64,000 nucleotides of DNA from the NCBI GenBank assembly GCA_902554765.1, contig CACDPY010000001.1, forward strand, positions 84,113 to 148,112, in the 5' to 3' direction. The DNA is from an uncultured Pelagibacteraceae bacterium. Lineage in GTDB: Bacteria > Pseudomonadota > Alphaproteobacteria > Pelagibacterales > Pelagibacteraceae. Made by a program: the position numbers and the translations under genes. This document shows positions 1 through 64,000 of this stretch, piece after piece (position 1 is the first letter of the stretch; each line of letters begins with the position of its first letter). Below the pieces are notes generated by a model. That model did no database searches. It had not been told where the DNA came from and saw nothing but the letters and a program-made list of their open reading frames with translations.

Positions 1-2
1 CA

Positions 3-389
3 ATATTTGTAGGTGGTGGTATCGCTCATGGACCTAAAGGTGAATTATCCTATAAAAAAAGAAAATTAAATAAGAGTGAAAAAAAACAAAGTATTGCAAC
101 TTTAATTAGTGAAAAAAATAAGAATAAAGAATTATTAATATTTAGTGATTTTAATTCTGAAATAAAAAAAACAAAAGACATGCATACTATTTTGAAAAAA
201 TTTGAAATATTAAAAGCAATAATCATCCTAGATAAAAAATCTAAAGAAAACATTGAAAAATCTGTGAGGAATATTCCAAATATTAAAGTTACAGATATAA
301 ATCATTTTAGTGCCTTTGATTTAGTTAAATTTAAAAAAGTTGTTTTTACCGAAAGTTCAGTAAAAGAATTAGAAAAGAGATACTCATAA
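3..389 (+). CDS. rplD: 50S ribosomal protein L4, C-terminal part (5' end outside window)
   Basis: Open frame from window start reads IFVGGGIAHGPKGELSYKKRKLNKSEKK..., typical of L4, directly upstream of L23. Confidence 0.93.
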   Translation: MFVGGGIAHGPKGELSYKKRKLNKSEKKQSIATLISEKNKNKELLIFSDFNSEIKKTKDMHTILKKFEILKAIIILDKKSKENIEKSVRNIPNIKVTDINHFSAFDLVKFKKVVFTESSVKELEKRYS

Positions 390-391
390 TT

Positions 392-685
392 ATGGAAAAG
401 TTACATTTATACGATAAAATTTTATCTCCATTTGTTACAGAGAAATCTACAAACTTATCAGATCAGAATAAAATTGTTTTTAAAGTACCATCAAGTGCAA
501 ATAAAAATAATCTTAAAAAAAATATAGAAAAAATATTTAAAGTTAATGTTACAAAAATTAATATTATTAATAAGCAAAATAGAAAAAAACTTACCAGAGG
601 GAGAAAAGTAAAAGTTTCTGGTTATAAAAAAGCAATAATAACTCTTAAAAAGGGTCAAAGTATAGACCTAACTAGTGGAATATAG
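392..685 (+). CDS. rplW: 50S ribosomal protein L23
   Basis: ORF translation (PFVTEKST...; GRKVKVSGYKKAIITL) and S10-operon position. Confidence 0.95.
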   Translation: MEKLHLYDKILSPFVTEKSTNLSDQNKIVFKVPSSANKNNLKKNIEKIFKVNVTKINIINKQNRKKLTRGRKVKVSGYKKAIITLKKGQSIDLTSGI

Positions 686-687
686 AA

Positions 688-1527
688 ATGGCATTAAAAA
701 CTTTTAAACCTTATACAAAATCAACAAGAGGCACTATTCTTGTAGATAGAACAGGTCTATGGAAAGGCAAACCTTTTAAATCTCTAGTTTCTCCTAAAAA
801 TGCAATGAAGGGTAGAAATAATTATGGTCGTATAACTTCCATTAATAGAGCGGGTGGTCATAAAAAAATGTATAGACATGTTGATTTCTATCGAAAAAAA
901 TTTGATGCGCCAGGAATAGTAGAAAGAATTGAATACGATCCAAATAGATCTTGTTACATAATGTTAATTAAATTTGATGATAATTCTCATGCTTATTATT
1001 TAGCACCTCAAAAAATTAAAGTCGGTGACAAAATTGAAAATGGAGAAAAGAAAGAAATAAAAGTTGGCAACTGCATGCCCCTTCAAGATATACCAGTTGG
1101 TATTGATATACATAATGTTGAAATACAACCAGGTGGTGGAGGTAAAATTGCCAGATCAGCAGGGACTTCAGTTACGATTAGTGGTCTAGATGGTAATTAT
1201 AGTTTAATAAAATTAGCTTCTGGAGAAGTAAGAAAAATTGACTCAAGAGCATTAGCTACAATTGGAGTTTTAAGTAACCCTGATCAAAAAAACATTAAAA
1301 TTGGAAAAGCTGGTAGATCAAGATGGCTTGGTAGAAGACCACACACCAGAGGTGTTGTTAAAAACCCTGTGGATCACCCTCATGGAGGAGGTGAAGGAAA
1401 AACTGCAGGTGGAAGGCATCCAGTTTCTCCAACTGGTCAATCAGCAAAAGGACTGAAAACAAGAGATAACAAACGGACTGATAAATTTATAGTAAGAAGA
1501 AGAAACAAAAGGAAGGATACAAAATAA
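688..1527 (+). CDS. rplB: 50S ribosomal protein L2
   Basis: KPYTKSTRG..., [23 protein letters not shown] motif. Confidence 0.98.
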
Positions 1528-1826
1528 TGGCTAGAGCTGTATGGAAAGGACCTTTTGTAGAAGAGAGCTTAATGAAAAAAGTTGATAAATATAAAACTGA
1601 TCCTAAAAAAATACCTATCAAAACGTGGTCTAGAAAATCAACTATTATACCTGATTTTGTTGGAGTTAGTTTCTTGATTTATAATGGTAAAAAATTTATT
1701 CCAATAACTATTTCTGAAGATATGGTAGGTCATAAACTTGGAGAATTTGCTCCTACAAGAACTTTTTTTGGTCATACACCAGCAGATAAAAAAGCTAAAC
1801 CAGCAGAGGCAACAGATAAAAAATAA
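1527..1826 (+). CDS. rpsS: 30S ribosomal protein S19
   Basis: [14 protein letters not shown]..., [14 protein letters not shown]; lysine/alanine-rich C-terminal tail. Confidence 0.97.
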
Positions 1827-1828
1827 TT

Positions 1829-2227
1829 ATGGGTAAGAAAAAGAAAATTGATAAAATTCAAGATAAAACAGTAAGATCTATTAATAATAATATTAGATCC
1901 AGTGTTAGAAAATTAAATCCAATTTTGAAGGGCATAGTTGGAAAAAAAGTTGATATTGCAATAAGAGATTTACAATTTTCTGAGAAAAGAATAACAAAAG
2001 ATATAAGAAAAACTATCAACTCAGCTGTAGCAAATGCTGAGAATAATTTTCAATACGATATTGATAAATTAATAGTCAAAGAGGCTTATTGTGGAAAAAA
2101 GATTACTATGAAAAGATTTAGACCTAGAGCAAAAGGAAGAGCGGCCCCAATATTAAAACCTTATTCAAGTGTTACAATAATTTTATCTGAAGCAAAAAAA
2201 ATGGAGAGTCATGGGACAAAAAGTTAA
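1829..2227 (+). CDS. rplV: 50S ribosomal protein L22
   Basis: [24 protein letters not shown] motif; position between rpsS and rpsC. Confidence 0.95.
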
Positions 2228-2891
2228 TCCAGTTGGTTTTAGACTAGGCGTAAATAGAGGTTGGGATTCAGTCTGGTATGCCAAAAAGAAAGATTTTGGC
2301 AATTATCTTATAGAAGATTTTAAGATTAGAGATTACATCAAAAAAAATGTAATTAATTCAGGTGTATCTAAAGTAATGATAGAGAGAACTGCAAATAAGT
2401 GCTTTGTTACAATTTATACATCTAGACCTGGTTTTGTTATTGGAAAAAAAGGAAGTGATATCGACAAAATAAAGAATAATTTATCGAAATTTACTTCAAA
2501 CGAAGTTACTTTAAACATTAAAGAAGTTAAAAAACCTGAGACAAATGCTTATTTAGTAGCAGAAAATATTGCTCAGCAACTAGTAAAAAGAATTTCTTAT
2601 AGAAGAGCGATGAAAAGAGCTATGCAATCATGCTTAAGACTTGGAGCAAGAGGAATCAAAGTTTCTATTAGCGGGAGATTAGGAGGAAATGAAATAGCTA
2701 GGACAGAATGGTTAAGAGATGGAAGTATACCATCACATACATTAAGAGCCGATATTGACTATGCTGAAGCTGAGGCTTTAACCACTTATGGAATTATTGG
2801 CATTAAAGTTTGGATTTATAAAGGTGAAGTTTTTGCAAAAGAATTTAGTCAGGAAACAAATAAAGTAAAATTACAAGAGGGCAAAGAATAG
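2211..2891 (+). CDS. rpsC: 30S ribosomal protein S3
   Basis: [13 protein letters not shown]..., KH domain [14 protein letters not shown]. Confidence 0.98.
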
Positions 2892-2892
2892 A

Positions 2893-3303
2893 ATGTTACA
2901 ACCAGTTAGAACAAAATGGAGGAAGGCTCATAAAGGTAGAATACATGGTACTGCTGGACGAGCAAACTTTATAAATTATGGTGCATATGCTTTGAAAGCT
3001 TTATCTCCAGAGAGAGTGACTGGTAAACAAATAGAAGCTGCACGTGTTGCTTTAACAAGACATATGAAAAGACAAGGTCGTGTTTGGACAAGAATTTTTC
3101 CAAATATCCCTGTATCAAAAAAACCAATAGAAGTTCGAATGGGTAAAGGAAAAGGTTCACCAGAATATTATGCTTGTAGGGTAAAACCTGGGAGAATTTT
3201 ATTTGAAGTTGATGGAGTTTCAGAGCAAATTGCTAAAGAAGCTTTATATAAAGCTTCAGCAAAATTGCCAATAAAAACAAAAACAATTAAAAGATTTGCC
3301 TAA
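2893..3303 (+). CDS. rplP: 50S ribosomal protein L16
   Basis: [16 protein letters not shown]..., [23 protein letters not shown]. Confidence 0.98.
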
Positions 3304-3304
3304 G

Positions 3305-3496
3305 ATGAAAAAACAAGAAATTAAGAAACTTACTAAAGATCAAATTTTAAAAAATTTAGATAAATTCAAAAAAGATTTATTTAACTTTAGATTTCAAAAA
3401 ATAAATTCTCAAATTACAAACCCAGCTAAAATTGGGGAAACCAAAAAAAACATAGCAAGATTAAAAACTATATTAAGAGGTAAAATAGATGCCTAA
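3305..3496 (+). CDS. rpmC: 50S ribosomal protein L29
   Basis: ATG at 3305 (ORF track uses a TTG at 3296); [33 protein letters not shown]. Confidence 0.92.
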
Positions 3497-3725
3497 AAAA
3501 ATTTTAACAGGAATAGTTGTGAGTGACAAACCAAATAAAACGGTTACTGTAGTGGTTGAAAGAAAATATTCTCATCCATTATTAAAAAAAGTAATTAAAG
3601 TAAAAAAAAAATATAATGCACATGATGAGAATAATAAGTTTAAAACAGGTGATAAAGTTTCTATTATTGAAAGTAAACCATTTTCAAAAAATAAAAAATT
3701 TCAAGTAATGGAGAATTTAAAATAA
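3489..3725 (+). CDS. rpsQ: 30S ribosomal protein S17
   Basis: [40 protein letters not shown]. Confidence 0.96.
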
Positions 3726-4093
3726 TGATACAAGTTCAAACAGAATTACTGGTTGCAGATAACACTGGTGCAAAAAAAATTGAGTGTATTAAAGTTTTAG
3801 GTGGATCTAAAAGACGATATGCAAGTATTGGAGATACTATTGTGATTGCTGTTAAAGAAGCCATACCTAAAGGCAAAGTTAAAAAGGGCTCAGTTCATAA
3901 AGCAGTTGTTGTAAGAGTTAAAAAAGGAATTCATAGAGATGACGGATCAAAAGTAAGATTTGATAATAATGCAGCTGTTCTAGTTGATGACAAAGGAGAA
4001 CCTGTAGGAACAAGAATATTTGGACCTGTTACAAGAGAATTAAGATCAAGAGGTCAAATGAAAATAATTTCTTTAGCTCCGGAGGTCCTATAA
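3725..4093 (+). CDS. rplN: 50S ribosomal protein L14
   Basis: [28 protein letters not shown]. Confidence 0.98.
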
Positions 4094-4341
4094 TGATTCA
4101 AAAAGGTTTAAAAGTTGTGGTGTTAGCAGGAAAAGATAAAAAAAAAGAGGGTGAAGTAATTGAAATCGACAGATCTGGTAACAGAGCAAAAGTAAAAGAA
4201 ATAAATATGGTTAAAAAACATGTTAAAACAACAAAAGAAAAAAAAGGTGGAATTGTTTCTAAAGAGAGCTTTATTCATTTATCAAATTTAAAATTAGTTG
4301 AAACTAAAACAAAGTCAAAAAAAGAAGAGGCTAAAAAATAA
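4093..4341 (+). CDS. rplX: 50S ribosomal protein L24
   Basis: KOW-type N-terminus [18 protein letters not shown]; operon position. Confidence 0.95.
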
Positions 4342-4895
4342 TGATACCCAGATTAAAAGAACTGTATTTTAAGGAAATCCAAACATCTCTTAAAGATCAA
4401 TTTGGATTTAAAAACCTTTATATGGGTCCTAAACTAGAAAAAGTAATTCTAAATATGGGTCTAGGCCTAGATGGTAACGACTCCAAAGTTTTGAAGTCTT
4501 GTGAAGAGGATTTAGCTAAAATTACTGGACAAAAACCCGTAATTACAAAGTTTAAAAAGTCTGTGGCCAATTTTAAAACAAGAAAAGGGTCAAATGCAGG
4601 ATTAAAAGTAACTTTAAGAAAAAATAAAATGTATGAATTTATTGATAGATTAGTAAATATCGCATTACCAAGAATTAAAGATTTTAGAGGGTTATCACCT
4701 AATGCTTTCGATAAATTTGGCAACTATACTTTTGGTGTTAAAGAACACATAATTTTTCCTGAAGTTAGCTTTGATCGAGCTGATAAAGTAAGAGGTCTAG
4801 ACATTGTAATTGTAATTTCATCAAAAAATATAGAACATAGTTTTGCTTTACTAGAAAAATTAAATTTCCCGTTCATTAAAAAAGGAGACAATTAA
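4341..4895 (+). CDS. rplE: 50S ribosomal protein L5
   Basis: PRLKELYFKEIQTSLKDQFGFKN..., PRIKDFRGLSPNAFDKFGNYTFGVKEHIIFPE. Confidence 0.98.
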   Translation: MIPRLKELYFKEIQTSLKDQFGFKNLYMGPKLEKVILNMGLGLDGNDSKVLKSCEEDLAKITGQKPVITKFKKSVANFKTRKGSNAGLKVTLRKNKMYEFIDRLVNIALPRIKDFRGLSPNAFDKFGNYTFGVKEHIIFPEVSFDRADKVRGLDIVIVISSKNIEHSFALLEKLNFPFIKKGDN

Positions 4896-4897
4896 TC

Positions 4898-5203
4898 ATG
4901 GCCAAACTTAGCTCAATTAATAAAAATAATAGAAGAATTCGACTTTCAGATAAATTTTATAAAAAAAGGGAAAAACTTAAGAAAATAATTATGAACAAAA
5001 GCCTCCCTTTAGAGGAAAGATTTAAAGCCCAACAAAAATTGTCTAAACTTCCACGAAATTCGGCAAAAACTAGAGTAATGAATAGATGTCAAATCACTGG
5101 AAGACCCCATGGTGTTTATAGAAAATTAAAGATATCCAGAATTGCATTAAGACAATTAGGATTGCAAGGAAAGATACCTGGTTTAGTTAAATCAAGTTGG
5201 TAG
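4898..5203 (+). CDS. rpsN: 30S ribosomal protein S14 (zinc-less type)
   Basis: NRCQITGRPHGVYRKLKISRIALRQLGLQGKIPGLVKSSW. Confidence 0.97.
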   Translation: MAKLSSINKNNRRIRLSDKFYKKREKLKKIIMNKSLPLEERFKAQQKLSKLPRNSAKTRVMNRCQITGRPHGVYRKLKISRIALRQLGLQGKIPGLVKSSW

Positions 5204-5213
5204 AAAGGAAATT

Positions 5214-5609
5214 ATGAGTTTAAGTGACCCAATAGGAGATATGATTGCTAGAGTTAAGAATGCTCAATCTAGAAATCATAAAAAAGTAGAATTACCATCA
5301 TCAAATTTTAAATCAAAAATTGCTGATATTCTAAAAAATGAGGGTTTTATAAAAGATTTTAAAGTTAATTCCGAAAATAACAAATCAATCCTATCTCTAG
5401 AATTAAAATATCATTCTGGTAATCCTGTAATAAGTGCTTTCGAGCGCGTATCAAAACCTGGAAGAAGAATTTTTTCAAGTGCTGATGGCTTACCTAAAAT
5501 TAATAATGGCTTAGGTATTGCTATAATATCAACACCAAAAGGTGTAATGACTGATATAGATGCTAGAAAACAAAGAGTTGGTGGCGAAATAATTTGTAAG
5601 GTGTTTTAA
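5214..5609 (+). CDS. rpsH: 30S ribosomal protein S8
   Basis: SDPIGDMIARVKNAQ..., GLGIAIISTPKGVMTD. Confidence 0.98.
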   Translation: MSLSDPIGDMIARVKNAQSRNHKKVELPSSNFKSKIADILKNEGFIKDFKVNSENNKSILSLELKYHSGNPVISAFERVSKPGRRIFSSADGLPKINNGLGIAIISTPKGVMTDIDARKQRVGGEIICKVF

Positions 5610-6149
5610 ATGTCTAAAATAGGAAAAATAAACATTTCAATTCCAGAAAAAGTGAAAGTTGCTTTAGCTGGGAATATTTTAAATATAGAAGGTCCTCAAG
5701 GAAAAAAATCTTTGAATATTGATTTAGATGTTTTTAATTTAGATATTAAAGATGGGAAAGAAATATCAATTAAACCAAAAAAAATAGATCAAAATACAAA
5801 AAGATTATGGGGAATGAATAGAAGTTTAATTAATAACGCTGTAATTGGATCAAGTTCAGGTTATGAAAAAATTTTAGAATTAGTGGGTGTTGGTTATAGA
5901 GCCGCTTTGAAGGGCAACCAATTAAATTTACAGTTAGGATATAGCCATGATATCAATTTTGATATTCCAGAGGGAATAAAGATTGTTGTCGAAAAACAAA
6001 CAACCTTAAAAATTTCTGGTTTTGATAAACAACAAGTTGGATCTATTGTATCAAAGATTAAAACTTTAAGAAAAATTGAACCTTACAAAGGCAAAGGCAT
6101 CAGAGAAAAAGGTCAATATGTCCTTAAAAAAGAAGGAAAGAAAAAATAA
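5610..6149 (+). CDS. rplF: 50S ribosomal protein L6
   Basis: [23 protein letters not shown]..., [16 protein letters not shown]-like C-terminus. Confidence 0.97.
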
Positions 6150-6505
6150 TGAAACTTAATACTAGTATTAGAAAAAAATTCAGAGTAAGTAATAAAGTTA
6201 AAAGATCAGCACCAAAAGATAGATTAAGACTATCTATTTCAAGATCTTCAAAAAACATCTCAGCTCAAATCATTGATGATAGTAAAAATTTAACATTATT
6301 ATCTGCTTCCTCAGTGGAAAAAGATATAAAATCTGGCACAAAAGTGAATAAATCAGAACTATCAAAAATTGTAGCAGAAAAACTAGCAAAAAAAGCCCAA
6401 GAAAAAAAAATTACAAAAATTTTTTTTGATAGAGGTACATACAAATATCACGGCAGAATAAAGATTTTTGCCGAAACACTTAGAAAAAATGGAATGGAAT
6501 TTTAA
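6149..6505 (+). CDS. rplR: 50S ribosomal protein L18
   Basis: [20 protein letters not shown]..., [26 protein letters not shown]. Confidence 0.96.
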
Positions 6506-6507
6506 AT

Positions 6508-7023
6508 ATGGATGAAAGAGCAGATAAAAAGAAAGACGATATTTTAGAAAAATTAGTTCATATTAATCGTATTACTAAAGTGGTTAAAGGTGGACGAAGA
6601 TTTGGTTTTTCGGCATTAGTTGTTGTAGGAAACCAGGCTGGTAAAATAGGCATAGCTCATGCAAAAGCAAAACAAGTTCCTGATGCAATAAAGAAAGCTA
6701 ACGAAATGGCAAGAAGAAAATTAATTCATATACCTTTAAGAGAAGGAAGAACAATTCATCATGATGTTAAAGCTAAAGATGGTTCTGGTAAAATTGTGCT
6801 TAGAGCAGCATCAAAAGGAACAGGTATTATAGCAGGTGGTCCTGTAAGAGCTGTTTGTGAAGTCTTAGGAGTAAAAGATATAGTTGCTAAATCAATGGGT
6901 ACATCAAATGCACATAATGTAATTCGAGCAACAATGAAGGCATTACTTAAACAAAGCTCTCCAAAACAAATTTCAGTTATAAGAAATAAAAAGATTTCTG
7001 AGGTAATAGAAAAAAGAGGATAA
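6508..7023 (+). CDS. rpsE: 30S ribosomal protein S5
   Basis: [46 protein letters not shown]. Confidence 0.98.
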
Positions 7024-7475
7024 TGACAAAATTAAATAATAGATCAAAGATTAACAAACCTAAAATTAGAGTAGGTAGAGGTATTGGATCTGGGAAAGGA
7101 AAAACATCAGGTAGAGGAGTTAAAGGACAAAAATCTAGATCAGGTGTTGCTATTAAAAGTTTTGAGGGTGGACAGATGCCGTTATATAGAAGATTACCAA
7201 AGAGAGGTTTTAATCCAATTTCTAAAAATAAAATAGCAATTCTAAATTTAGATAAAATTCAAACATTGATAGATAAAAAAACCATCAAAACAAAAGATGT
7301 ACTCAATTCAGGAACCCTTATAAAATTAAAAATAATAAATAAAAATTCAAATAAACTTAAGATATTAGGAACAGGAAATATTAAAGAAAAAATTAATATT
7401 GAGGCGGATTTAGCATCAAAATCTGCTATTGATAAATTAGAAAAAATTGGTGGATCTTTACAATTAAAAAAATAA
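7023..7475 (+). CDS. rplO: 50S ribosomal protein L15
   Basis: [24 protein letters not shown]..., [16 protein letters not shown]. Confidence 0.97.
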
Positions 7476-7485
7476 TTGGATTAAA

Positions 7486-8766
7486 ATGAGCTCATCTACT
7501 TCCACAAATGATTTAAGAAATAGAATAATATTTACAATTGCTATATTAGCAGTTTATAGATTTGGTACTTTTGTACCTCTTCCAGGTATAGATCCTGAGC
7601 AACTCAAAATAATGATGGAAGGAAATCAAAAAGGCCTTTTAGGAATGTTTAACGTTTTTGCAGGGGGTGCAGTAAGTAGAATGGCAATTTTTGCTCTAGG
7701 TATAATGCCATATATTTCTTCATCAATTATAGTTCAGCTATTAACAGGAGTTTCAGATTATTTTAAAAATTTAAAATCCCAAGGAGAAATTGGTAGATCG
7801 AAGATCACTCAAATAACAAGATATGGAACAGTATTATTAGCAACAGTGCAAGGTTATGGTTTAGCTGTAGGATTAGAGTCATCCGTTAATTTAGTTATTA
7901 ATCCAGGATTATTTTTTAAATTATCTACAGTAACAACAATTGTAGCGGGAACAATTTTTTTGATGTGGTTAGGTGAACAAATTACTCAACGTGGGATTGG
8001 AAATGGAATTTCATTAATTATTTTTGCAGGTATTGTTGCTGAAATACCTAGAGCTTTGGTGACAACATTTGAACTTGGAAGAACAGGAGCTGTTTCAACA
8101 TTAATGATTTTAGCTATTTTTATTTTATTGATTTTAACAATCTTATTTATAGTTTTTATGGAAAGAGCACTTAGAAAAATTTTAATAAATTACCCTAAAA
8201 GACAAATGGGCAATAAGATGTATGGTGGAGAGTCATCTCACTTACCATTAAAAATTAATCAAGCAGGAGTTATACCTGCAATTTTTGCATCAGCGTTACT
8301 TTTATTACCTGTAACGTTCTCTAACTTCAATTTTTCTGACAATGAAACTTTTTTAAATTTAAGCTCTTATTTTACTCAAGGACAACCTTTATACATGTTG
8401 TTGTATGCATCTGGAATAATTTTTTTTACGTTTTTCTACACATCGATAACCTTTAATCCAACTGAAACAGCAGATAATTTAAGAAAATATGGAGGTTTTA
8501 TTCCTGGAATAAGACCAGGAGAAAGTACAGCATTATATATAGAAAACATCCTAACTAAATTAACAACGATAGGTGCACTTTATTTAACACTAGTTTGTTT
8601 GATGCCAGAATTTTTAATAGCAAATTATCCAATTCCATTTTATTTAGGTGGAACTTCAATCTTAATCGTAGTTGTTGTTGCAATTGATACTGTAACTCAA
8701 ATTCAAACAAGATTAATGAGTTCTCAATACGAGCAACTAATTAAAAAAACTAAATTTGGTAGATAG
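7486..8766 (+). CDS. secY: Preprotein translocase subunit SecY
   Basis: Multi-TM; PLPGIDPEQL, GIMPYISSSIIVQLL, NPTETADNLRKYGGFIPGIRPG. Confidence 0.98.
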   Translation: MSSSTSTNDLRNRIIFTIAILAVYRFGTFVPLPGIDPEQLKIMMEGNQKGLLGMFNVFAGGAVSRMAIFALGIMPYISSSIIVQLLTGVSDYFKNLKSQGEIGRSKITQITRYGTVLLATVQGYGLAVGLESSVNLVINPGLFFKLSTVTTIVAGTIFLMWLGEQITQRGIGNGISLIIFAGIVAEIPRALVTTFELGRTGAVSTLMILAIFILLILTILFIVFMERALRKILINYPKRQMGNKMYGGESSHLPLKINQAGVIPAIFASALLLLPVTFSNFNFSDNETFLNLSSYFTQGQPLYMLLYASGIIFFTFFYTSITFNPTETADNLRKYGGFIPGIRPGESTALYIENILTKLTTIGALYLTLVCLMPEFLIANYPIPFYLGGTSILIVVVVAIDTVTQIQTRLMSSQYEQLIKKTKFGR

Positions 8767-8772
8767 TCTAAA

Positions 8773-9336
8773 GTGAATTTAATTTTATTTGGTCCTCCAG
8801 GAGCTGGAAAAGGTACTCAAGCTAAATATTTAGTAAATAAATTAAATGCATTTCAAATTTCCACAGGCGATATGTTAAGAAATGAAATTAAAAAAGATAG
8901 TGAAATTGGTAAAAAAATAATTGACAACATGAACGAAGGAAAATTTGTAAATGATGAAATAGTTAACAAACTTATTGAAAATGTTTTATTTGATCCTAAA
9001 AAAAAAGGCAAATTGATTTTTGATGGTTATCCTAGATCATTAAGTCAGGCTAGAAATTTAGAATTATTATTAGACTCTTCAAATCAAAAGATAGATCTAA
9101 TTATTTTTTTGAATGTAAATAAAGATACAATAATTAAAAGGATTGAAAAAAGAAAAATAATTGAAAAAAGATCCGACGATGATCTAAGTGTAATATTGAA
9201 TAGATATGACACTTATATGGAAACAACTAAACCTGTCTTGAATTTCTACTCAAAAAATCCAAATTTTCATGAAATAGATGGATCTTTAAAAATTGAGGAA
9301 ATAACCAGTAAAATTGATGCTTTTCTGGAGTTTTAA
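8773..9336 (+). CDS. adk: Adenylate kinase (short-LID form), GTG start
   Basis: P-loop LFGPPGAGKGTQ; STGDMLR; FDGYPRSLSQA. Confidence 0.96.
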   Translation: MNLILFGPPGAGKGTQAKYLVNKLNAFQISTGDMLRNEIKKDSEIGKKIIDNMNEGKFVNDEIVNKLIENVLFDPKKKGKLIFDGYPRSLSQARNLELLLDSSNQKIDLIIFLNVNKDTIIKRIEKRKIIEKRSDDDLSVILNRYDTYMETTKPVLNFYSKNPNFHEIDGSLKIEEITSKIDAFLEF

Positions 9337-9350
9337 ACGATTGAGTATAG

Positions 9351-9378
9351 TTGACTTTGAAAGATCATCTTATATAAA
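9351..9378 (+). promoter_or_regulatory. Candidate sigma70-type promoter for rpsM-rpsK-rpoA-rplQ (TTGACT-N16-TATAAA)
   Basis: TTGACT at 9351-9356 and TATAAA at 9373-9378 in the 66-bp adk-rpsM gap, one of the larger gaps in the ribosomal cluster. Confidence 0.55.
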
Positions 9379-9402
9379 AGGCTAAAAATTTATCACATAT
9401 TT

Positions 9403-9786
9403 ATGGCTCGTATAGCAGGTATTAATATCCCACAAAATAAACTTGTTCACATTGGTTTGACTTATATTTATGGAATTGGTGATAAATTTTCACAACAAAT
9501 TTGTTCTTCTTTAGAAATTCCAAAAAAAAAAAGAGTTAATGAATTAACCGACGAAGAAATTTTAAAAATTAGAGAATATATTGATCAAAATTTTAAAGTT
9601 GAAGGAGATCTTAGACGTGATTATTCCTTAAGTATAAAAAGACTAATTGATCTTGCTTCTTATAGAGGCTCACGTCATAGAAAAAAATTACCAGTAAGAG
9701 GACAAAGAACAAGATGTAATGCAAGAACTAGAAAAGGTAAAGCTATTGCAATTGCAGGAAAAAAACTAACACCACTTAAGAAGTAA
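9403..9786 (+). CDS. rpsM: 30S ribosomal protein S13
   Basis: [25 protein letters not shown]..., [15 protein letters not shown]. Confidence 0.98.
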
Positions 9787-9797
9787 AAAAATAATTT

Positions 9798-10247
9798 ATG
9801 GCAAAAGTTGATAAAGTCGAAAATAAAGATCAAAAAGTTGAAAAAACTTCAAAAAAAATAAATAAAAGTTCTTATTCTAAAAAAAAGAAACAAAAAAAAA
9901 ATATTTTAAATGGAATTGCGTATGTTCAATCAACTTTTAATAACACAATAATTTCTATAGCTGATACGAATGGAAATGTTGTTTCATGGGCTTCTGCAGG
10001 TCAAAAGGGATTTAAAGGATCTAGAAAATCAACTCCTTATGCAGCACAAATTGCAGCAGATGCTGCTGCATCAAAAGCTTTGGAGTATGGTATGAAAACT
10101 CTTTCTGTTGAAGTTAAAGGTCCTGGGTCAGGACGTGAAACAGCTTTAAGAGCCTTGCAAGCAAGAGGTTTTAAAATTCTTTCAATAAAAGATACGACAC
10201 CGATGCCACATAACGGAACTAGACCACCAAAGAAAAGGAGAGTTTAA
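9798..10247 (+). CDS. rpsK: 30S ribosomal protein S11 with Lys-rich N-terminal extension
   Basis: [46 protein letters not shown]. Confidence 0.98.
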
Positions 10248-11281
10248 TGGAAACTGAAACTGAAAATGTTAATGTTAAGAATTGGAAATCTTTAATTAAA
10301 CCAACTAAGCTAGATGTAAAAATTAGCGAAGATTTAACTAAAGCGACTATAGTTGCTGAACCTTTAGAAAAAGGTTATGGTTTAACTTTAGGAAATTCTT
10401 TACGAAGAATATTATTATCTTCGATAAGAGGTGCTGCTGTTACATCAATCCAAATTGATGGCGTCTTACATGAATTTACATCCATTAAAGGTGTAAGAGA
10501 AGATGTGACTGATATAGTTCTAAACGTAAAATCTTTAGCTCTTAAATCCAACTCTGAAGGAACTAAAAAATTAGTTTTAGATGCAAAAGGTCCTGGTGAA
10601 ATAAAAGCTTCAGACATATCAGAAGTAACAGACATAGAAATTTTAAACCCCGATTTAGTTATTTGTAATTTGGATGAGAATACAAATTTTCATATGGAAA
10701 TGAATGTTAATACTGGTAAAGGGTATGTACCTGCAGAACTTAATAAACCTGAGGAACCACCATTAGGTTTAATTGCCATAGACTCTTTATACTCTCCAGT
10801 AAAAAAAGTTTCATATTCAGTTAGTACCGCAAGGGAAGGTAAAGCTCTTGACTATGATAAACTAACCATGGAAGTTGAAACCAATGGTTCGATTTCTGCA
10901 GAAGATGCAGTGGCTTATTCTGCTAGAATCTTCCAAGATCAATTAAAAATGTTTATCAATTTTGATGAACCAGTTGAAGCTCCTGTTAAAGAAGTATCTA
11001 CTGAACCAGAATTTAATAAAAACTTATTGAGAAAAGTTGATGAACTAGAGTTATCAGTAAGATCAATGAATTGCCTTAAGAACGATAATATTATTTATAT
11101 TGGTGACCTTGTTCAAAAATCAGAGGGTGAAATGCTAAGGACACCTAATTTTGGTAGAAAATCTTTAAATGAAATTAAAGAAGTTTTAACAGGCATGTCA
11201 CTTTATTTAGGAATGGAAATACCTAACTGGCCACCAGATAATATAGCTGAAATGTCTAAGAAATTAGAGGAAGCTATCTAA
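10247..11281 (+). CDS. rpoA: RNA polymerase alpha subunit
   Basis: [23 protein letters not shown]-terminal alpha-[21 protein letters not shown]. Confidence 0.98.
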
Positions 11282-11724
11282 TGAGACACGGAATGGCTAA
11301 TAAGAAGTTAAATAGAACTTCAGAGCATAGAAAAGCATTACTAAAAAATATGCTCAATTCTTTAATTAAATACGAGCAAATTAAAACTACCTTGCCAAAA
11401 GCAAAGTTTCTAAAACCTCAGGCTGATAAAATTATAACATTAGGTAAAAAAGACACTTTACAAACAACAAAAATGTTAGTTTCGCAATTACAAGATTTAA
11501 AATCAGCAACAAAAGTTAAAAAAACTTTGTCAAAAAGGTATGAAAAAAGAAGTGGTGGTTACACTAGAATAATTAAAGCTGGATTTAGATATGGAGATAA
11601 TGCTCCAATGGCAATTATAGAATTCGTGGATAGAGATGTTGAAGCTAAAAGAATAGATAAAAAGAAAAAAGAAACCACTAAAGAAGCTGATAAAAAAGAA
11701 GACAAAAAAGTAGCATCAGCTTAA
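11281..11724 (+). CDS. rplQ: 50S ribosomal protein L17
   Basis: [25 protein letters not shown]. Confidence 0.97.
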   Translation: MRHGMANKKLNRTSEHRKALLKNMLNSLIKYEQIKTTLPKAKFLKPQADKIITLGKKDTLQTTKMLVSQLQDLKSATKVKKTLSKRYEKRSGGYTRIIKAGFRYGDNAPMAIIEFVDRDVEAKRIDKKKKETTKEADKKEDKKVASA

Positions 11725-11741
11725 TATAATAATTAAAAATC

Positions 11742-12659
11742 ATGATTAAGAATTTTATCGTTGATTCAACGTGTAACGATATGCGTATAGATAGATGGAT
11801 AAGAAATACTCTAGGTAAACTTCCACAAGGATTAATTGAAAGAAACTTAAGAAATGGAAAGATTAAAGTTAATAAAAAAAAAATTAAAAGTTCATATAAA
11901 ATTAAAACAAATGATGTAATCAATATATTCAATCTAAATTTCCAAGAAAAAAAACATCAAAAAAATATTAAATTTGATCCTTCAAATGACATAATAAAAT
12001 CTAATGAAGATTTAATTATTGAAAATAATGAAAACTTTATCGTCTTAAATAAAAACAGTGGTATATCAGTTCAAGGAGGAACTAAATCCAAAAAAAACTT
12101 AGTAGATATTTTTGCTAAAAGTGAAATTTTTTCTGGAACCAAACCTTTTTCTGTTCATAGACTAGACAAAGATACTTCTGGAGTTTTTATAATGGCTAAG
12201 AATAGACAAACAGCTCAATTATTTACTTCATTATTTAGATTAAGAAAAGTTCACAAAACATACTTAGCAATATGTCATGGTGAATTAGAAAAAAATTCAG
12301 GTGAGTTTAATGATGATTTAATTCGTTTTGATAATGGAAAAAAGATAATTGAAAAAGCTAAAACAATTTTTAAAGTGATTGACAAAAATAGTAATTCAAC
12401 CTTAGTTCAAATGAAACCTATAACGGGTAGAAAACATCAATTAAGAAAACAATTATTTAATATAGGTCATTCAATTTATGGTGATAAAAAATATAAATCT
12501 GCAACCTCTACAAAAGGTATAAATAAAAATTTGATGCTTCATTCATTTGAAATAAAATTTATGATAAATGATAAGAAACATACTTATCAAGCGCTACTAC
12601 CAGATTATTTCCGAAAATTATTAAAAACAAAAAGACTTAATTTTGTAAGTTTAAAATAA
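11742..12659 (+). CDS. rluC: RluA/RluC-family 23S rRNA pseudouridine synthase
   Basis: S4-like N-terminus; [19 protein letters not shown] catalytic motif; [10 protein letters not shown]. Confidence 0.85.
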
Positions 12660-13257
12660 GATTTTTTACCAAAATATCTTCCAATTTATCATAGTTTTGA
12701 TCCTTAATTTTTTTAAGGTTAGTTATACCTTTATTTTTAATACCACATGGTATGATTGATTCATATTTTTTAAGGTCATTATCAATATTTAATGAAAATC
12801 CATGATAAGCAATCCACTTACTTACTTTAAAACCTATAGCAGCAATTTTTTTAATTTGATTTTTATTTTTATACCAAATACCAATATTTTTTTTATCAGC
12901 GAAAGTTTCAATTTTATAAAATTTAAGTGTATCAATAATACTTTTTTCAATACAAGAAATGAATCTTCTAATGTCTTTATTTCTTTTTTTAAGATCAATA
13001 ACAAAATAGCAAATTAATTGCCCAAATCCATGGTAAGTAATTTTTCCTCCTCTATTAGTTTTTACAATTTTGATCGATTTATCTAAAATTTCATTTTCAT
13101 TATAACTAGTGCCAGCTGTATAAATATCATTATGTTGTAAAAACCAAATTAGTTCTTTAGAATTATTTGTATGTAAATTCATTAAACGTTCTTGCATAAA
13201 GTTTAATGCATCTTCATATTTTACAGGTTTTTTTGACTTTTTGATCTCTATATTCAT
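12637..13257 (-). CDS. lipB: Lipoyl(octanoyl) transferase LipB
   Basis: [46 protein letters not shown]. Confidence 0.92.
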
Positions 13258-13317
13258 TTAAAAATTGTAATCTTTATATTATGTATTAAAAGTTCCGACT
13301 GAATAATAGGAATATTT

Positions 13318-14691
13318 ATGACTTTAATTAAAAAAATAAAAGATAAAAAAGTCAATTTTGAATTTAATAAAGAATACATCAAAGTTGTAACGGATAAAAT
13401 TGCCTCTAATGATGCGTTATTTATAACAAATTCTTTTAAGGAAATGCATCCTGCAGATGCCGCAGATATCATTGAGCATTTAAGCCAAAACGATAGAGAA
13501 AATTTAATCAAATTAAATAATTTTAAAATAGATCCTGAAGTTTTCATTGAACTAAATGAGTCTGTACAGTCGGAAATTATTAAATATCTCTCATCAGAAG
13601 CTATTGTTAGAATCTTAAAGAATTTAGACTCAGATGATGCAATTGCAATTTTAGAAAATGTAGAAGAAAAAGATAAAAATTCTATATTGAGTTCATTACC
13701 GCCGAAAGATCGTTTTGCTTTACTAGAAGGATTAAGTTATCCAGAAGATAGTGCTGCAAGGATTATGCAAAGGGAATTTACTGCTATACCAAGTAATTGG
13801 TCTGTTGGACAAACTATTGATTATCTTAGAGAAAACAAAGATTTACCAGAGGAATTTTTAGAGATTTATATTGTTGATGAAAACTTTAAGCCTATAGGTA
13901 CAGTTCCTTCTTCAAAAGTTTTAAGAACTCCAAGAGAATCTAAAATGTTAACAATTATGGATGACTCTACTTTTTTGATACCTGTTGATATGGACAGAGA
14001 AGAAGTTGGAAATTTATTTGAAAATTATAACTTAAATTCAGCTTGTGTTATTGATAAAAATAATAAATTAGTTGGAATGATAACATCTGATGATGTGTTA
14101 ACAGTTCTCAAGGAAGAAGCTGAGGAAGATGCATTAAGATTAGCTGGAGTAGGTGACGAAGAAATTACTGATGGTGTTATTACTAAAACTAAAAGAAGAT
14201 TTAACTGGTTGTTATTAAATCTTTTTACAGCATTCTTAGCTACATATTGTATAAGTTTATTTGGAGCCACTATTGAACAAATGGTAGTTTTGGCATTCCT
14301 AATGCCAGTAGTAGCCTCAATGGGTGGTAATGCAGGAATGCAAACGTTAGCTGTTACAGTAAGAACGCTTGCAACAAATGATTTAACAAAAAATAATTTT
14401 AATCAAAATATATTAAAAGAATTTAATATAGGTATTTTAAATGGAATAATTTTTGCAATTATAAGCGCTCTCATTGTACAGTTATGGTTTGAAGATAATC
14501 AACTTTCGTTAATAATTTCTATATCAATGATTTTAACAATGGTGGTAGCAGGTTTATTTGGAATACTAGTACCAGTTACTCTCAAAAGAATGAATATTGA
14601 TCCTGCAATAGCATCAAGTGTTTTTGTTACAACAATAACTGATGTTATTGGATTTGTTTCCTTTTTAGGTGTAGGTGCTTACTTTTTGTAA
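13318..14691 (+). CDS. mgtE: MgtE family magnesium transporter
   Basis: N-domain, CBS domains, TM region with MPVVASMGGNAGMQTLAVTVR. Confidence 0.95.
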   Translation: MTLIKKIKDKKVNFEFNKEYIKVVTDKIASNDALFITNSFKEMHPADAADIIEHLSQNDRENLIKLNNFKIDPEVFIELNESVQSEIIKYLSSEAIVRILKNLDSDDAIAILENVEEKDKNSILSSLPPKDRFALLEGLSYPEDSAARIMQREFTAIPSNWSVGQTIDYLRENKDLPEEFLEIYIVDENFKPIGTVPSSKVLRTPRESKMLTIMDDSTFLIPVDMDREEVGNLFENYNLNSACVIDKNNKLVGMITSDDVLTVLKEEAEEDALRLAGVGDEEITDGVITKTKRRFNWLLLNLFTAFLATYCISLFGATIEQMVVLAFLMPVVASMGGNAGMQTLAVTVRTLATNDLTKNNFNQNILKEFNIGILNGIIFAIISALIVQLWFEDNQLSLIISISMILTMVVAGLFGILVPVTLKRMNIDPAIASSVFVTTITDVIGFVSFLGVGAYFL

Positions 14692-14693
14692 AA

Positions 14694-15506
14694 TTAAAAA
14701 TTATCTATTAGTCGAATCTTATTAATATAGTAAGCTATAAATATTTTTGAATTTTTAATCTTATTTGATTTATTAAAGTTAAACTTATTTCTTAGTTCAA
14801 AATATTCAATTGGAACATTAAATTCTTTTTTTAATTCCTTTTTTTTTTCAATCAAAATTCTTTTTAAATTTTTTTTATTCTTAATCTTCTTTTTAAAATT
14901 AATAATATTTGTAGCTAGTTTTCCAGCTTTAATTAATTCAGTTTTGTTAAGAAGTATATTTCGTGATGAAAGTGCCAGATTATTATTATCTCTAATAGTT
15001 TTACAGAGAATGATTTTAGACTCATAATTTTTTTCAATATATTCTTTTAGCAAGTATAGTTGCTGATAATCCTTTTCACCCATAAATATTTTTTTGGGTT
15101 TTATTAATTTTGTTAAACGGTCCATAACGTCAATTACACCTTCAAAATGTCCTTTTCTAAACTTTGCGCATAAAACTTTATCTTTTTTATTTAACTTAAT
15201 TTTAGATTTTCGTTTATAACCATAAATATCTTTCTTATTTGGTATGAAGACATAATCTACTCCTAATTTTTTTAAGATTGATAAATCTAATTTGTTATTT
15301 CTTGGATATCTTAAAAAATCCCTTTGGCTGTTAAATTGTGTTGGATTCACAAAAATACTAACAATAGTCTTTTTACATTGTTTTAGTGAACTTTTGATTA
15401 AAGATATATGACCCTTATGAAGACTTCCCATAGTTGGTACAAAGCCTAATTTTGTGACACCAAATAATGCCTCATTTAAATCATTATTATTTATTAAAAT
15501 TTTCAT
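14694..15506 (-). CDS. panC: Pantothenate synthetase; start set at internal ATG (MKILINN)
   Basis: GFVPTMGSLHKGHISLI; VSIFVNPTQF; GEKDYQQL; LALSSRN. Confidence 0.93.
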   Translation of the reverse strand: MKILINNNDLNEALFGVTKLGFVPTMGSLHKGHISLIKSSLKQCKKTIVSIFVNPTQFNSQRDFLRYPRNNKLDLSILKKLGVDYVFIPNKKDIYGYKRKSKIKLNKKDKVLCAKFRKGHFEGVIDVMDRLTKLIKPKKIFMGEKDYQQLYLLKEYIEKNYESKIILCKTIRDNNNLALSSRNILLNKTELIKAGKLATNIINFKKKIKNKKNLKRILIEKKKELKKEFNVPIEYFELRNKFNFNKSNKIKNSKIFIAYYINKIRLIDNF

Positions 15507-15540
15507 TTGTATAAAACATTTTAATAAGTAAAACATTTAA

Positions 15541-16356
15541 ATGATTAAACAAGCAATTATTCCATTAGCAGGACTGGGTACCCGTCTACTTCCACTAACA
15601 AGTGTTTTTGCAAAAGAACTTTTACCAATTAACGGAAGGCCTGGTATTGAGTATATTTTAGATGAATGTATTGATGCTGGTATTAAAGAAGTAGTTTTTA
15701 TAATTTCTGATAAAAAAATAATGATTAAAGATTATTTTTATAATGACACTTTTTATAAAAGTATAATTAAAAAAAAGAAAGATCCTAGAATTACAAAAGA
15801 ATACAAAAAAATATTAAGATATAAGAAAATGATAAAGTTTGTTTATCAAAATAAACCTTTAGGCACTGGTGATGCTGTATTAAAAACTGAAAAATATATT
15901 AAGAATAATTTTTTTTTAATGTTACTACCTGATGATCTTATAATTAAAAAAAATTGTTCAAAATCTATGATTAAAGTTCATAAAATTTACAAATCATCAG
16001 TAATGGCCAGTATGAATGTCAATCGTAAAACAGTTTCTAGATGGGGCATTTATAAGATAGACAAAAAATTAAATAAAAAAAACTATTTAATAAATAAAGT
16101 TATAGAAAAACCATCAGTTAAATTTGCGCCTTCAAATAAAGCTGTAATTGGTAGATACATTTTACCTAAAAGGATTTTTTTAAAATTAAAAAAACTAAAA
16201 CCAGGTAAAAGTGGAGAACTACATATTACAGATGCAATCCAATCACTAATAAATGATAAAGAAAAATTTATTGCACATAATTTTTCAGGTAAATATTTAG
16301 ATTGTGGAACGATGGCCGGTTATATTAAATCATCAATGGAAATAAAAAAAATATGA
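15541..16356 (+). CDS. galU: UTP-glucose-1-phosphate uridylyltransferase
   Basis: KQAIIPLAGLGTRLLPLTSVFAKELLPI. Confidence 0.92.
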   Translation: MIKQAIIPLAGLGTRLLPLTSVFAKELLPINGRPGIEYILDECIDAGIKEVVFIISDKKIMIKDYFYNDTFYKSIIKKKKDPRITKEYKKILRYKKMIKFVYQNKPLGTGDAVLKTEKYIKNNFFLMLLPDDLIIKKNCSKSMIKVHKIYKSSVMASMNVNRKTVSRWGIYKIDKKLNKKNYLINKVIEKPSVKFAPSNKAVIGRYILPKRIFLKLKKLKPGKSGELHITDAIQSLINDKEKFIAHNFSGKYLDCGTMAGYIKSSMEIKKI

Positions 16357-17651
16357 AATTATGCATGATAGGTACTGGCTATGTTGGACTAGTAAGTGGA
16401 GTTTGTTTTTCTGATTTAGGTAATGATGTGATTTGTGTTGATAAAGATATAAATAAAATTAATTCCCTTAAAAAAGGAAAAATTCCTATTTATGAGCCCG
16501 GTTTATCAGAATTAGTAAATAAAAATTATAAAAATAAAAAGTTATCATTTTCTTCAGATTTAAGAACATCAGTAAAAAATAGTGATATTATTTTTATTTG
16601 TGTTGGCACACCTACAAAAAAAGGTGGAAGCTCTGCAGATTTAAATCAAATTTATAATGTTGCAAAAGAACTGAGTTTATCAATAAATAAGTTTAAAATA
16701 ATTATAACAAAATCTACAGTTCCAGTTACTACTGGTGATGAGATTGAAAAAATTTTATCTAAAAAAAATAGTAAAAATAAATTTGCAGTTATATCTAATC
16801 CCGAATTTTTAAGAGAAGGTGAGGCTATAAGAGATTTTACTTATCCTGATAGAGTAGTAATTGGTTCTAACGACATAAAATCAAATAAGATTATGAAAAA
16901 TTTATATTCACCCTTAATATCAAAAGGAGCTCAATATGTTCATACATCAAGAAGAGCTGCTGAATTGATCAAATATGCATCTAATGCTTTTTTAGCTACA
17001 AAGATCACATTTATAAATGAAATAGCAAATTTATGTGAAAAAACTGGAATTGATGTTGAAGATATTTCTATAGGAATGGGTCTAGATAAAAGAATAGGTA
17101 GTCGTTTTTTACGAGCAGGCCCAGCATATGGTGGCTCCTGTTTTCCAAAAGACACTAGAGCTATCATCTCTACAGCAGATAAATTTAAAACTAATTTATC
17201 AGTAATTAAGTCAGTAATAAAATCTAATCAAAATAGATCAAGTATCTTACTTAAGCGAGTTCATGCAATTTTAAAAAATAAAGTAAAAAATAAAAAGATA
17301 ACTTTTCTTGGTGTGACCTTTAAAGCAAATACAGACGACATGAGAGACTCTTCGAGTCTTATTATGATACCAGCTTTGTCTAAAAAAGGAGCATTAATAA
17401 AGTATTATGATCCTACTGGTTTTAAAAAAGATTTTGAAAAAATTAAAAATGTTTCATATGAAAACACAATTAAAAAATCTTTAGAAGGATCTGATCTAGT
17501 CATAATTCATACAGAATGGAATGATTTTAAATCATTAAATTTTAAAAATATGGTAAAGGGTAAAAAATTTATCATTTATGATATGAGAAACATATATTCA
17601 CCATCAAAAATAAAAGCTCAAGGTTTTAAATATTTTAGTATTGGTAGGTAG
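16353..17651 (+). CDS. ugd: UDP-glucose 6-dehydrogenase
   Basis: MIGTGYVGLVSGVCFSDLGN; GPAYGGSCFPKDTRA; VTFKANTDDMRDS. Confidence 0.93.
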   Translation: MKLCMIGTGYVGLVSGVCFSDLGNDVICVDKDINKINSLKKGKIPIYEPGLSELVNKNYKNKKLSFSSDLRTSVKNSDIIFICVGTPTKKGGSSADLNQIYNVAKELSLSINKFKIIITKSTVPVTTGDEIEKILSKKNSKNKFAVISNPEFLREGEAIRDFTYPDRVVIGSNDIKSNKIMKNLYSPLISKGAQYVHTSRRAAELIKYASNAFLATKITFINEIANLCEKTGIDVEDISIGMGLDKRIGSRFLRAGPAYGGSCFPKDTRAIISTADKFKTNLSVIKSVIKSNQNRSSILLKRVHAILKNKVKNKKITFLGVTFKANTDDMRDSSSLIMIPALSKKGALIKYYDPTGFKKDFEKIKNVSYENTIKKSLEGSDLVIIHTEWNDFKSLNFKNMVKGKKFIIYDMRNIYSPSKIKAQGFKYFSIGR

Positions 17652-17655
17652 AGTT

Positions 17656-18117
17656 TTATTTTAGCTCAAATATTGCATCAACTTCCACTGAAACACCAAG
17701 TGGTAAACTGTTTGTGCTTACAGCAGCTCTTGTATGCATTCCAGCTTCCCCAAAAATTGAAGCTATCAAATCAGAAGCTCCATTAATTACTTTTGGTTGT
17801 TCAGTAAAATCGTCAGTAGAATTTACAAAACCAGTTAATTTAATACATGATTTAACTTTGGATAAATCATCTCCACAAGCTTTTTTAACTTGCGCAACAA
17901 TACTTAATGCACATCTTTTAGCTGCATTATAACCTGCTTCAGTATCTAAATCTTTTCCAACTTTACCCTTTATTAATTGACCATTATCATCAATTGATAT
18001 TTGTCCTGAAATAAAAAGCATTCTTCCTGAAATCTTTGCTGCCACATAATTTCCTACTGGGGCTTTGGCATCTGGTAAATTTATATTTAGTTCCTTTATT
18101 TTGTCATTGTAATTCAT
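17656..18117 (-). CDS. RidA/YjgF-like (endoribonuclease L-PSP family) protein
   Basis: DAKAPVGNYVAAKISGRMLFISGQ...; C-terminal TRAAVSTNSLPLGVSVEVDAIFEL. Confidence 0.85.
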   Translation of the reverse strand: MNYNDKIKELNINLPDAKAPVGNYVAAKISGRMLFISGQISIDDNGQLIKGKVGKDLDTEAGYNAAKRCALSIVAQVKKACGDDLSKVKSCIKLTGFVNSTDDFTEQPKVINGASDLIASIFGEAGMHTRAAVSTNSLPLGVSVEVDAIFELK

Positions 18118-20699
18118 TTTGATTTCCTTTTTTTTGATTTTTTAGTTTTATCGTATTCTTTTCTTTTCTCAATCAATATTAATGCTTCTTCCATAGTAAT
18201 TTCTGTTGGATCTTTTTCTTCAGGTATTGTTGCATTAAGAGATTTATATTTAATGTATGGGCCGTATTGTCCTTTCATTATTCGAACTGGTTTTTTATCC
18301 TCAGGATGTTCACCTAAATCTTTGATCATTGACGAAGACATTCTTCCAGGTTTAGCTTCAGCTATTAAGGTTATTGCTCTATTTAATCCAATAGAAAAAA
18401 TTTCTTCAATATTTTCTATTCGTGCCGACTTATTTTCACATTTTAAATAAGGACCAAATCTTCCAGTATTTAATGTAATTTCTTTTTGATTGTCAGGATT
18501 AATTCCTAAAGATTTTGGTAAAGAACATAAAAATTGAGCTTTTTCCAAATCAATATTTTCTAATTCAAGACCTTTAGGAATAGAAACATTTTTTAAAAGT
18601 TCATTGACATCCGATTTTATTTTTTTAGTTTTCTTTTTTTTCTTTGGTTGTTTTTCAATAATTAGATCTTCTGGAATTTTCTCATATTGAAGGTAAGGAC
18701 CAAATCTACCATTTTTTAAATATATATCGTTACCATTTTCATGTTTTCCAATAAATTTTGGTTCAGCCAATTGTGCTTGTGCAGCAGCTTTAGCTTTTGA
18801 TAAAGGTCTTGTAAACTTACATTCTGGATAGTTTGAGCAACCTATAAAAGCACCACCTCTGAAACTGTTTTTTAGACTAAGAGTTCCAGTGTTGCATAAT
18901 TGACATTTTCTAACAATATTTCCATTATCATCTTTATCAAATACTAAATCTCCTAAACTGTCATTTAAGAGATCTAAAACTTCTCTAGTTCTTTTTTCTT
19001 TTACCTCAGAAACATTATTATGAAAATCTTTCCAAAATAATTCTAAAACTTTTATCCAACTTTCTTTTCCTGTGGTAATTTCATCAAGTTGATCCTCTAA
19101 ACTTGCTGTAAAATTATAATCAACATATTTAGAAAATAATTTTTCTAAAAAAGCTGAAATTAATTTTCCTCTATCTGTAGGAAAAAATCTTTTATTTAAA
19201 ATTTCAGCATATCCTCTATTAGCTATTGTAGAAATTATGCTTGCATAAGTAGATGGTCTTCCAATGCCTAGTTCTTCAAGTTTTTTTACCAAACTTGCCT
19301 CAGAATATCTTGGAGGAGGTTGAGTAAAATGTTGTTCATCTAATAAAGCTTCTATATTAACTGGTTCTTTAGACATCTCAGGTAAAATGTTTTCATCATC
19401 ATCTTTATTTGGATTATTATAAATTTTTAAAAAACCATCAAATTTAAGAACAGAACCACTAGCTTTACAAATTGTACCTTTGTCATTTGATGTAATAGTA
19501 ATTGTATTTCTATCAAATTTTGCAGTTTCCATTTGAGAAGATAAAGCTCTTCTCCAAATCAAATCGTAAAGTTTATTTTGATCTGTACTTAAATATTTCT
19601 TAATACTTTGTGGGGATCGGATAATATCTGTAGGTCTTATTGCTTCATGAGCTTCTTGAGCATTTTTTGCTTTTTTTCCAGAATAATTGAGAGCTGTTTC
19701 AGGCAAATACTCGTTACCAATTTCTTTTTTTATATAATCTCTAAATGTTAAAACAGCATCTTTAGATAAATTAGTTCCATCAGTTCTCATGTAGGTAATT
19801 AAACCAATTGTTTCACCCTCAATTTCAATACCCTGGTAAAGTTTTTGTGCAATTTGCATAGTTCTTGATGCTCCAAAACCTAATCTGCTTGAAGCAGTTT
19901 GTTGAAGAGTAGACGTAGTAAATGGACCTGAGGGGTTTCGACTAATTATCTTGCTTGATATATCAGTTATATCAAATTTTTTTTTATTAATATTTGAAAT
20001 AGCTTTGTTGATTTCATCCTTATTTTTAAAAGAAAATTTTTCAATTTTTTTATTATCTAGTTGACTAATACTAGCTGTAATATTTTGTTTTTTATTGTCA
20101 TTAAATTTTACACTTAAAGTCCAAAATTCTTCTGGTTTAAAAGATTCTATTTGATGTTCTCTTTCAGTGATTAATTTAAGAGCGACAGACTGAACTCTTC
20201 CAGCAGATTTTGAACCCGGTAATTTTGTCCAGAGTATTGGTGAAATATTAAAACCAACTAAATAATCTAAAGCTCTTCTAGCCATATAAGCATCAACTAA
20301 TAATGGCTCAATTTGTCTTGGATTTTCAATTCCATGGATTACAGCTTTTTTAGTTATCTCATTAAAAACAACTCGTTCAATTTCTTTATCTTTTAAAAGT
20401 TTTTTTTCATTTAAATATTCTTTTACATGCCAGGCAATGGCTTCACCTTCACGGTCAGGGTCGGTAGCTAATATAATTTTAGACGAGTCTTTTGCCGCAT
20501 CAGTAATTTCTTTAAGATATTTTTTTGAAAAACTGTCAACTTCCCACTCCATTTTGAAATCTTGATCTGGATCAACTGAACCATTTTTAGAAGGTAAGTC
20601 TCTTATATGACCATAACTTGCTAAAACTTTATAATCATCACCCAAATACTTATTAATTGTTTTAGCTTTAGCAGGACTTTCTACAATGACCAAATTCAT
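18114..20699 (-). CDS. topA: DNA topoisomerase I
   Basis: LVIVESPAKAKTINKYLG; LITYMRTDGTNLS; C4 zinc finger plus GRFGPYL repeats. Confidence 0.97.
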   Translation of the reverse strand: MNLVIVESPAKAKTINKYLGDDYKVLASYGHIRDLPSKNGSVDPDQDFKMEWEVDSFSKKYLKEITDAAKDSSKIILATDPDREGEAIAWHVKEYLNEKKLLKDKEIERVVFNEITKKAVIHGIENPRQIEPLLVDAYMARRALDYLVGFNISPILWTKLPGSKSAGRVQSVALKLITEREHQIESFKPEEFWTLSVKFNDNKKQNITASISQLDNKKIEKFSFKNKDEINKAISNINKKKFDITDISSKIISRNPSGPFTTSTLQQTASSRLGFGASRTMQIAQKLYQGIEIEGETIGLITYMRTDGTNLSKDAVLTFRDYIKKEIGNEYLPETALNYSGKKAKNAQEAHEAIRPTDIIRSPQSIKKYLSTDQNKLYDLIWRRALSSQMETAKFDRNTITITSNDKGTICKASGSVLKFDGFLKIYNNPNKDDDENILPEMSKEPVNIEALLDEQHFTQPPPRYSEASLVKKLEELGIGRPSTYASIISTIANRGYAEILNKRFFPTDRGKLISAFLEKLFSKYVDYNFTASLEDQLDEITTGKESWIKVLELFWKDFHNNVSEVKEKRTREVLDLLNDSLGDLVFDKDDNGNIVRKCQLCNTGTLSLKNSFRGGAFIGCSNYPECKFTRPLSKAKAAAQAQLAEPKFIGKHENGNDIYLKNGRFGPYLQYEKIPEDLIIEKQPKKKKKTKKIKSDVNELLKNVSIPKGLELENIDLEKAQFLCSLPKSLGINPDNQKEITLNTGRFGPYLKCENKSARIENIEEIFSIGLNRAITLIAEAKPGRMSSSMIKDLGEHPEDKKPVRIMKGQYGPYIKYKSLNATIPEEKDPTEITMEEALILIEKRKEYDKTKKSKKRKSK

Positions 20700-20735
20700 A
20701 GACTACAAACTACTCAAATCACTTAGATAGTCAAT

Positions 20736-21314
20736 TTAATAAATTTTTGTCTTTGTTTCCTCTTTATTTTTCAATCTTTTGATATTTTCTCTATGAGTAA
20801 AAAATATCAAGACAAACATAATAGTAAAAAAAATTCCCTGATCAAATTGAGTTAAAATTAATAAATATATTGGTATGGAAGCTGCACCTACTAAAGATGA
20901 TAACGAAGAATACTTAGAAATGAAAAAAGTTACAAACCAAGAAATAGTAAAAATAATTCCAAAATAAATATTTATAGCAAATAAAATTCCGACATAAGTT
21001 GCAACACCTTTTCCACCTTTAAATTTTAACCAAATTGGAAAAACATGACCTAAGAAAGCACACAAAGAGGCAATATATAAAAAATCTTGATAAAAAATTT
21101 TTACATAAACGACAGGAGTTATTGCTTTCAAAATATCTAGTACCAATGTTGAGTAACCTATTGTTTTATTTCCAGTTCTCAGCGCATTAGTAGCTCCAAT
21201 GTTACCTGAACCAATTTGTCTAATATCTTTTTTTAAAAAGATTTTTGTTAAAATAAAACCAAATGGTATGGAGCCCATGAGGTAAGAAATTATACCTATT
21301 AAAAAAATATCCAT
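20736..21314 (-). CDS. plsY: Glycerol-3-phosphate acyltransferase PlsY
   Basis: YLMGSIPFGFILTK; GSGNIGATNALRTG; GGKGVATYVG. Confidence 0.94.
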   Translation of the reverse strand: MDIFLIGIISYLMGSIPFGFILTKIFLKKDIRQIGSGNIGATNALRTGNKTIGYSTLVLDILKAITPVVYVKIFYQDFLYIASLCAFLGHVFPIWLKFKGGKGVATYVGILFAINIYFGIIFTISWFVTFFISKYSSLSSLVGAASIPIYLLILTQFDQGIFFTIMFVLIFFTHRENIKRLKNKEETKTKIY

Positions 21315-21315
21315 T

Positions 21316-22602
21316 CTATAGCTTAAATAATTCTTTTCCTTTTACAAAGGTATTTGTAACTTTTCCTTGAAGTTTTTTATCTTCTATTGAAGTATTTTTT
21401 GATTTTGAGATTAATTTTTCTTTTTTTACAATCCATGGTTTATCAATATCAACTATACATAGGTCAGCATCATTTCCTATAGAAAGATTTCCTTTATTTA
21501 TTTTAAGTATTTTTGCAGGATTAGATGTCAGAGACCTAATAATAGTCTCAAGCTTAAGAGATCCATTATGATATAATTCTAAACTTAAAGATAATAAAGT
21601 TTCTATACCTGAAGCTCCGGTAGCAGCTTGAGCAAAAGTTAATCTTTTTGATTCTTCATCTTCAGGTTTATGATCTGAAACAATTACATCAATCAAACCA
21701 TCTTTTAAACCTTGAACCAAAGCTAACCTATCTTCCTCTCTTCTTAATGGGGGAGATAACTTTAAAAAAGTTCTAAAATCTCCAATATCATTTTCATTTA
21801 ATGAAAGGTTATTAATTGAAACACCCGAGGTAAATTTAACAATTTCTTTTCTATGTTTTATAACTTCGACTGATTTTTGTGATGATAATTGTGATATGTG
21901 ATATCTACATTTGACTTTTTCTAGCAGTGTTAAATCTCTTTCAATTAAAATTCTTTCTGCTATTTCTGGGATACCCGATAATCCCAATTTAGATGCAATT
22001 ATTCCAGAATTTATCATACCGTTTTTCGCGAGCTCGAAGTCTTCAGCGTGTTGCATTATCAAACAACCTAAATCTTTTGCTGAGTTCATTATCCTTGACA
22101 TTAATCTAGGATTTTGAATTGTTTTTATTCCATCGGTGAAAGCAATTATTCCTTTATTTTGTAAAAGACCAAATTCTGTCATGTTGGTACCTTCAATATT
22201 TTTTGTAAGAGAAGCACATGGAAAAATATTTATTTTTGACTTATCTCTTCCTCTTCTTTTTAAAAAGTCGACTATAGATACATTGTCTATAATTGGATCA
22301 GTATTTGGCATTGTAACCACTGATGTTACTCCTCCTGATAAAGCTGCATTGCTTAAGGTTCTAAAATTTTCTTTATATTCATATCCAGGTTCACCAACAA
22401 AAACCCTCATATCTACCAAGCCTGGAAAAATATATTTCCCTTTTAAGTCAATCGGTTTTTCTCTACTTGGTAAATTGTTAACATTAACTTTTTTTCCTAT
22501 AGCTTCGATTTTACCATCTTCACTTATGATCAAACCTCCAATATCATTAATTGAATTATGAGGGTCGATTATATTAGCGTTTATAAAATATTGCTTTTTC
22601 AT
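21316..22602 (-). CDS. Dihydroorotase-like protein; N-terminal HxH metal motif absent
   Basis: Amidohydrolase fold motifs (VDMRVFVGEPGYEYKENF, QHAED, SDHKPEDEESKRL); adjacent to pyrB. Confidence 0.85.
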   Translation of the reverse strand: MKKQYFINANIIDPHNSINDIGGLIISEDGKIEAIGKKVNVNNLPSREKPIDLKGKYIFPGLVDMRVFVGEPGYEYKENFRTLSNAALSGGVTSVVTMPNTDPIIDNVSIVDFLKRRGRDKSKINIFPCASLTKNIEGTNMTEFGLLQNKGIIAFTDGIKTIQNPRLMSRIMNSAKDLGCLIMQHAEDFELAKNGMINSGIIASKLGLSGIPEIAERILIERDLTLLEKVKCRYHISQLSSQKSVEVIKHRKEIVKFTSGVSINNLSLNENDIGDFRTFLKLSPPLRREEDRLALVQGLKDGLIDVIVSDHKPEDEESKRLTFAQAATGASGIETLLSLSLELYHNGSLKLETIIRSLTSNPAKILKINKGNLSIGNDADLCIVDIDKPWIVKKEKLISKSKNTSIEDKKLQGKVTNTFVKGKELFKL

Positions 22603-23553
22603 TTATGTACAAAATATCTTCAAGCAAGCCATTCTTACAGCCACACCCAGTTCAACTTGTTCTTTAATTACGCTCTTATTTATGTCATCAGCTAGTATTG
22701 TATCTATTTCTATACCTCTATTCATTGGTCCTGGGTGCATAATTAATGCATCGGACTTAGCATGTTCTAATTTATCAGGAGTTAATCCATAATATTCATA
22801 ATATTCTCTATTTGATGAAAGGTATGAACTTGTCATTCTTTCATTCTGTAATCGTAACATCATTACAATATCACAATCCTTCAAACCCTTTTTCATGTCA
22901 GTAAAAGTGTTAACACCAAATTTTTCTATTTCCTTTGGCATTAAATTTGTTGGAGCAACTATATTTACCTCAGCTCCTAACATGTTGAGTAAATATATAT
23001 TTGATCTAGCTACTCTTGAATGAAGTATGTCACCACATATTGCAATTTTTAAACCTTCAATTTTATTTTTTCGAGTTTTAATTGTTAAAGCATCTAAAAG
23101 AGCTTGAGTAGGGTGCTCTCTTCTTCCGTCACCAGCGTTTAACACTGCACAATTAACTTTTTGTGAAAGTAAGTTACAAGCACCAGAGTCTTGATGTCTT
23201 ACTACAATAATATCTGGATGCATCGCATTTAAGGTCATGGCTGTATCGATTAACGTTTCACCTTTTTTAATTGCAGAGTTACTTATATTCATAGACATAA
23301 CGTCCGCACCAAGTCTTTTACCAGCCAATTCAAATGAACTCTGAGTTCTAGTAGAAGGTTCAAAGAATAAATTGATTTGAGTCTTTCCTCTCAATACATC
23401 TATCTTTTTATTTTTGCTTTGATTAACTTTTATAAATGTATGTGCTTCATCAAGTATTAAATTAACATCATTAATTGACAAATCCTGGATACCTAACAAA
23501 TGTTTTTGGGAAATTTTAATAGCTTTATCTGTTTTAATTGCCATTAAAACCAA
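22603..23553 (-). CDS. pyrB: Aspartate carbamoyltransferase catalytic subunit; start may be MAIKTDK at 23544
   Basis: [35 protein letters not shown]. Confidence 0.96.
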
Positions 23554-23586
23554 CTCTATAACTATAAACGTCTACAATAGCAAGTA

Positions 23587-24042
23587 TTAATTATTTAAAA
23601 AATCTATTGCTCCTTGCAATATAAAAGCAGCTGCATTTTCATCGATTTTCTTTTCTCTTTTACTCACATTAATATCTAATTGACTAGAAAGGTTAAAAGC
23701 ACCAACTGTTGATAATCTTTCATCCCACAAGCAAATAGGCAGTTCAATACTCTTTTCTATATTGTTAGAGGTATCTTTTACAGATTGGGCGGAACTACCT
23801 GAAGAACCATCCATATTGAGGGGGTTTCCTATTATGATTCCTTTTATATTATTTTCTTCAATTATTCTTTTTAATTCATCAATAAGGTCTTTAGCAGTAG
23901 ATCTATTAATAGTTTTAAAAGGTGTAGCAATTAATTGTTTTTCATCACAAATAGACACACCTATTCTTTTTGAGCCAAGATCCAAACCTATTAATCTGCA
24001 TTTATCCAACTGTTTTTTTTTGAATTCCTTTAAGGTGATCAT
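23587..24042 (-). CDS. ruvX: Holliday junction resolvase-like RuvX/YqgF
   Basis: GLDLGSKRIGVSICDE; GNPLNMDGSSG; WDERLST. Confidence 0.9.
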   Translation of the reverse strand: MITLKEFKKKQLDKCRLIGLDLGSKRIGVSICDEKQLIATPFKTINRSTAKDLIDELKRIIEENNIKGIIIGNPLNMDGSSGSSAQSVKDTSNNIEKSIELPICLWDERLSTVGAFNLSSQLDINVSKREKKIDENAAAFILQGAIDFLNN

Positions 24043-24092
24043 ATTGTATATTTTAAACTTAAGTGGTAGTTTGCGTCATATTAAAATATCAT

Positions 24093-24380
24093 ATGAGCAT
24101 AGATCTTAAAACAATAAAGCATATATCAAAATTATCAAGAATATCAGTGGATGAGCAAAAAGCTGAGAAATTAGTTGAAGATTTGAATTCTATTTTTAAG
24201 TTTATTGAAAAACTTAATAAATTGAAAACAGATAATGTTGAGCCTCTAACATCAGTGGCTGAAACTACTCTTAAATTAAGACCAGATGAAGTTAAAAGCA
24301 AAGATATTCGAGAACAAATAATAAAAAATTCACCTCAAGATAATGAGGATTATTTTGTTGTTCCAAAGGTGATTGAATAA
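24093..24380 (+). CDS. gatC: Asp/Glu-tRNA amidotransferase subunit C
   Basis: ATG at 24093; [35 protein letters not shown]. Confidence 0.93.
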
Positions 24381-25837
24381 TGTCTGATATTACAAAACTA
24401 ACACTTTCAGAACTAGTCAAAAATATAAAAGATAAAAAACTATCTTCTGAAGAAGTTACAAAGGCATTTATTGATAGATCTGAAAAATCGAAAGAATTAA
24501 ATACCTATATTACAGAAGATTATTCATCTGCATTAGAAAAATCTAAAAAATTTGATCAAAAACCAAATCTTGATTTAAAACTACCTGGTATACCAATAGC
24601 TGTTAAGGATTTATTTTGTACTAAGGATATTCGTACTACTGCTGGAAGTAAGATTTTAGATAATTTTATACCAAGCTATGAATCTACAGTAACCCAAAAT
24701 ATCTGGAACGAGGGAGCTATTCTTCTTGGAAAATTAAATTGTGATGAATTTGCAATGGGATCTTCTAATGAAACTAGTTTTTTTGGTAACGTTCAAAATC
24801 CAATAGATAAAAATTTGGTTCCAGGAGGATCTTCAGGTGGCTCCGCTTCTGCGGTGGCTGGTCAGTTAACGCCAATAACTATTGGAACAGATACAGGAGG
24901 ATCTATTAGACAACCAGCTTCGTTTACTGGAACAGTTGGTCTAAAACCAACATATGGAAGTTGTTCACGATATGGAATAGTTGCTTTTGCATCATCTTTG
25001 GATCAAGCAGGTCCTATGGCACAAAATGTCAAAGACTGTGCTTTACTTCATGAGGTTATCAGCACTTATGATCCAAAGGATTCAACATCTATTGATTTTA
25101 AAAGAAATGAATACAGCAAAGAACTTACAAACAATATAAAAGGAACAAAAATTGGAATACCAAAAGAATATAGAGTTGATGGAATGCCAAAAGAAATTGA
25201 AGAACTTTGGCAAAAAGGTATTCAATATGCAAAAGACTGTGGAGCTGAAATAGTTGATATATCACTACCTCATACAAGTTATGCATTGCCAAGTTATTAT
25301 ATAGTGGCACCAGCAGAGGCCTCATCTAATTTAGCGCGTTATGATGGTGTTAAATATGGATTTAGAGCAAAAGGAGAAAACCTTATAGACATGTATGAAA
25401 AAACAAGATCAGAAGGTTTTGGTGCTGAAGTGCAAAGGCGAATTATGATTGGAACTTATGTTCTATCATCAGGATATTATGATGCTTATTATCTTAAGGC
25501 TCAAAAAGTTAGAAAATTAATTAAAAATGATTTTGATGACGCATATAAAAAAGTTGACGCAATATTAACTCCATCAACACCTAGTTCAGCATTTAAGATT
25601 GGAGAAAAGAAAGACGATCCAGTCTCAATGTATTTGAACGATATATTTACTGTTCCGGTAAATTTGGCAGGATTACCAGGTATATCGATTCCTGCTGGGC
25701 ATGACTCTAAAGGTTATCCATTAGGCTTACAAATTATTGGTAAAGCTTTTGATGAACAGAATATACTGAATATTGCCTTTGCAATGGAGGAGAAGATTAA
25801 TTTCAAAAATAAGATTACTGATTGGTGGATAAAGTGA
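24380..25837 (+). CDS. gatA: Asp/Glu-tRNA amidotransferase subunit A
   Basis: Amidase signature [14 protein letters not shown]...[13 protein letters not shown]. Confidence 0.97.
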
Positions 25838-27312
25838 GTAAAAAAAATTTAGAATATTTAATCAATCGAAAAGATAATCAATATGAGGTTATAATTGGTT
25901 TAGAGGTTCATGCTCAAGTATTATCAGAGTCAAAATTATTTTCTACCTCAGCTACCAAATTTGGAGCCGAACCAAATACTCAAGTAAGTTTAGTTGATGC
26001 TGCATTCCCAGGAATGTTACCTGTAATAAATGAATTTTGTGTTAAACAGGCTATTAAAACTGGTATTGGCCTTAATGCAGAGATTAATAAACGTTCAGTA
26101 TTTGATAGAAAAAATTATTTTTATGCAGACTTACCTCAAGGATATCAGATTTCTCAATTTAAAGACCCTATAGTAGGTGAGGGTAAAGTTATCTTAGACA
26201 TGCCTGATGGACAAAAAGAAGTTGGTATTGAAAGGTTACATTTAGAACAAGATGCAGGAAAAAGCATACATGATCTTGACCCTCAAAATACTTTTGTAGA
26301 TCTTAATAGATCGGGTGTAGCTTTAATGGAAATTGTAAGTAAACCAGACCTAAGATCTCCTGATGAGGTTAGTGCATACATCAAGAAATTAAGATCAATT
26401 ATGCGATATTTAGGTACATGTGATGGTAATATGCAAGAAGGATCATTAAGAGCAGATGTTAATGTTTCTGTAAGAACAAAAGGTTCAAAAGAATTAGGAA
26501 CAAGATGTGAAATTAAGAATGTAAATTCTATCAAATTTATGCAAATGGCTATTGAATATGAAGCAAATAGACAAGTTGATTTAATCGAAGAGGGTAAATC
26601 TATTGATCAAGAGACAAGATTATTTGATACAAAAAAAAATGAGACAAGATCAATGAGATCAAAAGAAGATGCACATGATTATAGATATTTTCCAGATCCT
26701 GATTTATTACCTTTAGAAGTTTCTGATGAATTTATTAACAATCTTAAAAATGATATTCCAGAATTACCAGACGATAAAAAGAAAAGATTTATTGATGAAT
26801 TTAAGCTGTCACCATATGAGGCTACCATCTTAGTCTCAGATATTGATACAGCAAAATATTTTGAAGAAGTTGTTGCTAAGATGGGTAAGAACAAAGATAT
26901 GAAATTAGCTGTTAATTGGATAACAGGTGAATTATTTGCTGTTTTAAATAATAAAAATTTAGAAATTTCTCAAAGCCCAGTAAGTGCAAAGAATTTAGCT
27001 ATATTAGTTAACTTAATAAAGAATGGTACTATTTCAGGAAAAATAGCAAAAACTGTATTTGAATTAATGTTAGATGGGGATAAAGATCCTCAAAAAATTG
27101 TTGAAGAAAAAGGATTAAAACAACAAAGCGATCCTAAAGCTATAGAAACTTTAATTGATAAAATAATTAATGATAATAGAGAAAAAGCAATTGAGTATAA
27201 GCAAGGCAAAGAAAAATTATTTGGTTTCTTTGTTGGTCAAGCAATGAAGGTCTCTGGTGGTAAAGCCAATCCTCAACTTATAAATGAGATATTAAAGAAA
27301 AAACTTCAGTAG
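25822..27312 (+). CDS. gatB: Asp/Glu-tRNA amidotransferase subunit B
   Basis: [40 protein letters not shown]. Confidence 0.97.
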
Positions 27313-27313
27313 A

Positions 27314-27964
27314 ATGGGTGCAAACCTTGATATTACAGAAAAATTACAAAATTACATTAATGATTTTGGTTTAAATTTACATCCAGTACAACATGAGATA
27401 ATCAATTATAATAAAACTCTAGGTGACATCAAAAGAATGCAGATTGATCCTACTCAATGTCATTTTCTTCATCTAATTATAAAGATATCAAATATTAAAA
27501 ATGTTCTTGAAATTGGAACTTTTACAGGACTTAGTGCTCTCTCAATTTCACTAGCCTTACCTGATGAAGGAAAATTAATTGCTCTAGATAAAAACGAAGA
27601 GACAAACAAAATAGCATTAGATTTTTTCAAAAAGGCTAATCAAGATCATAAAATTCAAACAATAATAAAACCTGCCCTTGAAAGTTTGAAAGATTTAAAA
27701 AATAATAAATTTGATATGGTTTTTATTGATGCTGATAAAATGAACTACAAAGAATATTATGAAAAATCTTTAGAGCTGTTAAGTAAAGGTGGATTAGTCA
27801 TTATTGATAACGTTTTATGGCATGGTGAGGTGGTAGATGAAAAAAAAAATGATAAATTCACTATAAATATTAGAGAATTTAATAAATTTGTATCTGAGGA
27901 CAAAAGAGTAGAACAAATCATTATCCCACTTGGTGATGGAATGACTGTTTGTAGAGTTTTATAA
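27314..27964 (+). CDS. SAM-dependent O-methyltransferase (caffeoyl-CoA OMT-like family)
   Basis: NVLEIGTFTGLSALSISLALP; FDMVFIDADKMNYKEYYE; GGLVIIDNVLWHGEV. Confidence 0.85.
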   Translation: MGANLDITEKLQNYINDFGLNLHPVQHEIINYNKTLGDIKRMQIDPTQCHFLHLIIKISNIKNVLEIGTFTGLSALSISLALPDEGKLIALDKNEETNKIALDFFKKANQDHKIQTIIKPALESLKDLKNNKFDMVFIDADKMNYKEYYEKSLELLSKGGLVIIDNVLWHGEVVDEKKNDKFTINIREFNKFVSEDKRVEQIIIPLGDGMTVCRVL

Positions 27965-28872
27965 TGTTCAAAGTTTTTGGTTTTTATAAATTTATTAAAA
28001 TTAAATCTTTAAAAAAAAATAAAGATCTTTTACAAAAATTTCTTACATCAAATAATATAAGAGGAACTATTATAATTGCCAAAGAAGGATTAAATGGCAC
28101 TATTTCTGGTGGTGTTAAAGATATAGATAAAATTATCAAAAGATTAAAATTTTTATTCTCTTTTAAAAAATTTGATAATAGCAATGAATCTAAATCCAAA
28201 TTTCAACCATTTCATAAACCCAAAGTTAAGATTAAAAAAGAAGTAGTCCCAATGAATTTGACGTTAAATTCTAAAGATAGGAATATACAAACTCATTTAG
28301 ACCCAAAAGAATGGAATAAACTGATTAAAAATAAAGATACACATATAATTGATACTAGAAAACCTTTTGAATACAAAGTTGGAACTTTCAAAAAATCAGT
28401 AAATCCAAATATCAATAATTTTAGGGACTTTCCTAAGTATCTAAATAAACTTAAAAAGAACAAACCTGTAGCAATGTTTTGTACTGGTGGAATACGTTGT
28501 GAAAAAACTTCAGTATATTTAAAAAAAAAGGGTTTTGAAAATATCTTTCAATTAAATGGAGGGATTCTAAATTATCTAAAAAAAATAAAGAAAACAGAAA
28601 GTTTATGGAAAGGTGAGTGTTTTGTTTTTGATAACAGAATTAGTCTCAAGCATGAATTGAAGATAGGCACATATTCCATGTGTAGTGGATGCAGAATGCC
28701 TATATCTCCAAAAGACAAAAGATCAAATAAATATGAGGAGGGCGTTTCTTGCCCAAATTGTCATGATAAACTAACAGAAACACAAAAATCACGTTTTAGA
28801 ATGAGACAAAGTCAGGTATACAAAGCAAAACAATCAAGAAAAAAATATATTTTTCAAAAAGAATTTAAATAA
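27964..28872 (+). CDS. trhO: Rhodanese-domain tRNA uridine hydroxylase TrhO/YceA
   Basis: IIAKEGLNGTISG; rhodanese VAMFCTGGIRCEKTSVYLKKKGF; C-terminal Cys cluster. Confidence 0.88.
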   Translation: MFKVFGFYKFIKIKSLKKNKDLLQKFLTSNNIRGTIIIAKEGLNGTISGGVKDIDKIIKRLKFLFSFKKFDNSNESKSKFQPFHKPKVKIKKEVVPMNLTLNSKDRNIQTHLDPKEWNKLIKNKDTHIIDTRKPFEYKVGTFKKSVNPNINNFRDFPKYLNKLKKNKPVAMFCTGGIRCEKTSVYLKKKGFENIFQLNGGILNYLKKIKKTESLWKGECFVFDNRISLKHELKIGTYSMCSGCRMPISPKDKRSNKYEEGVSCPNCHDKLTETQKSRFRMRQSQVYKAKQSRKKYIFQKEFK

Positions 28873-28880
28873 GGATATTT

Positions 28881-30251
28881 TTGTCTACTTCATACAAGCT
28901 TACCAAAGATCCAATATGGTTTTTACTTCGTAAAGTCACAATACCAGCTAGTGTAGGATCTCTTTTCCAAACATTTTATAATTTAGTCGATACTTGGTTT
29001 GCAGGAAAAATCTCAGCAGAAGCTATAGGTGCTATAGCCAAATCATTTCCAATTTACTTTACTATAATAGCTGTTGGAGTTGGAATAGGTGCTGCTACTA
29101 ATGCAATGATTGGCAATGCTATCGGTGAAAAAAAAGAGAGAGTTGCATCTATGTATATTGCACAATCTTTAATTTTTGCTTTAGTAATTTCAGTATTAGT
29201 AACAATTTTTGGTTTAAATGCATCTAATTTTCTTCTCGGAGTTATGGGATCTGATGTTTCAGGGATTACACTTACGAGAGAATATTTAGATATTATTTTT
29301 TATGGAACTTTTATTGTATTGATACAAATTTCTTTAAATGGAACATTGAATGCTCAAGGTGATACGAAAAGTTATAGAAATGTTTTAATATTTAGCTTTT
29401 TCTTAAATATTTTTTTAAATCCTCTTTTTATATGGGGATATGGAGTAATTCCTCCTTTTGGTATAGCTGGACTTGCTATAGCAACGGTGATTTCACAGCT
29501 GATCGGAACAATCTATTTAGCTTATAAAGTTAATAATTGTAAAATTAGAGAATACTTAAAAATAGCATGTTTTATTCCAAAGGTTGAATATCTAAATCCT
29601 TTAACAAGACAGTCGGTACCTGTTATGTTTAGCATGTTGTTTATTGGAGTTGGAATTTTTAATATTTTATATTTTATTGGACAATTTGGTGATTTAGCTA
29701 CCGCAGGATATGGGGCAGCTTTAAGAGTAGAGCAAGTTTTTTTACTTCCAGTGATTGGATTAAACACAGCAGTTCTCTCTATAGGAGGTCAAAACTTTGG
29801 TGCAAAAGCTTATGACAGAATAAGAGAATTATATACAAAAGCATTATTTTTTGGATCTTCTTTTATGGCTGTTGCAGGTATAATATTATTTTTTGGAGCT
29901 GAGTTTTTTGTGTCACTATTTACGGACAATCAAGAAGCAGTAAAACATGGTGCAATTTATCTAAAAGTTGCAGCATTGATTGGCCCAATTTATCCAGTAT
30001 TCTTTATTACAACAGCCGTATTTCAAGCTGTGAAGAAACCTCTTTATAGTCTTTATCTAAGTATATTTAGATTAACTGCGTTTCCTTTTTTGAGCTTATG
30101 GTATGTAATTAATATTAGAGGGGGAGATTATGAAGATATTTTTTATACTATTATGGCGACTAATTGGGCAATGGGAATTGCTGTTTTAATATTCATAGGT
30201 TATTTTCTTAACAATGTATTTAAACAAAATAAAACTATTTTTAGTTATTAG
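28881..30251 (+). CDS. MATE family efflux transporter (TTG start)
   Basis: 12-TM-like; IPASVGSLFQTFYNLVDTWFAGKISAEAIGAIA. Confidence 0.92.
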   Translation: MSTSYKLTKDPIWFLLRKVTIPASVGSLFQTFYNLVDTWFAGKISAEAIGAIAKSFPIYFTIIAVGVGIGAATNAMIGNAIGEKKERVASMYIAQSLIFALVISVLVTIFGLNASNFLLGVMGSDVSGITLTREYLDIIFYGTFIVLIQISLNGTLNAQGDTKSYRNVLIFSFFLNIFLNPLFIWGYGVIPPFGIAGLAIATVISQLIGTIYLAYKVNNCKIREYLKIACFIPKVEYLNPLTRQSVPVMFSMLFIGVGIFNILYFIGQFGDLATAGYGAALRVEQVFLLPVIGLNTAVLSIGGQNFGAKAYDRIRELYTKALFFGSSFMAVAGIILFFGAEFFVSLFTDNQEAVKHGAIYLKVAALIGPIYPVFFITTAVFQAVKKPLYSLYLSIFRLTAFPFLSLWYVINIRGGDYEDIFYTIMATNWAMGIAVLIFIGYFLNNVFKQNKTIFSY

Positions 30252-30693
30252 TATTTGCTTAATATTTTTTTTTCTTACTTACAATGATGTAAAGTCTTAT
30301 GAAATTAAGATTATTGATGGAGATACAATACATTTAAACAATGAAAAAATAAGATTTACTGGAATAGATACCCCAGAACTTAAACAAACTTGTAAGAAAA
30401 ATAGTGAAATTATCTATTGTGGAATTGAAGCAAGACAATTGTTAATAGATAAAATTGGTAAAGATAAAGTGATTTGTGTTAGAGAGGGTAAGGATAGATA
30501 CAAAAGAACTTTAGCTGAATGTTTTGTAAACGATCTTAGTTTATCAAGATATTTAGTTAGAGAAGGATATGCTTTTGCTTATAGAAAATATTCCAAAAAA
30601 TTTATAAATGATGAAGATTTTGCAAAAAAAAATAATATGGGCATGTGGTCTATGAATTTTGAATACCCTTGGGATTGGAGAAAAAAAAATTAA
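30214..30693 (+). CDS. Signal-peptide-bearing thermonuclease (SNase) family protein
   Basis: Hydrophobic N-terminus then IKIIDGDTIHLNNEKIRFTGIDTPE...DRYKRTLAECFV...YAFAYRKY. Confidence 0.85.
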   Translation: MYLNKIKLFLVISICLIFFFLTYNDVKSYEIKIIDGDTIHLNNEKIRFTGIDTPELKQTCKKNSEIIYCGIEARQLLIDKIGKDKVICVREGKDRYKRTLAECFVNDLSLSRYLVREGYAFAYRKYSKKFINDEDFAKKNNMGMWSMNFEYPWDWRKKN

Positions 30694-31421
30694 TCTTTTT
30701 TAAGCTTATTTTCTAACTTTCTAACAAAGTAAGAAACTATTAATATTAAAACTAAGTATTCTAATATTAAAAAAGTATAGATTTCCAAAGGTCTATAAGT
30801 TGTAACTACCAATTCATTTGCTTTTCTTGTCAAGTCACCTATACCAATTATCGAAACCAATGATGACATTTTCAATACATAAACAAATTGATTTCCAATT
30901 GCTGGTAAAATATTTTTAATTGCTTGAGGTAGAATAACTAACCTCAATTTTCTAAAGAAATTTAATCCTAAAGAACTTCCTGCTTCCCATTGAGCTTTTT
31001 TGATTGAGTTTATCCCTGCTCTAAAAATTTCAGCTTGAAATGCACTTTCACTTATAGATAAGGCAATAATTCCTGAAACAAAAGGACTAAAACTTACTCC
31101 AGTCATTATTGGTAAACCATAATAAATCCATAGAATTAAAACTAGTAGAGGAATAGCTCTTACTATTTCAACATATCCAATATTTAAATAAGTCAAAAAC
31201 TTACTTTTTGCTAAGGACGGGACTGCAACAATAAAACCAACGATCATTGAAATAACAATCGATACTACTGAAATATAGATAGTTGTAGTTATCCCACTTA
31301 ATAAAAATTTAAGATTAGTTAATCCCTCAACATTGTTTGGAGATAAAATCAACCAATCAAGTTCACTTTTACCACATGAGGTTAAGGGTAGTATCAGAAG
31401 TAAAAAAAATAAATTTCTCAC
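30690..31421 (-). CDS. Amino-acid-type ABC transporter permease (HisM/GlnP-like)
   Basis: GITTTIYISVVSIVISMIVGF; GYVEIVRAIPLLVLILWIYYGLP; EAGSSLGLNFFRKLRLVILPQAIKNILPAIGNQFV; N-terminal LPLTSCG lipobox-like. Confidence 0.9.
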   Translation of the reverse strand: MRNLFFLLLILPLTSCGKSELDWLILSPNNVEGLTNLKFLLSGITTTIYISVVSIVISMIVGFIVAVPSLAKSKFLTYLNIGYVEIVRAIPLLVLILWIYYGLPIMTGVSFSPFVSGIIALSISESAFQAEIFRAGINSIKKAQWEAGSSLGLNFFRKLRLVILPQAIKNILPAIGNQFVYVLKMSSLVSIIGIGDLTRKANELVVTTYRPLEIYTFLILEYLVLILIVSYFVRKLENKLKKD

Positions 31422-31461
31422 TCTCTGATTTATAAAGAATTAAATATTAATTACTAATTGA

Positions 31462-32229
31462 TTATAAGCTTTTTAAATTATATTTCCCTAATAACTTGGT
31501 AAAGAAGCCTGATGATTTTTTCTTTTTAATCCAGTCATTAACGTAATTGTTCCATTTATCATCACCCTTAGGAACCATCATTGCTAAGAAAGCAGGATTT
31601 TTTTCTCCATCTGGAACTATAGCAAGTTGAGGATATTTAATTACTAGTTTATTTGCTTCTGTCGAACTTGTAATGTTTCCATCAGCTCTTCCAGCTAATA
31701 CTTCTTGAAAATCTCTTGCAGGTGCTTCAACTGAGTTCAATTTTGATTTAGGAAAAAATTCTTTTGCTTTTTCTTCTTGAGAAGTACCAAGTGTTGTAGC
31801 AATCGTTACACTTGAATTATTAAGTGAATCCCACGTTGAAAATTTTTTTAAATTCTTTTTAAGAACCAATGGCACAGTTCCATATTTATAATAAGTGTCT
31901 GTAAATCCCGCTACTTCAGCTCTTTTTGGTGTTTTAGTTACACTTGTAGAAATATCATATCTTTCAGATGTGATACCAGAAACTATAGTTTTCCATTCTG
32001 CAGGAACAAATTCAACTTTAACTCCCATATCTTTAGCTAGTTCGTTCATTACATCGATGTCAAATCCTTTATATTTATTGGTTGCTGGATCTTTCATTGT
32101 CATTGGATCCCAGTCTCCAGTAGTTCCAACTTTTAAAACTCCAGCTGAAAATATTTTGTCCAAATTAGACTCTGCGTTTAAAGAAAAGGGTAAAAAAACA
32201 AATAATGATATTAGAAGTAATTTTTTCAT
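31462..32229 (-). CDS. ABC transporter substrate-binding protein, family 3 (amino-acid/PheC-like)
   Basis: Signal peptide [54 protein letters not shown]. Confidence 0.88.
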
Positions 32230-32263
32230 AGCTTAAAATAACCTATTTGAAAGTTTATAGAGA

Positions 32264-32827
32264 CTATAATCTTGACGCAGCGTCGTTCATCCAAGAAAAC
32301 AAATGTTGTGAAAAAGAACGTCTAACAAACAGATTAACTGCATTTTTATCATGATTATGAACTATTATATCTATTTTATTTAAAATTGTTTGTGTTACAG
32401 CTCCCTTTTTATTTTGAAAATCATTAAAATTAAAAGGAGATCCAGTTTGAAACAATTCATAAATTTTGTTTCCTTTGAGATTAATCATCACAAACTGATC
32501 TGTAACATCTGTTACTGCACCAAGATTTAACTTTGAAATGTTATTATTTAATAATTCTTCAGTTTCATAGTTATTTGTATTTTCATCAACTGGCTCATTA
32601 GAATAAATCATCCATTCATCAGGACTTAACCAAACTGCTGTTAATTTATCACTTTGAGTAGACGTATTGGCTTCGGTTGGTAATAAAATATTTAAAGATT
32701 TCCCAACAGCAGAAATAAATTCTCTTTTTTTACCCCTTATTACCAATTTCATTATTGGTTTGATCTCTTTTATTTGAAGATCTTGCATCAATATATCTTT
32801 GGGCAGTGCTTGATTATAATTAAGCAT
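32264..32827 (-). CDS. soxG: Sarcosine oxidase gamma subunit
   Basis: GCV_T-like/SoxG pattern (LSPDEWMIYS...VTDVTDQFVMINLKG) directly after soxA. Confidence 0.87.
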   Translation of the reverse strand: MLNYNQALPKDILMQDLQIKEIKPIMKLVIRGKKREFISAVGKSLNILLPTEANTSTQSDKLTAVWLSPDEWMIYSNEPVDENTNNYETEELLNNNISKLNLGAVTDVTDQFVMINLKGNKIYELFQTGSPFNFNDFQNKKGAVTQTILNKIDIIVHNHDKNAVNLFVRRSFSQHLFSWMNDAASRL

Positions 32828-35825
32828 TTAATCTCTTATTCTCCTTATCTAAAAAAACAGGATCAGCAACTGTTACGTTAATATTCTTATTTTCCATCGG
32901 GATCATTAATTTTTGTCCAATCATATTCTTTCCACCTCTAACAACTCCTAGAGCTATAGATTTTTTAAGGTTTGGACTGTAATAACTTGATGTAATATGT
33001 CCCAACATTTCTATAGGTGATTTACTTATATCGGCTACTATTTGTGCTCCTTCTTCTAATACTTCATTAGGATCTTCAGTTAGTAATCCAACAAGCTGCT
33101 TTCTATCTTCTCTAATAGTATCAGATCTATATAAAGATCTTTTTCCAATAAAATCATATTTCTTTTTACTTACAATCCAATCCATCTGTAAATCGATAGG
33201 TGTCATTGTAGCGTCAGTATCTTGGCCAACAATTATAAAACCTTTTTCAGCACGAAGTAAATGCATTGTTTCAGTTCCATAAGGGGTAATATTATAATCA
33301 TTTCCAGCTTCCATACATTTTTCCCAAACAGATTTTCCATAATTTGCCTGAATATTTATTTCATAGCTATGTTCACCGGTGAAACTTATTCTCATAACTC
33401 TACAATTAATTTTTCCAATTTTTGCATTTTTAAATGACATATGTGGAAAATTTTTATCTGAACAATCCAAATCTGGTATAACTTGAGATATAATTTTCTT
33501 ACTATTAGGACCACAAACACTTATTGTAGCAAAATGATCAGTTACAGAAGTTAGATATACATCTAATTCTGGCCACTCAGTTTGAAGATAATCTTCTAAT
33601 TTACCCATAACATTTGCGGCTCCACCCGTCGTAGTTGTCATTATATAATGATTTTCATCTAATCGAGTAGTAACTCCGTCGTCATACACCATGCCATCTT
33701 CATTAAGCATTAGTCCATATCGACATTTACCAACTGCTAGTTTTGACCAGGCATTTGTATAAACACGATTTAAAAATTCAGAGGCATCTGTACCTTGAAT
33801 ATCAATTTTACCAAGCGTGGATGCATCTAATATACCAGCACTTTCTCTAGCAGCTTTACTTTCTCTTTGTACTGCTTGATGCATATCTTCATCATTTTTT
33901 GGATAATACCAAGCTCGTTTCCATTGACCTACATTTTCAAATTCAGCTTTATTATCTGTGTGCCATTCATGTATTGGGGTTTTTCTAAAAACATCAAAAA
34001 ATTCTCGAACATTTCTTCCAACAATTGTTCCAAAAGTTAAAGGAGTGTAGGGTGGTCTAAAAGTTGTTGTTCCAAGTTCACCCATTTTAGCATCGGCTGT
34101 TTCAGAAATAATTCCAAGAGCATGCATATTTCCTAGTTTTCCTTGATCAGTGCCCATTCCAGTCGTTGTGTATCTTTTAACGTGCTCAATTGATCTAAAA
34201 CCCTCTCTCAATGCTAACTTGATATCTTTAGCAGTTGCATCATTTTGAAAATCAACAAAAGATTTTGTTTTACCTAATATTTTATCAGACGGTAAAAGCC
34301 AAATATTTCTTTTTGATTTATTGGTTGAAGATATTATATCTAAGTTTGCATATTCGGTATTCTTGATATTTAAAAAATTTTTTAGAACTTGAGGAACATT
34401 ACTTAAAATTTCATCTAAAGTTAAATCACCATTACATGCACCTATATTTAATTGATCTGAAGGGCAATTATCTGGAATAAATGTTTGATCTTCATCTCTA
34501 AATTTTAATTTTCCACCAGATTGTGTAAATAAGTGAACAGCAGGAGTCCATCCACCTGATATACCAAGACAATCACAAAATAAATTGATTTTGGAACCTA
34601 TAACTTTTTGTCCATCTTTAGACAGTTGCATAATAGAAATTCTATTTATTCGTTTATAACCACTAGTATCTGTTACGGTGAAACCCTTAAAAATTTTTAT
34701 ATTATTTTTTTCTACCTCATAAACTAATTTAGAATCCACTTCTTCTCTGATGTCAATTATTGCCTCAATGTTTATACCTTTTTGAATTAAACTAATTGCA
34801 GTTTCGTAGGCACTATCATTATTTGTAAATAAAATATTTTTTTCACCACAAGCTACTCCAAATAGGTCTGCATATCTCTTGATTGATGATGACAGTAATA
34901 TTCCAGGACGGTCATTATTATCAAATATCATTGGTCTTTCTATTGACCCTGTGGCAGAGATCACTTTTTTTGCTCGTATTTTAAGTAACCTGTGCCTTGT
35001 TTTGTCTTTTCTTTGTTCAATAGGTAAATGATCAGTAAGATTTTCTCGTGCCAACAAAAAGTTGTACCCATGATAAGCAGCTACACTTGTTCTAGTTTTA
35101 ATTTCTAAATTTTTTAATTTTTTAATTTCATTAATTTCTTTTTCTAACCACGATCCTGAATTTTGATTGTTAATTTTAAAATGATCTGAGTTTTGATAAA
35201 TAGTCGATCCTCCGAGATTAGGTTTTTCTTCAACTAAAAGAGTTTTGAAACCATTTTTAGCTGATATTTTTGCAGCAATAATTCCTGAAATACCTGAGCC
35301 AATGATCAAAACATCACAATGAATATACCTGTGTTCGTATACATCGGGATCTGGTTTCGTTGGTGATTTACCTAAACCGGCTGACTTTCTTATAAAATAT
35401 TCATATTTTTCCCAAAAACTTGCTGGCCACATAAAAGTCTTGTAGTAAAAACCTGCAGGCAAGAGAGGAGATAAAAAATTGTTAATACCACCAACATCGA
35501 AATTTACTGTGGGCCAACAATTTTGACTTGAAGCTACTAGGCCCTCATAAATTTCAATTTCTGTAGCTCTTACATTTGGTTCTGTTCTGTCTGAATTGTC
35601 GTGTAGTTGAACAATAGCATTAGGTTCTTCAGAGCCCGCAGTCATAATACCACGTGGTCTATGATATTTAAAGCTCCTTGCAACTAAGTGCACATCATTA
35701 GCCAAGAGTGCAGAAGCTAGTGTATCACCTTGAAAACCATAATAAGTTTTTCCATTGAATTGAAAAGAAATTCTATAAGTTTCATCAATTATTTTTCCTC
35801 TTTTAACTCTTAAATTTTTATTCAT
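32820..35825 (-). CDS. soxA: Sarcosine oxidase alpha subunit
   Basis: 1001 aa; N-term FNGKTYYGFQGDTLASALLAN; FAD/NAD domain VLIIGSGISGIIAAKISAKNGF; C-terminal aminomethyltransferase-like folate domain. Confidence 0.95.
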   Translation of the reverse strand: MNKNLRVKRGKIIDETYRISFQFNGKTYYGFQGDTLASALLANDVHLVARSFKYHRPRGIMTAGSEEPNAIVQLHDNSDRTEPNVRATEIEIYEGLVASSQNCWPTVNFDVGGINNFLSPLLPAGFYYKTFMWPASFWEKYEYFIRKSAGLGKSPTKPDPDVYEHRYIHCDVLIIGSGISGIIAAKISAKNGFKTLLVEEKPNLGGSTIYQNSDHFKINNQNSGSWLEKEINEIKKLKNLEIKTRTSVAAYHGYNFLLARENLTDHLPIEQRKDKTRHRLLKIRAKKVISATGSIERPMIFDNNDRPGILLSSSIKRYADLFGVACGEKNILFTNNDSAYETAISLIQKGINIEAIIDIREEVDSKLVYEVEKNNIKIFKGFTVTDTSGYKRINRISIMQLSKDGQKVIGSKINLFCDCLGISGGWTPAVHLFTQSGGKLKFRDEDQTFIPDNCPSDQLNIGACNGDLTLDEILSNVPQVLKNFLNIKNTEYANLDIISSTNKSKRNIWLLPSDKILGKTKSFVDFQNDATAKDIKLALREGFRSIEHVKRYTTTGMGTDQGKLGNMHALGIISETADAKMGELGTTTFRPPYTPLTFGTIVGRNVREFFDVFRKTPIHEWHTDNKAEFENVGQWKRAWYYPKNDEDMHQAVQRESKAARESAGILDASTLGKIDIQGTDASEFLNRVYTNAWSKLAVGKCRYGLMLNEDGMVYDDGVTTRLDENHYIMTTTTGGAANVMGKLEDYLQTEWPELDVYLTSVTDHFATISVCGPNSKKIISQVIPDLDCSDKNFPHMSFKNAKIGKINCRVMRISFTGEHSYEINIQANYGKSVWEKCMEAGNDYNITPYGTETMHLLRAEKGFIIVGQDTDATMTPIDLQMDWIVSKKKYDFIGKRSLYRSDTIREDRKQLVGLLTEDPNEVLEEGAQIVADISKSPIEMLGHITSSYYSPNLKKSIALGVVRGGKNMIGQKLMIPMENKNINVTVADPVFLDKENKRLNA

Positions 35826-35828
35826 TTT

Positions 35829-36104
35829 TTAATATGTTGGTGGTTTTTCATCCATTTTATAAACAGCTTTTATTTCGTCATTTGACGTATCGCGAACCAG
35901 ATTGAACCACTTTCTACATCCATGAATATGATTCCATCTTTCAAATTGAACTCCTTTGATATTTTTTCTCATAAAAAGATACTCCGCCCATTCATCATCA
36001 CTTAATTCGGTAGGTTGTTTTGGTCTTATTATATGCGCTTCGCCACCTGCTTTGAATTCACTTTGATCACGTTCACCGCAAAAAGGACAGTTTATTATAA
36101 ACAT
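35829..36104 (-). CDS. soxD: Sarcosine oxidase delta subunit
   Basis: INCPFCGERDQSEFKAGGEAHI...FMRKNIKGVQFERWNHIHGCRKWFNLVRDT. Confidence 0.95.
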   Translation of the reverse strand: MFIINCPFCGERDQSEFKAGGEAHIIRPKQPTELSDDEWAEYLFMRKNIKGVQFERWNHIHGCRKWFNLVRDTSNDEIKAVYKMDEKPPTY

Positions 36105-37357
36105 TAATGTGCCACTGCTGCTGCACCATGTTCATCAACAAGGTCACCACTTATAAATCGGTTAATATTAAAAGCAGCATTAAGTTTATGAGGTTCATCA
36201 TTCGCAATGGTATGTGCAAACAAATCACCTGATCCAGGTGTTGCTTTAAATCCACCGGTTCCCCATCCACAATTAAAATACAAACCTTTAATAGATGTTT
36301 TACTTATTATTGGGCTAGCATCAGGGCAAATGTCTACGATACCTCCCCATTGTCTTAACATTCTCATACGACTAAATATAGGATACAATTCAAGTATTGC
36401 ATTTAATGTACCCTCTACAATTTCATGGCTACCTTTTTGTGAATAAGAAATATAATCATCAGTACCAGCACCAATTACCAGTTCACCTTTATCAGACTGA
36501 CTTACGTATGCATGTACAGCGTTTGACATTACTACTGTATCAATAATTGGTTTTACTGGTTCAGATACTAAAGCCTGTAATGGTTTGCTTTCTAAAGGCA
36601 GTCTAAGACCTGCCATATCAGCAATTACACTAGAATGACCAGCCGCAACAACACCTATCTTGTTAGTCTTAATAAAACCTTTTGTTGTTTCGATACCATC
36701 AACTTTATCACCATTTCTTTTAATACCTTTTACCTCACAATTTTGAATTATATCAACACCCATTGAATCTGCACCTCTCGCATAACCCCAAGCTACAGCA
36801 TCATGTCTAGCTGTACCTGCTCTTTTTTGTAAAGTTCCACCTAAAACTGGATAACGAATATAAGGAGAGGTATTTATTATTGGGCAAAATTTTTTAACTT
36901 GATCTGTGTTCAGATAAACCGCATCAATTCCATTTAATCTATTTGCGTGAGTTCTTCTTTTTAAATCTCTGACATCTTGAAGATTATGCGCAAGATTCAT
37001 AACACCTCTTTGACTAAACATTACATTATAATTTAGTTCTTGAGATAAATTTTCCCAAATTTTTAATGCATGATCATAAAGTCCAGCACTTGCATCCCAT
37101 AAGTAGTTTGATCTTATAATTGTTGTATTTCTTCCTGTATTACCACCACCGATCCATCCTTTTTCTATTACAGCAATATTTTTCATATTGTGTTTTTTTG
37201 CTAAGTAATAAGCCGTTGCTAGACCATGACCACCACCACCTACGATGACTGCTTCATATTCTTTTTTAGGCTCAGGGTCTTTCCAAGCTTTACCCCAATT
37301 TTCATGATGTGAAAAAGCATTTTTAATTAATGATAAAAATGAATATTTATTGCTCAT
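36104..37357 (-). CDS. soxB: Sarcosine oxidase beta subunit
   Basis: FAD-binding [52 protein letters not shown]. Confidence 0.95.
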
Positions 37358-37497
37358 AAATCAAAAGAATTAAAACATTAAAATACAATTATCAACCACA
37401 AAGAATTTAATTAAGAAGGGATTTATCCAGTAAAAATTGGTTATAGATTGGTCAAAAAGTCTTACTTTATGTGCAAGGGATTTTAAAATTGATTATT

Positions 37498-38232
37498 TTA
37501 TAATTTTGAAAATGGCATCCATATTTCTTTATCACAAAAAATAAGAGATGGACCACAAACACTCACAAGATAGTATCCATGATTTTCTAAAAAAGTAACA
37601 GCTTCTATATTTTTATAATTTAGAACTGAATAATTATCTTCATTTTTCCCTAAAAAAATCTCAACACAAATTAGTGGGATTTTATAATTGATATTTTTAA
37701 GTTCCAAAACTAATTTTTCTTCAGCTCCCTCTATATCCATATTCAAAAAAAAAGGTTTAGAAAATTTTTTTTCACAAGCTGTTAAAACTTCAGAAAGTTT
37801 GATCGTTTTAGCTTCATAATAAGATAAATTTTTTTTATCTATATCAGGTAAAGCAGTTTCATTTGCTGCATTTTTTTCTTTAAAATAAATCTTTATTTTT
37901 TCTTCAGAGTATTCGTTTGTAACTATGGCAGAATTGATTACAAAATCCCTTGGTCTTATTCTATGCCAATTTTTAGTTTTATCAGTGCTTGGTTCAACAA
38001 TTACCCCACACCAATTTTGCTGATATAATTTATATGTATTGCTATATAAGATTGGATTAAAACCACCTATATCAATGTAGTGTTGTTTTATTCTGTGTTT
38101 GGAAGCTATTCTTTGAATAATATTAATGATTATTTTTTCTTCTCCAAGCTGAGAAAAGTCAAAATTTGGTCTTTTCCAAGACTTAATTAAACTTAAAATT
38201 TTTGATGTAACATAATCTTTTATTAATGACAT
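37498..38232 (-). CDS. FkbM-type SAM-dependent methyltransferase
   Basis: YIDIGGFNPILYSNTYKLYQQNWCGVIVEPS; FFLNMDIEGAEEKLVLEL. Confidence 0.8.
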   Translation of the reverse strand: MSLIKDYVTSKILSLIKSWKRPNFDFSQLGEEKIIINIIQRIASKHRIKQHYIDIGGFNPILYSNTYKLYQQNWCGVIVEPSTDKTKNWHRIRPRDFVINSAIVTNEYSEEKIKIYFKEKNAANETALPDIDKKNLSYYEAKTIKLSEVLTACEKKFSKPFFLNMDIEGAEEKLVLELKNINYKIPLICVEIFLGKNEDNYSVLNYKNIEAVTFLENHGYYLVSVCGPSLIFCDKEIWMPFSKL

Positions 38233-38298
38233 ATACTATTATAATTTAAACATCTTTTATCTAAATTGATACATGATATATAATCATATTTGATAAAT

Positions 38299-38390
38299 GG
38301 AAGAGTGGGTGAGAGGCTTAAACCAGTCGTTTGCTAAATGACCGTGCGAGGAAACTTGTACCGAGGGTTCGAATCCCTCCTCTTCCGCCA
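38299..38390 (+). tRNA. tRNA-Ser (anticodon GCU), CCA encoded
   Basis: GGAAGAG/CTCTTCC acceptor pairing, long variable arm, anticodon loop TTGCTAA with GTCGT/ATGAC stem, GGTTCGAATCC T-arm, CCA end. Confidence 0.95.
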
Positions 38391-38393
38391 CAA

Positions 38394-40616
38394 TTAATAC
38401 AGTGGATCGTTTTTAAAAAAATCTTTCATCTGTATTGGTTTTTGCTCTAATATATATCTATAAACGTTATAATTCTCTAAAACTCTTTGAACATAATTTC
38501 TTGTTTCTTTAAATTTAATTAGTTCAATCCAATCAACATAATTAATTTGATTTTTCTGAGGATTCTTATTTATTTTTTTCCAATATCTTACTCTCTTAGG
38601 GCCAGCATTGTAAGCTGCAATAGCAAAAGGGTAAGCACCTTCGTATTCAAGAATTAACCCAGCAATATAATGAGAACCTAAATTTATATTATATTCAGGG
38701 TCAGTAGTTAATCTTGATTTTGAGTATGGAAGTTTTGCCTGTTTAGCAACTAATTTTGCAGTGTAAGGCATAAGTTGCATTAATCCTTTTGCACCTGCAT
38801 GACTGTTCGCACTTAAGTCAAATTCACTCTCTTGTCTTATTAAAGATAATATAAAAGCATTTTCAGGGATTTTTCTACCATTAACATATTTAGGTGTACC
38901 AATTATTGGATAATTATATTTATTATGAAATCTTTTTTCATATGAGGCTAATTTAGAAATTTGGATTGCAAAATCGAAACGATCAATATTAGTTGCAAGT
39001 TCAGCTGCTAAAATTTCACTACCACTATTGATATTGTCATTAGCTAAATGTCTAAGTATATGTTTTGTATATTTGTCTTCATCAAGTTCATCTAATAGAT
39101 AAATTAATTTAACAATTTCTTTTTTAAAAAAATAATCACGATATTCTTTTTCTACTTTTATATCTTTTGAAAGTTCAAAAGTATTATTTTTATCTAATTC
39201 CATAAAAGCTAATTGCCCGTAGTAAGTTGTTAGATAATTTGAAGCCTCTTTAAACCATTTAATTGATAAATCTTGATCACCTAGTTTTTTATAAGTTCTA
39301 CCAAGCCAATAAGCTCCTCGAGCAACACTGATTGGATATCCAACGTTACTATAAAAATTCTCAAAATGATCTTTGGCTAATAAAGGATCCTCTAAAAAAC
39401 TTAAAGCTATCCATCCACTCATCCATTCAGCTGCAGCAAATTCAGGTCCTTCTGTCATCGCATGGTTACTTGATATTTTATATGCTAATTCGTATTTTTT
39501 TTTATATATCAATGACCTCGAAATTATTTCTCTTTCTATCCACCATTTATCAGGGCGTACTAAGTAATCTTTTGTATTTTTAATCTTTAATAAGATTTCA
39601 ACGGAACTATCAACTCTACCACGTTTTCTTCTCCACTTTAATCTATCATAATTCAATCCAGCATCATTTTTGAATTTGGCTGGTACCTTTGATATAGCTG
39701 TATCAACACCATAAGATTTACTCATTAATAACTGTCTAGCATTATATAAAAGTTCATAATCCTTAGGCAGATATCTTAATAATCTTTTTAAATCCCAATA
39801 TTTGTTGTTCCAAGCAAGATAGTCGGCACGTTTTATATAATCGTCAGCATTTAGAAATTTCTTAAATTTTTTTCTATAAAATCTCAATTCTGATTTTGTG
39901 AGATCTGCTGTAATCCATCCATCTTTTATAAATTTAGTTCCTTTTTCGATCTCACCAGTTAAAATATAACTTTCACCTAATATCATTTTACCAAAACCGC
40001 TTAGTGGTTCAGACGAGGCAAATGAATTTATAATTTTTTTTGGAGAGATTTTATCTGTCGATAATTTATGTTCTGCTAAATATTTTACTCTACCAATCCT
40101 AGGATAATTTTCATTTTTATCAATAAATGTCTTATATTCATAATATGATGCCTGATTTCCTTTTGTGATTAAGTGTCTCCATTGAATAAAATTATATATT
40201 GATTTATCTTTTGCTTTGTTAGCAATCTTAAGAGCGTTTATCCATTTTCGTTTTTTCATCTCTGAAATAGCTTTATCAGCTAGATTAAAATCTTTTTTAC
40301 TATAATATTTTGAAATTTTTACATCAGCTGTTTTTTTAGATCCCGAAATTTCAGAACCTGAAATTAAAGGTTTCTTTTTTGGTAATATAAATTCATTCTT
40401 TTTGTCTTTCTTAACAACAATTTTTTTTTCAATTTTTTTAGTTTCAGACTGTTTAATTGGTTTTGGTAAAGGTCTTAAAATATCAATTAATAATTTTTTT
40501 TGGGTATCTTGTTTTGATTGAAATGGTTTTTTAGGAGGAATAATATCAGAAAGACAAATACTATTGATGCCAATTAAGTTAAACAAAACTATAAAAAATA
40601 CTATTTTTTTTGACAT
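38394..40616 (-). CDS. slt: Soluble lytic murein transglycosylase (SLT family); start set at MSKKIVFF
   Basis: RQESEFDLSANSHAGAKGLMQLMPYTAKLVAKQ; AIAAYNAGPKRVRYW; TPR-like alpha-helical N-terminal region. Confidence 0.9.
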   Translation of the reverse strand: MSKKIVFFIVLFNLIGINSICLSDIIPPKKPFQSKQDTQKKLLIDILRPLPKPIKQSETKKIEKKIVVKKDKKNEFILPKKKPLISGSEISGSKKTADVKISKYYSKKDFNLADKAISEMKKRKWINALKIANKAKDKSIYNFIQWRHLITKGNQASYYEYKTFIDKNENYPRIGRVKYLAEHKLSTDKISPKKIINSFASSEPLSGFGKMILGESYILTGEIEKGTKFIKDGWITADLTKSELRFYRKKFKKFLNADDYIKRADYLAWNNKYWDLKRLLRYLPKDYELLYNARQLLMSKSYGVDTAISKVPAKFKNDAGLNYDRLKWRRKRGRVDSSVEILLKIKNTKDYLVRPDKWWIEREIISRSLIYKKKYELAYKISSNHAMTEGPEFAAAEWMSGWIALSFLEDPLLAKDHFENFYSNVGYPISVARGAYWLGRTYKKLGDQDLSIKWFKEASNYLTTYYGQLAFMELDKNNTFELSKDIKVEKEYRDYFFKKEIVKLIYLLDELDEDKYTKHILRHLANDNINSGSEILAAELATNIDRFDFAIQISKLASYEKRFHNKYNYPIIGTPKYVNGRKIPENAFILSLIRQESEFDLSANSHAGAKGLMQLMPYTAKLVAKQAKLPYSKSRLTTDPEYNINLGSHYIAGLILEYEGAYPFAIAAYNAGPKRVRYWKKINKNPQKNQINYVDWIELIKFKETRNYVQRVLENYNVYRYILEQKPIQMKDFFKNDPLY

Positions 40617-40658
40617 AATCTTTACTATATGAATCAACAATCTATGTTATAAGTATTT

Positions 40659-41540
40659 ATGTTTAAAGGTTCAAATGTTGCTTTAGTTACTCCATTTAAA
40701 AATGATAAACTTGATGATGATACTTATATCAAGTTGATACATTTTCACATTAAAAATGGTACAAATGGTTTAGTTCCAGCTGGAACGACTGGAGAGTCAC
40801 CAACTTTGAGCCATGATGAGCATGAAAGAGTTATAGAGCTCTGTGTCAAAGAAAGTAATAATCAAATACCCGTATTTGCAGGTACTGGATCAAATTCAAC
40901 AGAAGAAGCCATTTCTTTGACAACTCATGCAGAAAAAATTGGAGCTAATGGGGCACTCATAGTGACACCTTATTATAATAAGCCAACTCAAGAGGGTCTT
41001 TATCAACATTATAAAGCTATAAATGACAAATGTGGGATTCCAATATTAATCTATAACATTCCTGGAAGATCTGTAATTGACATGTCTGTTGATACAATGG
41101 CTAGATTATATGAACTCAAAAATATCATTGGTGTTAAAGATGCTACAGGTGATCTTAATAGAGTTGATGAAACTTTAAAAAAATTAGGAAAAGATTTTAT
41201 TCAACTTACAGGAAATGATGATAACGCGCTAGAATTTAATAAAAGAGGTGGTGTTGGGGCGATTAGTGTAACAGCTAATATTGCACCAAAACTTTGTTCT
41301 GATTTCCAAAAATTTTCTATTATGAGGGATGAAAAATCAAAATTAGAAGCTGATAAACTTGATAAAATTTTACAACCAGTTCATCATTCAATGTTTGTTG
41401 AGAGCAATCCTAGTCCAGTAAAATATGCTGCTAAATTATTAGATCTCTGCCAAGATGATGTCAGATTACCTTTAGTTAAAGTAACAGATCCGACAAAAGA
41501 AGTAATTAGAAAAGCTCTACAATCTGCAAAATTGATTTAA
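40659..41540 (+). CDS. dapA: 4-hydroxy-tetrahydrodipicolinate synthase
   Basis: [38 protein letters not shown]. Confidence 0.97.
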
Positions 41541-42010
41541 TGAATAATAAAACCAATTCTGGTTTAAAAATAATTTGCTTAAATCGTAAAGCTAGTTTTA
41601 ATTATTTTTTTGAAGATTTATTAGAAGCTGGCATAGTTCTTAAAGGTTCTGAAATAAAATCAATAAGAAATGGAAAGGTAAATATTGCAGACTCTTATGC
41701 TGTAGAAAAAAATGGAGAAATAGTTTTAATAAACTCACATATAGCTTCTTATAAACAAGCAAGTTTTTCAAATCACAAACCTATGGATGAAAGAAAACTT
41801 CTTCTCAACAAAAAGGAAATTAATAAACTCATTGGTAAAATGCAAAGAGATGGTTTTACAATTGTACCAACTAAAATGTACTTTAAAAAAGGAAAAGCAA
41901 AAATTGAACTCGCTGTTGCTAAAGGGAAAAAACAATATGATAAAAGAGCAGTTAAAAAAAATAGAGACTGGAATCGTGATAGAGCAAGATACATTAGAAA
42001 AACAAGCTGA
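41540..42010 (+). CDS. smpB: SsrA-binding protein SmpB
   Basis: [50 protein letters not shown]. Confidence 0.97.
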
Positions 42011-42488
42011 GTCTATATATTTAGGTATAGGCTCAAATTTAGGTCATAAAAAAAGAAATATTGAAAAAGCAAAATTTGAATTAATTCAAAATAATATAGA
42101 AATATTAGAATCCTCAAGTTTTTATGAGAGTATTTCATGGCCAAATCCAAAAAATCCAAAATTCTTTAATATAGTATTAAAAATTAAAAGTAATTTAGAT
42201 CCAAAAGGATTGCTTAAGATATGCAAAGAAATTGAGAAAAAATTAGGTAGAAAAAAAACCCCAAAAAATTCACCTAGAGTGTGTGATATCGATATATTAG
42301 ATTTTAAAAGAAAAAAAATTTCAAGAGAAATTATTTTGCCTCATCCAAGAATGCATATTAGAAATTTTGTACTCTTACCATTATTTGAGATAAATAAAGA
42401 TTGGAAACACCCAATTACTAAGGAACACATTAAAAGGCTTATGTTATTATTATCAAATAGAGACATTACAACTATTAAACAAATTTAA
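41976..42488 (+). CDS. folK: HPPK (2-amino-4-hydroxy-6-hydroxymethyldihydropteridine diphosphokinase); probable GTG start inside smpB
   Basis: [44 protein letters not shown]. Confidence 0.9.
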
Positions 42489-42507
42489 ATTAATGATATA
42501 ATAAGAC

Positions 42508-44253
42508 ATGTTAAATTCAGAGGACTTAATAAATAAGGTTAAAGTTTATAATAAATTTTTAAATCCTGAAAAATTAAATAAAGCTTATAATTTTGCTGTA
42601 AAAGCTCATAGTAACCAAAAAAGAGCTTCTGGTGATCCTTATTCTGTTCATCCAATTGAAGTTGCTAATATACTAACCGAATTAAAATTAGACAGCGCAA
42701 CAATAACTACTGGTTTATTGCATGACACTATAGAAGATACATATGCTACATATGAAACAATTAAAGGCGAATTTGGCGATGAAGTTGCTGATTTGGTTGA
42801 TGGTGTTACAAAAATATCAGTTTTAGAAAATACAGCTTCATCTAATTCAAAAGCTGAAAATTTTAGAAAATTAATTTTAGCTACGTCAAAAGATATAAGA
42901 GTGTTGCTAGTAAAAATTGCTGATCGATTACATAATATGAGAACTATCAAAGCAATTACAAACGAAGAAAAAAGAAAAAGAATAGCCCAAGAAACCATGG
43001 AAATATATGCCCCGTTAGCAAATCGAATGGGTATGCATAGAATTAGAGATGAACTAGAAGACCTTTCTTTTGAAATTTTAAATAATGAAGCTAGAAAACT
43101 AATTCAAAAAAGACTTGATCAAATTAAATCTGACAAGAAAGATATTTTTGAAAGTTTATCTAATGAATTTGATATTCTTCTAAAAGAAAATAATATTAAT
43201 TCAAAAATTTATGGAAGAGAAAAAACTCCTTTTTCTATTTGGCGTAAAGTACAAAAAAAAAGAGTTTCCCTAGAACAGATTACAGACATTATTGGTTTTA
43301 GAATTATTTTAAAAAATATCGATGAATGCTATAAAACTTTAGGAATTATTCATAAAAAGTATAATTGTATTCCAGGTAAATTTAAGGATTATATATCTTC
43401 AGCTAAAATAAATGGATATAAATCAATTCACACAGCAGTAATTGGATCAAATAAAAAACCAATAGAAATTCAAATTAGAACAAATGAAATGCACGAGTTC
43501 GCTGAAAGAGGAATTGCATCACACTGGCAATATAAATCCTCGGAAAAGTTTAATTCACTGACATGGAAAGAATATGACTGGCTTAAAGATTTAGTTGAAA
43601 TAATTGAAAAGAACGAAAATCCTGAACATTCCTATGAATACACTAAACTACAAATGTTTCAGGAAAATGTTTTTTGTTTCACACCAAAAGGTTCAGTGAT
43701 AAAATTACCAAAAGATGCTACTCCCATAGACTTTGCTTATGCTGTACACACTAAAATTGGAGATAATGCCACTGGTTGTGAAATTAATGGTAATAAAAGT
43801 GAGCTACAAACAATTTTAAGAAATGGTGACAGGGTAAAAATTATAACTTCTAAAAATCAATCACCATCACTACATTGGATACCTATTACCAAAACTGGAA
43901 AAGCAAGAGCTGCTATAAGAAGATATTGGCATGATAGAGGTGAAAAAAAACAAGAGAGAATAAAAAAATACAATACTACTCTGTGGATTTCTTTACCAGA
44001 TAAACCTGGTCAATTAGGGAACGTAAGTTCATTAATTGGTAAACATAAGTTAAATATATCAAATCTTGAAATGGCAGGTAAAAATCCCAATTATATTAAT
44101 TTTAAATTCCAATTAATAATACGAGATCTAAAAAATTTTACTAATTTTATTGCAGAGCTTAAGCAAAAGAGTATAAAATTTAAAATAATTAGACACGAAG
44201 ATAAAAGAAATGCTTTCACCCAAAAAATCCTTAAATATTTTAAGAAAAACTAG
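42508..44253 (+). CDS. RelA/SpoT homologue (HD + synthetase + TGS + ACT), 581 aa, shortened
   Basis: HD motif LLHDTIEDT; synthetase INGYKSIHTAV and EIQIRT; TGS FCFTPKGSVIKLPKDATPIDFAYAVHT; ACT LWISLPDKPGQLGNVSSLIG. Confidence 0.93.
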   Translation: MLNSEDLINKVKVYNKFLNPEKLNKAYNFAVKAHSNQKRASGDPYSVHPIEVANILTELKLDSATITTGLLHDTIEDTYATYETIKGEFGDEVADLVDGVTKISVLENTASSNSKAENFRKLILATSKDIRVLLVKIADRLHNMRTIKAITNEEKRKRIAQETMEIYAPLANRMGMHRIRDELEDLSFEILNNEARKLIQKRLDQIKSDKKDIFESLSNEFDILLKENNINSKIYGREKTPFSIWRKVQKKRVSLEQITDIIGFRIILKNIDECYKTLGIIHKKYNCIPGKFKDYISSAKINGYKSIHTAVIGSNKKPIEIQIRTNEMHEFAERGIASHWQYKSSEKFNSLTWKEYDWLKDLVEIIEKNENPEHSYEYTKLQMFQENVFCFTPKGSVIKLPKDATPIDFAYAVHTKIGDNATGCEINGNKSELQTILRNGDRVKIITSKNQSPSLHWIPITKTGKARAAIRRYWHDRGEKKQERIKKYNTTLWISLPDKPGQLGNVSSLIGKHKLNISNLEMAGKNPNYINFKFQLIIRDLKNFTNFIAELKQKSIKFKIIRHEDKRNAFTQKILKYFKKN

Positions 44254-44797
44254 TGCTTTATTAGAAGGCCATTTTGTTTTATCTTCAGGACTGCATTCTT
44301 CAAAATATATTCAATGTGCTAAACTTTTAAGTTATCCTCATTTAGCTGACAAAATATGTAAATCCTTAGCTAATAAGATAAAAAAAAATTATAGAAACAT
44401 AGATATAATTTTAGCTCCTGCAATGGGAGGAGTAATCATTGGCTATGAAATAGGAAAAATTTTAAAAAAAGAAACAATTTTTTGCGAACGTGTAAATGGA
44501 AAATTTGTTCTTAGAAGGGGTTTTAAAATTAAAAAAAATGCAAGAGTTTTAATAATTGAAGATGTAATTACCACAGGAAAATCAAGCATGGAATGTGTTA
44601 AACTTATTAAAAAATATAAAGCTCGCCTAGTTGGGTTTGCCTCTATTATTGACAGATCTACAAAAAAATCTTTAAAGATCAAAACAAAAATTATTTCTCA
44701 TTTAAAAATAGATGTACCAACTTTTAAAAAAAATAAATTACCTATAGAATTATCTTCAATACAAATAACAACACCAGGAAGTAGATTTATAAAGTGA
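44210..44797 (+). CDS. pyrE: Orotate phosphoribosyltransferase
   Basis: EGHFVLSSGLHSSKYIQCAK; VLIIEDVITTGKS. Confidence 0.94.
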   Translation: MLSPKKSLNILRKTSALLEGHFVLSSGLHSSKYIQCAKLLSYPHLADKICKSLANKIKKNYRNIDIILAPAMGGVIIGYEIGKILKKETIFCERVNGKFVLRRGFKIKKNARVLIIEDVITTGKSSMECVKLIKKYKARLVGFASIIDRSTKKSLKIKTKIISHLKIDVPTFKKNKLPIELSSIQITTPGSRFIK

Positions 44798-45510
44798 AAA
44801 GGTTAGGTGTAAATATAGATCATATTGCAACAATTAGAAATGCTCGGGGTGAATTCCACCCAGATCCCGTGACAGCAGCAAAATTTGTAAAAAAAGTTGG
44901 TGCTGACTCTATTACTATACATTTAAGAGAAGATAGAAGACACATTAAGGATATTGACGCAAAAAAAATATGTTTATTAAAAGGTCTTTTAGTGAATTTA
45001 GAAATTTCAACTAATTTGAAAATGATAAAAACTGCAATTAAGATAAAACCTAATTTTGTTTGTATAGTCCCTGAAAATAGAAAAGAAATTACCACAGAGG
45101 GTGGATTAGATTTAAAGAAAAATAAGAATAGATTAAAAAAAATAATAAATCGATTAAAAAAAAATAATATTCGAACAAGTTTATTTATAAATCCATCTCT
45201 TGAAGATATTAGATTGTCCAAGGAATTAGAAACTGATTGTATTGAAATTCACACAGGTCGATTAGCAAACCTTATTAAGTCCAAAAAAAAATTCACTCAT
45301 GAATTAAGTAAAATTTCAAAATGTTCAATTTTGGCTGAAAAATATGGCATTGAAGTACACGCTGGCCACGGTTTAGATTATAAAACGACGAGAATTTTAA
45401 AAAAAATTAAAGTAATAAAAGAATATAATATAGGTCATTTTATAATAGGTGAGTCAATCTTTTATGGTTTACCAAAAGTAATAAAGAATTTTATTAAAAT
45501 TATTAAATAA
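44794..45510 (+). CDS. pdxJ: Pyridoxine 5'-phosphate synthase
   Basis: LGVNIDHIATIRNARGEFHPDPVTAA; EVHAGHGLDYKT. Confidence 0.96.
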   Translation: MKRLGVNIDHIATIRNARGEFHPDPVTAAKFVKKVGADSITIHLREDRRHIKDIDAKKICLLKGLLVNLEISTNLKMIKTAIKIKPNFVCIVPENRKEITTEGGLDLKKNKNRLKKIINRLKKNNIRTSLFINPSLEDIRLSKELETDCIEIHTGRLANLIKSKKKFTHELSKISKCSILAEKYGIEVHAGHGLDYKTTRILKKIKVIKEYNIGHFIIGESIFYGLPKVIKNFIKIIK

Positions 45511-45515
45511 TAATT

Positions 45516-45902
45516 ATGAAAATACTAGGTATAGGTGTTGATATAACTAAAAATAGTAGGATTAAAGAATTAATAAAGAATAAATCTTTCATAAATAGAA
45601 CTTTTGGAAAAAAAGAAATAGATTTTTCAAAAAAAAAAATCAATAAGATAAACTTTTTCGCAAAACGTTTTGCTGCAAAAGAGTCTTTCGCTAAATCACT
45701 TGGCACTGGATTTAGAAATGATTTAAATTTTAAGGATATTGAAATTTTAAATAACAAATTGGGAAAGCCTTATTTTATCAAATCAAAAAAAATAAATGAT
45801 ATTATAAAAAAGAGATTTAAAATTCAAAAATACGATTTATTTCTTTCAATTTCTGATGAAAAAGATTATGCAGTTGCATTTACAATTTTACAAACACAAT
45901 AA
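45516..45902 (+). CDS. acpS: Holo-[acyl-carrier-protein] synthase
   Basis: ILGIGVDITKNSRIKEL; AKRFAAKESFAKSLGTG. Confidence 0.94.
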   Translation: MKILGIGVDITKNSRIKELIKNKSFINRTFGKKEIDFSKKKINKINFFAKRFAAKESFAKSLGTGFRNDLNFKDIEILNNKLGKPYFIKSKKINDIIKKRFKIQKYDLFLSISDEKDYAVAFTILQTQ

Positions 45903-46636
45903 TGTTAAAGAATAAATATATTATAGAAAATACAAAAACATTAATTTATGCACTTATAATCGCTGTAATAATAAGATCATTAATAATTCAGCCTTTTTAC
46001 ATACCTTCCTCTTCAATGGAACCGAATTTATTAGTTGGTGATAGACTTTTTGTTACAAAATATTCATATGGTTATAGCAAACATTCTTTCCCTTTTAGCC
46101 CACCAATTTTTAAAGGAAGAATTTTATCAAAAAAACCCAAGAGAGGTGATGTTGTTGTTTTTAAAACACCTGCAGATAATAGAACTGATTACATAAAAAG
46201 ATTAATTGGACTTCCTGGAGACCAAATACAATTTATTGATTCAAATCTCTATATAAATAATAATGAAGTTTTGAAATCTAGAATATCTAAAAATGATAAA
46301 ATTTATTGTGGTAATAAAACTATAAAAGTATTTACTTTTGAAGAACTGTTACCAAATAAAAAAAAACATAATACAGTATATTTAAAAGATTTTTCATACC
46401 AAAATTCGGATATTTTTATAGTACCAGAGAAACATTATTTCTTTTTAGGTGATAATAGAGATTGTTCAAAAGACAGTAGATTTTTATCAAGTGTTGGTTA
46501 TGTGCATAAAGATAATTTAGTAGGAAAAGCACAATTCATTTTTTTTTCATCTGATAAATCTAAGGGTAATATTTTTTCTTTTTGGAAATGGAATAAATCA
46601 GTTAGATTTGACAGATTTTTTAAAAAAATTAAATAA
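45902..46636 (+). CDS. lepB: Signal peptidase I
   Basis: IPSSSMEPNLLVGDRLFVTKYSYG; DYIKRLIGLPGD; FFLGDNRDCSKDSR. Confidence 0.96.
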   Translation: MLKNKYIIENTKTLIYALIIAVIIRSLIIQPFYIPSSSMEPNLLVGDRLFVTKYSYGYSKHSFPFSPPIFKGRILSKKPKRGDVVVFKTPADNRTDYIKRLIGLPGDQIQFIDSNLYINNNEVLKSRISKNDKIYCGNKTIKVFTFEELLPNKKKHNTVYLKDFSYQNSDIFIVPEKHYFFLGDNRDCSKDSRFLSSVGYVHKDNLVGKAQFIFFSSDKSKGNIFSFWKWNKSVRFDRFFKKIK

Positions 46637-47298
46637 TGAAAATTGATTATCAAATCTTAGAAAAAAAAATTAAAATAAAATTTAAAAATAAAGATTTACT
46701 AATCAAATCATTAACACACAAAAGCTTTAATAAAGAAAATAATAATGAAAAAATAGAATTTTTAGGAGATCGTGTTCTAGGTTTAGTTATAGCAAAGAAA
46801 CTTTTGGAGATTTATCCTGATGAAAAAGAAGGAATTTTAGATAAAAAATTTGCCTCTCTTGTAAATAAAAAAACATGCTTAGAAATTGCAAAAAAACTTG
46901 AGTTGCAAAAATTTATATTAACATTCAACTTATCTTATAAAACTAAAATAATTGAAGATAAAGTCTTAGCAGATAGTTGTGAGGCATTACTAGGAGCTAT
47001 ATATTTAGATAAAGGATTTAATATTGTTGAAAAAATAATATTAGATTTATGGTCTGTACAAATCAAACAAAGTGTCATTACCCAAATAGATGCGAAGACT
47101 AAATTACAAGAATTTTCATTAAAAAAATTTAAAAAATTACCAACCTATAAGATTATTTCAAATACAGGACCTAGGCATAAACCCCTTTTTAAAGTTGCAG
47201 TCAAACTTGATAATACAAAATTTTTTATATCAAAGGGTAAATCAAAAAAAGAGGCAGAACAAAATGCCGCTGAACTTTGTTTAAATAATATAAAGTAG
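46636..47298 (+). CDS. rnc: Ribonuclease III
   Basis: NEKIEFLGDRVLGLVIAK; ADSCEALLGAIYLDKG; C-terminal dsRBD. Confidence 0.96.
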   Translation: MKIDYQILEKKIKIKFKNKDLLIKSLTHKSFNKENNNEKIEFLGDRVLGLVIAKKLLEIYPDEKEGILDKKFASLVNKKTCLEIAKKLELQKFILTFNLSYKTKIIEDKVLADSCEALLGAIYLDKGFNIVEKIILDLWSVQIKQSVITQIDAKTKLQEFSLKKFKKLPTYKIISNTGPRHKPLFKVAVKLDNTKFFISKGKSKKEAEQNAAELCLNNIK

Positions 47299-47300
47299 AT

Positions 47301-47981
47301 ATGATTTGGGATGATATCGGATTTTTACTTTCTAAAAACAAGTATAATGAAAATTCCTTAATATCAGAATCTTACACAAAAGATCATGGCAAAGTTACAG
47401 GTATAATATTTGGAGGAACGTCTAGAAAAATTAAAAATTATTTACAAATTGGTAATAAGGTTTATCTAAATTATCAATCTAAATCTGAAAACAAGATTGG
47501 TTTTTTTAAAGTTGAAATAGAACAGGCACTATCTCCATTATATTTTGATAATCAGCAAAAATTATCTTGCATTAACTCTGCAATGAATTTGATAAAAATT
47601 TTGACTGCCGATTTTCAAAAAAATGAGAAAATTTTTAAATTAATTGAGGATTTTTATCAAATTTTACGATCTGATCATTGGATTAAAAATTATGTTTTAT
47701 GGGAATTAGAACTATTTAAACTTTTAGGCTATAATCTTGTTTTTGAAAACGTCGTAGAAAAAAAAATTATTGGGGATCGTACTCAATATATATCAAAATC
47801 ATTGACTGATAAAAAAATAATTCCAAATTTTCTTATAAATCAAAACAATGAGCCAATAGATTTAGAAACTTTATTAAATGGATTAAGGATAGTAAGCGAT
47901 TTTTTAGATAAAACTATTTTAAAACCAAATAATCTTACTCAACCATTAAGTAGATTACAGTTTATAAATACATTAAAATAA
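47301..47981 (+). CDS. recO: DNA repair protein RecO
   Basis: N-term GFLLSKNKYNENSLISESYTKDHGKVTGIIFGG; position after rnc. Confidence 0.85.
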   Translation: MIWDDIGFLLSKNKYNENSLISESYTKDHGKVTGIIFGGTSRKIKNYLQIGNKVYLNYQSKSENKIGFFKVEIEQALSPLYFDNQQKLSCINSAMNLIKILTADFQKNEKIFKLIEDFYQILRSDHWIKNYVLWELELFKLLGYNLVFENVVEKKIIGDRTQYISKSLTDKKIIPNFLINQNNEPIDLETLLNGLRIVSDFLDKTILKPNNLTQPLSRLQFINTLK

Positions 47982-48971
47982 TTATTTAAGAATTTTATCT
48001 ATTCTGTCAGCGTAATAACTTACTATTGCATTTGCGCCAGCTCTTTTGAAAGAAATTAAACTTTCAATAATCACATTTTTATTAATAAGATCTTTATTTA
48101 TAGCATTACATAGAAGACTATATTCACCTGAAACTTGATAAGCCATAACTGGAATTTTAAAATTTTCTTTTACTGATTTAATTATATCTAAATAAGGTAA
48201 TCCTGGTTTCACCATTACTATATCAGCACCTTCTTTAATATCTAAACTAACTTCTCTCAAAGCCTCATCTTTATTTTTAAAATCCATCTGATAGTTTTTT
48301 TTATTATTTTTTAAAAGTCCTTTTGATCCAACTGCATCACGAAAAGGTCCATAAAAACTCGAGGCATATTTTACTGCATAAGATAAAATTTGTGTCATAT
48401 TATAACCATTTTTATCTAAAGCTTTTCTAATTTTACCAATCCTACCATCCATCATATCGGATGGAGCCAATATATCACAACCCATTTCAGCTTGTAACAA
48501 TGATTGGTTTATTAAAACTTCAATAGTTTCATCATTGAGAACGTATCCATCTTTGATTAAACCATCATGACCATGAGACGTATAAGGATCTAAAGCTACA
48601 TCGCACATTATTCCAATTTCATCATTATATTTTTTTTTAATCATTCGAAGTGCTCTACAAACTAAATTATTTTCATTTAAGGCTTCGGTGCCTAATAAAT
48701 TTTTCTTTTTTTTTTCCTCATTTGGAAATAATGCAACCATAGGGAGGCCTAGTTTTATTGCTTTATCTATAATTAAAGGTAGTTTGTCTAAAGTATGACG
48801 ATATACATTAGGCATTGATTTAATAGGCTGTTTTTTATTTTTTCCATCAGTTATAAATATAGGAAGCACAAAATCATTTGGTGTAAGGTTGTTTTCCTCA
48901 ATTAATCTCCTTGACCAATCGTTTTTTCGACTGCGTCTAAGTCTCAAACTGGGATATTTTCCTGTTATCAT
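47982..48971 (-). CDS. hemB: Delta-aminolevulinic acid dehydratase (porphobilinogen synthase)
   Basis: PIFITDGKNKKQPIKSMPNVYRH; LAPSDMMDGRIGKIR; ADIVMVKPGLPYLDII. Confidence 0.96.
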   Translation of the reverse strand: MITGKYPSLRLRRSRKNDWSRRLIEENNLTPNDFVLPIFITDGKNKKQPIKSMPNVYRHTLDKLPLIIDKAIKLGLPMVALFPNEEKKKKNLLGTEALNENNLVCRALRMIKKKYNDEIGIMCDVALDPYTSHGHDGLIKDGYVLNDETIEVLINQSLLQAEMGCDILAPSDMMDGRIGKIRKALDKNGYNMTQILSYAVKYASSFYGPFRDAVGSKGLLKNNKKNYQMDFKNKDEALREVSLDIKEGADIVMVKPGLPYLDIIKSVKENFKIPVMAYQVSGEYSLLCNAINKDLINKNVIIESLISFKRAGANAIVSYYADRIDKILK

Positions 48972-49061
48972 GTTTAAATATATTTTAAAAATGCGACAAA
49001 TGTAATATACAAATATATCTTAAAAAGGATATTAAACAATATTAGGAGACAATTAGTTACA

Positions 49062-49652
49062 ATGAGTTTAAATTTCGATGATTTTCAGAAACAAGAAGTC
49101 AAATTTGACATTAATGAGCTACAAAAAGCTTATAAAGAAATTCTGGCTATAAAAGATTTTAGTGGGCCAGAGGGTATTTCAAATTTTGGAGCTATATGTT
49201 TAACACAAATACCAGGAGACCCGGACTCAATTAAAGGTCATAAGGCAAGAGGAATTTTTTGGACTAAACCAAATTCATCTGGAAAAGAAGTATTAAGAGA
49301 TGAAAAAATTGACGAAGCAGCCTATTCAGAATTCATTGAAGATTATAAAAATACTTACTTTAAAGAAGTTTTTGATGTTTTGTCATCCAAATATAAATTA
49401 GGTAGAGTTAGAATTTTATTAAAACAACCGAGATCTACTTTAAGTTGGCATAGAGATCCAGAACCAAGATTACATATACCAATCATAACTAATCCCGGAT
49501 CTATGATGGTTATAGATAATGTAGCTAAACATTTGCCAGCTGATGGATCTGTTTGGATTACAAATAACACAAAATATCATAATGCCTTTAATGGTGGAGA
49601 AGAAAATAGAATTCATCTTGTAGCTTGTGTTTTAGATCATAAATTTAACTAA
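49062..49652 (+). CDS. Aspartyl/asparaginyl beta-hydroxylase-like 2OG-Fe(II) oxygenase
   Basis: STLSWHRDPEPRLHIPIITNPGSMMVID...WITNNTKYHNAFNGGEENRIHLVACVLD: HxD plus distal H and RxHLV. Confidence 0.65.
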   Translation: MSLNFDDFQKQEVKFDINELQKAYKEILAIKDFSGPEGISNFGAICLTQIPGDPDSIKGHKARGIFWTKPNSSGKEVLRDEKIDEAAYSEFIEDYKNTYFKEVFDVLSSKYKLGRVRILLKQPRSTLSWHRDPEPRLHIPIITNPGSMMVIDNVAKHLPADGSVWITNNTKYHNAFNGGEENRIHLVACVLDHKFN

Positions 49653-49653
49653 T

Positions 49654-50079
49654 TTGAAAAAAATATTTATTTCATCTGATCACGCCGGTTTTAATCTCAA
49701 AGAACAGATAAAAAAAAAGTTTTCTAAAAAATATAAATTTCAAGATCTAGGAACAGCTAATTCCAAAGATTCTGTTAACTATCCTGATTATGCTCATAAA
49801 CTTTGTAGAAAAGTAGCTAATAATGACAAAAATGTAGGGATTTTAGTTTGTGGATCTGGCATGGGGATGTCGATGGCGGCAAACAGACACAAAAAAATCA
49901 GAGCTGCTGTGTGTTATTCTGTGAAAAATACAAAATTATCTAGATTGCATAACAACGCAAATATTATTACATTAGGTTCTAGATTAACAAAAAAAAATAC
50001 TGCGTTTAAATGTATTGAAGTTTTTATGAAAACTAAATTTGAAGGTGGTAGACACAAAAAAAGGGTAGTAAAAATTTAG
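49654..50079 (+). CDS. rpiB: Ribose-5-phosphate isomerase B
   Basis: [56 protein letters not shown]. Confidence 0.95.
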
Positions 50080-50084
50080 ATATT

Positions 50085-51398
50085 ATGTCTAGTGTAACAA
50101 AATATATAAATTCAAATTTTGAAGATTTTTTTGAAAAAAGTTTATCAAAAGCAGATCCAGATTTGTTTAAAGCTATTAATGATGAATTAATAAGACAACA
50201 AAATCATATTGAATTAATTGCTTCAGAAAATATTGTTTCTCAAGCTGTGCTTGAGGCACAAGGTTCTGTATTAACTAATAAATATGCCGAGGGATATCCT
50301 GGAAAAAGATATTATAATGGTTGTGAACATGTAGATGTTGCAGAACAATTGGCACTTGAAAGAATAAAAAAACTTTTTAATTGTAAATATGCAAACGTTC
50401 AACCTCACTCAGGAGCTCAAGCTAATGGAGCTGTATTTTTAGCATTACTTAAACCTAACGATACATTTATGGGCATGAGTTTAAATTCTGGTGGTCATAT
50501 TACTCATGGACTAAAGATCTCGATGTCAGGAAAATGGTTTAATGCAATTAGTTATGATGTAGATAAAAAATCTGAATTAATTGATTATGAGAATGTCGAA
50601 AAACTTGCACTGGAGCATAAACCTAAATTAATTATTGCAGGAGGGAGTGCTTACTCAAGAGTAATAGACTTCAAAAGATTCAGAGAAATTGCTGACAAAG
50701 TTGGAGCGTATCTTATGGTTGATATGGCCCATTTCTCAGGATTAGTTGCAGGTAAAGGCTATCCTAATCCATGTGATTTCGCGCATGTAGTAACTTCTAC
50801 AACACATAAAGTATTTAGAAGTGCAAGAGGTGGTATAATTTTATCAAATGATGTTGATCTTGGTAAAAAATTTGATACAGCTGTTTTTCCTGGTTATCAA
50901 GGTGGACCTTTGATGCATATCATTGCAGCAAAAGCTGCTGGGTTTTTTGAAGCATTAAAGCCTGAATTTCAAACTTACATAAAAAATGTTTTAGCCAATG
51001 CTAAAATATTAGCTGAAACTCTAAAAAATAATGGTTTTAAAATTTATTCTGGAGGAACAGATACACATTTGATGTTGGTTGACCTAAGGCCATTTAATGT
51101 GAAGGGAAATTTAGCTGCAGAAAGTTTGTGTAGAGCAAACATTACTTGTAATAAAAATGGAATTCCTTTTGATACAGAGAAACCAATGATTACTTCTGGT
51201 ATAAGATTGGGTTCTCAGGCTGCTACTACAAGAGGATTTGGTCTAAAAGAATTTGAAAAAGTTGGTGAATTAATAACTAAAGTTATAAAAGGTTTATCTG
51301 AAAATCCTGAAGATAATAGTAAAGTGGAAAATGAAGTAAGAAATGAAGTTGTGAGTTTGTGTTCTAATTTTCCAATTTATAAAAATTTGAATAAATGA
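50085..51398 (+). CDS. glyA: Serine hydroxymethyltransferase
   Basis: [48 protein letters not shown]. Confidence 0.98.
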
Positions 51399-51853
51399 TT
51401 TGCTCGATATGTAAAAAGGGTGAAACCTCAGTTGTTGACTCACGTCCAACTGAAGATGGCACAGCAATACGTAGAAGAAGATTATGCGTTTGTGGAGCAC
51501 GGTTTACAACATTTGAAAGAGTTCAATATCGTGAAATAATGGTTGTAAAAAAAAATGGAAGAAAATCTGCATTTGATCGTGATAAACTTGCTAAATCTGT
51601 TTTTATAGCACTAAAGAAAAGGCCGATAGATACCGAAACAACTGAAAAATTTATTAGTCGTATATCAAGATCTTTAGAAGAATTAGGTCAAAGTGAAATC
51701 TCAACAAATACTATTGGAACAATGGTTATGGAAGGTTTAAAAGAACTTGATCCAGTTGCCTATGTTAGATTTGCTTCTGTTTACCGAAATTTTAGAGAAG
51801 AAAAAGATTTTGTACAATTTGTGGACAAGCTAGATGTCTACAAAAAAAGATAA
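51395..51853 (+). CDS. nrdR: Transcriptional repressor NrdR
   Basis: [40 protein letters not shown]. Confidence 0.97.
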
Positions 51854-52940
51854 ATTTTCACCAAAAGATAAAGAATATATGAAGCTTGCTATAAATCTAG
51901 CAAGTGCACGAAAAGGACAAACTGGTGATAATCCATCAGTAGGATGTTTGATTGTTAAAAATGACAAAATAATTTCTATTGGTCAAACAGGATTTAATGG
52001 AAGACCTCATGCTGAATATAATGCAATAAATAATTCCGTAGAAAATCTCAAGGGTTCGAAAATGTATGTAACACTTGAACCTTGTAACCATCATGGAAAA
52101 ACACCCCCATGCACAAATAGCATAATTAAAAGTGGCATTAGTGAAATTATTTATGGGATGGATGATATTGACATAAAAGTAAAAGGGAAAAGCTTTAAAA
52201 TTTTGTCTAATAAGAAAATTAAAGTAAAAAAAGGACTTTTAAAGACTGAGGCCAAAAATTTGTATGACTCTTATATTGTTAATAGAAATAAAAAATTGCC
52301 CTATGTAACTGCAAAAATTGCCATTTCTAATAATAAAATAATTTACAGTAGAGGAAATAAAAGAATAACAGATAAGTCATCAGATAAGTTAACTCATTAT
52401 TTGCGATATAAAAATGATTCAATAATGATTTCTTCTAAAACACTTAATATAGACAATCCTAAATTAAATTGCAGGTTGCGAGGATTTGAAAAATTTTCAC
52501 CTAGAAGAATAATTTTAGATAAACATTTAGAAATAAAATTAAATAGTTATATTTTTAAATCCTCAAAAAATAACAATACGATAATATTTCATAATTCATT
52601 TGATAATAAAAAAATTCAAATACTTAAAAAAAAAGGAATTACTTTAATTAAATCTAAATTAGATAGTAAAAAATTGTTTAATTTAAGAATAGTTTTAGAA
52701 AAATTGTATACTTTAGGAGCTAGAAATTTGTTAGTTGAAGGTGGTGATAAGATTACAAAAAATCTCATCAAAAATAGATTAATTGATAAATTTTACTTGT
52801 TTAAAAGTCCTAAAAAAATATTAACATCGACAAAACACCAACTTTTTACATCTTTTGGTATATTAAATAATAAATATAAAAAAAAATTTAAGATTAGTTC
52901 TAAGCTAGTAAAAGATAATATTTCAATTTATAAAAGATAA
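51834..52940 (+). CDS. ribD: Bifunctional riboflavin deaminase/reductase RibD
   Basis: [43 protein letters not shown]-terminal reductase [13 protein letters not shown]. Confidence 0.95.
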
Positions 52941-53534
52941 ATGTTTAACGGAATTATATTTAACAAAGGATTAATTACAAAAATATCTAAAAGATCAAAA
53001 GGAATAAATATTTTTGTTAAATCAGATCTTAAATTAACTAATAAAGATATAGGAGTTTCGATTGCCTGTGATGGTGTATGTTTGACACTTATTACAATAA
53101 AAAAAAGAATTATGGAATTTTATCTTTCAAATGAAACTGTTAAAAGATCTAAATTTAAATTTTTAAAAATAAAAGATTTGATAAATTTAGAACTACCACT
53201 CAAATATGGTCAAAAAATCTCTGGCCATATATGTCAAGGACATGTGGATACCACTGGCAAAGTTCTAAGTATTAAAAAAGTTGATAAATCTTATATATTT
53301 GATTTTGAGATAAACTCTAAAGAAAGAAGAAATATTATTGAAAAAGCCTCAATTTGCATCAACGGTATTTCATTAACAATTTCAAAAAAAACTAAAAAAG
53401 GTTTTCAAATTTGGGTAATTCCACATACTTTTAAATTAACTAATTTATCAAAAGTCAATAAAGGAAGTCTTGTTAATATTGAAATAGATATTCTGTCAAA
53501 ATACGTTAAAAATTTTTTTCATGAAAAAAAATAA
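52941..53534 (+). CDS. ribE: Riboflavin synthase alpha chain
   Basis: MFNGIIFNKGLI; ISGHICQGHVDTTGKV; tandem lumazine-binding repeats. Confidence 0.93.
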   Translation: MFNGIIFNKGLITKISKRSKGINIFVKSDLKLTNKDIGVSIACDGVCLTLITIKKRIMEFYLSNETVKRSKFKFLKIKDLINLELPLKYGQKISGHICQGHVDTTGKVLSIKKVDKSYIFDFEINSKERRNIIEKASICINGISLTISKKTKKGFQIWVIPHTFKLTNLSKVNKGSLVNIEIDILSKYVKNFFHEKK

Positions 53535-54621
53535 TTATTCTTCAATCGAAACTATCATTAAGACTGCCAAAAAAGGTGGAATGTACATACTGGTTGATGA
53601 TGAAAAGAGAGAAAATGAAGGTGATCTTGTAATTTCAACATCAGATAGCAACTCGAAAAATATTAACTTCATGGCAAGATATGGACGAGGATTAATTTGT
53701 TTGGCTTTAGATAGTTTACAAGCTAAGCGATTAAATCTATCTCTTATGTCTCCTGTAAATCAATCAAGAAACAAAACTGCATTTACTATATCTATTGAGG
53801 CAAAGAAGGGGATTACCACCGGTATATCTGCTAAAGATAGAGCGAGAACTATTAAAATTGCATCTAAAAAAAATGTGAATAAAAAAGAAATAGTCTCACC
53901 TGGGCATGTTTTTCCAATTATTGCTAAAGATGGTGGAGTTTTAGTTAGGGCTGGTCATACGGAAGCGTCAGTCGATATTTCAAAGTTAGCAAAAAAAAAT
54001 AATTCAGCTGTTATATGCGAAATAATGAATGAAGATGGAACAATGGCTAAAGGTCAAGATTTATTTAATTTTGCAAAAAAACATAAGTTAAAAATTGGAA
54101 AAATTGAGGATTTAATTTCATATCGATTAAAAAAGGAAAAATTAATTAGGTTAAAAAAATCATCGGATATAAAATTTAAAAAACAAAAATATAAGATTAA
54201 AATTTATGAAAATTTATTAGATGGATCAGAACATTTTGCTCTAGTCAAAGGTTCAATTAAAAAAGGAATTATACCACGTGTAAGAGTTATTTCATCAAAT
54301 GTTGTGCATAATTATCTTTTGAATCAACAATTACCAAATTCATTTAATAAAACTCTTAATTATTTCAAAAAATTTAGCAATTGTGTTTTAGTTTTTATTA
54401 AAGACACAAACCTTAAATCAGTTACTCAAACTCTTAAAGATTATAAGAATAAGAATTTTTATAAGAAAGGTAATGATAAACTCATAAGAAATTACGGTAT
54501 TGGCGCACAAATTATTAAAGATTTAAAAATAAAAAAGATGATATTAATTACAAAATCACCAAAAAAGGTTATTGGTTTAGAAGGTTATGATATAAAGATA
54601 ACTAAACAAGAGTTAATTTAA
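53521..54621 (+). CDS. ribB: 3,4-dihydroxy-2-butanone-4-phosphate synthase (RibB) fused to a divergent RibA-like domain
   Basis: RibB: DDEKRENEGDLVI, TTGISAKDRARTI, SPGHVFPIIAKDGGVLVRAGHTEASVD; C-terminal GAQIIKDLKIKKM similar to GCHII but Zn/catalytic motifs absent. Confidence 0.92.
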   Translation: MKKNNYSSIETIIKTAKKGGMYILVDDEKRENEGDLVISTSDSNSKNINFMARYGRGLICLALDSLQAKRLNLSLMSPVNQSRNKTAFTISIEAKKGITTGISAKDRARTIKIASKKNVNKKEIVSPGHVFPIIAKDGGVLVRAGHTEASVDISKLAKKNNSAVICEIMNEDGTMAKGQDLFNFAKKHKLKIGKIEDLISYRLKKEKLIRLKKSSDIKFKKQKYKIKIYENLLDGSEHFALVKGSIKKGIIPRVRVISSNVVHNYLLNQQLPNSFNKTLNYFKKFSNCVLVFIKDTNLKSVTQTLKDYKNKNFYKKGNDKLIRNYGIGAQIIKDLKIKKMILITKSPKKVIGLEGYDIKITKQELI

Positions 54622-55010
54622 TGAAAAAAAACCTCTTAATAGTAAATGCAAATTATTACCAAGATATTTCATCTGGTTTACTTAAGAGTGCCTTAAAAAA
54701 TTTACCCAAACAACACAAAATTAAGATTATTAATGTACCTGGCGTATTCGAAATACCAGTAACAATATCAAAAAATCTAAAAAAATTTGATGCCTTTATT
54801 GCTCTTGGATGTGTAATTAAAGGCCAAACACCACATTTTGATTTCATATCTCAAGCATCAACTAACGCGATTATGAAATTATCTATTGATTCAAAAAAAC
54901 CAATAGGAAATGCAATTATTACTTGTTTGAATATGAAACAAGCAACTGCTAGAAAAAAAAAGGGCGCAGAAGCTGCTAATGCTATCTTATCGGTATTATC
55001 ACAAAAATGA
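54621..55010 (+). CDS. ribH: 6,7-dimethyl-8-ribityllumazine synthase
   Basis: VPGVFEIPVTISK; ALGCVIKGQTPHFDFISQAS; KPIGNAIITC. Confidence 0.95.
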   Translation: MKKNLLIVNANYYQDISSGLLKSALKNLPKQHKIKIINVPGVFEIPVTISKNLKKFDAFIALGCVIKGQTPHFDFISQASTNAIMKLSIDSKKPIGNAIITCLNMKQATARKKKGAEAANAILSVLSQK

Positions 55011-55411
55011 AAACCAACTTTAGTCCTAAAAATAACCCTAGAGTAATAATAATTCAAAAATTATACGGAAAATTTTTTAATAATGACGAACAACTATCTT
55101 TTCCTAAACATAGGTTTAAAAAATTTATTAAAGATATTGTTTCAGGAACTATTGAACGAAATGATTTGATTTTAGAAGAATTAGATAGAAATTTAGGTGA
55201 AGAATTTTCTTTAAATAATTTAGATAAATTATTTCAAGTAATTTTAAAATCTGCAACATATGAGTTTTTATATAAACCTAATCTATCAATAAAAATTATA
55301 ATTAAAGAATATTTAGATGCCTCAAATTTCTTTCTAGATGATGGACAAACAAAATATTTAAATGCTTTATTAGACAATATTGGAAAAAAACTAAGATCTT
55401 CAAATGCATGA
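55007..55411 (+). CDS. nusB: Transcription antitermination factor NusB
   Basis: Position between ribH and thiL; helical protein with ILKSATYEFLYKPNLSIKIIIKEYLDASNFFLDDGQTKYLNALLDNI. Confidence 0.85.
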   Translation: MKTNFSPKNNPRVIIIQKLYGKFFNNDEQLSFPKHRFKKFIKDIVSGTIERNDLILEELDRNLGEEFSLNNLDKLFQVILKSATYEFLYKPNLSIKIIIKEYLDASNFFLDDGQTKYLNALLDNIGKKLRSSNA

Positions 55412-56363
55412 ATTTCAACTTATCAGTAGATATTTTTCTCAATTATCCAGTAATAATAAAGGTTCTCTGAATTTAAATGATGATGTTTTTTTTGACAGAT
55501 CAAAAAAATTAATAATTTCAGTTGATACCTACGTAGAAGGTATACACTTTATTAATTTTAAAAAACCAGATCTTGTTATTAAAAAAATAATCAGGTCTTC
55601 AATTTCAGATATTATATGTAAAGGTGTAAAACCAAAATATTATTTTATATCAGGTTCGGGTAATAAAAAAACTTTTTCATCATCTAATTTAAAAAAGATA
55701 TCAAAATCTTTAAAACAAGAACAGAATAAATATAAAATTTTTCTTTGTGGTGGAGATACTGTTTATTCAAATAAGTTAAGTTTTACTGTAACTTCTGTTG
55801 GCTTCTCAAAAAAAATAATACCTAGAAACAATGCAAAATTAAATGATGATATTTATGTGACTGGTAATTTGGGAGATAGTTTTGTAGGCTTGAATATTCT
55901 TACAAACAAAATTTATGTTAATAATTCATTAAGCAAATATTTTGTTAGTAAATATTATTTGCCATATTTAAATCTAAAATTAACTAATGAATTATTAAAC
56001 ATTGCAAATACATCGATTGATATTTCAGATGGTTTAATCGCTGATTTAGAAAAATTAATTAATAAACAAAAAGTTTCCTATAAGTTAAATTTAAATAAAA
56101 TTCCAATATCTCAAAATCTTAAAAAACTTCTTATTCAAAAAAAATTAGATAAAATTTCTTTCATTTCCCAAGGCGATGATTATCAAATTTTATTCACTGC
56201 TAATTCGTCTAAATCCAGAATCATTAACAAAATTGCTAAATCTTTAGACATAAAAATTTCTAAAATAGGAAAAATTTGTTCGAACAGAGAAAAATCGCAA
56301 ATTATTGACGAAAAAGGGAACAAAATTGCTATTAAAACAAAAGGATATTCTCATAGATTTTAA
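55404..56363 (+). CDS. thiL: Thiamine-monophosphate kinase
   Basis: LIISVDTYVEGIHF; SSISDIICKGVKPKYYFIS; CGGDTVYSNKLSFTVTSVGF; ISDGLIADL. Confidence 0.92.
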   Translation: MHEFQLISRYFSQLSSNNKGSLNLNDDVFFDRSKKLIISVDTYVEGIHFINFKKPDLVIKKIIRSSISDIICKGVKPKYYFISGSGNKKTFSSSNLKKISKSLKQEQNKYKIFLCGGDTVYSNKLSFTVTSVGFSKKIIPRNNAKLNDDIYVTGNLGDSFVGLNILTNKIYVNNSLSKYFVSKYYLPYLNLKLTNELLNIANTSIDISDGLIADLEKLINKQKVSYKLNLNKIPISQNLKKLLIQKKLDKISFISQGDDYQILFTANSSKSRIINKIAKSLDIKISKIGKICSNREKSQIIDEKGNKIAIKTKGYSHRF

Positions 56364-56372
56364 AGTTAATTA

Positions 56373-56400
56373 TTGCCTTTTATACCTTTTTTTGTATTGT
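56373..56400 (+). promoter_or_regulatory. Candidate promoter for hppA (TTGCCT-N16-TATTGT)
   Basis: TTGCCT 56373-56378 and TATTGT 56395-56400 in the thiL-hppA gap. Confidence 0.35.
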
Positions 56401-56444
56401 CCGCATTTTAATAATTAACAACCAACAACTTAATTAAGGTCAAT

Positions 56445-58550
56445 ATGAACTCAACTGTCGAAACTATACTTTTATATACAATTGCTGCAGGATTTTTATC
56501 AATTGTATATGGTTATTTTACTGGAAAAAATATTTTAAATTCAAGTGCAGGTAATTCTAAAATGCAAGAAATTGCATCTGCAATTCAAATTGGCGCCAAA
56601 GCTTATCTAGCTAGACAATATAAAACAATTGCAATTGTTGGTGTTGTTGTTTTGGTAATTGTAAGTGTAGCTTTTAGTCCTTTAGTTGGTTTAGGATATC
56701 TTATTGGCGCAACATTATCTGGTATAGCTGGATATGTTGGAATGCTAGTTTCTGTTGAAGCAAATGTTAGAACAGCTGAAGCTTCAAGAAAAGGTTTGGC
56801 TAGTGGTCTTTCAGTTGCGTTTAAATCGGGTGCAGTAACTGGCATGTTGGTTGCTGGTTTAGCATTATTATCTATTGCAGTTTATTATTATTTATTGCTC
56901 AAATTTGATATTGACGAAAGAGAAATTGTGAACGCATTAGTAGCATTAGGATTTGGTGCCTCTTTAATATCAATTTTTGCAAGATTAGGTGGTGGAATTT
57001 TCACAAAAGGAGCTGATGTGGGAGCCGATTTAGTTGGTAAAGTTGAAGCTGGAATACCAGAAGACGATCCAAGAAATCCTGCTGTAATTGCTGATAACGT
57101 TGGTGATAACGTTGGAGATTGTGCGGGAATGGCTGCAGATTTATTTGAAACTTATGCAGTAACTATTGTTGCTACAATGGTTTTATCTTCAATATTCTTT
57201 CCAGGAGACATGAGTATGATGATTTATCCATTAACAATAGGTGGTGCTTGTATACTTACTTCAATATTAGGCACATTTTTTGTTAAACTTGGTAAAAGTA
57301 AAAATGTAATGAATGCTCTATATAAAGGTTTTGTGGTTTCTGCAGTAGCATCACTTGCAATACTTTATCCAGTAACTGATTTTGTTTTAGGTTTAGAAAA
57401 TTCTTATAATTTAAATAATAAATCTTTTTCAGGTATGAGCTTATACTACTGTGGAATTATTGGGTTAATCATAACTGGTTTATTAATTTGGGTAACTGAA
57501 TATTACACAGGTACAAATTATAGACCAGTCAGAAGTGTTGCTAGCTCATCTACTACTGGTCATGGAACAAATGTAATTCAAGGATTAGCGATTTCTTTGG
57601 AAGCAACTGCTATTCCAGCTTTAATAATTGTTGCTGGAATTTTATTTACTAATCATATTGCTGGTTTATATGGTATTGCAATAGCAGTTACTACGATGTT
57701 GGCGCTAGCAGGTATGGTTGTTGCTCTTGATGCTTATGGACCTGTTACTGATAATGCAGGAGGAATAGCTGAAATGTCTAAATTGCCTAACAATGTAAGA
57801 AAAACTACAGATGCTTTAGATGCAGTCGGCAATACAACAAAAGCTGTAACAAAAGGCTATGCAATAGGTTCTGCAGGATTAGGTGCGCTAGTTCTTTTCG
57901 CTGCTTACACAGAGGATATAAAACATTTTTCGAAAGTTGCTGGTTCAAACTTAGAAGGTATTGTTGTTACTTTTGATTTATCTAATCCTTATGTTGTGGT
58001 TGGTTTATTAATTGGTGGTATGCTTCCATACTTATTTGGTTCAATGGGAATGCAAGCAGTTGGTAGAGCGGGTGGAGCCGTTGTAGTTGAGGTCAGAAGA
58101 CAATTTAAAAAATTTCCAGGTATTATGAAAAGGAAACAAAAACCTGATTATGCAAAATTAGTAGATTTGTTAACTGTAGCCGCTATTAAAGAAATGATTA
58201 TTCCCTCACTGTTACCAGTTTTATCTCCTATTATTTTATACTTTGTAATTTTTGCAATTGGTGGTCAAGTTGCAGCCCTGTCATCAGTAGGTGCAATGTT
58301 ATTAGGTGTAATAATAACTGGTCTGTTTGTTGCTGTTTCAATGACTGCAGGTGGTGGTGCATGGGATAATGCAAAAAAATATATTGAAGATGGAAATCAT
58401 GGTGGAAAAGGATCTGAAGCACATAAAGCTGCTGTGACAGGTGATACTGTTGGCGATCCTTATAAAGATACGGCAGGCCCTGCTATTAACCCAATGATCA
58501 AAATTACCAATATAGTAGCTTTATTGTTATTAGCAGTAATAGCAGGTTAA
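56445..58550 (+). CDS. hppA: Membrane-bound proton-translocating pyrophosphatase, K+-independent type
   Basis: Multi-[59 protein letters not shown]. Confidence 0.97.
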
Positions 58551-58560
58551 TACTCTAAAG

Positions 58561-58612
58561 AATAAATGATTTTACCTGGCTTTTCTTTTGCCAAGCGGGT
58601 CATTTATTTTTT
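58561..58612 (+). terminator. Intrinsic-terminator-like hairpin after hppA
   Basis: AATAAATGA (58561-58569) pairs with TCATTTATT (58600-58608), inner TGGC/GCCA, followed by a T run to 58612; overlaps 3' end of convergent bamE. Confidence 0.6.
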
Positions 58613-59057
58613 GTCTTAAAGTGCTTAATACATTAGAAACAAAGCCTTTCTTCTTTTCTAGAACTGTTGTTTCTTTTTCTGAAAATTTTAATTTGTTCAT
58701 TTGATCTTTGTTATAAAAATCCTTTTTGACTAATAAACCTCTATTATCAAACTCAAGAACCAGAGCATTATTGGTTAAAAGTTTTTTTCTTCCTAATGTT
58801 CTTAATTCGCTTACAGTTGTTTTTCTCTCAATATAAATCCAAATATCGTTATCAAAAGTACCAATTGTGGAAGGTGGACCTAATAGAATTTGCGCATCAT
58901 TTTTATTAGTTTCGCTAATTATTAAATTTTTTTGTTTTTTTTCTAAAAAATGAACACCATGATGTTTTACGACTTTGTTGAAAGAACAACTTGCGTTTAA
59001 AAAAATTATAAGGATAATAAATATATTTTTTACCATGAACATAGAATACATTAACAT
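58572..59057 (-). CDS. bamE: Outer membrane assembly lipoprotein BamE (SmpA/OmlA); start probably MVKNIFI or nearby
   Basis: Lipobox LNASCSF; ISETNKNDAQILLGPPSTIGTFDNDIWIYIERKT. Confidence 0.82.
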   Translation of the reverse strand: MLMYSMFMVKNIFIILIIFLNASCSFNKVVKHHGVHFLEKKQKNLIISETNKNDAQILLGPPSTIGTFDNDIWIYIERKTTVSELRTLGRKKLLTNNALVLEFDNRGLLVKKDFYNKDQMNKLKFSEKETTVLEKKKGFVSNVLSTLRQKINDPLGKRKAR

Positions 59058-59502
59058 TTACAATAATTTTATAAATTTAACTACTAATAAAACACTTTAT
59101 AAAGGTCTTAAAAAACCAGATGTCTTTTCTGATCGATTATTAATTTTTTTAGTGCATTTTGCCTTTTTTTTAAACAATTTTAAATCGAAGGAGAACTCAA
59201 ATATTCTACAAAAAATTTATGATTTTAATTTTAGACAAATGGAACTAAGTATTAGAGAGATCGGATATGGCGATCAATCAATCAATAAGAAAATGAAAGA
59301 CTATATTAATCTTTTTCATTCAATTATTTCTGAAATTCATTTTTGGTCCGATTTAGATGCTAAAGATAAAAAAAAAATTATTTCTAATTTTTTTGAAAAT
59401 TTCGGTGAAATTGATTATTTAGTTGATTATTTTGAGAAATATAGACAAAATTTGTCAAAAAAAACTTTGAATTTGTATTTAAAAAGTGTAAGTAACAAAT
59501 AA
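59035..59502 (+). CDS. Ubiquinol-cytochrome c chaperone (CBP3/UQCC1-like) family protein
   Basis: [25 protein letters not shown] resembles the family core motif; next to bamE. Confidence 0.75.
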
Positions 59503-59504
59503 TT

Positions 59505-59687
59505 ATGGCTGTACCAAAACGTAAACAAACACCTTCTAGAACTGGGATGAGAAGATCCAAAAATATGAAATTCTCATCAAAGAATATTATTGAAGATAAA
59601 AAATCAGGTGAATACAGATTATCTCATCATCTGGATTTAAAAACAGGCATGTACAAGGGCCGACAAATTTTAGATCCAAAGGATTAA
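59505..59687 (+). CDS. rpmF: 50S ribosomal protein L32
   Basis: [19 protein letters not shown]. Confidence 0.95.
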
Positions 59688-59708
59688 TTTTTTTATATAT
59701 AATTACAA

Positions 59709-60710
59709 ATGTCTGATTTAATTAAAATTGCTATTGATGCAATGGGTGGTGATGACTCTCCTAGAAAAATTATTGATGGTATAATTTTTAATCACAATAA
59801 ATCTAAAGAAAATTTTTTCTTAATTTTTGGAAATGAAAATGAGGTTAATAAATATCTTAAAAACAAAATAGATAAAAAATTTTATAAAATAATACACACT
59901 GATTCTTTTGTTAAAAGCACAGATAGCCCTCTTGAAGGAGCTAAAAGGGGAAAAAATACAAGTATGTGGTTAGCCATTGAAAGTGTAAAAAGAAAAGAGG
60001 CCGATATTGTTATCTCAGCTGGCAACACGGGTGCTTTACTTGTTATTTCTAAATTAAATTTAAAGATGATAGAAAATATTGATAAACCAGCTTTATCTGC
60101 TTTATGGCCTAATAAAAAAGGCATGAGTGTAGTTTTGGATTTAGGCGCAAATATAGAATGTAGTTCTAAAAATTTGGTTGATTTTTCTATTATGGGAGCA
60201 TCACTTTATAAGTCTCTTTACCCAAATGATAAACCTAATGTTGCTCTATTAAATATTGGTTCTGAGGAATTAAAAGGAAATGATATAATTAAAGAAACAT
60301 TCCAATTATTAAATGAAAAAATATCAAACGACTTTAACTTTTCTGGATATATAGAGGGTAATCAATTAATGAATGGTGAGGTTAATGTAATTGTTTCAGA
60401 TGGATTTACTGGTAACGTAGCTCTAAAAACAGCTGAAGGAACAGCAAACTTTATTACAAGTGAATTAAAAAAAGCTTTGACTGGAAATTTAATAGGTAAG
60501 ATTTCATCGTTATTAAATTTTTTTAATTTAAAAAAATTTAAAAAACGTCTTGATCCAAGACTATATAATGGCGCAATATTTATTGGATTAGATTCGCCAG
60601 TTGTCAAAAGTCATGGCGGAACTGATTTTATAGGCTTTGCAAATTCTCTAGATGTTTGTAATAAAATTGTTAAAGGTGATTTAATTAAAAAAATAAAGTA
60701 CAATATTTAA
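59709..60710 (+). CDS. plsX: Phosphate acyltransferase PlsX
   Basis: IAIDAMGGDDSPRKIIDG; DFSIMGASLYKSL; VVKSHGGTDFIGFANSLDV. Confidence 0.96.
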   Translation: MSDLIKIAIDAMGGDDSPRKIIDGIIFNHNKSKENFFLIFGNENEVNKYLKNKIDKKFYKIIHTDSFVKSTDSPLEGAKRGKNTSMWLAIESVKRKEADIVISAGNTGALLVISKLNLKMIENIDKPALSALWPNKKGMSVVLDLGANIECSSKNLVDFSIMGASLYKSLYPNDKPNVALLNIGSEELKGNDIIKETFQLLNEKISNDFNFSGYIEGNQLMNGEVNVIVSDGFTGNVALKTAEGTANFITSELKKALTGNLIGKISSLLNFFNLKKFKKRLDPRLYNGAIFIGLDSPVVKSHGGTDFIGFANSLDVCNKIVKGDLIKKIKYNI

Positions 60711-60711
60711 A

Positions 60712-61011
60712 ATGAGAATCAATTTAACTAAAAAAGATTTAGTTAACATTATTTACATGCAAATTGGTTTCTCGAAACAAATATCAGAAAATTTAATAGA
60801 TGAATTTTTTTCAAGCATAGTATTGAATCTTAAAAATGAAAAAAAATTAAAGATTTCAAAATTTGGAACTTTTTCAATTAGAAATAAAAAGGAAAGAATT
60901 GGAAGAAATCCAAAAACGAAAGAAAAAAAAATTATATCTAAGAGAAATGTTGTGCTTTTTAAACCCTCAAAAGATTTTAAAGAATTTATAAATTTAAAAG
61001 AAAATGAATAA
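60712..61011 (+). CDS. ihfA: Integration host factor alpha subunit (HU/IHF family)
   Basis: LTKKDLVNIIYMQIGFSK; ISKFGTFSIRNKKERIGRNPKTKEK. Confidence 0.88.
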   Translation: MRINLTKKDLVNIIYMQIGFSKQISENLIDEFFSSIVLNLKNEKKLKISKFGTFSIRNKKERIGRNPKTKEKKIISKRNVVLFKPSKDFKEFINLKENE

Positions 61012-61369
61012 AGATAATAACGCTTATAGAACAATTGGGGAAGTTGCTAAAATTTTGGACTTAAAATCTAAAAAAGGCCAATCTTTACCAACACATACTA
61101 TAAGATATTGGGAAAAAGAATTTAAACAAATAAAACCTAAAATATTAAATGGTAAAAGAAGATATTATGATGAAAAAAACATTAATTTGTTAAAAAAAGT
61201 TAAATTTCTATTAAAACAACAAGGTATGACTATAAATGGTGTTAAAAAAATTTTGAATAATGGTGAACCATTAAAACTTGACGAAATTTCAAATCATTCT
61301 ATAAGAACTGATAATTTAAGAAATAAATTAGTCAAAATTTCTAATATTATTAAAAATTTAAAGAAATAA
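61004..61369 (+). CDS. MerR family transcriptional regulator
   Basis: RTIGEVAKILDL...LPTHTIRYWEKEFKQIKPKILNGKRRYYDEKNINLLKKV. Confidence 0.9.
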   Translation: MNKDNNAYRTIGEVAKILDLKSKKGQSLPTHTIRYWEKEFKQIKPKILNGKRRYYDEKNINLLKKVKFLLKQQGMTINGVKKILNNGEPLKLDEISNHSIRTDNLRNKLVKISNIIKNLKK

Positions 61370-61372
61370 TAA

Positions 61373-61564
61373 ATGGCAAAAAAAACACATGTTAAAGTAA
61401 GGCTTGTCCCGGAATCAAAACCAGATAGCTCTTTTTTTTATTACGTAAAAAAACCAGCAGGGGGTGAGAAAGCTAAGATTAAACTTAAGGCAAAAAAATA
61501 TAATCCAGCTACACGCAAACATGAAGTGTTTGTAGAAAAAAAGTTGCCACCACACAGTAAATAG
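61373..61564 (+). CDS. rpmG: 50S ribosomal protein L33
   Basis: VKVRLVPESKPDSSFFYYVKKPAGG...KYNPATRKHEVFVEKKLPPHSK. Confidence 0.9.
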   Translation: MAKKTHVKVRLVPESKPDSSFFYYVKKPAGGEKAKIKLKAKKYNPATRKHEVFVEKKLPPHSK

Positions 61565-61855
61565 TTATTTCTTTTTAAAATTTCTTCTTTCAAAATCTAT
61601 ATATGCGTAGATCATATTTTCCCAAATTTTTTGTGTAATCTTTGGATCAATTTTATTTTTAATTGATTTTTTCTTAATATTCTTAAGAATAAATTTTATT
61701 CTTTTTTGATCAACAATCTGACTTTTTTTGTCTTTGAGTGACAAAACTTTTTTTACTAAAGAAGTTCTTTTTTTAATTATTTTGATTAAACTGTTATCAA
61801 GTTTATCTAACTCAGATCTGATCTTATTCAGTTTATTTTTTTTTAATGGCGACAT
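61565..61855 (-). CDS. Chorismate mutase (AroQ-type)
   Basis: IRSELDKLDNSLIKIIKKRTSLVKKVLSLK...KIWENMIYAYIDFERRNFK. Confidence 0.85.
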   Translation of the reverse strand: MSPLKKNKLNKIRSELDKLDNSLIKIIKKRTSLVKKVLSLKDKKSQIVDQKRIKFILKNIKKKSIKNKIDPKITQKIWENMIYAYIDFERRNFKKK

Positions 61856-61898
61856 TTATATATTTGGATTTAGGAAAAATTATTATATTTATTTGTAT

Positions 61899-62915
61899 AT
61901 GTATACAATAAATCAAAAATTAAATAATCAAATATCACTTTGGTTAATTTTGATGTTTTGGATTATATCAATAATGATTATTATTGGTGGTTTAACTAGA
62001 TTAACAGACTCAGGTCTCTCTATCACTAAGTGGCAATTATTTTCAGGTCTTTTACCTCCTATGAATCATGATGATTGGATTTTATATTTTGATCTTTATA
62101 AGAAAATTCCTGAATACAAATTACAAAATTTCAACATGTCTTTACAGGAATTTAAGATAATCTTTTGGTGGGAGTGGGGTCACCGATTTCTAGGAAGATT
62201 AATTGGAATTATGTTTTTAGTTCCTTTGATTTATTTTTCATTTAAAGTAAAATTTAAAAAATTAATAAATTTTTATTTAATTTTTTTTCTTATATGCTTC
62301 CAAGGATTTATAGGTTGGTATATGGTGAGCAGCGGTTTAGTTGACCGTATAGATGTAAGTCATTTTAGACTCTCAGTTCATTTGCTAATAGCCTTTTTAA
62401 TTTTATCATTAATTTTCTGGAATTATCTTACAATAAAAGCAAATAATAATATAACAAATAAGATAAATTCGTTAATTCCATTGATTTTTTTAATTCTTAT
62501 TTTCATTCAAATTATAATTGGAGCATTTGTATCTGGAATGGATGCTGGAAAAATTTATAATTCTTGGCCTTTAATGGGAGCAACATATTTCCCAGATGAC
62601 AACAATCTGATAAACTTATTTAAGTTATCAGTTTTCAGTGATCCATCTTTAGTTCAGTTTATCCATCGTAACTTAGCTTATCTAATTACAATATATTATT
62701 TTTATATGTTGTATAAAGTGTATAAAAATAAAATATACGATCTTTATAAATCAATAAATATTTTAGGTATCTTTATAATAACACAAATTATTTTAGGAAT
62801 TTTAACGATAATTTATGGTGCACAGATTTTTATTGCATCTATGCACCAATTAAGTTCAATTTTTTTAGTAAGTTCTTCTATTTATTTTTTTTTTTTAAAT
62901 ACAAAGACTAACTAA
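61899..62915 (+). CDS. ctaA: Heme A synthase CtaA; start set at ATG 61899, as upstream ORF extension is antisense to chorismate mutase
   Basis: GGLTRLTDSGLSITKWQLFSGLLPP; WEWGHRFLGRLIG; FVSGMDAGKIYNSWPLMG; FIHRNLAYL. Confidence 0.93.
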   Translation: MYTINQKLNNQISLWLILMFWIISIMIIIGGLTRLTDSGLSITKWQLFSGLLPPMNHDDWILYFDLYKKIPEYKLQNFNMSLQEFKIIFWWEWGHRFLGRLIGIMFLVPLIYFSFKVKFKKLINFYLIFFLICFQGFIGWYMVSSGLVDRIDVSHFRLSVHLLIAFLILSLIFWNYLTIKANNNITNKINSLIPLIFLILIFIQIIIGAFVSGMDAGKIYNSWPLMGATYFPDDNNLINLFKLSVFSDPSLVQFIHRNLAYLITIYYFYMLYKVYKNKIYDLYKSINILGIFIITQIILGILTIIYGAQIFIASMHQLSSIFLVSSSIYFFFLNTKTN

Positions 62916-64000
62916 CAGCTTTTAAATTGCCTTTAGAAGATTTATTCAACGCTTGATCTAAATCTTCAATTATATCGTCAATATGCTCTAAACCAATGCA
63001 TAATCTTACATAGCTTTGAGTAACTCCTGATGCAGCCAATTCTTTTTCATTTAATTGGCTATGTGTTGTACTAGCAGGATGTATAGCTAAACTTCTAGCA
63101 TCACCAATATTTGCAACATGGTAAAACATTTTTAAAGACTCAATAAATCTTTTACCAGCTTCAATACCTCCTTTTAACTCAATACCAACCATAGGTCCAT
63201 TTCCACCATTTAGATATTTTTTTGCTCTATCAGCAATAAGCTTGTCATGTTCGGTAGAATAGATAACTTTAGTTACTTCTTTGTGCTTTTTCAGAAAATC
63301 AACAACATGTTCCGCATTAGCACAATGCTGTTTCATTCTTAGAGCTACTGTTTCAAGTCCTTGGATAATAGCAAAAGCATTGTCAGGTGAACATGCTGAA
63401 CCTAAGTCTCTTAATAAACAAACTCTAGCCCTGACTGCAAAAGGAACATTTGCTCCAGTAAGTTCAGGCACAACCTTACCCCAAATAGCACCATTATAAC
63501 TAGCATCTGGTTCATTAAACAATGGCTGTCTTTTAGGATCTGCAGTCCAATCAAAATTACCACTATCAACAATACTTCCTGCAATAGCAGTGCCATGGCC
63601 ACCAATATATTTGGTTAAAGAATGAATTACTATAGCGGCACCATGTTCAATTGGTTTACATATAACAGGAGCAGCTGTATTGTCCATTATAAGAGGTATG
63701 TTGTATTTTCGACCAATGTCTGAAACCTCTTTTATTGGAAATACGCGTAAATATGGATTTGGTAAAGTTTCTCCATAAAAAGCTCTAGTATTATCATCAA
63801 TTTTTTTTTCAAAGTTTTTAGGATCTTTTGGGTCAGCATATCTTATTTCAATCCCAAGTTTACTTAAGGTATGAGTGAATAAAGATACAGTTCCCCCATA
63901 GAGATCTGTCGAACTAACAATATTATCACCAGCTTGAGCCACATTTAATACTGAAAATAATGATGCTGTTTGTCCTGATGCTACAGTTAAACAAGCCAAT
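62908..64000 (-). CDS. metY: O-acetylhomoserine (thiol)-lyase, Cys/Met PLP family (N-terminus beyond window end)
   Basis: NIVSSTDLYGGTVSLFTHTLSKLGIEIRYAD; PLIMDNTAAPVICKPIEHGAAIVIHSLTKYIGGHGTAIAGSIVDSG. Confidence 0.93.
   Translation of the reverse strand, partial: LACLTVASGQTASLFSVLNVAQAGDNIVSSTDLYGGTVSLFTHTLSKLGIEIRYADPKDPKNFEKKIDDNTRAFYGETLPNPYLRVFPIKEVSDIGRKYNIPLIMDNTAAPVICKPIEHGAAIVIHSLTKYIGGHGTAIAGSIVDSGNFDWTADPKRQPLFNEPDASYNGAIWGKVVPELTGANVPFAVRARVCLLRDLGSACSPDNAFAIIQGLETVALRMKQHCANAEHVVDFLKKHKEVTKVIYSTEHDKLIADRAKKYLNGGNGPMVGIELKGGIEAGKRFIESLKMFYHVANIGDARSLAIHPASTTHSQLNEKELAASGVTQSYVRLCIGLEHIDDIIEDLDQALNKSSKGNLKAVS

Follow-up and report, generated by a model that had tools for sequence, protein, structure and literature searches.

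A family-wide shortened RSH enzyme without the zinc-finger domain and most of the helical domain in Pelagibacteraceae (SAR11)

Sequence analysis demonstrated that the RSH gene of the window (the whole stretch of DNA analysed, 64,000 nucleotides from an uncultured Pelagibacteraceae bacterium) encodes a (p)ppGpp enzyme that retains hydrolase, synthetase, TGS and ACT domains and lacks the zinc-finger/CC domain and most of the helical domain, a form that is fixed across the family. Its probable role is that of a bifunctional ppGpp homeostat of the SpoT type, activated by the ribosome weakly or not at all and tuned through its TGS and ACT domains. SAR11 ranks among the most abundant bacteria and, according to a review, is without growth control of ribosome synthesis (PMC11102524), for which a sole, family-wide RSH without zinc-finger and helical modules offers a molecular reason.

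Domain architecture and the missing segment

The gene and its parts are located in the window as follows:

42508..44253, plus strand: shortened bifunctional long RSH (Rel/SpoT orthologue), 581 aa, ATG start
42583..43035, plus strand: (p)ppGpp hydrolase (HD) domain, residues 26-176, Pfam HD_4
43213..43545, plus strand: (p)ppGpp synthetase domain, residues 236-346, Pfam RelA_SpoT
43672..43848, plus strand: TGS domain, residues 389-447, Pfam TGS
43897..43953, plus strand: helical-domain remnant, a single helix, residues 464-482, from alignment and AlphaFold
43945..43971, plus strand: junction from which about 140 residues are missing, namely the remainder of the helical domain together with the zinc-finger/CC domain; residues ~480-488
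43963..44190, plus strand: ACT/RRM domain, residues 486-561, Pfam ACT_4 at 486-553
44191..44250, plus strand: basic C-terminal tail, residues 562-581, its 3' part overlapping the start of pyrE

All four Pfam families (HD_4, RelA_SpoT, TGS and ACT_4) were found above their cut-offs, NCBIfam TIGR00691 (spoT_relA) was matched with 583 bits against a cut-off of 499, the match ending at model position 460 of 687, and the closest solved structures were long RSH enzymes, with B. subtilis Rel first. The protein has the HD and RelA_SpoT synthetase domains followed by TGS that characterize a long RSH, as well as its C-terminal ACT/RRM domain (Pfam ACT_4, and an ACT fold in the model), but not the helical and CC/zinc-finger domains that lie between TGS and ACT. 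It does not belong to the SAS/SAH proteins, which hold a single catalytic domain, since both catalytic domains are present. The initial annotation had taken both catalytic domains to be intact and had recognized TGS and ACT, which was borne out by the Pfam matches and by the invariant catalytic residues described below.

By Pfam borders, TGS and ACT lie 38 residues apart (about 40), against about 180 in full-length relatives; the short spacer noticed in the initial annotation is therefore real, and its estimated length of about 50 residues was too high. When the short protein was aligned by MAFFT to full-length RSHs from the sister family and from other alphaproteobacteria, a kind of comparison proposed at the outset, one clean gap appeared in it. 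The gap starts inside the helical domain's first helix, where KARAAIRRYW... is retained, and ends at the first ACT strand, which confirms the missing domains. The approximately 140 absent residues comprise the remaining helical domain and the entire zinc-finger/CC domain, including the CC block. Structure prediction agreed: AlphaFold gave one helix (464-482) and then ACT (488-561) in the short RSH, whereas the full-length sister protein had four helices (466-539), a zinc-finger region (562-621) made of strands and a short helix, and then ACT (630-704). In these models pTM is low and the relative domain placement is of low confidence.

The missing segment was not relocated to another gene. Indeed, a 150-aa query covering it had no match, in cis or in trans, in 46 of 46 Pelagibacteraceae genomes, whereas it was found in all 12 sister-family genomes, and a separate helical/zinc-finger gene elsewhere in the genome was thereby rejected. 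The early claim that the helical and zinc-finger/CC domains are gone thus holds for the gene and for the genome, except that part of the first helix remains. The related claim, that the enzyme is stripped of its ribosome- and autoregulation-linked modules, was correct for the helical and zinc-finger domains only; TGS and ACT/RRM, both of them ribosome-contacting in RelA/Rel, are kept, and the enzyme is accordingly one without two of the four C-terminal modules, not one without all of them.

The 3' end of the RSH gene and the start of pyrE overlap by 44 bases in another frame (44210-44253). In the last 25 RSH codons dS is about 0.2-0.6, far below that of the rest of the gene, as expected of a doubly coding stretch. 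The basic C-terminal tail is shorter or absent in genera g2-g4.

Distribution, conservation and origin

The short form was found throughout the family. All 80 Pelagibacteraceae loci fetched from named records matched across the whole 581 residues, and in a survey of the window's order 99 of the 101 Pelagibacteraceae genomes with a match had a complete short ORF, the two exceptions (G098 and G133) being fragments; the length survey called for in the initial annotation thus gave a consistent answer. The RSH frames are 570-603 aa in Pelagibacteraceae (proteins of 566-586 aa after re-reading of the starts) and 708-723 aa in the sister family of the same order (proteins of 707-712 aa), in keeping with the contrast first drawn between 581 aa and the 700 or more of canonical proteins. 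Outside Pelagibacteraceae, nearly all of the RSHs among the matches listed in the class and phylum surveys were about 690 aa or longer, the shorter ones being those of G290 (655 aa), G239 (526 aa, in a frame that ends at the contig end) and a few others. Furthermore, among the matches listed for 386 genomes of the class, a probe made of TGS, junction and ACT matched end to end in Pelagibacteraceae only; elsewhere the match stopped by residue 137 of 169, mostly at 87-102. In three other alphaproteobacteria (G167, G289 and G754) the RSH frames are only 487-516 aa, which may reflect a frameshift, a gene split in two or the end of a contig. The giant ORF of G226 proved to be a run of masked N.

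Both active sites keep their catalytic residues in the 112 unique Pelagibacteraceae sequences compared. In brief, (i) the hydrolase residues H48, H72, D73, D139 and N143 are invariant, (ii) the synthetase residues R237, K239, K247, D260, D294, Y304, E320, Q322 and R324 are invariant, the roles of both sets being assigned from established RSH structures, (iii) the [K/R]FKD motif of the bifunctional type is retained in the family, as KFKD in the RSH of the window, and (iv) TGS H414 is invariant. This last residue corresponds to E. coli RelA H432 and B. subtilis H420, the TGS histidine by which ribosome-activated Rel/RelA enzymes contact the CCA end of the tRNA (PMC7058999). Its retention does not decide ribosome sensing, because SpoT-type enzymes may keep it as well. 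Pairwise dN/dS in ACT, where dS could be estimated, was 0.004-0.04, as low as in the catalytic domains.

The genome of the window is a draft (39 contigs, 71% complete), on which grounds the missing residues might be put down to sequencing or assembly, or the gene taken for a pseudogene. This explanation was rejected and can be given virtually no credence: the same architecture recurs in the 80 named records and in genomes closed as a single contig, the residues listed above are invariant, and purifying selection acts throughout the gene. The sequencing deletion that the initial annotation had kept in mind as a counter-argument fails likewise, the short form being fixed across the family.

In a tree of the shared N-terminal part, all short RSHs fall in one clade (100/100 in the group test), which adjoins the full-length sister family (98/99), and the gene order dapA-smpB-folK-RSH-pyrE-pdxJ-acpS-lepB-rnc-recO is common to both families. 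The short RSH is orthologous to the full-length alphaproteobacterial Rel on both counts. About 140 residues were lost once, in the ancestor of Pelagibacteraceae, and the short gene was then inherited vertically; its horizontal gain was rejected by the tree and the gene order.

Genomic surroundings and divergence of the ACT domain

The RSH carries the sole synthetase domain in the genomes searched, and a second synthetase taking over ribosome sensing was thereby rejected. Both the RNA polymerase omega subunit and a zinc-finger protein of the DksA type occur across the clade, so that ppGpp can be read by its usual targets and a loss of the RNA-polymerase read-out was rejected. In the window, rpoZ does not adjoin the RSH gene and is encoded elsewhere; the window's own incomplete genome gave no match for the DksA-type protein. 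Weak matches restricted to the hydrolase region were also observed in a few genomes of the order, in short frames of 154-231 aa (G146:C1:854614-854886; G053:C14:3481-3921; G063:C10:13436-13876); these may be either small alarmone hydrolases or HD proteins of another kind.

The SpoT of Caulobacter is under the control of EIIANtr~P, and EIIANtr inhibits its hydrolase (PMC4848567), the protein binding to the RRM/ACT domain (PMC13376610). No EIIANtr-type protein (PTS_EIIA_2) was found over the cut-off in any of 58 genomes of the window's order, whereas the Caulobacter positive control was detected. The SAR11 enzyme therefore stands apart from EIIANtr-regulated alphaproteobacterial Rel, whose genomes encode EIIANtr, and control by EIIANtr through ACT was rejected on this result for the order.

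A further observation concerns Era, a nearly universal GTPase of 16S rRNA maturation. In the sister family, Era (TIGR00436) was found over the cut-off, in the rnc-era-recO interval, in each genome searched; within Pelagibacteraceae it was found there in genera g2-g4, and in no genome of genera g1 (that of the window), g5 and g6; in the window, the interval from rnc to the recO-like ORF (47298-47301) leaves no room for it. Era seems to have been lost in the part of SAR11 formed by genera g1, g5 and g6.

The ACT domain has a mean identity to other alphaproteobacteria of 24% in Pelagibacteraceae against 38% in the full-length sister family, and 6 of 12 ACT columns conserved in alphaproteobacteria are changed against 2 of 12 in the sister family, small numbers in both cases. 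The hydrolase, synthetase and TGS domains and the first helix are similarly close to other alphaproteobacteria in the short and sister families. Judged from these comparisons, ACT is diverged from the alphaproteobacterial pattern yet under strong purifying selection. Within it, N516 is invariant in Pelagibacteraceae and aligns with B. subtilis Rel N685, the register of which was checked against C602/C603 in the solved chain. N685 is the counterpart of R. capsulatus N651, which amino-acid binding reportedly requires, and in B. subtilis Rel amino-acid binding does not imply regulation (PMC7058999).

Predicted regulation and known relatives

In RelA/Rel, the A-site finger is contacted by the zinc finger and ACT/RRM, and the starved ribosome complex by TGS and ACT/RRM; zinc-finger mutations weaken ribosome recruitment, and a Rel lacking both RRM and ZFD is a weakly active, non-toxic synthetase (PMC7058999). 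The hydrolysis-ready state is supported when the C-terminal region docks on the catalytic half (PMC13376610). The SAR11 RSH has no zinc-finger domain with which to contact the A-site finger, and it is from these published zinc-finger, RRM and C-terminal-docking results that we infer a homeostat with weak or no ribosome activation; loss of this activation is likely. Without the zinc finger, the enzyme would bind starved ribosomes weakly or not at all, and the basal ppGpp level would be set, as in SpoT-type enzymes, by the balance of the two active sites. Docking of TGS and ACT on the catalytic half, or an ACT ligand such as an amino acid, may shift that balance, which would give graded homeostasis instead of an all-or-none stringent response. 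A stronger version is more tentative and somewhat doubtful: the ppGpp metabolism of Pelagibacteraceae might be wholly without ribosome sensing, the re-tuned ACT of the sole RSH, adjoining TGS and without EIIANtr, directly sensing an amino acid or another small molecule.

The main rival to the homeostat, which appears unlikely, is residual ribosome sensing via TGS and ACT. The TGS would still read deacylated tRNA, and ACT, tethered near TGS by one helix, would reach the A-site finger, the lost domains being dispensable. The TGS histidine and ACT are indeed kept and strongly constrained, and B. subtilis Rel retains some ribosome-dependent activity when RRM is absent or when the zinc finger carries point mutations; as C602A/C603A leaves some activity in place, the short RSH could keep a degree of ribosome activation (PMC7058999). 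However, joint removal of RRM and ZFD leaves Rel non-toxic and weakly active, and among the retained domains it is ACT, a contact of the A-site finger in RelA, that alone departs from the alphaproteobacterial pattern.

It is still less probable that the RSH acts chiefly as a hydrolase, or as an enzyme of low and nearly constitutive activity, a relic of streamlining with little regulation. SAR11 is reported to have streamlined genomes and to express its genes mostly constitutively (PMC11102524), and other long RSHs depend for their control on a docked C-terminal region (PMC13376610), both of which would suit such a relic; however, all synthetase residues are invariant, and the constraint on ACT and TGS, equal to that on the catalytic domains, would not be expected of domains without a regulatory job.

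The SpoT-like homeostat proposed here has an architecture that is not itself new. An internal deletion of the helical and CC domains with ACT kept was described by Atkinson et al. in 2011 in the SpoTs of Haemophilus ducreyi and Actinobacillus pleuropneumoniae and called a rare exception (PMC3153485), and the SAR11 enzyme has the same type of deletion in another lineage. Compared by published description, these Pasteurellaceae SpoTs belong to two gammaproteobacterial species, whereas the SAR11 form is family-wide, of separate origin and the sole RSH. Relatives of the two species usually also carry RelA. An internal RSH deletion in SAR11 was not found described in the open-licence literature, largely titles and abstracts, and as far as that literature shows the family-wide fixation, the independent origin and the sole-RSH status are new.

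Other long RSHs can be compared. Full-length alphaproteobacterial Rel/SpoT proteins, such as Caulobacter SpoT and the sister-family protein L160, share locus, catalytic residues, TGS and ACT with the SAR11 form; unlike it, they are at least 708 aa long, with helical and zinc-finger domains. B. subtilis RshC-type proteins, RshC being placed in Bacilli by Atkinson, and Salinispora RshA are likewise natural long RSHs with C-terminal modules lost (PMC3153485), but they also lose ACT, which the SAR11 form keeps. The short RSH is a natural experiment on which modules of a long RSH are needed for regulation apart from the ribosome, and the full-length enzyme of the sister family provides its matched control. 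Finally, the 655-aa RSH of another alphaproteobacterium (L170, G290, 4964-6928, minus strand) has lost the zinc finger and kept ACT, like the SAR11 enzyme, but retains most of the helical domain; its long branch, far from SAR11 in the tree, points to an independent partial loss.
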